46,099 nucleotides of DNA, taken from contig NZ_JAUWAV010000035.1 of NCBI RefSeq assembly GCF_030605225.1, positions 1 through 46,099 on the forward strand, in the 5' to 3' direction. Under the pieces are notes generated by a model. It did no database searches. It had not been told where the DNA came from and saw only the letters and a list, made by a program, of their open reading frames with translations. Source of the DNA: Geoalkalibacter sp. GTDB taxonomy: Bacteria > Desulfobacterota > Desulfuromonadia > Desulfuromonadales > Geoalkalibacteraceae. This document shows, piece by piece, positions 1 to 46,099 of the stretch (position 1 is its first letter; each line of letters begins with the position of its first letter). The translations under genes and the position numbers were made by a program.

Positions 1-1
1 C

Positions 2-256
2 TCGGGGCGGGGGTTGACACGCCAGGGGTTCTGGAAGATTATTAAGCGCCGCGCGCTGCAGGCCGGTATCCGCAAGAACATCACGCCCCACACCCTTCGC
101 CATTCCTTCGCCACTCATTTGCTGGAAAATGGCGCCGATCTTAGGGCGGTGCAGGCCATGCTCGGCCATGCGGACATCTCCACCACGCAGATCTACACGC
201 ACGTCACCCGCGAGCGCCTGCGCAAGCTGCATGAGCAGTTTCATCCGCGCGGATAG
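2..256 (+). CDS. xerD: Tyrosine recombinase XerD, C-terminal fragment (cut by left edge)
   Basis: The reading frame is open to the left edge, so only the last ~84 residues are present. They carry the catalytic end of a tyrosine recombinase: the [12 protein letters not shown] box (His/Arg of the active site), then [14 protein letters not shown] with the second His and the nucleophilic Tyr. The lead-in [11 protein letters not shown] is typical of XerC/XerD, which resolve chromosome dimers at dif with FtsK. XerD is preferred over XerC because of the RQGFWK(I/L)IK stretch, but only the full protein would settle it. No cassette or dif-like site is visible nearby, so this looks like the housekeeping enzyme and not part of the integron 42 kb away. 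The TTG at 14 is internal and not a real start. Confidence 0.85.
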
Positions 257-279
257 CGCGGCAGCCAGGTTAAATCCAT

Positions 280-446
280 GGGACACGGATCAAATCTGAT
301 CAAAGCGGATAAAAACAGAAGCAATCCAATACGGTAACTAGGTAACTAGAGATTTTTTCTTCAAAAAGCACGTCTGGCCGCATGCATCCATGAGAATTTT
401 TTGTCTTTTGACTTATCCGCCTTGATCAGATTTGATCTGTGTTCCC
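280..446. repeat. Intergenic imperfect inverted repeat
   Basis: The gene-free stretch 257-479 holds two ~33-bp arms in opposite orientation, 280-313 and 413-446. They share GATCAAATCTGATCAA and GCGGATAA when one is reverse-complemented, with a loop of about 100 nt. Each arm contains its own smaller near-palindrome. The right arm is preceded by a T-rich block (396-418) that reappears in similar form at 5693-5719. It resembles the degenerate dispersed intergenic repeats common in this group of bacteria. No promoter or open frame of convincing size was seen here. Confidence 0.6.
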
Positions 447-479
447 TGGTTTTTGTAGTCCAACCCCATCGAGGTCTTC

Positions 480-1685
480 ATGAAATACATCATCTTGCTC
501 GGCGACGGCATGGCCGATGAGCCGATTTCCGAACTCGGCGGGCGCACGCCCCTGGAAGCCGCCCGCACCCCCAACATGGATGCCCTGGCGCGCGCGGGCG
601 AAACGGGCATGGTGCGGACCGTTCCCGAAGGTTATCACCCGGGCAGCGACGTGGCCAATCTCACGGTGTTCGGCTACGACCCGCGCACCTGCTACAGCGG
701 CCGCTCGCCCCTGGAAGCCGCCAGCATGGGGATCGAACTCGGGCCCGCGGATGTCGCCTTTCGCCTCAACCTGGTGTGCCTGACGCCCCATTACGGCAAG
801 CTCTACATGGAGGACTTCTCCGCCGGTCATATCTCCACCGCCGAGGCGCGCGAACTCATCGCCATGCTTGAAGAAGAGCTTGGCGGCGGCCCCTTTGAAT
901 TCCATGCCGGGGTGTCCTACCGCCATCTCATGGTCTGGCGCGGCGGTCGTGACCGGATGCAGTTCACGCCGCCCCATGATCTCACCGGCCAGAGCGTCGA
1001 GAAGGATCTGCCGCGCGGCGAAGGCGCCGAGGAACTCATCCATCTCATGACCTCCTCCCAACTTTTGCTGAAGAACCATCCCGTCAACGTGCGTCGGGAG
1101 AAAGCGCGGCAGGTGCCGGCCAATTCCATCTGGCTGTGGGGCCACGGCAAGGCGCCGCGCATGGCGACCTTGCAGGAGCGCTACAACCTTCGCGGCGCGG
1201 TGGTGGCGGCCGTGGATCTGATCAAGGGCATAGGTGTCTATGCCGGCCTCGATATCATCGAGGTGCCCGGCGCCACGGGCTATCTCGACACCAATTACCG
1301 GGGCAAGGCCGAGTACGCCGTCGAGGCGCTCAAGACCCGCGATTTCGTCTATCTGCATGTGGAAGCGCCCGACGAGGCCGCCCATGGCGGGATGCTCGAC
1401 GAAAAAATTCGCGCCATCGAAAATTTCGACCGCGAGGTGGTGGGGCCGGTGCGCGAAGGGCTAGAGGCCTTGGGGCCGCATCGCATTCTGCTGCAACCCG
1501 ACCATGCCACGCCGGTCCGCAAGAAAACTCACACGGCCCAGCCCGTGCCCTATGTCCTGTTTGATTCCACCGGGGGGAACCTGTCGCCGAGCGGCGCGGC
1601 GGGGTACAACGAGGCCGCGGCGCTCCGTACCGGATTCAAGGTGGAAGAGGGATGGAGGCTCTTTGAACGGCTCATCCGTGGTTAG
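480..1685 (+). CDS. apgM: Cofactor-independent phosphoglycerate mutase, archaeal (ApgM) type
   Basis: Interconverts 3- and 2-phosphoglycerate in glycolysis/gluconeogenesis, in the cytosol, using two metal ions. The 401-aa length fits the ApgM family (about 400 aa) and not the ~510-aa bacterial GpmI. The alkaline-phosphatase-like metal site is visible: GDG at residues 8-10, the PGSDVANL motif with the phosphoryl-accepting Ser56, the VEAPDEAAHGG stretch near residue 300, and the PDHATP motif near residue 341 that supplies metal ligands. The central insert includes WGHGK and KGIGVYAGL, also typical. The ATG has a GAGG about 7 nt upstream. It stands 84 bp ahead of the kor genes and could be co-transcribed with them. 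Confidence 0.9.
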   Translation: MKYIILLGDGMADEPISELGGRTPLEAARTPNMDALARAGETGMVRTVPEGYHPGSDVANLTVFGYDPRTCYSGRSPLEAASMGIELGPADVAFRLNLVCLTPHYGKLYMEDFSAGHISTAEARELIAMLEEELGGGPFEFHAGVSYRHLMVWRGGRDRMQFTPPHDLTGQSVEKDLPRGEGAEELIHLMTSSQLLLKNHPVNVRREKARQVPANSIWLWGHGKAPRMATLQERYNLRGAVVAAVDLIKGIGVYAGLDIIEVPGATGYLDTNYRGKAEYAVEALKTRDFVYLHVEAPDEAAHGGMLDEKIRAIENFDREVVGPVREGLEALGPHRILLQPDHATPVRKKTHTAQPVPYVLFDSTGGNLSPSGAAGYNEAAALRTGFKVEEGWRLFERLIRG

Positions 1686-1769
1686 GTCGGGGCGAGTTGA
1701 CCTTCCGGGGAAGAGTTCTGTAGACTTTCGAGTAACCTTCACCTCCCGCGAGATGCCGGATTCAAACTC

Positions 1770-1994
1770 ATGACCAAGGTCGTCATCGATGAGCACCGCT
1801 GCAAGGGTTGCGCTCTTTGCACCCTTGGCTGTCCGCAGGGGCTGTTGCGCCTCAGTCGCACCCTCAACCGCGCGGGCTTTTTTCCTGCCGAGATGATTCC
1901 CGGAGGCGAGGAGAAGTGCACCTCCTGCGCGCTTTGCGCGCAGATGTGCCCGGATCTCGCCATCTGCGTCTTTCGCCGGAAGAAATCCGCCTAG
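1770..1994 (+). CDS. korD: 2-oxoacid:ferredoxin oxidoreductase, ferredoxin-like delta subunit
   Basis: A 74-aa protein with two 4Fe-4S cluster motifs, CKGCALCTLGCP near residue 11 and CTSCALCAQMCP near residue 50, the classical 2[4Fe-4S] ferredoxin pattern. It is the electron-transfer (delta) subunit of the four-subunit 2-oxoacid:ferredoxin oxidoreductases and is followed at once by the alpha, beta and gamma subunits in the usual D-A-B-C order. The enzyme oxidatively decarboxylates a 2-oxoacid to the acyl-CoA and passes electrons to ferredoxin. In acetate-oxidising Desulfuromonadales the 2-oxoglutarate enzyme takes the place of 2-oxoglutarate dehydrogenase in the TCA cycle. The substrate is not readable from sequence; a branched-chain (VOR) enzyme is the alternative. 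Confidence 0.85.
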   Translation: MTKVVIDEHRCKGCALCTLGCPQGLLRLSRTLNRAGFFPAEMIPGGEEKCTSCALCAQMCPDLAICVFRRKKSA

Positions 1995-2016
1995 GACGCC
2001 CTCAGGAGCCTTGCCG

Positions 2017-3087
2017 TTGAATCAGCGTCTGTTCGTCAAAGGCAACGAGGCGGTCGCCATGGGCGCCCTGGCCGCCGGCTGCCGCTATTATTTCGGCTAT
2101 CCCATCACGCCGCAAAGCGACATCCCCGAGTACATGGCGCGGGAACTGCCGCGCCTGGGCGGAACCTTCATCCAGGCCGAAAGCGAAATCGCCGCCGTCA
2201 ACATGCTGCTCGGCGCCAGTGCCTGCGGCATGCGCGCCATGACGTCCTCGTCGAGTCCCGGCATCTCCCTCAAACAGGAAGGCCTCTCCTACATGGCGGG
2301 CAGTGAATTGCCCGGTCTGGTGGTGAACATCTGCCGCTCGGGACCGGGCCTGGGCGGCATCGATGCGTCCCAGGCCGATTATTTCCAGGCGGTCAAGGGC
2401 GGCGGCCACGGCGGCTACCGCCTGATCGTGCTCGCCCCGCATTCGGTGCAGGAAATGTACGACCTGGCGCTGCTCGCGTTTGATCTCTCCGACCGCTATC
2501 GGATTCCCGCCATGCTGCTCGCCGACTCGGTCGTCGGACAGATGAAGGAAGCCCTGATTCCCGATGCGCGAGCTCAGGTCGAGCTGCCGCTCAAGGACTG
2601 GGCGGTGCGGGGCAAACCGGCGGGCGAGCCCCAGCGCGTGGTCAAATCCCTCTACCTGGGCGACGGTGAGCTCGAAGCGCACAACTGGCGCCTGCATGCG
2701 CGCTATGAGCTGCTGGCGGCGCGGGAAGCGCGCTGGGAAGCCTTGTATCTCGACGATGCCGAGCTGATCCTGACCGCCTTCGGCATCACCGCGCGCATCG
2801 CCAAAAGTGCCCTGCGCATGGCGCGCGATGCGGGGCTCAGGGTCGGTCTGCTGCGGCCCATCAGTCTCTTTCCCTTTCCCCGCGAGGCGTTTCGCGAGGC
2901 GACCCGCACGACGAAGAAAATTCTCTGCTGTGAACTCAACACCGGCCAGATGGTCGAGGATGTGCGCCTGAGCGTCGCCCGCGACGCCGAGGTGTTTTTC
3001 TACGGGCGGCCGCCCGGCGCCGGTTCCCTGCCGACCCCGGAAGAGTTGTTCGCGCAGATTCTCAGGTACTGCGGGAGGGCGGCATGA
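2017..3087 (+). CDS. korA: 2-oxoacid:ferredoxin oxidoreductase, alpha subunit
   Basis: 356 aa. The N-terminus ([32 protein letters not shown]) is the pyrimidine-binding domain of the alpha subunit of KOR/VOR enzymes. It continues with the [15 protein letters not shown] and [18 protein letters not shown] regions that help close the thiamine diphosphate site, and ends with a transketolase C-terminal-like domain. Two TTG codons are possible: 2011 is only 2 nt from the AGGAG at 2004-2008, whereas 2017 is 8 nt away and begins [12 protein letters not shown], as in relatives, so 2017 is chosen. It starts shortly after korD ends, and its last 4 nt overlap korB (ATGA), which implies translational coupling. 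KOR and VOR alpha subunits are hard to separate by eye. Confidence 0.85.
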
Positions 3088-3842
3088 GCCTCGTTGAAAC
3101 GCCCGTGTTTGCCGCGCCGCGTTCCCTGAGGCCGGTCGTCACCCATTTCTGCCCCGGCTGCCAGCATGGCACGGTGCATCGCCTGGTCGCCGAGGCCCTG
3201 GATCACTTCGGCGTGCAGGAGCGCACCATCGGCGTGGCCTCCGTCGGTTGCAGCGTGTTTCTCTACGAATATTTCGACATCGACGTGGTCGAGTCGCCCC
3301 ATGGCCGCGCCCCGGCCGTGGCGACCGGGGTGAAGCGTGCCTTGCCCGATCGGGTGGTTTTCACCTATCAGGGCGATGGGGATCTGGCCGCCATCGGCAC
3401 CAGCGAAATCATTCACACCGCCAATCGCGGCGAGGCCCTGACGGTGATTTTCGTCAACAACACCACCTACGGCATGACCGGTGGGCAGATGGCGCCCACC
3501 ACCCTTGCGGGGCAGAAAACTTCCACCTCGCCTTATGGGCGCGATCCGGCCCATGACGGCGCGCCCATGCGCATGGCGGAATTGCTGGCTCAGCTCGACG
3601 GCACGCGCTTTTCCGCGCGGGTGGCCGTGGACAGCCCGCGCCACGTCATCGAGGCCGGCCGGGTGATCCGCCGGGCCTTCGCCACGCAGATCGAGGCGCG
3701 CGGCTTTGCCTTCGTCGAAGTCCTCTCGACCTGCCCGACCAACTGGGGCATGACCCCCGTGCAGGCCAACGCCCGGATTGCGGACGAGTTGATCCCCTGC
3801 TTTCCCCTGGGAATCTTCAAACAAGGGCAGGAAGCGTCGTGA
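3084..3842 (+). CDS. korB: 2-oxoacid:ferredoxin oxidoreductase, beta (TPP-binding) subunit
   Basis: 252 aa. It carries the thiamine-diphosphate-binding core: the CPGCQHG motif near residue 23, then [20 protein letters not shown] followed by [16 protein letters not shown] around residues 98-140. Asp-Gly-Asp and the Asn residues coordinate the Mg-diphosphate. This is the catalytic partner of the alpha subunit. It overlaps korA by 4 nt upstream and korC by 4 nt downstream (GTGA), so the three subunits are made in a fixed ratio. Family membership is secure; the preferred 2-oxoacid (2-oxoglutarate or a branched-chain acid) is inferred from the four-gene set and the likely host. Confidence 0.87.
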
Positions 3843-4417
3843 ATCTCGATCTGTTCATCGCCGGTTTCGGTGGGCAGGGCGTGCTGCTGCTGGGCAATCT
3901 GCTCGCCTACGCAGCCCTTCTCGAGGGCCGAAACGTCTCCTATTTCCCCGCCTACGGAGTCGAAAAACGCGGCGGCGCGGCGACCTGCACGGTGGTGATC
4001 AGCGACGGCGAGGTGGGTTCGCCGGTGGTGGGGCGCCCCGGTTGCGTCATTTTGCTCAACCAGGCTGCGGTCGATCAGTATCTGGCGCGTCTGCGTCCCG
4101 GCGGCTGGGCGCTGGTGAACAGCTCCCTGAGCGATGCCGCGCCGCCGCGCCTTGCTCAGGGCGAAGTGCTGGCCCTGCCTCTGACGGAACTGGCCCTCGA
4201 CGTCGGCGACGCGCGGCTGGTCAATCTGGTCGCGGCGGGCATCTGGGCGCGAAAAACCGGGGCGGTCTCCCTCGAAAGCATGGAAAGCGCCCTGCGCGCG
4301 GTGCTGCCCGAGCGCAATCATCGCTTCATTCCGCTCAATGTCGAGGCCATGCGGCGCGGCGCCGCGCTCGTCGCGCGTGAAACCCGGATCCCGAGGGATG
4401 AATGCCGCGACCCCTGA
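3839..4417 (+). CDS. korC: 2-oxoacid:ferredoxin oxidoreductase, gamma subunit
   Basis: 192 aa. The N-terminal [18 protein letters not shown] motif and the [22 protein letters not shown] stretch define the gamma domain (POR-gamma family), which contacts CoA at the alpha/beta interface. GTG start inside the end of korB; the reading frame ends 16 nt inside holC. It completes the D-A-B-C operon. Confidence 0.87.
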
Positions 4418-4824
4418 TCGAATTCATCAAGCTGAAGAAGCCGGAAAAGGCACGCTACCTCTGTGAACTGGCCGAAGAGTTCTTTCAGCAGGGCAAGCGG
4501 GTGCTGATCACCGTCAACGACGACAATCAGGGCGTGACCCTGGATCTTTTCCTGTGGACCTGGCACAAGGGTTCATTTTTGCCTCACTGTTTCGACAACG
4601 GGGCGGTGGACTGCCTCGACGAACCGGTGGTCATCACCACCGCCGAGCGCAACGGCAACGGCGCGCGCGTCCTGATTCAGGGCAAGCCCTGTTCCCTGGA
4701 GTTTGTGCGAGGGTTCGACCAGGTCATCGATTTCGCCGAAAGTTACGATGAGATGCTGCTCCAGCAATCCCGGCGGCGCTTTGTTCTGTACCGTGAGGCC
4801 GGCTTTGCTCCCCGCATGCGTTAA
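4402..4824 (+). CDS. holC: DNA polymerase III chi subunit-like protein (HolC)
   Basis: 140 aa. The pattern KARYLCELAEEFFQQG..VLITVNDDNQ...LDLFLWTWHKGSFLPH matches the chi subunit of the DNA polymerase III clamp loader: a helix for an early step, a basic/acidic strand, and the signature LW(T/H)W..GSF.PH. Chi bridges the clamp loader (through psi) and single-stranded-DNA-binding protein. The second half (VVITTAERNGNGARVLI... FAESYDE) also follows the family. It begins 16 nt before korC ends, an unexpected place for a replication gene; this probably reflects operon packing and not a functional link. Proteobacteria outside the gamma class often lack an obvious psi, so the partner here is unknown. 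Confidence 0.75.
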   Translation: MPRPLIEFIKLKKPEKARYLCELAEEFFQQGKRVLITVNDDNQGVTLDLFLWTWHKGSFLPHCFDNGAVDCLDEPVVITTAERNGNGARVLIQGKPCSLEFVRGFDQVIDFAESYDEMLLQQSRRRFVLYREAGFAPRMR

Positions 4825-5572
4825 CGAGGGTGGTCCGGCCTCGCTGATCCGGTTGGAGGAGGCCGCCGTGCCGGGGCGGCGTTGCACCCTGATGGGCACC
4901 GCCCGCGCCGCGCTGACTTGCTGGCGGCCGCGTCGCGGCGAAGCGCTGACGCTCATGGATGCCGAGGGCAAGGGGTTTCGCGCCCGCGTGCTGGAATTGA
5001 CCGAGGACCATGCCGTGCTGCTGCCCTTCGAGGCATTGGACCGTGCTCCGGAAAGTCCCGTGTGCATCGAGGTCTATCAGGCGTTGCCTCAGCGCGAGCG
5101 TTTCGAGCTGATTGTGCAGAAACTCACCGAAGTCGGCGTCACGCGCATCGTTCCCTACGAATCCCAGCGCTCCATCACGCAGCAGGAACGCGATGCCGGG
5201 CAGAAAAAATCCCACCGCTGGCCCGAGGTGGTGCTCAGGGCGGCCAAGCAGTGCCGCCGGGCCATGCTCCCCGAATTGTTCGCGACCTGTTCCTGGGACG
5301 CCGCCCTGGCCGAGGCGCGCCACGCCGATCTGCGGCTGCTTTTTTATGAAGGCCGGCAAACCCGATCCTTGCGCGCGGCTCTCCATGGGGAGTCGCCGCG
5401 GCGGGTAGCGCTGTTCGTCGGTCCCGAAGGCGGTTTTACCGAGGAGGAATTGGCTGAATTGCAGGCCCTGGATGTTTTGCCCGTTTCTCTTGGCCCGCGC
5501 ATCCTTCGCACGGAAACCGCCGCCATCGTCGGCGCCTCCCTGGTTCAGCACAGTCTCGGAGATCTTGATTGA
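4805..5572 (+). CDS. rsmE: 16S rRNA (uracil1498-N3)-methyltransferase RsmE
   Basis: A SPOUT-class methyltransferase that modifies U1498 of 16S rRNA in the 30S subunit. The C-terminal knot is clear: LFVGPEGGFTEEEL near residue 203 and LGPRILRTETAAIVG near residue 230, which build the SAM pocket. KLTEVGVTRIVPYESQRS near residue 106 is also typical. The frame is open further upstream, over holC. The start is set at TTG 4805 because a GAGG lies about 7 nt before it and the product (255 aa) is close to the usual ~245 aa; GTG 4793 is an alternative. The usual N-terminal MRRF(F/Y) box is not visible in this frame, so the N-terminus is the uncertain part. It overlaps holC by 20 nt. Confidence 0.85.
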   Translation: MLPACVNEGGPASLIRLEEAAVPGRRCTLMGTARAALTCWRPRRGEALTLMDAEGKGFRARVLELTEDHAVLLPFEALDRAPESPVCIEVYQALPQRERFELIVQKLTEVGVTRIVPYESQRSITQQERDAGQKKSHRWPEVVLRAAKQCRRAMLPELFATCSWDAALAEARHADLRLLFYEGRQTRSLRAALHGESPRRVALFVGPEGGFTEEELAELQALDVLPVSLGPRILRTETAAIVGASLVQHSLGDLD

Positions 5573-5738
5573 ATCCAAAGCCTGGGGACGCGGATGAACG
5601 CGAAAAAATCTGGATCCATGGGGATCAGGCAGTGAAAACTCCAAGATTTTTGATCCTGTAAATCCTGACGTGATCCCACAAATCCGCATCCAAATTATTT
5701 TTTGTCCTTGACCACATCTCGGAAAAGCTGCGGCCCTC
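5573..5738. repeat. Degenerate dispersed intergenic repeat
   Basis: This gene-free stretch between rsmE and trmJ is built from short phrases (GCGGAT, GGGATCA, TTTTTGATCCTGTAAATCC, GATCCCACAAATCCGCAT) that pair imperfectly with one another: the left half carries the direct forms and the right half the reverse complements. Its right end (5693-5719) repeats the T-rich phrase seen at 396-418. It is most likely a decayed copy of a dispersed palindromic repeat. No start signal other than that of trmJ was seen. Confidence 0.45.
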
Positions 5739-6515
5739 ATGACTTCATCCTTATCCAACGTCTCCATCATCCTGGTCGAACCCCAGGGTGATCGCAACAT
5801 CGGCTCGGTGTGCCGGGCCATGATGAATTTTGGTTTCACGGATCTGCGTCTGGTCAATCCGCAGACGGATCACCTCACCCATGAGGCGCGACAGATGGCG
5901 GTCAAGGCCGCGGCGGTGCTGGAAGGCGCGAGTCTTTTCGGCAGTCTGGCCGATGCCGTCGCCGATTGTTCCCTGGTGCTGGGAACCACGCGGCGCTTCG
6001 GCAAGTACCGCGAGGATTTTCTCCATCCCGACGAGGCCGCCGAGCTCTTTCTGCCGGTGGCGGCCGAGGCGCGGGTGGCCCTGGTGTTCGGGCGCGAGGA
6101 TCGCGGTCTGCTCACCGCCGAACTCGATCTCTGCCAGCGCTTCATTACCATTCCGACCAGCGACGAGTTGCCCTCCATGAACCTCGCCCAGGCCGTGGCC
6201 CTGTGTCTTTACGACACGGCGCGCGCGGCGCGGCGCGAAGCCGTCGCCGGGCGGGTGCCGGGGCGGCGCAAGCTGGCCGACGGCGAGGTGCTCGAAAACA
6301 TGTACGGGCACATGCGCCAGACTTTGCTCGACATCGAATTTCTCAATCCGGACAACCCCGACCATATTCTGCGCACCTTTCGGCGCATTTTCGGCCGCGC
6401 CGGGCTCAACGAGCGCGAGGTGCGCATTCTGCGCGGTTTGTGGAATCGCATTGACTGGATCGAGGCACAGCGTCGCCGTCTGACGCGGGATGAGAACTGG
6501 GGCAGGGGAGACTGA
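5739..6515 (+). CDS. trmJ: tRNA (cytidine/uridine-2'-O-)-methyltransferase TrmJ-type
   Basis: 258 aa, TrmH/SpoU family, TrmJ branch, which methylates the 2'-O of nucleotide 32 in the tRNA anticodon loop. The trefoil-knot motifs are visible: VEPQGDRNIGSVCRAMMNFGF near residue 13 (motif 1), LVFGREDRGL near residue 112 (motif 2) and IPTSDELPSMNLAQAVALCLY near residue 139 (motif 3). A C-terminal helical extension with NPDNPDHILRTFRRIFGRAGL is characteristic of TrmJ. The stop codon overlaps the next start by 1 nt. Together with rsmE upstream and rlmD downstream it forms a cluster of RNA methyltransferases. Confidence 0.87.
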   Translation: MTSSLSNVSIILVEPQGDRNIGSVCRAMMNFGFTDLRLVNPQTDHLTHEARQMAVKAAAVLEGASLFGSLADAVADCSLVLGTTRRFGKYREDFLHPDEAAELFLPVAAEARVALVFGREDRGLLTAELDLCQRFITIPTSDELPSMNLAQAVALCLYDTARAARREAVAGRVPGRRKLADGEVLENMYGHMRQTLLDIEFLNPDNPDHILRTFRRIFGRAGLNEREVRILRGLWNRIDWIEAQRRRLTRDENWGRGD

Positions 6516-6916
6516 TGGAAGAACGCCCGCTGTTTTTTTACCAGACGCTGGAGAATGGGTTGATGGTCGAGGTGCGTGACCTGAGTCGTCGCTATTTCGG
6601 CGACTATCATCGCGTGGTGCTCGAAGTCCGCATCCGTCTGCCGCTCAGGATCGAATTGTTTCCGGAGGATCGCGACGCGCAGAGCCTGCTGGCGGCGGCG
6701 CGGACCGCCTGGGGGGAAGAGGTGTGCAGTCCCACGCGCCTTGAGCGCATGGGCGTGCCGGGGGCCGATGTGGAATCCGTGCGGCGGGAGCTCTGGGATT
6801 CCTTTGTCGCCCATGGCCTGGGTTATCTGCGCCATCCCGGCTATCCCGGCCGCCTGCTGCGGCGCCTTCTGGCGAACCGCAAGACCAGCCGCCCGATTCT
6901 CAAGGTGATTTCCTGA
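6515..6916 (+). CDS. Conserved hypothetical protein between two RNA methyltransferases
   Basis: 133 aa, not recognised as a named family. The N-terminal half looks like beta-strands with the phrases LENGLMVEVRDLSRRYFGDYHRVVLEVRI; the C-terminal third is basic (RRLLANRKTSRP). It has no signal peptide, membrane segment or metal motif. Its start overlaps the trmJ stop and its stop overlaps the rlmD start (TGATG), so it is translated together with both. That placement suggests a role near RNA modification, but this is inference only. Confidence 0.7.
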   Translation: MEERPLFFYQTLENGLMVEVRDLSRRYFGDYHRVVLEVRIRLPLRIELFPEDRDAQSLLAAARTAWGEEVCSPTRLERMGVPGADVESVRRELWDSFVAHGLGYLRHPGYPGRLLRRLLANRKTSRPILKVIS

Positions 6917-8205
6917 TGCAAGATCAGGTGCTCATCGAAGCCCTGGCTTTTGGCGGCAGCGGCCTGGGGCGTGTCGAGGGCAAGGTGGTGTTCGTCCCGG
7001 GCGCCGTTCCCGGCGACGAGGTGCGCTTTCGGCCGGTGCGGGAAAAAAAACATTTCATTGAGGGCGAACTCGTTGCCTTGATCCGCCCTTCCGCGGAGCG
7101 TCGCGAGCCTCCCTGTCCGGTGTTCGGCCACTGCGGCGGCTGCCAGTGGCAGCAATTGCCCTACGAGGGGCAGGTGCTTTGGAAGGAGCGCATTTTCGCC
7201 GATTTTTTCACCCGGCAGCTCGGTCTGTCGCCGGACATTCTCGCGCCTCTGCTCGCCGCCCCGAGCGAGTGGAACTACCGCAGCCGCATGCAGTTCAAAT
7301 GTCGGCAGAGCGCGCAGGGTTTCGTCATGGGCTTTTATCGCGGCGGCAGTCATTTCGTCGTCGATGTCGCCTCTTGCCCGATCGCCGCTCCCGCCATCAA
7401 CCATGCCTTGACGCTGTTTCGCCGCTGGTTGCCCGCCGCGCCCTGTCCGCGGGAGATCCCGCAGCTCGATCTGGCGGTGGATGACGAGGGGCGGGTGGCG
7501 GCGGTGGTTCACTGTCTGGCGCAAGACATCCGGCCCCTGGCGCAATACCTGGCGCCTCTGGTCGCCGAGGCCGGATTTTCCCTGCATGTGCAAAGCGGTC
7601 GCAAGAGCACCCTCAATGCCGTGCATGATCTCGGCGACCTGCACATTCGCCCCCTTGCGGATAATTCCCTGCGTCTGGCCTATGCCGTCGGCGGTTTTGC
7701 CCAGGTCAATCTGGAGCAGAATCGTCGCCTGGTTGCCCAGGTGCTGGCCGCGGCCGGACCGCTGAAAGGCTTGCGCGTCCTTGATCTTTATTGCGGCATG
7801 GGCAATTTTTCCCTGCCCCTCGCGCAGGCCGGCGCCGAGGTCGTGGGCGTGGAAGATTTTCCTCCGGCCATCGAGCGGGCGCGCGGCAATGCCCAGGCTC
7901 ATGGGCTGGCGGCCGCTTTCTTCTGTCGACCGGTCGAGGGGGCCCTCGCCGAGGAATTGGCAGGGCGGCATTTCGACCTGGTGATTCTCGACCCGCCGCG
8001 CAGCGGCGCCAAGGATGCGGTGCGTGCCCTGATGCGCCTGCGGCCGCGGCGCATCCTTTATGTCTCCTGCGATCCGGCGACCCTGGTGCGAGATCTCAAG
8101 CCTCTGATTCATAACGGTTATCGGATATCGGGCGCCCAGGGAATCGATCTGTTTCCGCAAACCTATCACCTGGAAAGTCTCACCTGTCTGGAGACCCAAA
8201 TTTGA
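6916..8205 (+). CDS. rlmD: 23S rRNA (uracil-5-)-methyltransferase RlmD (RumA)
   Basis: 429 aa. Makes 5-methyluridine at U1939-equivalent positions of 23S rRNA using SAM. Residues 1-55 form a TRAM-like domain. The [4Fe-4S] ligands appear as Cys67, Cys73 and Cys76 (CPVFGHCGGC) plus a later Cys near 155 (VASCPIA), nearly the spacing of E. coli RumA. The Rossmann fold carries LDLYCGMGNFSLPLA near residue 295, DPPRSGAK near 359 and the catalytic Cys in LYVSCDPATL near 385. The related TrmA lacks the iron-sulfur cluster, so RlmD is favoured; RlmC is a less likely alternative. Confidence 0.88.
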   Translation: MQDQVLIEALAFGGSGLGRVEGKVVFVPGAVPGDEVRFRPVREKKHFIEGELVALIRPSAERREPPCPVFGHCGGCQWQQLPYEGQVLWKERIFADFFTRQLGLSPDILAPLLAAPSEWNYRSRMQFKCRQSAQGFVMGFYRGGSHFVVDVASCPIAAPAINHALTLFRRWLPAAPCPREIPQLDLAVDDEGRVAAVVHCLAQDIRPLAQYLAPLVAEAGFSLHVQSGRKSTLNAVHDLGDLHIRPLADNSLRLAYAVGGFAQVNLEQNRRLVAQVLAAAGPLKGLRVLDLYCGMGNFSLPLAQAGAEVVGVEDFPPAIERARGNAQAHGLAAAFFCRPVEGALAEELAGRHFDLVILDPPRSGAKDAVRALMRLRPRRILYVSCDPATLVRDLKPLIHNGYRISGAQGIDLFPQTYHLESLTCLETQI

Positions 8206-8272
8206 ATTTTTCGCAACATCCGCCGCAGCGTCCGGGGCGGCAAAACCGTTCATTTTTTCGTTAATTTTTCCC

Positions 8273-8301
8273 TTGCAATTTCAGAGTCCCCGTGTTAGTA
8301 A
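8273..8301 (+). promoter_or_regulatory. Putative sigma-70 promoter of the rimP-nusA-infB operon
   Basis: TTGCAA at 8273-8278 and TAGTAA at 8296-8301 are separated by 17 bp, in the 171-bp gap between rlmD and rimP. This would start transcription near 8308, just upstream of the leader hairpin. Called by eye. Confidence 0.5.
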
Positions 8302-8328
8302 ACAGCTTCAGATTTAACCGTTCACTTC

Positions 8329-8355
8329 AAAGTGGGCTTTCAGCTCACTTTTTTT
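8329..8355 (+). terminator. Leader hairpin with T-tract before rimP (possible attenuator)
   Basis: AAAGTGGGCT and AGCTCACTTT face each other around a 3-nt loop, followed by a run of T (to 8355). The structure is a textbook intrinsic terminator, yet it sits between the operon promoter and the first gene, 22 nt before the rimP start. A terminator-like rimP leader is known in other Proteobacteria, and NusA, made from this operon, itself acts on terminators. Control of the operon by attenuation at this hairpin is inferred. It is too far downstream and too near rimP to serve as a simple rlmD terminator alone. Confidence 0.65.
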
Positions 8356-8376
8356 ATTTGTCCGGAGTCATTTTTC

Positions 8377-8871
<495 letters not shown>

Positions 8872-8972
8872 CCGGCCTCGGTTGCGCCGGTATCTACGAT
8901 TTTTCGGTAAGCCAACAACACGAAACGGGGCGTTTCGGATGCGCCCTTCAGCACGCAAGACAGGGGGATGAG

Positions 8973-10133
8973 TTGATCAATCTCAACCACATCATCGATC
9001 AGGTCGTTAAGGACAAGGGGATCGAGCGATCCATTCTGGTGGAGGCTCTTGAGTCGGCCGTATTGTCCGCGGCCAATAAAAAGTATCGCAACACGCGCGA
9101 TCTTGAGGCTCACTACAACCAGGACCAGGGCGAGGTCGAACTGTTCGAGTTCGTCACCGTGGTCGAGGAGGTGCAGGACTCCTACAAGGAGATCAGTCTC
9201 GAGGAAGCACGCGAAATCGATCCGGATGTGGAAGTCGGCGACTCTCTCGGCATGAAGCTCGATTCGGGCACTTTCAGCCGCATCGCCGCCCAGACCGCCA
9301 AGCAGGTGATCATCCAGAAGGTGCGCGAAGCCGAGCGCGAATGGGTTTACAATGAGTTCAAGGATCGCGTGGGTGAGCTGGTCAACGGCATCGTGCGCCG
9401 CTATGAGCGCGGCGATCTTATCGTCGATCTCGGGCGCGCCGAGGCGCTTCTGCCCCATCGCGAGCAGGTGCCCCGCGAAAGTTATCGCCAGGGTGATCGC
9501 GTGCGCGCCTACATCGCCGATGTCAAGCTTTCACCCAAGGGACCGCAGGTGATTCTCTCGCGTACCCATCCCGGTCTGGTGATGGAGCTGTTCCGCGTCG
9601 AGGTGCCCGAGATCAGCGAGGGGCTGGTGGAGATCAAGGCCTGCGCCCGCGAGCCGGGCAGCCGTGCGAAAATCGCCGTGGTGTCCCACGATCACGATAT
9701 CGATCCGGTCGGCGCCTGCGTCGGTATGCGCGGATCTCGTGTGCAGAACGTGGTGTCCGAACTGCGCGGCGAGAAAATCGACATCATTCCCTGGACTCCC
9801 GATATCGGCCGTTTTGCCTGCGCCGCCATCGCGCCCGCCGAAGTGTCCCGCGTTTACGTCGACAGCGACGACAAGGCTCTGGAAATCATCGTGCCCGATG
9901 ACCAGTTGTCCCTGGCCATCGGCAAAAAAGGCCAGAACGTGCGCCTGGCGGCCCGCCTCACGGGCTGGAAGATCGACATCAAGAGCGAATCGCGCGCCGA
10001 GGAAGCTCAGGCTCAGGGGTTTGCGGCGGCCGAGGAGGAAGAATCCTCCGAGGATTTCTCGGTGGACGAAGGGGCTGAATCCTCGTCCACGGTGGCTGAT
10101 GATGCGGCTTCGGAGGGTGAAGGCAAGGCGTGA
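8973..10133 (+). CDS. nusA: Transcription termination/antitermination factor NusA
   Basis: 386 aa, shorter than the 495-aa E. coli protein because the C-terminal acidic repeats are missing, as in many non-gamma bacteria. Order: N-terminal RNA-polymerase-binding domain (1-~125), S1 domain around 130-205 ([16 protein letters not shown]), KH1 around 245-275 ([18 protein letters not shown]), KH2 around 315-340 ([18 protein letters not shown]). A short acidic, serine-rich tail follows. The start is TTG at 8973 with a G-rich Shine-Dalgarno just upstream. It overlaps the next gene by 1 nt (TGATG). Confidence 0.92.
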
Positions 10134-10726
10134 TGCCGCAAAAGGACGGACCTCAGCGTACCTGTTTGGGCTGCCGCAAGGCTCTGCAAAAAAACGACCT
10201 GGTCCGCTATGTTCTTGCGCCCGACGGTGAAGTTGCCGTTGATTTTCGGCAAAAATTGCCCGGTCGCGGCGCCTATACCTGCGTGAGTCGCGCTTGCGTG
10301 GCCGATGCCGTGCGTCGCGATCAATTCAGTCGCGCCTATCGCGGCAAGAATCGACGTCCCGACGGGGAGGTCCTTATCACCGAGTTGGCTCGGCAATTGG
10401 GTGAGCGCGTCGAAGGGTTGCTGGGCATGGCGCGCAAGGCGGGCGTGGTCGTCGGCGGCAGCAACCTCACCCTGTCCTCCCTGGACAAGGACGGTGAACT
10501 GGCCTTGGTCATTGTGGCCGGAGATATTTCCGAGGGCATCCTCGAAAAAGTCCGGCGCAAGTGTCAGGCCGGGGAGGTGCCCTTGTATTTCTGGGGCGAG
10601 AAGGCCTCCCTCGGCCGCCTCATGGGTCGTGATGAGCGCAGTGTCATCGGAGTGAAGCAGGGAAAACTGGCGGAGTCCCTCGCGCGGGGACTGGAGCAAT
10701 ACAAGCAATTCGTAGGGGAGATTTGA
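10133..10726 (+). CDS. YlxR (DUF448) - ribosomal L7Ae-like fusion protein
   Basis: 197 aa with two RNA-binding modules that are separate genes (ylxR and ylxQ/rplGA-like) in many Firmicutes. Residues ~5-75 are Ylx[21 protein letters not shown] and the GRGAYTC..RACV pair of Cys motifs. Residues ~100-185 are an L7Ae/L30e/Gadd45 fold: [16 protein letters not shown], then [15 protein letters not shown]. YlxR has been linked to RNase P and to transcription control in other bacteria; the L7Ae module binds kink-turn RNA. ATG 10133 overlaps the nusA stop; GTG 10130 is the alternative. The fused form occurs in proteobacterial lineages, so it is uncommon but not new. Confidence 0.85.
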
Positions 10727-13590
10727 TGGGAAAGACACGGGTTTTCGAATTGGCCAAGCAGATGGGGCTGGAAAGCAAGGAGCTTCTCGAAAAGCTTGAA
10801 GCAGCCGGCATTTCAGCGGCCAACCACATGAGCGTCCTTGAAGAGGACGATCTCAAAAAATTTGAAGCGGCCAACGCTCCCGCTGTCGCCCAGGTCGAAG
10901 AGGAGCGCGTCAAGCCCGGCATCATTCGTCGGCGTCGGCGCGAGGTTGCCGTCGAGGCGCCGGAAGCTCCGGCCGAAGTCGCGGAGCCGGCCGTTGAACC
11001 TTCGGTCGCTCCCGCGCAGAAGCCTGCCGGGCAAACGGCGGCGGCAGACACTTCCCAGGCGCCGGTTCTCGCTGCCGAACCCGAGACCGAGGCTGCCGCG
11101 CCCAAGGTTGAGAAAGTCGAGGAGCCCCCGAAATCGCAGGAATCACCGATCGCGCCCGTGGTCGAGGTGAAGGACGTCGCGCCGCCGACTCCCGCGCCCG
11201 AACCTGCTCCCGTCATGGCGCCGCCGCAGGCGGCAAGGCCCGCTGCCCGCCCGGAGCGCCGCGAGGAAAAGCCGGTTCCGGGACGTGCCAAGGTATTGGG
11301 GCGGGTGGATCTGTCCAAGCTTTCAGGCCCTCCCGGACGGGGGGGGGAAGTCGCCCGCTCCGAGGAACCGGCCCGCCGCGAGCGGCCGCCGGTGCGTCGC
11401 GAAGGACCTCCCGGACGCCCCGCGTCGGGTCGCCCGACTTCGGAAGGCAGACCGACGGGCGAAGGTCGTCCGACGGGAGAAGGACGTCCCTATGGCGAGG
11501 GTCGTCCCGCGGCTTCGGGTCGTCCCGCGCCCACGGGTCGTCCGGCGCCCACCGGCCGACCCGCACCCGCCGGCAAGGGCCGTCCGGTGTTCACTCCCGC
11601 GCCTGACGAGGTGTTCACGCCCAAGGAGGTTCGCGGCGGCAAGAAAAATAAAAAAGGACGCGGTTATGAGCCCGCCGCCGCCGAGGAAGGCGGTGAGCGC
11701 GCCGCGCGCAGAGGCCGCAATCTCGAGGTTTTCGAACCCGATCGCAGCGGCAAGATGCGCAAGCCCAAGAAGGGCGCCAAGCAGGTCAAAAAGACCGAAA
11801 TCACCATCTCCAAGGCCATCAAGCGGGTGATTCGCATCAGCGACAGCATCACGGTCGGCGAACTGGCCAAGCGCATGGGCATCAAGGCCAATGAAATCAT
11901 CCGCGAACTGATGCGTCAGGGCAGCATGGTCACCATCAACCATCCCCTGGATTTCGATACGGCGGCGCTGCTCGCCTCGGAATACAGCTACGAAATCGAG
12001 AACGTGGCCTTCGACGAGGCGACCATTCTCGAAGCCGTCACCCCGGTCAAGGAAGGCGAGGAAACCGTTCCCGAAGAACTCGAGGGTCGCCCGCCGGTGG
12101 TCACGGTCATGGGTCACGTCGACCACGGCAAGACCAGTCTGCTCGACGCCATCCGCACCACCAACGTGACGGCCGGCGAAGCAGGCGGCATTACTCAGCA
12201 CATCGGCGCTTACTACGTCGAACTCGACGGGCGCAAGATCACCTTCCTCGATACCCCGGGCCATGAGGCTTTTACCGCCATGCGCGCCCGCGGCGCCAAA
12301 GCCACCGACATCGTCGTGCTGGTGGTGGCCGCCGACGACGGGGTCATGCCCCAGACCAAGGAAGCGATCAATCATGCCAAGGCGGCGGGCGTGCCCATTG
12401 TCGTGGCGATCAACAAGATCGACAAGCCCGATGCCAACCCCGAGCGGGTCAAGCAGGAACTGACCGAGTTCGCCCTGGTGCCCGAGGAATGGGGCGGTGA
12501 AACCATTTTCGCCGAGGTGTCGGCCAAGCAACGTCTCAACATCGATCACCTTCTGGAAATGGTGCTGCTGCAGGCCGAAGTTCTCGAACTCAAGGCCAGT
12601 CCCAAAAAGCGCGGGCGCGGCATCATCGTCGAGGCGCGACTCGACAAGGGTCGCGGTCCCGTGGCCACGGTGCTCGTTCAGGACGGCACCCTGCGCATCG
12701 GCGATCCCATCGTCAGCGGCGTGCACTACGGCCGCGTGCGCAGCATGGTCGATGATCGCGGCAACCGCGTGGAAGAGGCGGGGCCGTCCATGCCGGTGGA
12801 AGTGACGGGTCTGACCGGCGTGCCCGATGCCGGTGATCTGCTCTACGCCGTCGAGGATGAGAAAAAAGCCAAGGATGTGGCCCAGCATCGGCAGCAGAAG
12901 GTGCGGGAAACCGAACTGGCCAAGACCAGCAAGATTTCCCTCGAGCAGTTGTTCGCCAAGATTCAGGAAGGCGACGTCAAGGAACTCAAGGTCGTCATCA
13001 AGGGCGATGTGCAGGGTTCGGTGGAAGCCGTCAAGGATGCCCTGGTCAAGCTTTCCACCGATGCCTGCCGCCTGGTGGTCATTCACACCGGCGTCGGCGG
13101 TATCATCGAGAGCGACATCAACCTGGCGTCGGCATCGGATGCCGTGGTGCTGGGCTTCAACGTCCGTCCCGAGCCCAAGGCGGCGGCCCTCGCCGAGAAC
13201 GAGGGCGTCGACATCCGTCTCTACAACATCATTTACGACGCCGTGGCCGACATCAAGAACGCCATGGAGGGTCTGCTCGCGCCGACCCTGAAGGAGAAGG
13301 GCCTGGGTCGCGCCGAGGTGCGGGAAACCTTCTCCGTGCCCAAGGTCGGCATCATCGCCGGCTGCTATGTGCTCGACGGCAAGATCGTGCGCAACGCCAA
13401 GGCCCGTCTGGTACGCGACAGCGTGGTGGTCTGGGAGGGCAAGCTCTCCTCCCTGCGTCGCTTCAAGGACGATGTGCGCGAGGTGGCCGCGGGCTATGAG
13501 TGCGGCATCAGTCTCGAGAACTTCAACGACCTCAAGGTCGGCGACATCATCGAAGCCTATGAGATCGAAGCCGTCAAGACCCTGCTCTAG
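10726..13590 (+). CDS. infB: Translation initiation factor IF-2
   Basis: 954 aa. GTPase that places initiator tRNA on the 30S subunit. The N-terminal IF2_N module is [25 protein letters not shown] long Ala/Pro/Glu-rich and then Gly-Arg-Pro-rich linker runs to ~residue 345, followed by a second IF2_N-like domain ([23 protein letters not shown]). The G domain has [10 protein letters not shown] near residue 464 (G1), DTPGHEAF near 508 (G3), NKIDKPDA near 563 (G4) and SAK near 598 (G5). The C-terminal domains end with [14 protein letters not shown] 10726 is chosen over TTG 10723 because GGGGAG lies upstream and the stop/start overlap TGATG is then the same as at the two preceding junctions. Confidence 0.95.
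11425..11590 (+). repeat. Gly-Arg-Pro tandem repeats inside infB
   Basis: About ten imperfect units of roughly 15 bp encode GRP(T/A)xxE or GRPAPT, for example [19 protein letters not shown] and [15 protein letters not shown]. Such low-complexity linkers in IF-2 change length quickly by slippage, so this stretch probably differs between close strains. Confidence 0.75.
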
Positions 13591-13601
13591 GCCGGTGTCG
13601 C

Positions 13602-13889
13602 ATGGTCGTCGGCATTGCCAGAATTGAACTGGTGCTGCACGCCCCCCAGAATCTCAAGGAAAAGCGCGGCATCGTGCGCAGGATTCTGGGTCGCTGCCGG
13701 GAACGTTTCCCCATCTCCGCGGCGGAAGTCGGGCATCATGACCTCTGGCAACGCGCGCAGATCGGCGTGGCGGTCGTGGCTCGGGATGCCGAGACCGTTG
13801 AGTCGATTCTGTGTCGTATGGAAGAGGAAATCGAGCGAATCGGCCTGGCCGAGGTTTGTGACCGGGAAAGCGAAATCGTTCATTTCTAG
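13602..13889 (+). CDS. ylxP: DUF503 / YlxP-like protein
   Basis: 95 aa with the DUF503 features: a first strand VVGIARIELVLHAPQNLKEKRGIVRRI, a middle PISAAEVGHHDLWQRAQIGVAVV and a closing SEIVHF. It is a conserved partner of the nusA-infB-rbfA operon in many phyla and is thought to help ribosome assembly or RNA binding, without a proven activity. It starts 11 nt after infB. The family call is secure; the function is not. Confidence 0.88.
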   Translation: MVVGIARIELVLHAPQNLKEKRGIVRRILGRCRERFPISAAEVGHHDLWQRAQIGVAVVARDAETVESILCRMEEEIERIGLAEVCDRESEIVHF

Positions 13890-13901
13890 GAGTAATCTGT
13901 C

Positions 13902-14279
13902 TTGGATTTTCAACGCTCACATCGGGTCGGCGACCAGATTCAGAAAGAAATTTCCGTGCTTCTGGTCAAGGGGCTCAAGGATCCACGCATCGGCTTTGTC
14001 ACCATCACCGGCGTGGAAGTGACTCCCGACCTGCACCTGGCTCGGGTGTTTTTTACCGTCATGGGCGATGCCAAGGCGCGGCGCGAATCGGAAGCGGGCC
14101 TCAAGAGTTCCATTCCCTTCATCCGCCGGGAACTGGGCAAGCGCCTGCGCATGCGCTATACCCCCGATCTGCTGTTTGAATACGATACCTCGGTCGATTA
14201 CGGCAGTCGCATCGACCATCTGCTTCAGGAAATCCAGGGCGAACAGACTGATGATTCAAGCAATTCTGGAAAAGATTGA
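13902..14279 (+). CDS. rbfA: 30S ribosome-binding factor RbfA
   Basis: 125 aa KH-fold protein that binds the 30S subunit during cold-sensitive 16S maturation. Visible family features are [45 protein letters not shown] and the C-terminal [27 protein letters not shown]. The start is TTG 13902, with AGGAG about 9 nt upstream. Its 3' end overlaps nrnA by 29 nt. Confidence 0.92.
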
Positions 14280-15210
14280 GAAGGCGCGGCGGATTCTCGT
14301 CGCGTCTCACTCCAGCCCCGACGGCGACGCCATCGCTTCGACCCTGGCGCTGGTCAATGGTCTGCGCGAAATGGGCAAGGACGTGGTGGCCTTCAATGCC
14401 GATCCCGTGCCGCAGAACCTGCGGTTTTTGCCGGGTGCCGAAACCCTGGTGCATGATCTGCGCGAGGTCGTGCCCTTTGATCTGGGTTTTCTGCTCGATG
14501 CCGGTGAATTGCGCCGCGCGCAAGCGCCTCTGCGCGAACTTTGCCGCAGCCTGATCAATATGGACCATCATCCCTATTCGGAACCCTTCGGCGAAATCAA
14601 CTACGTCGATGAAAAAGCCAGCGCCACCGGTGTCCTGGTCTATCGTCTGTTCAAGGCCGGCGGCCATCCCATTTCTCCTGCCGTGGCCCTTTGCGTTTAC
14701 ACCGCGATTCTCAGCGATACCGGCTCTTTTCGCTATTCCAACGCAGATCCCGAAGCCTTTCGCATCGCCGCGGAGATGGTGGAGCAGGGCGGCATCAACC
14801 CCTGGGATGTCGCCGGAGGCCTCTACGAGAGCCAGGACGAAAAACGTCTGCGTCTTTTGGCCTTATCCCTGGCGACCTTGCAGGTGTCTCCCTGCGGCCA
14901 GTTCGCCTCCCTGGTCCTGACGGACGAGATGATGCGCACGACCGGCGCCCGGCATGAACATACGGACGGCTTCGTCAATTACCCCCGTTCGATTCGCGGT
15001 GTCGAAGTGGCCATCCTGTTTCGACAGACCGGACCTGCTTCCTGGAAAGTCGGCTTTCGCTCCAAGGGAAGCGTCGACGTGGGAAGCCTGGCCCGTCGGC
15101 TTGGTGGCGGCGGGCATCACAATGCCGCGGGCGCCGAAGTCCAAGGATCTCTGGACGAGGTCCGCACCCTGGTGCACTCCCAGCTCAATATCGGAGCAAC
15201 TCTCCCCTAA
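14251..15210 (+). CDS. nrnA: DHH-family nanoRNase / pAp phosphatase NrnA
   Basis: 319 aa. Degrades very short RNAs and dephosphorylates 3'-phosphoadenosine-5'-phosphate in bacteria without Orn. The DHH domain shows [12 protein letters not shown] near residue 20 (first metal ligands), LLDAGE near 86 and the name-giving MDHHPYSE near 108; the C-terminal DHHA1 domain has [10 protein letters not shown] near 292. Start ATG 14251 lies within the end of rbfA; earlier in-frame ATGs would make a 380-aa protein with a spurious, rbfA-antiframe N-terminus. The position between rbfA and truB is conserved in many bacteria. Confidence 0.9.
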
Positions 15211-15213
15211 TCC

Positions 15214-16131
15214 ATGGATGGTTTGCTGCTCATCGACAAACCACGCGGGATGACCTCCCACGACGTGGTCGCGCGCGTGCGGCGCATTCTGCGCACGCGC
15301 AGGGTGGGACATGCCGGCACCCTCGACCCCATGGCGACGGGTGTGCTGCTGGTAGCGGTGGGGCGGGGCACGCGCCTTGTCGAATTTCTCATGGAGGGAA
15401 GCAAGACCTACCGCGCGACGATCAAGCTTGGTGAGTCGACCGACACGCTCGACGCCGATGGCGAGATCATCGAGCGTCGGCCCGTTCCCGCTTTTAGCGA
15501 AGCGCGGGTTGCAAATGCCTGTCGCGCTTTTCTCGGCGAGATTTCCCAGGTCCCGCCCATGTACTCGGCCATCAAGAAAAACGGCGTGCCCCTGTATCGG
15601 CTGGCGCGTCAGGGGATCGAGGTCGAACGCACCGCGCGCGTCGTGCACATTGAGCGCATCGTTCTGCATGGCATGAAGCTGCCCTTTCTCGACCTGGAAA
15701 TCGATTGCGCCAAGGGCACCTACATCCGCACCCTGGCTCAGGATCTGGGCACCTATTTGGAGACCGGCGCTCATCTGACCGCCCTCTGCCGAACGCGCTC
15801 GGGAAGTTTTCTGCTGGACGAATGTCTGGCTCTTGAGCAACTCTCTGAAAACGCGCTTCCCGGTCTTTTCCCCGGCTTTCTGCCTATGGGCGAGGCGTTG
15901 CGCGGCTTTCCGGTCATCGAAGTCGATGAAAAGGGGTGCGCGCGCCTGGCGCAAGGCATACCGCCCCTGAGGGATCAGGTTGCCGATTTTTCCTGCGTAC
16001 CGGGCCGCCTCCTGACCCTGGTGCGCGAGGGTCGGCTTTTGGCGGTAGCTCGGTTTGCCCCGGAACGCTTGCTGGAAAAACGTGGAGATTTTGAGTTGTT
16101 AAGAGTCTTCCCCGAGGCCGCGGCGGCGTGA
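15214..16131 (+). CDS. truB: tRNA pseudouridine(55) synthase TruB
   Basis: 305 aa. Isomerises U55 in the T-loop of tRNAs. The N-terminus DGLLLIDKPRGMTSHDVVARVRR and the catalytic-Asp motif GHAGTLDPMATGVL near residue 31 are decisive; KTYRATIKLGESTDTLDADG and CAKGTYIRTLAQDLG follow in order. A short PUA-like end (IEVDEKGCARLAQG, LLTLVREGRLLAVARF) is present. It begins 3 nt after nrnA. Confidence 0.93.
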   Translation: MDGLLLIDKPRGMTSHDVVARVRRILRTRRVGHAGTLDPMATGVLLVAVGRGTRLVEFLMEGSKTYRATIKLGESTDTLDADGEIIERRPVPAFSEARVANACRAFLGEISQVPPMYSAIKKNGVPLYRLARQGIEVERTARVVHIERIVLHGMKLPFLDLEIDCAKGTYIRTLAQDLGTYLETGAHLTALCRTRSGSFLLDECLALEQLSENALPGLFPGFLPMGEALRGFPVIEVDEKGCARLAQGIPPLRDQVADFSCVPGRLLTLVREGRLLAVARFAPERLLEKRGDFELLRVFPEAAAA

Positions 16132-16189
16132 TTAGCGCTTTACAGTCCCGGGGAACTTGTGGTAGAAAACCCTCACCTTTGGATGACGG

Positions 16190-16208
16190 ATCCTGATCGC
16201 CTCAGGAT
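16190..16208 (+). promoter_or_regulatory. Hairpin in the rpsO leader
   Basis: ATCCTGA and TCAGGAT form a perfect 7-bp stem with a 5-nt loop, about 20 nt upstream of the strong AAGGAGGT Shine-Dalgarno of rpsO. Ribosomal protein S15 represses its own mRNA through leader structures in several bacteria; that this hairpin serves the purpose is only a suggestion. Confidence 0.4.
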
Positions 16209-16243
16209 GAATACGTAAGGCACCATGGAAAGGAGGTGGCACA

Positions 16244-16510
16244 GTGCTGGCCACGGAACGCAAACAGGAAATCATTCAACAGTTCAAAACCCATGAGAAG
16301 GACACCGGCTCACCCGAAGTCCAGATCGCTCTGCTTTCGCAGCGCATCACCTATCTGACCGAACACTTCAAGACTCACAAGAAGGATCATCATTCCCGTC
16401 GGGGTCTGTTGAAGATCGTCGGACAGAGACGGCGCCTGCTCGACTATCTCAAAAGCAAGGACGTCGAGCGGTATCGCAAGATCATCTCGGAACTCGGTAT
16501 CCGCCGTTAA
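16244..16510 (+). CDS. rpsO: Small ribosomal subunit protein uS15
   Basis: 88 aa, full length for S15, a primary 16S-binding protein of the 30S platform. [36 protein letters not shown] is the family signature, including the HHSRRGL rRNA-contact stretch near residue 44. GTG start with a strong AAGGAGGT upstream. The order truB-rpsO-pnp is highly conserved. A terminator follows directly. Confidence 0.96.
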
Positions 16511-16515
16511 TCACG

Positions 16516-16562
16516 GGCAGCATGCCTTCTCGGTCTCCGGGAAGGGTGCTGCCTTTGTTTTT
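16516..16562 (+). terminator. Intrinsic terminator after rpsO
   Basis: GGCAGCA at 16517-16523 pairs with TGCTGCC at 16547-16553, with further pairing inward (CCTT/AAGG), and is followed by TTTGTTTTT. It separates rpsO from pnp and may act as partial read-through control, because pnp has its own long leader. Confidence 0.8.
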
Positions 16563-16710
16563 CGGTGAACGGCATGGCTGAGGAGGCTGACCGGAGAGAG
16601 CATCCGCCAAGGGCGGGTTCTGTCTCGGGCCATCCTCCTTTGGTCGTTTCCGCGCTCTCGCGGAAAAAATTCGGCTCCCCTCCGGAGTCAACCACTGCAA
16701 GGAGAATAAA
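16563..16710 (+). promoter_or_regulatory. Structured leader of pnp
   Basis: About 150 nt without a gene between the rpsO terminator and pnp. It contains a near-perfect hairpin TTCCGCG-CTCT-CGCGGAA at about 16648-16665, and a wider pairing of CCGGAG near 16590 with CTCCGG near 16680. In enterobacteria the pnp leader folds into a duplex cut by RNase III, through which PNPase represses its own synthesis; a comparable arrangement here is inferred from layout only. Confidence 0.4.
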
Positions 16711-18813
16711 ATGGCTTATCACAAAGTGGAAATTCAATTCAACGGTCAGCCGCTGACCATTGAAACCGGCAAAATGGCACGTCAGGCCGATGGTGCCGTG
16801 GTCGTGACCTACGGGGACACCAAGGTGCTGTGCACGGTGGTGTCCGCCAAGAAAATGCGCGAAGGACAGGATTTCTTTCCCCTGACCGTCAACTATCAGG
16901 AAAAATTCTATGCCGCCGGCAAGATCCCCGGCTCTTTCTTCCGTCGCGAGCGCGGCGCCTCCGAGCGTGAAACGCTCATCTGCCGCCTCATCGACCGTCC
17001 CATGCGGCCTTTGTTCCCCAAGGGCTATCTGTTTGAAACCCAGATCATGCCGACGGTCATTTCCGCCGATCTGATCAACGATCCCGACACCCTGGCCATC
17101 GTCGCCGCCTCGGCCGCCGTCGAGGTGTCCGACATTCCCTTCAATGGTCCCATCGCCGGCGTGCGCGTCGGCCGGGTCGAGGGCAAGCTGGTGGCCAATC
17201 CCACCCTGCAGCAGATGGCGCAGAGCGATCTCGACATCACCGTGGCCGGGTCGCGCGACGCGGTGATCATGGTGGAAGGCGAAGCCCAGTTCCTGTCCGA
17301 GGAGGAAATGCTTGAAGCGATTTTCTTCGGGCATGAGTCCTTGCAGCCCCTGATCGATGCGCAGATCAAGCTGCGTGACCTGGTGGGCATCGCCAAGCGC
17401 GAGTTTGTCTCGCCCAGCGTCGATGCTGCGCTGGAGGCGCGCGTCAACGAACTGGCGACGGACAAGATTCTCGCCGCCATGAAAATCCGCACCAAGCAGG
17501 AACGCTACGCCGCCGTGGCCGATGCCAAGACGTTCGTCAAGGAGGCCCTGGCGGAAGAATTCCCCGAGCGCGGCGACGAAATCGCCAACCTCATCGGCAA
17601 GGTGGAAAAGCGCGTGGTGCGGCGTATGATCATCGATGACAAGGTGCGTATCGACGGCCGCGACATGACCACCGTGCGCCCCATCGCCTGCGAGGCCGGC
17701 CTGTTGCCTCGCGCCCACGGCAGCGCCCTGTTCACCCGCGGCGAAACCCAGGCCCTGGTGGCCGTGGCTCTGGGCACCTCCGTCGATGAACAGCGCATGG
17801 ACAACGTGCAGGGCATGGAATTCAAGAAATTTCTCCTGCACTACAATTTCCCGCCGTTCTGCGTCGGCGAGACCAGCATGCGCCTGTTCCCCGGCCGGCG
17901 CGAAATCGGCCATGGCTACCTCGCCGAACGTTCGGTGGCGAAAATTCTGCCCAAGCACGAGGACTTCCCTTACACCATCCGCATCGTCTCCGACATTCTC
18001 GAGTCCAACGGCTCCTCCTCCATGGCGTCGGTGTGCGGGTCGTCCCTGGCCCTGATGGATGCCGGCGTCCCCGTGAAAGAACCCGTGGCGGGTATCGCCA
18101 TGGGGCTCATCAAGGAAGGCGAGGATGTGGCGGTGCTCAGCGACATCCTGGGCGACGAGGATCACCTCGGCGACATGGACTTCAAGGTCACCGGCACGGC
18201 CAACGGCGTGACGGCCCTGCAGATGGACATCAAGATCACCGGCGTCACCAAGGAGATCATGAAGGTCGCCCTCGAGCAGGCGCGCGCCGGGCGAATCCAC
18301 ATCCTCGGCGAGATGGCCAAGACCCTCGACAAGCCGCGCGCCGATCTCTCGCCCTACGCGCCGCGCATCACCACCATCCAGGTCAAATCCGATCAGGTGC
18401 GCACCGTCATCGGTACCGGCGGCAAGAACGTGCGGGCGATCATTGAGGCCACCGGCTGCGCCATCGACATTCAGGACGACGGTCGTATCCATATTGCTTC
18501 CGCCGACGGTGAAGCCGCCAAGCAGGCCATCAAAATGATTCGCGATCTCACCCAGGAGGCCGAAGTCGGCAAGCTCTACCTGGGCACCGTGCGCAAGATC
18601 ATGGAGTTCGGCGCCTTTGTCGAAATCTTCCCCGGCACCGACGGCCTGGTCCACGTGTCCGAGCTTGCCAAGGAGCGCGTGCAGAACGTAAGCGACATCC
18701 TCAAGGAGGGTGAGCAGGTGCTGGTCAAGTGCATCGGCATCGACAAGTCGGGCAAGATCAAGCTCTCGCGCAAGGAAGCCCTGGGCCAGAGCCTGTCCGA
18801 AGAAGGCCTGTAA
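16711..18813 (+). CDS. pnp: Polyribonucleotide nucleotidyltransferase (PNPase)
   Basis: 700 aa. Phosphorolytic 3'-5' exoribonuclease of the RNA degradosome. Two RNase PH-like domains: the first begins [33 protein letters not shown]; the second, near residue 310, runs [29 protein letters not shown] and includes [21 protein letters not shown] domain ([18 protein letters not shown]) lies near residue 565 and an S1 domain ([28 protein letters not shown]) near 630. Shine-Dalgarno AAGGAG 8 nt before the ATG. Confidence 0.96.
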
Positions 18814-18868
18814 TCGGCGGCCCACGGAGCCGAAATCATCGGTTTTGTTCATTGCTTTTGATCCACGC

Positions 18869-18910
18869 GGGCCTTTGGCCGGGATATATCCCGACGAAGG
18901 CCCTTTTTTT
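18869..18910 (+). terminator. Intrinsic terminator after pnp
   Basis: GGGCCTT (18869-18875) pairs with AAGGCCC (18897-18903) and is followed by seven T. Nested inside is a second perfect palindrome, GGGATATATCCC (18881-18892). It closes the translation operon. Confidence 0.85.
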
Positions 18911-18929
18911 ATGAGGTCTTTTTCCTTCC

Positions 18930-19394
18930 ATGGATAAGATAGACATCGCTGTCCAAAGGATTCGCCCCGAAGCTGTCATGCCGCGCTACCTGTCCGATCT
19001 GGCGGCTGGAATGGATCTGCATGCCGCGCTGAAATGGCCCCTGACACTCAAGCCCGGCGAGCGCGCCCTGGTCCCGACCGGCTTGGCCATGGCCATTCCC
19101 TCAGGCTATGAAGGGCAGGTGCGCCCGCGTTCCGGTCTGGCCCTGAACCACGGCGTGACCCTGGTCAACGCGCCCGGTACCATCGATGCGGATTACCGCG
19201 GGGAAATCGGCATCATTCTCATCAATCACGGGCAGGAGGATTTCACCATCAAGCCTGCAGATCGCATCGCCCAGTTGGTCATCGGGCGCGTCTTGCAGGC
19301 CCGGTTCAGCGAAGTGTCTTCCCTGGATGAAACCCGGCGAGGTTCCGGGGGGTTCGGACACACCGGGTTTCGCGAGGAACTCGACCATTCTTGA
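18930..19394 (+). CDS. dut: Deoxyuridine 5'-triphosphate nucleotidohydrolase
   Basis: 154 aa trimeric dUTPase that hydrolyses dUTP to dUMP, keeping uracil out of DNA. All five motifs are present in order: AAGMDLHA (~25), RPRSGLAL (~66), [14 protein letters not shown] (~80, catalytic Asp), RIAQLVI (~110) and [10 protein letters not shown] (~138). It lies just after the pnp terminator. The uracil-DNA glycosylase at 29.9 kb serves the same task by repair. Confidence 0.94.
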
Positions 19395-19481
19395 AAATTT
19401 GGCGCCGCCTGCCTGCGCACTGTGTTAAACTGCCTTGGTTTCGATCCTTGGGTTTTTGATTTCTTTTTCGGAGTGCATGTC

Positions 19482-20096
19482 ATGGTTCTTGCGATCAATC
19501 CCCAAAATCCCCAGCCGCGCCTGATCAAGCAGGTGGTCGACATCCTCAAGCAGGGCGGAGTCATTGCCTATCCGACCGACACGACCTACGGCATCGGTTG
19601 CGATATTTTCAATAAAAAAGGGGTCAAAAACATCTACCAGATCAAAAAACGCGACCCGCGCAAGCCTTTTTCCTTTATTTGCGCCGATCTGTCCGATGTC
19701 GCCAACTATGCCCAGGTCAGCAATTTCGCCTTCAAAATCATGAAGCGCCACCTCCCCGGACCTTACACCTTTGTCCTGGAAGCCACGCGCATCGTGCCCG
19801 ACAGCGTGGTGACTCGGCAGAAGACCGTGGGCATCCGTATTCCGGAAAACGCCATCGCTTTGTCCATCGTGCGCGAACTCGGGCATCCCCTGGTGACCAC
19901 CAGCGCCAATATCTCGGGAGAAGATGTCTATCATGACCCTCTCGACATCGAAGACGCCCTTGGCCACATGCTCGATGCCGTCATCGACGGCGGCATTCTG
20001 CGCGGCGATCCCTCGACGGTGATCAGCCTGATCGACGATCGCATTGACGTATTGCGCGAGGGTGTGGGCGATATTTCCTGGATCCACCAACTCTAA
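19482..20096 (+). CDS. yciO: YrdC/Sua5/YciO-family threonylcarbamoyl-AMP synthase-like protein
   Basis: 204 aa, single YrdC domain. The lead-in AINPQNPQPRLIKQVVDILKQGGV, then YPTDTTYGIGCD, LPGPYTFVLEAT and TSANISGEDV, and the ending VLREGVGDISW, follow the YciO branch more closely than TsaC. The fold binds threonine, bicarbonate and ATP to make the precursor of t6A37 in tRNA; YciO proteins are weaker or divergent members. ATG 19482 (GGAG upstream) is chosen; an in-frame ATG at 19422 would add an unlikely Phe-rich N-terminus. Confidence 0.82.
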   Translation: MVLAINPQNPQPRLIKQVVDILKQGGVIAYPTDTTYGIGCDIFNKKGVKNIYQIKKRDPRKPFSFICADLSDVANYAQVSNFAFKIMKRHLPGPYTFVLEATRIVPDSVVTRQKTVGIRIPENAIALSIVRELGHPLVTTSANISGEDVYHDPLDIEDALGHMLDAVIDGGILRGDPSTVISLIDDRIDVLREGVGDISWIHQL

Positions 20097-20110
20097 AGGC
20101 CGCAAACCGG

Positions 20111-20569
20111 ATGAAGCGTCTCGGGATTCTTTTGTGGGGAGCTCTGATCCTTTGCCTGGGCGCCATGTCTAGCGGCGCCGGACAGATGAGTTCTTCCAAA
20201 GCGGACGGGGAAGCCAATGCCATCGCCGGCGTCGGCCTTCAGGTGGTGCCGACCGTTCTCGGCGAGCTGGTTGTGCTGGCCGTCGTGGAAAATTCGCCCG
20301 CGGCGACCGCCGGCATCGCGCCCGGCGACCTGATTGTCGCGGTGGATGGTCAGACCCTGCGCGGCAAAGACTTCGCCGAGGTGGTCACGCAGTATCTCTG
20401 GGGGCCGGCGGGCAGTTCCACGGTCTTGACCCTCAAGCGGCCGGGGCGCGCGGGACAGGAACAGAAAAAGATAGATCGGGTGGTGCTCAAGGGTGCGGCT
20501 GGCAAGAAGCTGCCTGGCGTTGAAATGCTTGTGCCCGAAAGCAAGGGGTCGAGCGGAGTGGAGAACTAA
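20111..20569 (+). CDS. Exported PDZ-domain protein
   Basis: 152 aa. Residues 1-~24 are a signal peptide (MKRLGILLWGALILCLGAMSSGA); the Cys is not in a convincing lipobox. Residues ~40-115 form a PDZ domain: VVLAVVENSPAATAGIAPGD as the carboxylate-binding approach, then LIVAVDGQTLRG. No protease domain is attached, so it probably acts as a periplasmic adaptor. It starts 14 nt after yciO. The partner is unknown. Confidence 0.8.
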   Translation: MKRLGILLWGALILCLGAMSSGAGQMSSSKADGEANAIAGVGLQVVPTVLGELVVLAVVENSPAATAGIAPGDLIVAVDGQTLRGKDFAEVVTQYLWGPAGSSTVLTLKRPGRAGQEQKKIDRVVLKGAAGKKLPGVEMLVPESKGSSGVEN

Positions 20570-20592
20570 GTAAGCGTGGTGAGGCGGGAAAA

Positions 20593-20985
20593 ATGAGAGA
20601 AACAGAACTGACGGTCGCTTTTTATCAGCGCAATTTCACGCGTGAGGAATGGCGCAAGGCCTTCGATGAACAACAGCTCGACAGTTTATTCGTCCGTTTG
20701 GCGCAGGATCTGGCTCCTCTCGGGATCAGGCTGCGGCGCGTCGAGGATGCCGGCGTCACCCTCGACATCAAAGGGTATGGCGATCTGCTCAACAGCGTGC
20801 GCATCCGCTGTCCCCAGCACGGCGTGGGCAATACCTGTCTGGGGCATATCATCGGCCGAAGCGCCAATCTCAACCTACTGGAAGATATTGAACGCGGCAT
20901 CAATCGTGTGGCCTTTGCCCCTGAAACCGTGGAGCCTGAAGGCAGCGACAAGATCGTCTGCCACAACTGCGGTTGTGGTTGCTGA
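20593..20985 (+). CDS. Hypothetical protein with Cys-rich C-terminal tail
   Basis: 130 aa, not recognised. Two clusters of possible metal ligands stand out: CPQHGVGNTCLGH near residue 75 and the C-terminal CHNCGCGC, which ends the protein. The middle is alpha/beta with LNLLEDIERGINRVAF. The Cys/His spacing would suit a zinc or iron-sulfur site, but no known fold was matched. It has no signal peptide. GAGGCGGG precedes the ATG. Its stop is 3 nt from the stop of the convergent membrane-protein gene. Confidence 0.7.
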   Translation: MRETELTVAFYQRNFTREEWRKAFDEQQLDSLFVRLAQDLAPLGIRLRRVEDAGVTLDIKGYGDLLNSVRIRCPQHGVGNTCLGHIIGRSANLNLLEDIERGINRVAFAPETVEPEGSDKIVCHNCGCGC

Positions 20986-20988
20986 AAA

Positions 20989-21375
20989 CTAGCTTTTCTT
21001 CTTGCGGCCCCATTGATAGGGGTGGGCTTGGCGGCTGACGATAAAGTCGGCGAAGATCTTGATCCAGATGGTCGATCCGGCCATGGCGCTCCAGGCGTCG
21101 AATTGGTGAAACGGCCCGATGCGGATGCCGGTGGCGATGAACAGGGGCACGCCGACGATGATCCACAGGGCGATCAACCCCGCGGTGAGATTGAGCATTC
21201 CGGTAATCGGCGCCCATTTTTTCGGGTTCTCGGGGGGAACGCCCCGCTTGAGGGCGACATCCGAGTAGTCGCGCTGGATGAAGATCCGCCAGGCGCGCCG
21301 CAACCAGAAGTACGCCATGGGGAAGAGAGCCAGAAACAAGATCCAGATGAGGGCCGTGGCCGCGTCAAAAACCAT
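20989..21375 (-). CDS. Small integral membrane protein near the symporter operon
   Basis: 128 aa. Membrane segments at ~5-25 (ALIWILFLALFPMAYFWL) and ~57-80 (GLIALWIIVGVPLFIA), with a possible third near 95-112; the C-terminus is basic (GRKKKS). The frame is open upstream to 21426, but the start is placed at the ATG 21375 with GGGAG in front, because the next upstream ATG would add a hydrophilic stretch and lies close to the symporter terminator. The family is not recognised; its position downstream of the symporter suggests an accessory role, but a terminator lies between them. Confidence 0.65.
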   Translation of the reverse strand: MVFDAATALIWILFLALFPMAYFWLRRAWRIFIQRDYSDVALKRGVPPENPKKWAPITGMLNLTAGLIALWIIVGVPLFIATGIRIGPFHQFDAWSAMAGSTIWIKIFADFIVSRQAHPYQWGRKKKS

Positions 21376-21443
21376 TGCGAAACTCCCGCTTGAGATGTCT
21401 TCTTTTACCTGAGCCTTCAGGATCAATCAATCAAAATTCTTGG

Positions 21444-21478
21444 AAAAAAAACCCGCCGGCGAACCGGCGGGTTTTTTT
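21444..21478 (-). terminator. Bidirectional-looking intrinsic terminator after the symporter
   Basis: CCCGCCGG and CCGGCGGG form a perfect 8-bp GC stem around a CGAA loop, flanked by eight A on one side and seven T on the other, extending the stem and giving a U-tract on both strands. On the minus strand it ends the symporter transcript that begins near 23.6 kb. Confidence 0.88.
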
Positions 21479-21519
21479 GTCGGACGGCGTACCTTTTACG
21501 GCACGGAAGATCGTTGAGC

Positions 21520-23325
21520 TTAATGGGCGCCGCTGATCATCTTGGAACCGCGCGGCGTGCGCACGTCTTCCACCAGCTTCTGGATGTGCTCGGGCGGCGC
21601 CGGGGTGAACTTGCTCACCACATAGGCGGTACCGAAGTTGACCAGCGCGCCGATGGTGCCGAAGGCCTCGGGCGTGATGCCGAAGAAGGAGTTGGCGCCA
21701 CCGATCAGGCCGAGATACTCCGTGCCCTTGATGAAGAAGATGCCTTTGTGGGCGAACACGTAGAACAGGGTGACACCCAGACCGCAGAGCATGCCGGTGA
21801 TGGCGCCTTCCTTATTCATGCGCTTGTTGAAGATGCCCATCATCAGAACAGGGAAAATCGAGCTGGCGGCGATACCGAAGGCCAAGGCCACGGTTCCCGC
21901 CGCGAAGCCTGGTGGATTGAGGCCCAGCCAGCCGGCGACGACGATGGAGCCGGCCATGGCGATCTTGCCGGCCATGAGCTCGCCTTTTTCACTGAGGTCG
22001 GGCATCCAGATCTTCTTCAGCAGGTCATGAGAGATGGCCGAGGAGATGGCCAGCAGCAGACCGGCGGCGGTGGAGAGCGCCGCGGCGACACCGCCCGCGG
22101 CCACCAGGGCGATGACCCAGTTGGGCAGCAGAGCGATTTCAGGGTTGGCAAGCACGATGATGTCGGCGTTGACCGTCAGCTCGTTGCCGGCCCAGCCGGC
22201 GGCGGCGATGTTGGCCTGCGCGGTGGGGTTGGTGGTTTTGTCATTGTAGTACTGGATGCGGCCGTCGCCGTTCTTGTCTTCCCACTTGAGCAGGCCGGTG
22301 ACTTCCCAACGCTTCATCCACGCCGGGCGATCCTCATAATTCAAGCTGCTTTCAGGGGCGAACATGTCGCCACCCTTCATTACCGCGGTGTTGACGGTGG
22401 CATGCAGGTTGAGGCGCGCCATGGCGGCAACCGCGGGGGCGGTGGTGTAGAGAATGGCGATGAAGACCAGCGCCCAACCGGCCGAGGAGCGGGCCGCGGC
22501 GACCGTGGGCACGGTGAAGAAGCGGATGATGACGTGGGGCAGACCGGCGGTACCGATCATCAGTGAGATGGTGTAGACAAACATGTTGAGCTTGCTGCCC
22601 GGCAGGGCGGTGGTGTACTGGCTGAAGCCGAGGTCGGTGACGACCTGATCGAGCTTGGCCAGCAGGGATACGTCGGTGCCCACCATGGTACCGCCGAGGC
22701 CCAGCTGCGGGAGGGGGATGCCGGTCAGCTGAAAGGAGATGAAGATCGCCGGGATGGTGTACGCGGAAATCAGCACGATGTACTGGGCCACCTGGGTGTA
22801 GGTGATGCCCTTCATGCCGCCGAACACCGCGTAGCAGAAGACGATACCCATGCCGAGATAGATCCCCATCTCGTTGGAGACGCCGAGGAAGCGCGAAAAG
22901 GTCACGCCGACGCCGGTCATCTGGCCGATGATGTAGGTGATGGACATCACCAGCAGGCAGATGACGGCGGTTGCCGCGGCGGTTTTGGAATAGTAACGGT
23001 CGGCGACGAAGGCCGGCACCGTGAACTTGCCGAATTTGCGCAGGTAGGGCGCCAGCAAGCAGGCCATGAGCACGTAACCGCCGGTCCAGCCCATGAGGAA
23101 CAGACCGCCGCCGTAGCCCATGTTGGAGATCAGGCCGGCCATGGAGATGAAGGAGGCCGCCGACATCCAGTCCGCCGCGGTGGCCATGCCGTTGGTGACG
23201 GGATGAACGCCGCCGCCCGCCACGTAGAAGTCACTGGTGCTGCCCGCGCGAGCCCAGACGGCGATGCCGATGTAGAGCGCAAAGGTTGCACCAACGATGA
23301 GATAGGTAAGAATTTGCAGATCCAT
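21520..23325 (-). CDS. Sodium:solute symporter, acetate-type (VC_2705-like subfamily)
   Basis: 601 aa, SSS family, about 12-13 membrane spans. N-terminal GSTSDFYVAGGGVHPVTNGMATAADWMSAASFISMAGLI contains the SSS core that binds Na+ and substrate; GMKGITYTQVAQYIVLISAY and GLPHVIIRFFTV follow. Between two spans is a long soluble insert (~residues 320-390) with DKNGDGRIQYYND, an EF-hand-like loop. The partner DUF4212 gene lies 14 nt upstream, as in the VC_2705 / VC_2704-type two-gene systems tied to acetate or short-chain acid uptake. In acetate-oxidising metal reducers such genes are annotated as acetate permeases; the substrate is inferred. Confidence 0.87.
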   Translation of the reverse strand: MDLQILTYLIVGATFALYIGIAVWARAGSTSDFYVAGGGVHPVTNGMATAADWMSAASFISMAGLISNMGYGGGLFLMGWTGGYVLMACLLAPYLRKFGKFTVPAFVADRYYSKTAAATAVICLLVMSITYIIGQMTGVGVTFSRFLGVSNEMGIYLGMGIVFCYAVFGGMKGITYTQVAQYIVLISAYTIPAIFISFQLTGIPLPQLGLGGTMVGTDVSLLAKLDQVVTDLGFSQYTTALPGSKLNMFVYTISLMIGTAGLPHVIIRFFTVPTVAAARSSAGWALVFIAILYTTAPAVAAMARLNLHATVNTAVMKGGDMFAPESSLNYEDRPAWMKRWEVTGLLKWEDKNGDGRIQYYNDKTTNPTAQANIAAAGWAGNELTVNADIIVLANPEIALLPNWVIALVAAGGVAAALSTAAGLLLAISSAISHDLLKKIWMPDLSEKGELMAGKIAMAGSIVVAGWLGLNPPGFAAGTVALAFGIAASSIFPVLMMGIFNKRMNKEGAITGMLCGLGVTLFYVFAHKGIFFIKGTEYLGLIGGANSFFGITPEAFGTIGALVNFGTAYVVSKFTPAPPEHIQKLVEDVRTPRGSKMISGAH

Positions 23326-23339
23326 TTAGGTCGCCTCCC

Positions 23340-23594
23340 TCATTGCTCGTGAACGTCGAATTTTTTGTCGAGCTGCCCCATCAGTTTTGCGTAGATGAAG
23401 ATTAGGGCAATGAAAATATACATGGACCCCTGGTGGGCAAACCAGAAGCCCAGGGGATAGCCACCCAAATGGATGTTGTTGAGGGATGAGGCGAAGATGA
23501 TGCCCAAACCGTAGGCAACGAAAAACCAGATGCCGAGAATGATGGCCAACAGCTTCAACACCGCAAACCAGTAAGCTTGTCCACTTTTGTCCAT
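23340..23594 (-). CDS. DUF4212 small subunit of sodium:solute symporter
   Basis: 84 aa with two membrane helices (LKLLAIILGIWFFVAYGLGIIF and MYIFIALIFIYAKLMG) joined by the conserved NNIHLGGYPLGFWFAHQGS loop. It is the obligate small companion of the SSS permease that follows 14 nt downstream, so the pair is probably translated together. A clear GAGGAGG lies in front of the ATG. Confidence 0.88.
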   Translation of the reverse strand: MDKSGQAYWFAVLKLLAIILGIWFFVAYGLGIIFASSLNNIHLGGYPLGFWFAHQGSMYIFIALIFIYAKLMGQLDKKFDVHEQ

Positions 23595-24212
23595 GAATGC
23601 CTCCTCTCTTTGTTACCTGAATAATGACTTTTGCCAGCGGAACCTGGACGTGAATTTAAACAAAATCGGTTGACTCAGTTTTTCAGTATCGGTCACGCAA
23701 TGTTTTCTTCCCCTTTCTCCTGAGTGACGTTTCACGTTGACAGATTCACCGGTTACCTTGAGCCCCGAGCATCCAGGCGAGGCCGAATCCGGACCCGCAT
23801 CCGCCCCTTGGGCCATTAATAAAATGCTATTTCAAAAAATAGCACATAAACTTCAAGATGCAGCGCCAGGATGAAAAAAATGAAACCTCATTTCCCTTAT
23901 CCCTTATGTTAGTAGAACGGCATTTTGGAAAACCTTGACGAAACATATTCTAAAACCCGGATAGCGTCAACAAAAAAATAAAACCATGTTTCTTTTGTTT
24001 AAAAAATAATTGTAAGCTATTGATTTAAATGTAAAAAAAATATTTTAAAAATTTTACTTTATTTGAAGGGATTGCGAAGAACCGATGTTTGTCTGATCTA
24101 TTTTCGGCGTTTGTGTGCCCGGGTTTCCAGAGAATCCGTTGCGCGGAACCAAAAAACAGGGAAAAATAGGTTGTCTCGCGGTCGCTATCCATTTTTTCCC
24201 CCGAGGTTGCCC
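23595..24212. promoter_or_regulatory. Divergent AT-rich control region, symporter / CBS-DUF294
   Basis: 618 bp without a convincing gene, strongly AT-rich to the right of 23.8 kb, which must hold the promoters of both divergent units. Visible features: a perfect 8-bp hairpin TGCTATTT-CAAA-AAATAGCA (about 23825-23844), a GTGA-N4-TCAC half-site pair at 23724-23735, and many A-tracts between 23.87 and 24.06 kb. No clear -35/-10 or sigma-54 site was found by eye. A 67-codon frame on the minus strand is not believed. Confidence 0.4.
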
Positions 24213-25670
24213 ATGTCGAACCCCGTTCTCGGGGAAGATGGTTTTTTCTTCCTCCAGGTCGATGCCCTCTGCAAAAGCCCCGCGGTCACCTGCACGCCCG
24301 AGACGAGCATCGTCGAGGCGGCGCGGACCATGCGCGATCAGCAGATTTCGGGATTGGTCGTGGTAAAGGGCGAGATTCCCGCAGGGATTGTTTCGGCGCG
24401 CGATATTTGCGACCTGATCGCGGTATCCGGGGGAACGGTCGACAATTTTCGGGTCGCGGACGTCATGAAGGGGGATCTGGTCACCATCGCGCGCAATCAA
24501 TATGTTTATGACGCCATTTTCAAAATGGCCAAATACAACATTCATCGCGTCGTGGTGGTTGATGAACAGGGCAGACTCCATGGCGTGGTCACCGATACGG
24601 ATTTTCTCAGTCTGCAGACCCGCAGTCCGCTCTATCTGACGCGAGAAATCGAATTTGCCAGATCCATCAAGCAGTTGCGTGCGATCAACGAACAGATTAC
24701 CGAAACCATCAGCCGGGCATCGCGCTCCATCGCCGATACCCCGAGCCTTGTGCAACTCATTTCCCATTTCAACGATGCCTTTACCCTGCGCGTCATCGCC
24801 TTGATGGAGAGCGACGAGGGAATCGTTCTGCCTGCCGGGGCGGCCTACCTGGCCCTGGGCAGCGAGGGGCGCGGAGAGCAGACGCTGCGCACGGATCAGG
24901 ACAGCGCCATGATCTATGCGGATGATCTTGGCGAGTCGGCGCTGCGGTCCCTTGAGCGTTTTGCCCAACGCTTGGTTGATGCCCTTGAGGAGGTGGGCGT
25001 GCCGCGCTGTCCCGGCAACACCCTGGCCAGCAATCCGGAGTGGCGCTGCAGTCTGTCCACGTGGAAAGAGCGCCTCAGTCTGTGGATTTCCGTGCCCAAG
25101 CCTGAACATCTGGTCAATTTCAGCATGTTTCAGGATTTCAGAACCCTGCACGGCGATGCGTCCCTGGAGTCGCGGCTTCATGAGCATGTCCAGTCCTGCA
25201 TTCAGCGCAACACCCTTTACCTGCCCTATATGGCGAGGCATGTCGAAGGCTTTCGGGCGCGCATCGGAATGTTCGGCCGGATTCTGGTCGAGCGTCGCGG
25301 CGAGGGTCGCGGCAAGGTCGACATCAAGAAAAACGGCATCTTCGCCCTGACTCAAGGGGTCAGCCTGCTTGCCCTGGAATTGGGCATTCATAGCGGCACC
25401 ACCTGGGACAAGATTGATCAACTCCACAAGCACGGCATTTTGTCCGCCGATGACGTCGAAACCCTCGACGAGTCCTTTTCCTATCTGATGCGGCTGAGAA
25501 TTTCCATGCAACTTCATGCCCTGGCCGCCGGCACCACTCCCACCAACTATATCGATCCGCTGCTGATGAGCACCAAGGAACGCGAGCGCCTGCGCTCGGC
25601 CCTCAAAGGTGTCAACAGCCTCATGAAAATCCTTCGCGTGCGTTACAAGCTCGACTCCATCGCTCGCTGA
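24213..25670 (+). CDS. CBS-pair / DUF294 nucleotidyltransferase-like signalling protein
   Basis: 485 aa. Two CBS domains (about 12-75 and 80-135; DALCKSPAVTCTPETSIVEAARTMRD, then RVADVMKGDLVTIARNQ) that usually sense adenine nucleotides, then a DUF294 nucleotidyltransferase domain with LGSEGRGEQTLRTDQDSA near residue 215, and a DUF294_C helical domain. The GS(E)GRxEQ/TDQD core is like that of GlnD-type transferases. Such proteins are commonly encoded next to VC_2705-type symporters, where a regulatory role is suspected. ATG 24213 has a GAGG 10 nt upstream; an upstream in-frame start at 24063 lies in the AT-rich control region and is rejected. Confidence 0.85.
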   Translation: MSNPVLGEDGFFFLQVDALCKSPAVTCTPETSIVEAARTMRDQQISGLVVVKGEIPAGIVSARDICDLIAVSGGTVDNFRVADVMKGDLVTIARNQYVYDAIFKMAKYNIHRVVVVDEQGRLHGVVTDTDFLSLQTRSPLYLTREIEFARSIKQLRAINEQITETISRASRSIADTPSLVQLISHFNDAFTLRVIALMESDEGIVLPAGAAYLALGSEGRGEQTLRTDQDSAMIYADDLGESALRSLERFAQRLVDALEEVGVPRCPGNTLASNPEWRCSLSTWKERLSLWISVPKPEHLVNFSMFQDFRTLHGDASLESRLHEHVQSCIQRNTLYLPYMARHVEGFRARIGMFGRILVERRGEGRGKVDIKKNGIFALTQGVSLLALELGIHSGTTWDKIDQLHKHGILSADDVETLDESFSYLMRLRISMQLHALAAGTTPTNYIDPLLMSTKERERLRSALKGVNSLMKILRVRYKLDSIAR

Positions 25671-25671
25671 C

Positions 25672-26430
25672 TTAATGGGTTTTTCTCAGGGAATAACCCA
25701 GATAGCCAAGCTGTGAGGAGATGACCTCGCCGGCGGTTTTCAGGGCGGGCAGCAACTCCAGGTTGATGCGCTCGGGCGACATGCGGTAATCGGGACCAAC
25801 GAGCGCCAAAACTCCGGCGAGATCCGAGCGCGCTCCGAACAGGGGAACGGCAACGCCGGCGCTGCCTTCGCCCGCGCCGCCTAGGTCGCAGGCCGCTCCG
25901 TCGCGTCGAATCCGCTCCAGTTCCTCGGGGGATAGCCCGGCTCCAAGCGGACGGCCCTTGCCTTCCTCGGGGGAAAAGGCCAGAAAAACACGGCCGGGAG
26001 CGCATCTGGCGAGAGGCAGCCGCCGGCCGACGAGGGAGACGACTTTCACCTGTTGGGCATTGTCGACCATGTCGAGAAAGAGCGCTTCCTCATCGCGGCG
26101 CACCACCAGATAGGCCGCTTCGTCGCACTGACGCACCAGTTTTTCCATCACCGGCCGTGCCTTGCCCAGCAGTTCCATGCGCGAAAGCAGCTTCTGCCCC
26201 ATTTCGTAAGCCGAGGGGCCCAGCTGGTAGTCACGGGAACCCTGACGCCGCTCGACGTATCCGCGTCGCTCAAAAGTCGCCAACAAACGAAAAACACTGG
26301 CCTTGTTCATGCCCATCCGTTCGCTGAGGCGCGTGAGGCTGAGGTCCTCGACTTCTTCGCTGAGGGCTTCAAGCAAGGCCAGAGCGTTTTCCACCGACCG
26401 GATGCTGTAGGATTCTTTTTCTCGGGTCGA
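25672..26430 (-). CDS. IclR-family transcriptional regulator
   Basis: 252 aa. N-terminal winged helix (SIRSVENALALLEAL, LSLTRLSERMGMNKASVFRLLATFERRGYVER) and a C-terminal effector domain with LARCAPGRVFLAF and VAVPLFGARSDLAGVLALVGP. IclR regulators often govern acetate/glyoxylate or aromatic-acid metabolism, which suits the symporter next door. The GTG at 26430 has a strong AAAGGAG 6 nt upstream; ATG 26460, with a weaker AGGGG, would add ten residues. It is convergent with the CBS-DUF294 gene, with a single nucleotide between the stops. Confidence 0.87.
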   Translation of the reverse strand, partial: STREKESYSIRSVENALALLEALSEEVEDLSLTRLSERMGMNKASVFRLLATFERRGYVERRQGSRDYQLGPSAYEMGQKLLSRMELLGKARPVMEKLVRQCDEAAYLVVRRDEEALFLDMVDNAQQVKVVSLVGRRLPLARCAPGRVFLAFSPEEGKGRPLGAGLSPEELERIRRDGAACDLGGAGEGSAGVAVPLFGARSDLAGVLALVGPDYRMSPERINLELLPALKTAGEVISSQLGYLGYSLRKTH

Positions 26431-26849
26431 CACCCTGTGCTCCTTTGGAGAAACTTTCATGGGGAAGCCCCTGACTTTGGTCTCATGTTCTATGAAAATC
26501 AGATGGAATGAATCCGATCAAAAAATTGGTTGAAAAATAATACGACGTTTTATTTCGGTCAAGTTTTTTATTTTTGAGCGATTTGCTGTTTTGCGACAAA
26601 AAATACAATAAAATCAAGTATCTATAATATTTTTTATTTGATAAAAATATTAATTAACCTATTTGAGATGCTTAAAAAAATTAAATTTTTAAAAAAATAA
26701 TGTTTTGGGAACGACGTTTAAAAAATGCCTTGGGCAGCGGATATGATTCCGTGGTGCCAAGTTTGGTTCGCGACTGGAAAGCCGACGAAGATTGGCCATA
26801 ATGTTGTTTGGGAGAAACATTTCTGTTTTTTCGCCAGGGGAGGTCGAGC
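26431..26849. other. AT-rich intergenic region upstream of the IclR gene
   Basis: About 390 bp with an extremely AT-rich core (26.52-26.70 kb), unlike the GC-rich surroundings. No gene is visible. The 9-mer ACGACGTTT occurs twice in direct orientation, at 26542-26550 and 26711-26719, each followed by an A/T run, and could be a regulator site. A TATAAT at 26623-26628 has no fitting -35. The core has many A/T-tracts, so a curved or nucleoid-protein-bound region is possible. Confidence 0.35.
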
Positions 26850-27812
26850 ATGAGCAGCTATCGTCGCGGCAGCAAGGGCGAGGAGGTCCGCAGGGTTCAG
26901 GACCGACTCAAGGCGCAGGGGTATTACGAGGGTGAACGGGACGGCATTTTCGGCGGAGGAACCGAGAGCGCGGTGAAGCGCTTCCAGAGGGCGCGGGGGC
27001 TGGAGCCCGACGGCGTGGTCGGCTCTTTAACCTGGGCCGCCCTGTTTGACGATGAACCGATCCGTGAACCGGCCCTGCTGCGGGAAGGCCTGGCCTATCG
27101 CTGCCTGGCCCTGACCGGATCGTTTGAAACGAGTCAGCCGCCGCCCGAGTGCTTTTGTGGGATATCGGGGGATTTTGACGGGCAGGGATTGAGTTTCGGC
27201 GTGCTGCAGTGGAATCTCGGCCAGCAATCGCTGCAACCCCTGTTTCGCGAAATGGCCGACAAGCACCCCGACCTTCTTCAGGATATCTGTCAGGACCATT
27301 ACCCCGAGCTGCGCGCGGTTTTTACCTCAAGCGCCGAAGAGCAACTGGCCTGGGTGCGCTCGGTGCAGGATCAGCGACGTTTCGTGCTCCACGAGCCCTG
27401 GCTGGGGTTGCTCAAGACCCTGGGCCGTCGGGAGGAATTCCAGAAGATCCAGGTCAGGCACGCCGAAAAGCTCTACCGACAGGCACGCGCCCTGTGCCAG
27501 GACTATGGTTTGTGGTCGCAGCGCGCCGTGGCTCTTATGTTCGACATCAAGGTGCAAAACGGCAGCATCTCGTCCCTGGTCCGGGCACAGATCGAGGCGG
27601 ATTTCGCTCGTCTGGATCAAGGTTTGTCACAAGAAGAAAGCGAGCAGGCTCGGCTGCTCATCGTCGCCAACCGTCGCGCCGAGGCGTCCAATCCCCGCTG
27701 GATCGAGGATGTGCGGCGGCGCAAGCTGACCATCGCAAGAGGGGAGGGACGGGTGCATGGCCATCAGTATCATCTGGCGGATGATTTCGGCATCAGGTTG
27801 GCGCCGTTTTGA
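26850..27812 (+). CDS. Peptidoglycan-binding, lysozyme/chitosanase-like protein
   Basis: 320 aa. Residues ~1-65 are a PG_binding_1 domain (RRGSKGEEVRRVQDRLKAQGYYEG, then RDGIFGGGTESAVKRFQRARGL). From ~85 on, a catalytic-looking domain with LTGSFETS, ISGDFDGQGLSFGVLQWNLGQQSLQPLF resembles the lysozyme-superfamily chitosanase fold (GH46-like), with the Glu of SFETS and the Asp of GDFDGQG as likely active-site acids. No signal peptide, which suits a phage-type endolysin or a cytosolic effector exported by another route. No phage or secretion genes are adjacent. GGGGAGG precedes the ATG. Confidence 0.7.
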   Translation: MSSYRRGSKGEEVRRVQDRLKAQGYYEGERDGIFGGGTESAVKRFQRARGLEPDGVVGSLTWAALFDDEPIREPALLREGLAYRCLALTGSFETSQPPPECFCGISGDFDGQGLSFGVLQWNLGQQSLQPLFREMADKHPDLLQDICQDHYPELRAVFTSSAEEQLAWVRSVQDQRRFVLHEPWLGLLKTLGRREEFQKIQVRHAEKLYRQARALCQDYGLWSQRAVALMFDIKVQNGSISSLVRAQIEADFARLDQGLSQEESEQARLLIVANRRAEASNPRWIEDVRRRKLTIARGEGRVHGHQYHLADDFGIRLAPF

Positions 27813-27836
27813 GAGCGCGGCAGAACCTGCGCTGGA

Positions 27837-28970
27837 TCAGGATAGCTTGGCCAGCGCCTGTTCCAGAACCAGGCGGGTTTCCGGATCGTTTTCCCGATTC
27901 AGGGCGCGCTTGAGCGCCTGGCGGGTGCGCCAGGGCGATGCCTGGTCGATTTCTCCCAGGGCCCAGGCGGCAAGTCTGCGCGATTCCCGGCAATTTTCGC
28001 CCAGGGCGGCGCGCAGGCGCGCGGTGTGCGCGGCGATGTTCTCGCCCTGGCGAATCGAGGCGTAGGCGGCGGCCAGGCGCACCCGCGGGTCGCCGTCGCG
28101 GCACAGATGGGCGAGGCGTATCCGAGCCTGCTCGCAAGAATTGTCCAGTTCTCCCAGGGCCAGCGCCAGATTGCGTCGGACATCGGGACTCTCGTCGCCG
28201 GCCAGGGGCAAGAGTTGATCCAGGGCCGGAGCGATCTCCCGGCGACGGCGGCCGATGGCGGCCACGGCTTCGGCGCGGGTCGTCTCGCTCGGGTCATGCA
28301 AGGCTTCCAGGCGCGCCCGATAAGGGCTGTCGGCCTCCGGCGCGATCCTTTCGACCACGGCGGCAAAATGATGCGCCAGGGCACCCGATGTTCGTTCCCA
28401 GGCTTCCCCCAGGCGCACCAGGGCGGCGCGTGCACGACCGCCGTAGTTGCCCAGGGCGAGGGCGGCGTAGGCTTGAACATCGACGTCCTCCGCAACGAGG
28501 GCTTCCGTGAGGGCCGGTACGGCCCGTTGAATCAGGGGCTCGGCCAAATGGGTGAAGCGGCCCAGGGCGCCGCAGGCCATGCGCGCCCAATCGTACTGCT
28601 CGAGGCGCAGGGCCGCGGCCAGGGTGGCGAGAAGCACGGGGACGGCCTCCGTCTCGGCGCGGCCATGACAGGCCAGGGATTCGGCCGCGAAAATACGTGC
28701 CCACCCGTCTCCTTCGTGGATAATCCGACGCAGGGCGTTTTCCCAACCGATCACCTGAGGGCCGAGTTCCCGCATGTCTTCCCAGGCGCGTACCTGCTCC
28801 GTCCAGTCGTTCGCATGGCGTAGCCGCTCCATGAGGATCTGCGTGCGCGGATCGGCTTGCAGGCGCTCCAGGTCGGCGACGCCGCGCCGGATGAGTTCCG
28901 ATGAAGTTCGCGCCATGCGCGGCGCCGCGGATTCCACGAGTCTTGCCAATTCATGCAGGCGTGTTTCCAT
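27837..28970 (-). CDS. HEAT-repeat protein
   Basis: 377 aa, almost entirely tandem helical HEAT/PBS-lyase-type repeats (for example LLPLAGDESPDVRRNLALALGELD, then DPRVRLAAAYASIRQG, and RLAAWALGEIDQ). Such solenoids act as protein-binding scaffolds. The start is put at ATG 28970, 14 nt after the upstream J-domain gene ends. The pair appears to be one operon and may work together; no function is assignable. Confidence 0.72.
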   Translation of the reverse strand: METRLHELARLVESAAPRMARTSSELIRRGVADLERLQADPRTQILMERLRHANDWTEQVRAWEDMRELGPQVIGWENALRRIIHEGDGWARIFAAESLACHGRAETEAVPVLLATLAAALRLEQYDWARMACGALGRFTHLAEPLIQRAVPALTEALVAEDVDVQAYAALALGNYGGRARAALVRLGEAWERTSGALAHHFAAVVERIAPEADSPYRARLEALHDPSETTRAEAVAAIGRRRREIAPALDQLLPLAGDESPDVRRNLALALGELDNSCEQARIRLAHLCRDGDPRVRLAAAYASIRQGENIAAHTARLRAALGENCRESRRLAAWALGEIDQASPWRTRQALKRALNRENDPETRLVLEQALAKLS

Positions 28971-28984
28971 GGATGAGAGTCCTT

Positions 28985-29746
28985 TCAAGCCATTTCGGCG
29001 CGACACTGGAAGATTTTCGCCCTGATGTCCTCGGCGAGTTCGGCCAGCAGGTCCCGGCCTTGCGCCGTCGCGGCTTCGACCTGTCGCATCAGCAGGTACA
29101 TGTCGGACAATTCCAGGCGTCGTTGTTGCGCGCGTAGCGCGGCAAGCTGCTCCTCGGCGCGGCGCAGGGCCTGCTCAAGGCGCGCCAGTTCCGCGGCCAG
29201 AATCGATCGCCGCCGGCGATCCGCATGCGCTTTCCAGCTCTCCCAGATGTCCTCCATGCGTTGCCGTTCACCCAAGGCAAAGGCTTCGTTGAGCTCGGCC
29301 ATGAGTTGGGTCTGATAGGCGCGTGATGCCTCGTCGCCGGCCTTGTCGGGATGAATTTGCGCGGCGATGGTGCGGTAGAGCTTGCGCAGGCTGGTGGGCA
29401 CGAGAGGTTTTTCCCTGGCTGGAGAAGGGCCGCGCTGGTACCTTGCATAATCCCCGGCGCTTGTGTCCGCGCGCATGCGACGGCGGCGCGCCGCGGTTTG
29501 GCGGTGGAGATCCTGGGGCGCGCGCCGCGCTTTCATCTCGGCCAGTCGGGCGCGTAACTCATCGAGTTCGACGTACAGTCCGCCGACTTCGGCGTAAAAG
29601 CGCCGCTCAAAGCGCTCCAGGCGTATGCGCAGGGTCGCCACCTCAGCCTGGGTTTCGGCCAGCCGGGCGCACAATTGCGCCAATTCGGCCCGTCGGGCGT
29701 GAAGTTCTTCCATGGTGCGGTCGTGATGGGTGACCTCAAAACTCAT
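28985..29746 (-). CDS. Coiled-coil protein with internal J-domain
   Basis: 253 aa. An N-terminal coiled coil (~10-75), a basic linker, then a DnaJ-type J-domain at ~115-165 with the diagnostic HPD at residues 132-134 inside SLRKLYRTIAAQIHPDKAGD, then another coiled coil (~170-235). There is no Gly/Phe region or zinc domain, so it is not a general DnaJ but a specialised co-chaperone that could recruit DnaK to a client. The HEAT-repeat gene follows at 14 nt and is the obvious candidate partner. ATG 29713 is a possible alternative start. Confidence 0.7.
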   Translation of the reverse strand: MSFEVTHHDRTMEELHARRAELAQLCARLAETQAEVATLRIRLERFERRFYAEVGGLYVELDELRARLAEMKARRAPQDLHRQTAARRRRMRADTSAGDYARYQRGPSPAREKPLVPTSLRKLYRTIAAQIHPDKAGDEASRAYQTQLMAELNEAFALGERQRMEDIWESWKAHADRRRRSILAAELARLEQALRRAEEQLAALRAQQRRLELSDMYLLMRQVEAATAQGRDLLAELAEDIRAKIFQCRAEMA

Positions 29747-29865
29747 GAGCGGTCTTTCTCGGCCATGGCCGGCGCGTCAAATCGCCATGCGGATAGTTTA
29801 GCAGTCCGGGGGCGTTCTTGACAGGGACGGACCAAGCCGTGAGAATGAGCCGACAGGAGCGAACC

Positions 29866-30597
29866 ATGACCCTTTGGCAACTGACGCAGGATCTGGCGAC
29901 TCAGCTTGATCGCCTCGTTTTTCAGGCACCGATCACTCACGTCTACAACCCGCTGCGTTATGCCGCCGAGCCCCATCGCGACTATCTTGAGCGCTATGGC
30001 CAAGGGCCCAAGCAGGCGGTGTTTCTCGGCATGAATCCCGGTCCCTGGGGCATGGCGCAGACCGGCGTGCCCTTTGGCGAGGTGACTCTGGTGCGCGATT
30101 GGCTGGGCATCGAAAAACCCGTGGGCAAGCCGCGCCCGGAGCATCCGAAAAAACCCGTGGCCGGGTTTGCCTGCCGGCGTAGCGAGGTGAGCGGGCGCAG
30201 GCTGTGGGGATTTTTCCGCGAGGTTTTCGGTTCTCCGGATACTTTTTTTCAGCGGTTTTTCGTTCTCAACTACTGCCCGCTGCTGTTTCTTGATGAAGGC
30301 GGGCGCAACCGCACCCCCGACCAGCTTTCGCCGGCCGAGCGCGAACCGCTCATTGCCGCCTGCGATGACACCCTGCGCCGAATGGTCGAGGTTCTGGGCT
30401 GCTCCCGGGTGATCGGCGTCGGTGGTTTTGCCGAGGAACGCGCCCGACAAGCCCTCGTCGGCATGGAGATCGCCGTGGGTCGCATCCTGCACCCCAGTCC
30501 CGCCAGTCCCGCCGCCAACCGCGACTGGCCGGGACAGGCGCGCGCTCAGTTGGAGGCCCAGGGGGTCGAGCTCAATATGGCGCCGACGGCGGGGTGA
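29866..30597 (+). CDS. SMUG1-type single-strand-selective uracil-DNA glycosylase
   Basis: 243 aa. Motif A GMNPGPWGMAQTGVPFG at residues 55-71 and motif B HPSPASPAAN at 209-218 are the signatures of family 3 (SMUG1) uracil-DNA glycosylases, which remove uracil and 5-hydroxymethyluracil. Bacterial members are known from Geobacter and relatives. AGGAG lies 7 nt before ATG 29866; upstream in-frame starts at 29845 and 29818 are less supported. Confidence 0.88.
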   Translation: MTLWQLTQDLATQLDRLVFQAPITHVYNPLRYAAEPHRDYLERYGQGPKQAVFLGMNPGPWGMAQTGVPFGEVTLVRDWLGIEKPVGKPRPEHPKKPVAGFACRRSEVSGRRLWGFFREVFGSPDTFFQRFFVLNYCPLLFLDEGGRNRTPDQLSPAEREPLIAACDDTLRRMVEVLGCSRVIGVGGFAEERARQALVGMEIAVGRILHPSPASPAANRDWPGQARAQLEAQGVELNMAPTAG

Positions 30598-30701
30598 GGC
30601 CCGTCGTCGGCGGGGTCGGGATGGGCAAAACTGTATACAATATACTTGTTCCATGCGTCTGACTGTGCTAAAGAAATTGAAATCCTTGCGGAGATGCCGA
30701 T

Positions 30702-30866
30702 ATGGAAACCATCAAGACGGCCATGTTTGAATATCTGGTCGACAAGGCTGAAAAGCAGGACGACGGCAGCTATCTTTTCCGCCTCGACGGCAACGAGTAC
30801 CGCATTCAGGATGTGCTGGAAATCTCGCGGATCGCGGAAAAACACGGCTATATTGTCATCTATTGA
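30702..30866 (+). CDS. Small protein (54 aa) coupled to a ferritin-like gene
   Basis: Reads METIKTAMFEYLVDKAEKQD, then DGSYLFRLDGNEYRIQDVLE, and ends HGYIVIY. Start ATG 30702 has GGAG 8 nt upstream and the frame is clean to TGA 30864-30866. Alternating charge and aromatic pattern suggest a small folded beta-alpha protein, not noise. It ends 14 nt before the ferritin-like gene, whose Shine-Dalgarno lies in that gap. Not a recognised family. Confidence 0.65.
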   Translation: METIKTAMFEYLVDKAEKQDDGSYLFRLDGNEYRIQDVLEISRIAEKHGYIVIY

Positions 30867-30880
30867 GTGGAGGAAACGCC

Positions 30881-31360
30881 ATGAGTCCGAGCAAAGCCAA
30901 GGCCTGTTATACCTATGAAGCCGCCCTGGAAAAGGCGGTCAAAATGGAAAACGACGGCTTCCGCAATTACCTGGAAGCCATGCGCAAGCTCAAGAACAAG
31001 CAGGCGCGCATGATACTCAAGGATGCCGCCCTCGACGAACTCGAGCACAAGCACGCCCTGGAGCGCGCCCTGGTCGAAGGCACCATCGAAGGCGGCCACT
31101 CCATGGATCGTCCGGTGCCGACCATGGACCTCGACTATGTGCTCCAGCAGCAGGAGCTCAGCCCCGATGCCGATGCCCGGCAGGCGCTCGCCTTTGCCAT
31201 CCATCTGGAAAAGAACGCCATCGATTTTTATCAGCGGATGATGCAAGGCTGCGAGGGTGCGCCCATGGCCAAGCTCTTCGAAAAGCTGCTCAATGATGAA
31301 ACCCGCCACCTGCAGGAGCTCGAGGACATGTACGAGCGCCACTTCCTGGCGGAAAACTAA
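30881..31360 (+). CDS. Ferritin-like / rubrerythrin-type diiron protein
   Basis: 159 aa four-helix bundle. The E..EKAVKMENDGFRNYLEAM, DELEHKHAL, EKNAIDFYQRMM and NDETRHLQELEDMY helices supply the Glu/ExxH set of a ferritin-like diiron centre. The C-terminal rubredoxin domain of true rubrerythrin is absent. In anaerobes such proteins handle peroxide or iron. ATG 30881 has GGAGG upstream. Confidence 0.82.
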   Translation: MSPSKAKACYTYEAALEKAVKMENDGFRNYLEAMRKLKNKQARMILKDAALDELEHKHALERALVEGTIEGGHSMDRPVPTMDLDYVLQQQELSPDADARQALAFAIHLEKNAIDFYQRMMQGCEGAPMAKLFEKLLNDETRHLQELEDMYERHFLAEN

Positions 31361-31370
31361 AAGGGAATTG

Positions 31371-31404
31371 GATCAAGGGGCGCGGCGAACCGCGCCCCTT
31401 GATC
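31371..31404 (+). terminator. Perfect 15-bp hairpin after the ferritin-like gene
   Basis: 31371-31385 and 31390-31404 are exact inverted copies around a CGAA loop, reading GATCAAGGGGCGCGG on the left arm. There is no T-tract of note after it, so it may be a processing or stabilising hairpin or a weak terminator between the ferritin-like gene and recC. Confidence 0.6.
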
Positions 31405-31507
31405 GTTCATCTCGCCCGCCTTCTTGACCTATTCTGTCGCAATCTCCGCTATACTGACCCGGTCGATTCCTTCCCGCAACACTCATCATCTCTCCAGGGA
31501 GCCGTCC

Positions 31508-34500
31508 ATGAGCGGATTTCATCTGTATCTCGGCAACCGACTGGAACTGCTGTTCGATGAGCTGGTCGGGGTGCTGCGGGCCGCGCCCAACGCGCCCCTC
31601 GATCCGGAAATCATCCTGGTGCAAAGCCGCGGCATGCAGCGCTGGCTGTCCCTGCGGCTGGCCGAGCGCTTTGGCGTCTGGGCCAACGACGGGCAAAGTT
31701 TTCCCTTTCCCAATGCCTTTCTCTGGGATTGTTTCCGCAAGGTCCTGCCGGAGCTCAAGACCCAATCCGCCTTTGATCCCGCCGCCCTGACCTGGCGGAT
31801 TCTCGACCTGTTGCCGAAATTGCTCGATCGTCGCGTGTTTGCCCCGGTGCGCGGCTATTTCGGAACCGCCGCCGATCCCCTCAAGGCCTACCAGTTTGCC
31901 CGGCGCCTCGCCGATCTTTTCGATCAGTACGCGGTCTATCGGCCGGAGTTGCTGCGCTCCTGGGATCAGGGCGCGGGGCAGGGCGAGGCGGCCTGGCAGG
32001 CCGAGCTTTGGCGCGAGTTGGTCGCCGCCGCCAAGGACCGGCACAAGGCGGAGGTGCTGCATGATTTTCTCAACGCCGTCCGTTCGCCCGACTTTGCCGC
32101 CGATCTGCCGCGTCGGGTGGCGGTGTTCGGCATTCCCGCCATGCCGCCCATGCACCTGGCGGCGTTCGAGGCCCTGGCGCGCCACATGGAGGTCCATCTC
32201 TTCCTGCTCAACCCCTCGCGCGAATACTGGGGGGATATCGTCTCGGCCCGCGAGGCGGCCAAACGCAAAAAACAGCTCAGTTTCGATGATTATCTCGGCG
32301 CTGATCTTTACCTGGGGGCCGGTCATCCGCTGCTCGCCTCCCTGGGCGGGCAGGGGCGTGATTTTTTCCGTCTGCTGCTGGAGCGTCTCGAATTCGAGGA
32401 ACATCTGTGCTTTAGCGAACCCCTGGAAGATACGCTGCTGCATTGTCTGCAAAGCGATATTCTGCTGCTGCGCGACCGTCCCGACGGCAATGCGCCGCGC
32501 CTGACCCTGCCCGCGACGGATTCCTCGCTGCAGATCCATTCCTGTCACGGCCCGCTGCGCGAGATGGAAGTGCTTCACGATCAGTTGACGGAGCTCTTCG
32601 CGCGCCATCCCGACCTGACGCCCAACGACGTCCTGGTGATGATTCCCGACATCGAGGCCTATGCGCCCTATATCCTGGCGGTGTTCGCAAGCGAGGCGGA
32701 AGGCGCGCCGCGCTTTCCCTTTCGCATTGCCGATCGCGGGGTGCGCGCGCAAAGTCCCCTCGCCGAGGCGTTTCTCCAGCTTCTCGCCCTGCCTGGCAGC
32801 CGTTTCGGCGCCGCGCAAGTGCTTGATCTCCTGGATGTCGCCTGGGTGCGCTCACGCTTCGGGCTGACCGAAGCCGATCTCGACCAGGTGCGCGAATGGG
32901 TGCGCGATACCCGCATCCGCTGGGGCATCGACGCCGCCGATCGGCAGCGCCAGGGCGTGCCGGCCTATGGCGAAAACAGCTGGCGCGCCGGTCTGGAGCG
33001 CCTGCTCCTCGGCCATGCCCTGCCCGAGGACGGCGGTCTGTTCGGCGAGATTCTGCCCCGGCCCGCTGTGGGCGGCGGCAATGCCCGCGTTCTGGGCTGC
33101 TTTCTCGACTTCGCCGAGGCGCTCTTCGCCCTTGCGGCGGATTTGCCGCAGCCGCGCTCCCCCCGGCAGTGGGCCGAACTCGGCGAAGCGATGCTGGCGC
33201 AGTTTTTCGCCCCGGATGGGCAGAGTCAGGGTGAGTTCGACAGCCTCCGCGGCGCCTTGCGCGAACTGCGCGATAGCGCCGAACTGGCCGACTTTGACCG
33301 GGATTTGACTCTGGAGGTCGTTCGCGCCCATCTGAGCGCGCGCCTTGAGCAAAGCGCCGCCGCGCAGGGCTTTCTCGTTGGGGGTCTGACCTTTTGCGCC
33401 CTGTTGCCCATGCGCAGCATTCCCTTTCGCGTGATCGTTCTCTCGGGCATGAACGACGGCGCCTTTCCCCGCGCCGAGCGGCCGCCGGGGTTCGATCTCA
33501 TGGCGCGCCATCCCCAGCCCGGTGACCGGTCCCTGCGCCGCGAGGACCGCTATCTGTTTCTTGAGGCCCTGGTTTCGGCGCGGGATTATTTCCTTATCAC
33601 CTACGTGGGGCAGAGCGCCCGGGACGCCGGCGAGGCGCCGCCCTCGGTGCTGGTGTGCGAACTGCTCGACTGCATCGCGCGCGGGTTTTGCCTGAACGAG
33701 GGAGAGATTCTTCCCTGGCTGGTGCGCAAGCACCATTTGCAGGCTTTTCATCCCGCCTATTTCCATGAGGATTCTCGACTGTTCAGTTATTCCCGGGCCA
33801 ATTGCGAGGCCCTGGCGGCGCGCGCCGCCGGCCTGCGCCGCGCCCAACCCCTGGCGCCGCATCCGCTGCCGCCGCCCGTCGAGGATTTCGCGGCCCTCGA
33901 TGTGCACCGATTGCTGCGCTTCGCGCGCCATCCCCAGCGCTTTTTTCTCGAGGATCGCCTCGCCTTGCGGCTGCCCACCGCCGAGGAGGCCCTGGCGGAG
34001 CGCGAGCCCCTGGAGGTCGGCGGCCTGGAAGAGTATCAACTCATGGCCGCTCTGATCGATGATCATCTGCGTTGCGGGAATGATCCTCTGCGCGAGAAGC
34101 GTTTTCGCGCCCGCGGCCTGCTGCCGCCCGGCGTGGCGGGGCAGGTGGTCTTTACCGAACTGGACGGCGCGGCGCGCGCCTTCGTCGAGGTGCTGCGCCC
34201 CCTGCGCGAGGATCCGCCCCGGCACCTCGATGTCGATTTGAGTCTCTCCGGCACCCGCCTGACGGGGCGCATCGCTCTGGGCGGGCGCGGCGGACCCTTG
34301 CGCTATCGCTACGCCAGACTCAAGGCCAAGGATCGCCTCGACGCCTGGCTTGCCCATCTGCTCCTCTGCGCTCAGCAGGAGAGGGGCGGCGAAACCCTGC
34401 TGGTGGGCAGCGAGAATCTGTGCCGTTTCGCCCCCCTGGAACGCGGGCGGGCCCGGACGCTCTTGGCGGAGTTTCTGGAGCTGTTTCGCGCGGGGCTGTG

Positions 34501-34749
34501 CCGCGCCTTGCCCCTGTTTCCCGAAACCAGCGCCGCCTGGGCGAAAAACCTGCTCGCGGGTAAGCCGCCGGAGGCGGCCTGGGAAGCGGCGCGCAAGGTT
34601 TGGGAGGGCGGTGAGCGCGCGCGCGGTGAAAGCGAGGATGCCTGGGTGCGCTACTGCCTGCGCGGGGCTGATCCCTTCGATGCGGAATTCGAGGCCCTGG
34701 CGCTGCGGGTTTTCTCTCCGCTGCTGACCGCCTGCGAGGAGGTGAACCC

Positions 34750-34753
<4 letters not shown>
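31508..34753 (+). CDS. recC: Exodeoxyribonuclease V gamma subunit RecC
   Basis: 1081 aa, the Chi-recognising, inactive-helicase subunit of RecBCD, which processes double-strand breaks and degrades unprotected linear DNA. The N-terminus (LGNRLELLFDELVGVLR, VQSRGMQRWLSLRLAERFGVWAN, FPFPNAFLW) and later VLSGMNDGAFPR, DRYLFLEALVSARDYFLITYVGQ are family features. The open frame extends to 31424, but ATG 31508 with AGGGAG is the likely start. It overlaps recB by 4 nt (GTGA). Confidence 0.92.
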
Positions 34754-38348
<3,595 letters not shown>

Positions 38349-38352
<4 letters not shown>

Positions 38353-40172
38353 TGGATGCCCGTGCTGTTCTGAATCAATTGGACGTTTCTTCCATGAGTC
38401 GTCACTTCGCGCGTTTTCTCGGGCGCCTGGCCGGCGGCGCCGCGCCGGAACTGGAACTGGCGGCGGCCTTGGTCAGCCAGGCGGCGGAGCAGGGCCATGT
38501 CTGCCTGGATCTGCACGCTCTCCCGACCCCTGGGACGCGTCCGGACGATGAAGCCGCGCCGCCGCTGCCCGATCCCGCCGCCTGGGCGGCGGCCCTGCGC
38601 GCGACGTCCGTGGTCGGACCACCCGGCGATTACCGTCCCTTGATCCTCGATGCTCAGGGTCGGCTGTATCTCTATCGCTTCTGGCGCCATGAACGCTTTC
38701 TCGCCGAGGAGTTGCGCCGCCGCGCCGCGTTGCGCACGCCGCCCGCGGATGCGGCCCTGCTGCGCGCGGGTCTCGGGCGGCTCTTCGGGACGGGCGACGG
38801 CCAGGGCTGCGATTGGCAGCGCATCGCGGCGGTGGCGGCGCTGCTGCATCCGCTGTGCGTGATCTCCGGAGGCCCCGGCACCGGCAAGACCTCGACGGTG
38901 GTGAGGATTCTCGCCTTGCTCGTGGAACAGGCCGGCGCCCAGGTGCCGCGCCTGATTCTGGCCGCGCCCACCGGCAAGGCGGCGGCACGCCTGGCCGAAG
39001 CCATCCGCCTGGCCCGCGACGGTCTGCCGGTGAGCGATGAAGTGCGGGCACGCATCCCCGGCGAGGCCCAGACCCTGCACCGGCTGCTCGGTTGGGGGCG
39101 CGGCGGCGTCTTTCGCCATCATCGCGGCAATCCGCTGGCCTGCGACGCCCTCATCGTCGATGAGGCTTCCATGGTTGATCTGCCGCTCATGGCGGCACTA
39201 TTTGAGGCTCTGCCCGCCGGCGCGCGCCTCATTCTGCTCGGCGACCGCGATCAACTCGCCTCGGTGGACGCCGGCGCGGTGCTGGGTGATCTGTGCGGGG
39301 CAGCAGAGGGTGCGCAACACAGCACAGCCTTTGCCGCCGCCGTCGCCGATCTGGCTGGGGATCAGCTGCCCGCCGCGACCCGTTCCCCGGCACCCCTGGC
39401 CGACAATCTCATATTTTTGCGGCGCAGCTACCGCTTTGGCGAGGACAGCGGCATCGGCCGACTGGCGCGCGCCGTCAACCTGGGCGATGTCTCCGGCGCC
39501 CTGGCCTTGTTGCGCGCGCCAGGCGGCGAGGACGTCCGTTGGCGCCCCCTGCCGTCCGCCGCCGCCCTGGAAGATACCCTGGCGCCGCTGCTGCTCGAAG
39601 CCTTGCGTCCCTGCCTGCAAGCGCATGGTGCCGCCGAGGCGCTGGCCGCCTTCGAGCGCTTTCGCTTGCTTACCGCCCTGCGCCGCGGCCCCTGGGGCGT
39701 GGAGGAACTCAACCGGCTCGCCGAAAAGATTCTTGCCCGTCGGGGGCTGATCCAACCCGCGACGCCCTTTTACGCGGGACGGCCCATTCTCGTCACGGGC
39801 AACGACTATCGCCTGGGCCTGTTCAACGGCGATATCGGCCTGATCTGGCCCGATCCCGACAGCGGCGGGGCCCTGCGGGCGTTTTTTCCCCAGGTGGGCG
39901 GCGAACTGCGCAAAATCGCGCCGCCGCGTCTGCCGGTGCACGAAACGGTTTTCGCCATGACCGTGCACAAAAGCCAGGGCAGCGAATTTGATCAGGTGCT
40001 GCTGGTCCTTCCCGAAAGCACCGCCGAACTGCTCAGCCGCGAATTGCTCTATACCGCCCTGACCCGTGCCCGGCGCAGGGTCGAGATATGGGGCGACGAA
40101 CATCTCGTGAGCGCGGTGGTCGGTCGGCGCGTGGAACGCCGCTCCGGGCTGCGCGAGGCGCTGTGGAGCTAG
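38349..40172 (+). CDS. recD: Exodeoxyribonuclease V alpha subunit RecD
   Basis: 607 aa SF1B 5'-3' helicase. Walker A ISGGPGTGKTSTVVRI near 174, DEASMVDLPLM near 275, GDRDQLASVDAGAVLGDL near 298 and the motif VI region VHKSQGSEFDQVLLVLP near 540 with LYTALTRARRRVEIWG. Completes the recC-recB-recD order, without the ptrA gene that separates recC and recB in E. coli. Confidence 0.93.
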
Positions 40173-40230
40173 GGCAGGGCCGCTTTTTCGTGCGTCTTGT
40201 TGAAAGGCGGTACCGGCGGGAGGATAATAA

Positions 40231-40323
40231 ATGTGTAATAAGCTTTCTAAACGCATCTTGATTTGTTATCTTAAAAAATATTTTATGTTTGATGCCTGTC
40301 GAGGGAGACTCCTAGGCAAATAA
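40231..40323 (+). CDS. Possible 30-codon leader peptide before the HDOD gene
   Basis: A short frame starting MCNKLSKRILICYLKKYF, ending at TAA 40321-40323, with an excellent Shine-Dalgarno (GGAGG, 8 nt ahead of the ATG). It lies in the 169-bp AT-rich gap after recD and ends 18 nt before the HDOD start. Its three Cys and basic, hydrophobic character would suit either a small membrane-associated peptide or a translated leader. Only the start signal supports it. Confidence 0.35.
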   Translation: MCNKLSKRILICYLKKYFMFDACRGRLLGK

Positions 40324-40341
40324 CGGCTGGCGGAGGTGTTC

Positions 40342-41193
40342 ATGAGTGTAGATTTTCAAACGGTCGTCAATGCGGTGGGTGATCTGCCGCCCATGCCCGC
40401 CGTGGCGGTCAAGGTGATCGAGCAGTTGCAAAATCCCACCACCTCGGCGGCGGGTCTGGCGGAAACCGTGGCCCATGATCCCGCCCTGTCGGCGCGGGTC
40501 CTCAAAATCGCCAATTCGTCCTTTTATTCCATGAAGCGCCAGGTCAAGACCCTGGAAAACGCCATCGTCCTGCTCGGCGAGCGCACCCTGCGCAGTCTGG
40601 TGCTGGCCGCCAGCCTCAAGGGGATGAACAAGAGCTTCGGCCTGCTGGAAAAAATGCTCTGGGAAGATTCCATCGGTTGCGCCATCGGCGCCAAGATCCT
40701 GGCGCGGCGCTACGAGACCGCCGATGTCGAGGAAGCCTTTCTCAGCGGCCTGTTTCGCCACATCGGCAAGGTGGTGCTCAACTACAGTCGGCCGCAGGAT
40801 TTTCAGGAACTGATGCAGGCGGTCTACAACGGCGAAGGCACCATTCAGCAGCTCGAAGGGCGCTATTTTCCCTTCAGCCACGCTCTGGTCGGCGCTGCGG
40901 TCCTCAAGAAGTGGAACTTTTCCGAAAGCCTCATCCAAAGCACCCTGCATCATGCCGATCTCGACATCGACGCGGTGCGTGAGCCGACTCTCCATCGCCT
41001 GACCGCCACGGTGCATGTGGCCGGAGCCCTGTGCGCCAAGCTGGGCATCGGCCAGCGCCTGCCCGATGCCCAACTCCAACTGGAAAAGCTTCCCAGCGTG
41101 CGGAACTTGGAACTCAGGACTGTCGACCTGCCCGAACTCCTCGACCACATTCGGGTGGTCTTCAACGAAAACCGCGATTATTTTCTCGGATGA
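40342..41193 (+). CDS. HDOD-domain signalling protein
   Basis: 283 aa, a single HDOD domain (about 5-210): LPPMPAVAVKVIEQLQNPTTSAAGLAETVAHDPALSARVLKIANSSFYS is the characteristic start, then ENAIVLLGERTLRSLVLAAS, FLSGLFRHIGKVVL, and ALVGAAVLKKWNFSE. HDOD domains lack a full HD metal site and act as regulators in chemotaxis, motility and c-di-GMP networks. ATG 40342, with GGAGG 5 nt away, is preferred to GTG 40336. It is convergent with the HD-GYP gene (stops 13 nt apart), a functionally related pair. Confidence 0.87.
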   Translation: MSVDFQTVVNAVGDLPPMPAVAVKVIEQLQNPTTSAAGLAETVAHDPALSARVLKIANSSFYSMKRQVKTLENAIVLLGERTLRSLVLAASLKGMNKSFGLLEKMLWEDSIGCAIGAKILARRYETADVEEAFLSGLFRHIGKVVLNYSRPQDFQELMQAVYNGEGTIQQLEGRYFPFSHALVGAAVLKKWNFSESLIQSTLHHADLDIDAVREPTLHRLTATVHVAGALCAKLGIGQRLPDAQLQLEKLPSVRNLELRTVDLPELLDHIRVVFNENRDYFLG

Positions 41194-41205
41194 GGCGGTT
41201 GGGTC

Positions 41206-42183
41206 TTAGAAGCGAAACAGCTTGATGAAATGCTCGAAGAGGTTCTGGTCCATATCGGCCAGGACCTTTTCTTTCATCAGCTTGAGCGCCTGGTAGGTGG
41301 ATATCCGGTTGTGGTAGGGGCGATCGGAGGTGAGGGCTTCATAGACATCGGCCAGCCGGCAGATCCGGGCATAGGGGTGGATGTCCTTGGAGCTCATGCG
41401 GTTGGGGTAGCCCGTGCCGTCATCCTTTTCGTGATGTTCGAGAATGATGATGCGCGCCTCGTCCGTCATGTGGCCCGACTCGGTGAGAATGTCGTAACCG
41501 TGGCGGGGATGCTGCTGGATAATCCGCCATTCCTCCTCGTCGAGGCGCCCCGGTTTGTTGATGATCTCCAAGGGAACTTTGCACTTGCCCAGGTCGTGCA
41601 GAAAAAAACCCGATGCCAGCTTGTGCAGGTCGTGCTCGGATGACGAACCAAAGAGGATGCGCGCCAAAGCGATGCTGAAAATGCCCACGTTGGTGCAGTG
41701 GGTGTAGGTGTTGACATCGTGGGCGGTCAGCTGCACCAGACAGCGCGTGGCGCGGTCATCACGCACCACCAGATCGACGGAAGGCCAGATCACCTCCAGG
41801 GCCTGATCAATAAACGACGCGCGCGGGTCGCTGTACACCTTGGTCATGATGTCGCGGCAGGCGGCGTGAACAAAGCCGGCCTTGGTTTCCGAGGGGCAAT
41901 TGGGGTTGCGCACCACCTGGGACAGCGCTTCCTTGAGGTAGCGGTAGAAAACCGGCGCATCCTCCTCCTGAATGTAGAGTTCCTGCACCCCCGTTTCCGC
42001 CAGATTCTGCCGGTGAACGGGAGAAAACCCCAGCCCCTTGGCCGCGAACAGAGTATAGCGCTGGTGGCCGACCCTTAAAAACAGGTCGCAGGGCGCACTG
42101 ATTTCCGGGTGCAGGCACCCCAGATCAATCGGGCGGTAGTCGTCTTGACAGGTTTCCGATGAAAGATTCAAGTGTTGGAACAT
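41206..42183 (-). CDS. HD-GYP domain cyclic-di-GMP phosphodiesterase
   Basis: About 325 aa from the chosen start. The HD motif HDLGK near residue 194, the following HH at HHEKDDGTGYP near 248 and the SRICRLADVYEALTSDRPY-like stretch (here ARICRLADVYEALTSDRPY) identify an active-looking HD-GYP hydrolase that cuts c-di-GMP. The N-terminal ~110 residues (RPIDLGCLHPE..FLRVGHQRYTLFA) resemble a PilZ-like or DUF3391-type sensor region. The start is uncertain: the frame is open to 42507; ATG 42183 and ATG 42237 both have weak Shine-Dalgarno sites. Confidence 0.85.
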   Translation of the reverse strand: MFQHLNLSSETCQDDYRPIDLGCLHPEISAPCDLFLRVGHQRYTLFAAKGLGFSPVHRQNLAETGVQELYIQEEDAPVFYRYLKEALSQVVRNPNCPSETKAGFVHAACRDIMTKVYSDPRASFIDQALEVIWPSVDLVVRDDRATRCLVQLTAHDVNTYTHCTNVGIFSIALARILFGSSSEHDLHKLASGFFLHDLGKCKVPLEIINKPGRLDEEEWRIIQQHPRHGYDILTESGHMTDEARIIILEHHEKDDGTGYPNRMSSKDIHPYARICRLADVYEALTSDRPYHNRISTYQALKLMKEKVLADMDQNLFEHFIKLFRF

Positions 42184-42551
42184 CCTGTAAGGAATACTCT
42201 GTCGCGCCGAGGCTATGGATGCTCTGGTTGGCATCATCAGGACAAAGGGCTTTCCCGCGCAGAGAAGCAAACTTTTGAAAAAGTTAATGCGAGATGTGTG
42301 CCAGCGATGGAAATTCACCAATCTTGCCTGCGATGTCTTTTTATTTAATAATTTCAATGCCATGCATCGTAAACGGAAGATGAACAGAGGGGGCATCGGT
42401 GCTTCTTGCGGCCAAAAAACCGACAATATTTGCCCTTGCCCGCCGTAGCGCTTTGCGCTAATGTCGCAATTGTTGGATGGAATTTTTTTGTGTGCAGTGC
42501 TGAACAAAGAGGGCAGGCATGATCATCAAAGTCATGGCCGTTGAATAAATC
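42184..42551. other. Gap between the HD-GYP gene and the integron
   Basis: About 370 bp. If the HD-GYP protein starts further upstream it partly belongs to that gene. Otherwise it is lower in GC content than the left-hand genes and contains no convincing gene or repeat. The integron begins after it, with the intI terminator. Confidence 0.35.
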
Positions 42552-42592
42552 AAAAAAGCCGCCGCGGACGGGAACGTCCGTGGGCGGCTTTT
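42552..42592 (-). terminator. Intrinsic terminator of the integrase gene
   Basis: AAAAGCCGCC and GGCGGCTTTT pair at the ends of a GC-rich stem with an inner GGACG/CGTCC pair. On the minus strand it is followed by a T run, 20 nt after the integrase stop. Called for intI; it also insulates the HD-GYP gene. Confidence 0.85.
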
Positions 42593-42611
42593 GTCGTTTT
42601 GCGGAAATGTC

Positions 42612-43841
42612 TCAACGATCCAGCGGACTGATGGCCCCCAGGGAGTTTTTTTCCGCGACGTGCGTGTAAATCATCGTCGTGCGCAAGTCGGCATGCCCGA
42701 GCAGATCCTGAATCGTGCGAATGTCGGTGCCGCCTTCTAACAGATGGGTGGCAAAGGAATGACGCAAGGTGTGAATCGTGGCCGGTTTGGCAATGGCCGC
42801 GGAGCGAATCGCATCGCGAAAAGCCCGCTGCAAAAGACTCGGATGTTGGTGATGGCGGCGAATGATCCCGCTGCGCGGGTCGGTTGAAAGACCGCGTGCC
42901 GGAAAGACCCAGAACCATCCCCACTCCTTGCCGGCATTGACGTATTTTCGTTCCAGCGCCTTGGGAAGAAAAACCCCGTTCATGCCCTGGTTTCGGTCGC
43001 TGTCGAACAGGGCGCGCACCTCCCGCAAATGAGCCGCCAACTCATCACGAAGGCGGGCGGGAAAAACCGTGCGGCGATCTTTGTCACCCTTGCCCGAGCG
43101 CACAATGACCAGGCCTCTTTCCATGTCGAGATCCTTGACCCTGAGATTGAGGCATTCGTTTAATCGCAGACCGCAGCCGTAGGTCAGCATGGCCATCAGC
43201 AGAGGCGTTCCCTCCATGGCCGCAAAAACCTGCTGGATCTCTCTGGAAGACAGGACGACGGGCAGGCGTCGCCGCTTTTGTGCCCGAACCGCGTCGATTG
43301 CTTCGTCGGTATCAAGGCCGAGCACATGTCGAAAGAGAAAGAGAATGGCATTCAATGCCTGATTTTGGGTCGAGGACGAAACCTCACGCTCCACGGCCAG
43401 ATAAGACAAAAAGCGGCGCATATCGTCAAAGCAAATCTCCCGGGGCGACCTAGCCCCAAGGAAACGCTGGAATTGGCGAATCCAGGAGAGGTAGGATTTT
43501 TCCGTATTGAGCGCCAGCTGCTTGACGCGCAGGACATCGCGCGTTTGCTCAAGGATCTGGTCCCAAGCGTTGCAGTCGGCCAACAAGGGAAGCGGCGCCG
43601 ATTTCGTGGTCAGGAAAAAATCAAAGCGCCTGAGAGCCTGTTCCGCCTGCTTGATCTGCCAATCTTCGCGGGATGCTTCCAGGTGAGATAAGTACAGCTT
43701 AATTTGTTCGAGTGACAGTCGTTCGGCAGGGGGGATGCGAAAGAATCTGTAACAATCCCGCACCCAGCGAATAAGATAGGGAACATGCTTTGGATTCAAT
43801 GACTTATCGGCGTCAAGCGCCTGCTGGAAATCGCTCAACAT
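42612..43841 (-). CDS. intI: Integron integrase IntI with N-terminal extension
   Basis: 409 aa tyrosine recombinase. Catalytic residues are in place: Arg226 (YGCGLRLNE), Lys in SGKGDKDR near 251, His357 and Arg360 ([12 protein letters not shown]), His383 and Tyr392 ([14 protein letters not shown]). Residues ~296-335 ([20 protein letters not shown], then [13 protein letters not shown]) are the insertion found only in integron integrases, needed for binding folded attC. The part homologous to the ~337-aa IntI1 starts near residue 93; the first ~92 residues are extra and look like a second SAM-like core-binding module. Start ATG 43841 has GGAGGGG upstream. All motifs are intact, so the enzyme is probably active. 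Confidence 0.93.
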
Positions 43842-43881
43842 AATACCCCTCCGTACTTATGTCGCATGCAATATAAGTGCA

Positions 43882-43891
43882 CCGCATGCGG
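43882..43891. promoter_or_regulatory. Palindrome upstream of intI
   Basis: CCGCATGCGG is a perfect 10-bp palindrome 41 bp in front of the intI start, with a second GCATGC at 43864-43869. ATGTCGCAT occurs at 43859-43867 and again at 43998-44006. It could be an operator in the intI promoter. No canonical LexA box was recognised. Confidence 0.35.
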
Positions 43892-43957
43892 AATATGATT
43901 GCAAAATAAATGTTACCGTGGGGAATTTTGCTACAAATTGGGGTATATTCCAACACG

Positions 43958-44021
43958 TTTTTTGGAAGACATCGCACTTTTTTGGAAAAAAGCTGCATGT
44001 CGCATAATTAAATGGTTCTCA
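43958..44021 (+). other. Candidate attI with direct repeats and core site
   Basis: TTTTTTGGAA occurs twice in direct orientation, 43958-43967 and 43978-43987, 20 bp apart, each preceded by CAC(G). This spacing of about two helical turns resembles the accessory integrase-binding direct repeats (DR1/DR2) of attI1. The presumed recombination core is GTTCTCA at 44015-44021: only three GTT triplets exist between intI and the first attC, and this one alone is the exact reverse complement of the TGAGAAC R'' box of the first attC. The core deviates from GTTRRRY, so the call is provisional. Confidence 0.55.
43981..44008 (+). promoter_or_regulatory. Candidate cassette promoter (Pc)
   Basis: TTTGGA (43981-43986) and CATAAT (44003-44008) are 16 bp apart, pointing into the cassettes, and would begin transcription close to the core site. 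TATATT at 43944-43949 is another possible -10 but lacks a -35. Weak matches only. Confidence 0.3.
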
Positions 44022-44158
44022 ATCAAAAAAATGATCAAAAGGCAATAGAGGCAAAAGCAATAGAAGCAAAGAAACAAAGCAAAATTTCAGAAAAGCATCA
44101 AGGCATCAATCTGGTAATGGGAAATCAAAAAGGCAATCAGGGCAATCAAGGGCATTGA
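44012..44158 (+). CDS. Possible 48-codon ORF spanning the attI/cassette 0 junction
   Basis: ATG 44012-44014 sits immediately before the core G, so the start codon belongs to the integron platform while the coding sequence is in the cassette. The frame stays open over a low-complexity Lys/Gln/Asn/Gly-rich stretch (starts MVLNQKNDQKAIEAKAIEAK, later NQKGNQGNQGH) and stops at TGA 44156-44158, which is the first three bases of the attC R'' box. There is no good Shine-Dalgarno. In class 1 integrons a small frame in attI1 helps to start translation of cassettes, so a similar device is conceivable. It could also be a chance frame over purine-rich DNA. Confidence 0.3.
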   Translation: MVLNQKNDQKAIEAKAIEAKKQSKISEKHQGINLVMGNQKGNQGNQGH

Positions 44159-44258
44159 GAACCAATCAGCCGAGCGGACGGAGGGCCGGCAGTGCTTCCC
44201 GCAAGGGGCGCTACTGGGTTGGCCCGCACTGCGCCGCCGCTCGCTTCGAGCGTTAGCA
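44156..44258 (+). repeat. attC site of cassette 0 (103 bp)
   Basis: R'' TGAGAAC (44156-44162); L'' GCCGAGCGGACGG (~44169-44181) pairs with L' CCGCCGCTCG (~44235-44244) leaving one unpaired A; R' GTTAGCA (44252-44258). It is the GC-richest of the three sites. The R'' box is off-consensus, so recombination of this cassette may be poor. Confidence 0.65.
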
Positions 44259-44275
44259 ATACAGGAAAATTATTT

Positions 44276-44659
44276 ATGAGCATAAGGAAACTTAAAAGGC
44301 TCAAAGAGAAAAATACAGACATAGGCAAAATGATCCAAGCCATTGGGAACGATTTAATAATGCTTGGAGAAACTGAAGAGAAACGACAGAATTATTTACA
44401 AACTGTCTGTATCGCCTGGAACATCTCATGCCTTCCCGAACCAACCAGAGAAGAAAAAATCAAAAAATTCGTCTATGATTTCCAAGTCATGAATCAGTGC
44501 AGCGAGGAAAATACTCGCAACTTCGAACATTCGGTCAGGTTGATAATTGAAGAAAAATTGAGACTTTACCCAAATGTACATATTCAAATCTTAGAATCCT
44601 CTCTGGAAGAAATTGGTGGCAAAGATAGAATTAAAATATTGTCTAAAAAAATCAAATAA
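44276..44659 (+). CDS. Cassette 1 orphan protein
   Basis: 127 aa, not recognised. Mostly helical and highly charged (MSIRKLKRLKEKNTDIGKMI at the start, then a possible hydrophobic core LQTVCIAWNIS), ending KIKILSKK-like in a basic tail (RIKILSKKIK). No membrane segment or catalytic motif is visible. ATG 44276 is chosen because AGGA lies 9 nt upstream, just inside the cassette after the attC core; the frame is open further upstream but runs into attC. AT-rich codon use differs from the chromosomal genes. The stop lies 1 nt before the next attC, tight packing typical of cassettes. Confidence 0.75.
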   Translation: MSIRKLKRLKEKNTDIGKMIQAIGNDLIMLGETEEKRQNYLQTVCIAWNISCLPEPTREEKIKKFVYDFQVMNQCSEENTRNFEHSVRLIIEEKLRLYPNVHIQILESSLEEIGGKDRIKILSKKIK

Positions 44660-44660
44660 T

Positions 44661-44763
44661 TGCTAACAATGCGCTGAGCCGGATGGTTGACTCATCTAAG
44701 GTTCACGAAAAATGTCTACTAGATTCAGCGGCACTACGCCACCGGCTAGCTTGATCGTTAAAT
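44661..44763 (+). repeat. attC site of cassette 1 (103 bp)
   Basis: R'' TGCTAAC (44661-44667), the exact reverse complement of the 5' core GTTAGCA of the same cassette; L'' GCTGAGCCGG (44672-44681) pairs with CCGGCTAGC (44742-44750) with one unpaired base on the left arm; R' GTTAAAT (44757-44763) fits GTTRRRY. The central part is poorly paired, as is usual for attC. Confidence 0.88.
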
Positions 44764-44780
44764 GGCAAAAGGAGAATTCA

Positions 44781-45470
44781 ATGACTCTTGAACAAGTGCA
44801 AGAGATTCTCACCGGCAATGGCTACATGGTTGATGAAATTAAAGCGATTGGATACGGACAACAAATTAAATTCACAAACGGCGCGTCAGTAAATGTTTAT
44901 GACTCTGGAAAGGTTGTCGTCGGCGGAAAAGACCAAGAGCGGGTAAAAACCCTGCTCGGATTAAACCCAGGAGGCAAACCTGTCACAGCGACGCAAAGTG
45001 GGATTGTCAGGGGTAACAATAAAGTCTTTGTTGTTTATGGGCACGATGAGCAAGCCAGGACTCAATTGGAGGCAATGCTTCGCCGTTGGGGGATGGAACC
45101 CCTTATTCTTGACCAACTTCCTTCGGAAGGCCAGACAATAATTGAAAAGCTTGAGGCATATACGGCTGAAGTCCAGTTTGCAGTTGTTCTCGCGACGCCA
45201 GATGATAAAGGGCATAGGGCAAAGCACCCAGATGAGTCTGCATATAGAGCGCGTCAGAATGTTGTGCTTGAGCTTGGCATGTTGTTGTCAAAGTTAGGCA
45301 GAAAAAGGGTCGCAATTGTATTGAAACAGCAAGAGAACATGGAGAGGCCATCTGATATTCAAGGCCTCATATACATACCGTTCAAAGAAGATCTTGCGAA
45401 AGAAGCTGGTCTTATCTTGGCGAAAGAAATGTGTGCTCAAGGTTACAACATCGATGTTGCAAGAATATAA
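44781..45470 (+). CDS. Cassette 2: TIR-like (PF10137-type) protein with TBP-like N-terminal module
   Basis: 229 aa. Residues 81-~215 form the TIR-like domain of CAP12/Pycsar-type effectors: VFVVYGHDE (82-90), TIIEKLE (119-125), LATPDD (137-142), RARQNVVLELG (156-166, with the likely catalytic Glu) and PSDIQG (190-195). Such domains cleave NAD+ or bind cyclic nucleotides in anti-phage systems. Residues 1-60 are a compact alpha/beta unit with QQIKFTNGASVNVYDSGKVV, reminiscent of the TBP-like DUF3378 domain of RNase HIII; a nucleic-acid or ligand sensor is inferred. AAAAGGAG lies 7 nt before ATG 44781; the longer frame from 44712 starts inside attC and is rejected. It is alone in its cassette, with no cyclase gene beside it. 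Confidence 0.85.
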   Translation: MTLEQVQEILTGNGYMVDEIKAIGYGQQIKFTNGASVNVYDSGKVVVGGKDQERVKTLLGLNPGGKPVTATQSGIVRGNNKVFVVYGHDEQARTQLEAMLRRWGMEPLILDQLPSEGQTIIEKLEAYTAEVQFAVVLATPDDKGHRAKHPDESAYRARQNVVLELGMLLSKLGRKRVAIVLKQQENMERPSDIQGLIYIPFKEDLAKEAGLILAKEMCAQGYNIDVARI

Positions 45471-45475
45471 CCGCC

Positions 45476-45577
45476 ATTTAACAAACGTGTCAACCGGACT
45501 GCTCAACACTCTACGTGACCGAAAATCGTCTACATGATTCACCTGCCTACCGCAGCCGGTTACCCTTAACGTTAGCA
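45476..45577 (+). repeat. attC site of cassette 2 (102 bp)
   Basis: R'' ATTTAAC (45476-45482), the exact reverse complement of the cassette's 5' core GTTAAAT; L'' AACCGGACTGC (45492-45502) pairs with L' GCAGCCGGTT (45552-45561) with one unpaired base; R' GTTAGCA (45571-45577). It starts 5 nt after the TIR gene ends. Confidence 0.88.
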
Positions 45578-45601
45578 GTCGAAAATAAGCAGTCGAAAAT
45601 A
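45574..45601 (+). repeat. 14-bp tandem duplication at the start of cassette 3
   Basis: AGCAGTCGAAAATA occurs twice head to tail, 45574-45587 and 45588-45601, with its first copy overlapping the core site. It lies in the leader of the cassette 3 gene, between the recombination point and the start codon. Confidence 0.9.
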
Positions 45602-45607
45602 AGAAAT

Positions 45608-45970
45608 ATGATTCCTACAGCATTTATAAATTATGCCTGCGATATATTGTCTGAAACGAACACAGGCATATCTGGCCCCAAAATAGTCGAGCACCTTTCG
45701 GCTTATGCGGTTGATTACGAGGTGGACATCCCTTACGCCAGCTATCCCTTTCCGCAAACTGTTCCAAACAAACGGACGGCTTTAAGAAAAAATCTACAAG
45801 CTTTTTCACCAGAGCAACAGGTTCAAATCCTCAACGATCTTTGTCAGTTGCCACAACTTGCTGGAAACGAGGCTGTCAACAATCTTCGCTATCAACTCAC
45901 CTCGCGCTATGGCCATTTGCTTGAGAATTTGAACCAAAACACCATCGAAAAAGACCTAACAGGTCGTTGA
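45608..45970 (+). CDS. Cassette 3 protein, possible Abi-type N-terminal domain alone
   Basis: 120 aa beginning MIPTAFINYACDILSETNTG, with IVEHLSAYAVDYEVDIPYASYPF and VPNKRTALRKNLQAF. This pattern recalls the N-terminal domains found in front of different effector domains in abortive-infection (AbiJ-like) proteins; the match is from memory and uncertain. No effector domain follows: the frame ends after RYGHLLENLNQNTIEKDLTG. It may be a natural stand-alone domain or a truncated gene. ATG 45608 is chosen because upstream codons lie in attC; the Shine-Dalgarno is weak. Confidence 0.55.
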   Translation: MIPTAFINYACDILSETNTGISGPKIVEHLSAYAVDYEVDIPYASYPFPQTVPNKRTALRKNLQAFSPEQQVQILNDLCQLPQLAGNEAVNNLRYQLTSRYGHLLENLNQNTIEKDLTGR

Positions 45971-46024
45971 AAAACTCCCCTACCCATCGGACTTTTTTCC
46001 CGAGGGAAGTTTTTTCGGTTAATT
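45954..46024 (+). repeat. Possible shortened attC of cassette 3
   Basis: ACCTAAC (45954-45960) fits R'' (RYYYAAC) and overlaps the end of the gene; GAAAAACTCCC (45969-45979) pairs with GGGAAGTTTTTTC (46004-46016) with two unpaired bases; GTTAATT (46018-46024) is one base off GTTRRRY. Against it, R'' is not the complement of the cassette's 5' core GTTAGCA. The phrase AGGTCGTTGAAAAACT could instead be the terminus of an insertion sequence. From 46025 to the right edge there is only pyrimidine-rich sequence without a gene. Confidence 0.25.
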
Positions 46025-46099
46025 CAGATCCATTTTTTGCCGTTTTTTCTCTTTGACAAGCCTTTTCCTTGGGTTTTTCTTGCCTTTTGTGCCCCGATT

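Follow-up and report, generated by a model that had tools for sequence, protein, structure and literature searches.

The ATG at the attI crossover of a Geoalkalibacter chromosomal integron and the frame that it opens into a gene-less first cassette

The contig NZ_JAUWAV010000035.1 of Geoalkalibacter sp. was analysed over its whole length of 46,099 nucleotides (hereafter the window). A chromosomal integron begins at its far end, with the attI region and the cassettes located on the plus strand next to the intI gene. An ATG lies directly before the attI core, and a frame of 48 codons leads from it through the first cassette (cassette 0) to a TGA. The explanation that we favour, with a probability of about 0.6, is that this integron is an ordinary one: the spacer of its attI terminates in a conserved ATG that is probably kept as integrase-site DNA, its first cassette is gene-less and the frame within this cassette is incidental. 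The proposed explanation can be detailed as follows. The ATG would close the spacer that separates the conserved left arm GTCGCATAAT from the GTT core in attI, and would probably be retained as integrase-site DNA, i.e. for recombination. Cassette 0 would carry no gene and consist of an A-rich, repetitive body of 140 bp followed by its attC. The 48-codon frame would then result from the small number of stops in this frame of the body, together with an R'' box that mirrors the core GTTCTCA and would thereby provide the TGA.

The integron and the boundaries of its cassettes

An integron-type integrase, an attI at which the cassettes of relatives differ and attC sites with complementary R'' and R' boxes are all found in this region (Table 1). 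The borders of the cassettes were drawn by a rule that uses no outside model: the preceding G and the first bases of a cassette are the reverse complement of its own R'', and each core is chained to an R''. This symmetry is exact in three cassettes (GTTCTCA/TGAGAAC at 44015 and 44156, GTTAGCA/TGCTAAC at 44252 and 44661, GTTAAAT/ATTTAAC at 44757 and 45476); for cassette 3, the matching R'' is absent before the contig end. A base-by-base check thus confirmed the layout proposed in the earlier note, namely a first cassette of 237 bp, an ATG just outside the recombination point and a TGA that is the first triplet of R''. The complementarity between the 5' end of a cassette and its R'' often exceeds the 7-bp core, as at least two extra bases are found in 10 of 23 cassettes (window 44016-45490 and other loci) versus 5.7% with swapped partners; in the locus L097, 8 extra bases beyond the 7-bp core are complementary.

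The bottom strands of the circular attC forms of cassettes 0, 1 and 2 give fold z-scores of -2.4, -2.8 and -3.1 against simple shuffles, and R'' pairs with R' in these folds. For the integrated forms, the fold excess is weak or nil (z of -1.0, -0.6 and -1.5 against simple shuffles), and z is -0.34 when the integrated attC of cassette 0 is compared with dinucleotide shuffles.

The ORF of cassette 1 has no match among Pfam and NCBIfam families. The product of cassette 2 carries a TIR domain like those of CBASS/Pycsar effectors, and its sequence points to a possible anti-phage defence gene carried in a cassette. Another recombinase sequence, truncated by the edge of the contig, is found at positions 62-214 of the window: this C-terminal portion of a tyrosine recombinase shares 65% identity with residues 348-398 of IntI and looks XerD-like.

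Table 1. Coordinates of the integron features in the window
Feature	Positions	Strand	Evidence
intI, integron integrase, 409 aa	42612-43841	-	TIGR02249, 411 bits (cut-off 265); Pfam Phage_integrase and Phage_int_SAM_4
attI region, from intI start to G of core	43842-44015	+	Aligned with same-genus G001 at 84% identity, up to just beyond ATGGTT
Conserved left arm GTCGCATAAT of attI core site	43999-44008	+	Found in all nine aligned attI sites (fixed by the search pattern, except one K position)
ATG abutting the core	44012-44014	+	8/9 lineage attI sites; 6/7 when the pattern leaves these bases free
Core GTTCTCA	44015-44021	+	Mirrored exactly by R'' at 44156; crossover placed between 44015 and 44016
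Cassette 0 (237 bp), gene-less under the 210-bp rule	44016-44252	+	Core/R'' symmetry; ORF list
48-codon frame, attI ATG to R'' TGA, probably incidental	44012-44158	+	No family, no homologue
GGCAAT-like repeats	44037-44154 (44037-44070 and 44128-44154)	+	
attC of cassette 0	44156-44258	+	R'' TGAGAAC 44156-44162, R' GTTAGCA 44252-44258
Cassette 1	44253-44757	+	Core/R'' symmetry; ORF 44276-44659
Cassette 2, TIR-domain protein, likely start 44782, end 45470	44758-45571	+	Core/R'' symmetry; PF10137, E 5e-37
Cassette 3, beginning only, cut at contig end	45572-46099	+	ORF, ATG 45608, end 45970

The ATG in attI sites of the genus, the order and distant relatives

A genome of the same genus, G001, encodes an IntI that is 92% identical to that of the window and carries a different first cassette. 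The two attI regions are identical in 163 of 193 aligned columns, and the good match stops just past ATGGTT; beyond this point, G001 harbors another cassette with its own GGAGG and ATG. Since the match ends there and the cassettes that follow are different, the attI crossover is placed at this position, and the ATG belongs to attI and lies directly outside the crossover. The motif ATGTCGCAT is present twice in the attI region of the window, first in a palindrome-like stretch beside the intI start (43859-43867) and again within the left arm of attI (43997-44005); in G001, the stretch beside intI forms a near-perfect inverted repeat. The two copies may possibly be a shared binding site.

In 134 genomes of the order, a pattern that fixed the left arm and GTTRNNY and left free the six bases between them gave 15 matches, versus 4 for the reversed control. 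Seven of the 15 have attI-like DNA upstream, and six of these end in ATG, the last one (G029) ending in ATA. The eight others, which have neither an attI-like flank nor an IntI and were set aside, include none ending in ATG. The attI sites of the window and of G000:C49 are missed by this pattern, as their cores do not fit GTTRNNY. Once both are included, eight of the nine aligned attI sites of the order carry the ATG, all nine having been recovered by a pattern that contains ATG with one mismatch allowed (seven of them also by the free-base pattern) and three of them coming from one genome; G000:C49 resembles the lineage in its left arm and in the flank on the far side of intI, but not over its whole attI. 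In this alignment, the left arm is nearly invariant, the A and the T of the ATG are found in 9/9 sites and its G in 8/9, while positions -6 to -4 vary (T/C, A/T and A/G). By these counts, the ATG beside the core does look non-random in the attI sites of the order. Its conservation beside attI in relatives was the test named in the earlier note, and within the order it is indeed kept next to first cassettes that differ.

This ATG is part of a wider conserved block and is also found beside lost or broken integrase genes. The genome of the window contains two more attI sites that lack an integrase gene, L122 (G000:C7, 355-373, minus strand) and L127 (G000:C49, 617-635, minus strand). At about 50 and 80 bp, respectively, from these attI sites is DNA with 77% identity to window 42493-42600 (the flank beyond intI), as if intI had been deleted beside them. 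In three other loci, L120, L124 and L125 (from G029, G121 and G131), the integrase gene is broken or reduced to fragments and attI has been kept; the sole lineage attI devoid of the ATG, that of G029, adjoins such a broken gene. A pattern scan of viral contigs retrieved 46 stretches, none attI-like and one with a weak IntI-like stretch, which were taken as chance matches, and a distant blastn search with window 43842-44260 found no match in plasmids.

The integron of the window is related to chromosomal integrons with an IntI of about 410 aa found in MAGs named Nitrospirae, Deltaproteobacteria, Planctomycetes and others: their IntI are homologous, their core is similarly distant from intI and they have attC arrays. 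They differ from it by an attI that mostly reads AAT|GTT and by an upstream promoter-like pair unseen in the window's lineage. Two class searches (55 and 23 genomes) gained only three new loci. The 56 distinct loci with an IntI N-terminus and enough flank comprise 23 with an attI validated by attC and 33 without a validated attI in the set range of 142-182 nt from intI, a range that forced, in L037, a poorer site than that at 237 nt. Thirteen of the 23 validated sites read AAT|GTT, three ATG|GTT (the window, G001 and G006) and seven neither, and the hypothesis that the ATG is universal in attI was rejected on these counts. The sequence AAT|GTT also yields an ATG, one base further on, whose G is the G of the core; two registers are thus seen for the crossover ATG that many attI sites of the wider group possess. 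The claim that the start codon is supplied by attI and the stop codon by attC is correct for the position of both triplets in the window. In distant relatives, the ATG is either shifted by one base or missing. A different register or the absence of the ATG is what is expected if DNA recognition, and not a reading frame, is kept.

Translation from the attI ATG

A start codon in attI combined with a stop provided by the cassette is already known from ORF-11/ORF-18 of class 1 integrons (PMC8876359). ORF-11 has a Shine-Dalgarno sequence 8 bp before its ATG and 11 codons, usually stops at a TAG inside the core and was shown to be translated (PMC8876359). The frame of the window is similar to these ORFs of attI1 in that it starts in attI, is read across the crossover and ends at a stop supplied by the cassette, making the leader dependent on the first cassette. 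Unlike in ORF-11, the ATG touches the core, lacks a Shine-Dalgarno sequence and sets a register that enters the cassette, the stop being located 141 bp further on in R''; the frame is known here from sequence alone. No description of this combination (an ATG touching the core, no Shine-Dalgarno sequence and a register entering the cassette) was found in the titles and abstract openings retrieved from the open-licence literature.

The attI ATG could be a working start codon, from which a short leader would be translated whose length and stop would be set by the first cassette. Cassettes in frame with it would gain an N-terminal extension, the others would be helped by translational coupling, as for ORF-11 of class 1, and cassette 0 would give a 48-aa peptide. 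We consider this unlikely, although several data point in this direction. The constancy of the ATG next to three variable bases, which is an argument against its retention as integrase-site DNA, would also be explained by a start codon. Furthermore, both ATG registers miss the TAG within the common core GTTAG, which is read in the third register, i.e. the one used by ORF-11. A promoter-like pair, TTGAC(A/C/T)-17-TAnnnT, ending 31-35 nt before the core, was the best one found in 16 of 21 distant relatives (three of the 21, L012, L029 and L093, being without attC validation); the shuffle fraction is at most 0.035 for 12 of these 16 pairs, and not for those of L011, L017, L019 and L097. Given this predicted promoter, the crossover AUG of the distant relatives would be located about 26 nt from the transcript start. 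The first cassette of G121 has no evident Shine-Dalgarno sequence and an ATG overlapping the stop codon at which the attI frame ends.

However, none of the nine aligned sites has a Shine-Dalgarno sequence just before the attI ATG, and none of the nine sites of the window's lineage has a promoter-like pair with a shuffle fraction below 0.05. An own ATG, picked by hand, exists in each of the eight other first cassettes from the lineage and is preceded in five cases by a strong Shine-Dalgarno sequence. In addition, the U and the G of the AUG are engaged in a predicted 11-bp RNA helix with the R'' region, in a predicted fold that is overall no better than those of shuffles (z of 0.16).

The relationship between the attI frame and the own start of the first cassettes was examined with the two remaining frames of each cassette as controls. 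In 7 of 14 cassettes, the attI frame shares the phase of this start or overlaps it at its end, versus 6 of 28 control frames (one-sided Fisher p = 0.064); the 14 are what is left of the 23 validated sites after exclusion of seven without ATG and two (the window and L017) without an own ATG passing the rule. When the own ATGs of the first cassettes were picked by hand, in a set that overlaps that of the 14 cassettes, the counts were 5/7 versus 5/14 (p = 0.14) for the lineage and 9/17 versus 9/34 (p = 0.061) for the whole hand set. These counts lean to translation, and as such against the ATG being kept as integrase-site DNA, but the link is only suggestive and not significant, and the sets overlap. 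The idea of a translation trap for start-less cassettes, put forward in the earlier note, is not supported by these results, with no Shine-Dalgarno sequence, own ATGs in all eight other first cassettes of the lineage, a frame within chance in cassette 0, an ATG shifted or missing in distant relatives and a test that falls short of significance.

A broader proposal is that attI is, in a large group of environmental integrons, a site of both translation and transcription. The crossover itself would carry an AUG (read as AT|G in most of the distant relatives and as ATG|G in the lineage of the window), in registers that bypass the TAG of the core. Captured cassettes would be read from a fixed start, which would add an N-terminal tag to those in frame and provide a coupled leader otherwise, and start-less cassettes would be expressed only in first position. 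This proposal appears rather doubtful. If the attI ATG were used, the position of insertion would set the reading frame and the N-terminus of a cassette in addition to the strength of its transcription, small start-less cassettes would gain a route of expression and the principle of ORF-11 would extend from class 1 to environmental integrons.

The first cassette and its frame

The body of cassette 0 (44016-44155) is purine-rich (97 of 140 bases) and contains GGCAAT-like repeats with periods of 9 and 15, in agreement with its first description. This description also held that the cassette has a single frame, which is right for frames starting with ATG and wrong for stop-free runs, as another plus frame without ATG is open over a longer stretch of about 74 codons. 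The ATG-started frame (ATG GTT CTC AAT...) ends with the TGA at 44156-44158. Of 20,000 dinucleotide shuffles made from the body, 32.5% leave this frame open, and arriving at R'' in phase has a further chance of about 1 in 3. Compared with the 6,755 shuffles that stayed open in a second run, its codon-position asymmetry has a p of 0.028. This asymmetry is a weak sign against an incidental frame next to an integrase site, and in-phase repeats alone could produce it. As for the stop, R'' starts with TGA because it mirrors the unusual core GTTCTCA (TTCTCA); a special role of the stop in R'' was therefore rejected in favor of a consequence of core symmetry.

The 48-aa product has no match in Pfam or NCBIfam, nor in plasmids or phages by tblastn. 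The DNA of cassette 0 has no second copy within its own genome and, among the 134 genomes of the order, gives one short match each, of at most 36 bp, in seven others. The hypothesis that the frame is a conserved gene was rejected, on account of the absence of any family or homologue in these searches and of its chance openness (0.325). The frame thus looks accidental, and we infer that it is not translated to any purpose.

According to PMC11014356, a gene-less cassette has no ORF of at least 210 bp starting with ATG, GTG or TTG, and most of the gene-less cassettes of Vibrio superintegrons in its set have promoter activity, which is reported not to be predictable in silico. By this definition, cassette 0 is gene-less, its longest body ORF being the one of 48 aa that depends on the attI ATG. 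It shares with those Vibrio cassettes an attC and the lack of any ORF of at least 210 bp; it differs from them by its size (237 bp versus 491-666 bp in PMC11014356), by its first position in the array and by the lack of any promoter-like pair found. Cassette 0 might accordingly be a regulatory, promoter-bearing or RNA cassette and not a coding one, a view that is compatible with the explanation favored here and says more on the role of the body. The absence of any ORF of at least 210 bp inside the cassette is consistent with it, but no promoter-like pair was detected in cassette 0 (one found over 43700-44800 versus 2.1 expected) and the window has no Rfam match. As in silico prediction fails according to PMC11014356, the empty scan leaves a promoter possible; such a role is nevertheless quite unlikely.

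Cassette 0 is highly unlikely to be a genuine start-less gene, whose 47-codon peptide would be expressed only beside this attI ATG: the frame spans precisely the body between core and R'', its AIEAK and GNQ repeats are in phase and its codon-position asymmetry was mentioned above, but its openness is within chance, its low-complexity product has no homologue in any of the searches listed and no Shine-Dalgarno sequence precedes it.

Returning to the explanation by a conserved integrase site and a gene-less cassette, if the attI ATG is unused, the symmetry between core and R'' is by itself able to create start-to-stop frames that seem designed. A 155-aa frame that opens with a GTG in the attC of cassette 0 is the gene of cassette 1.
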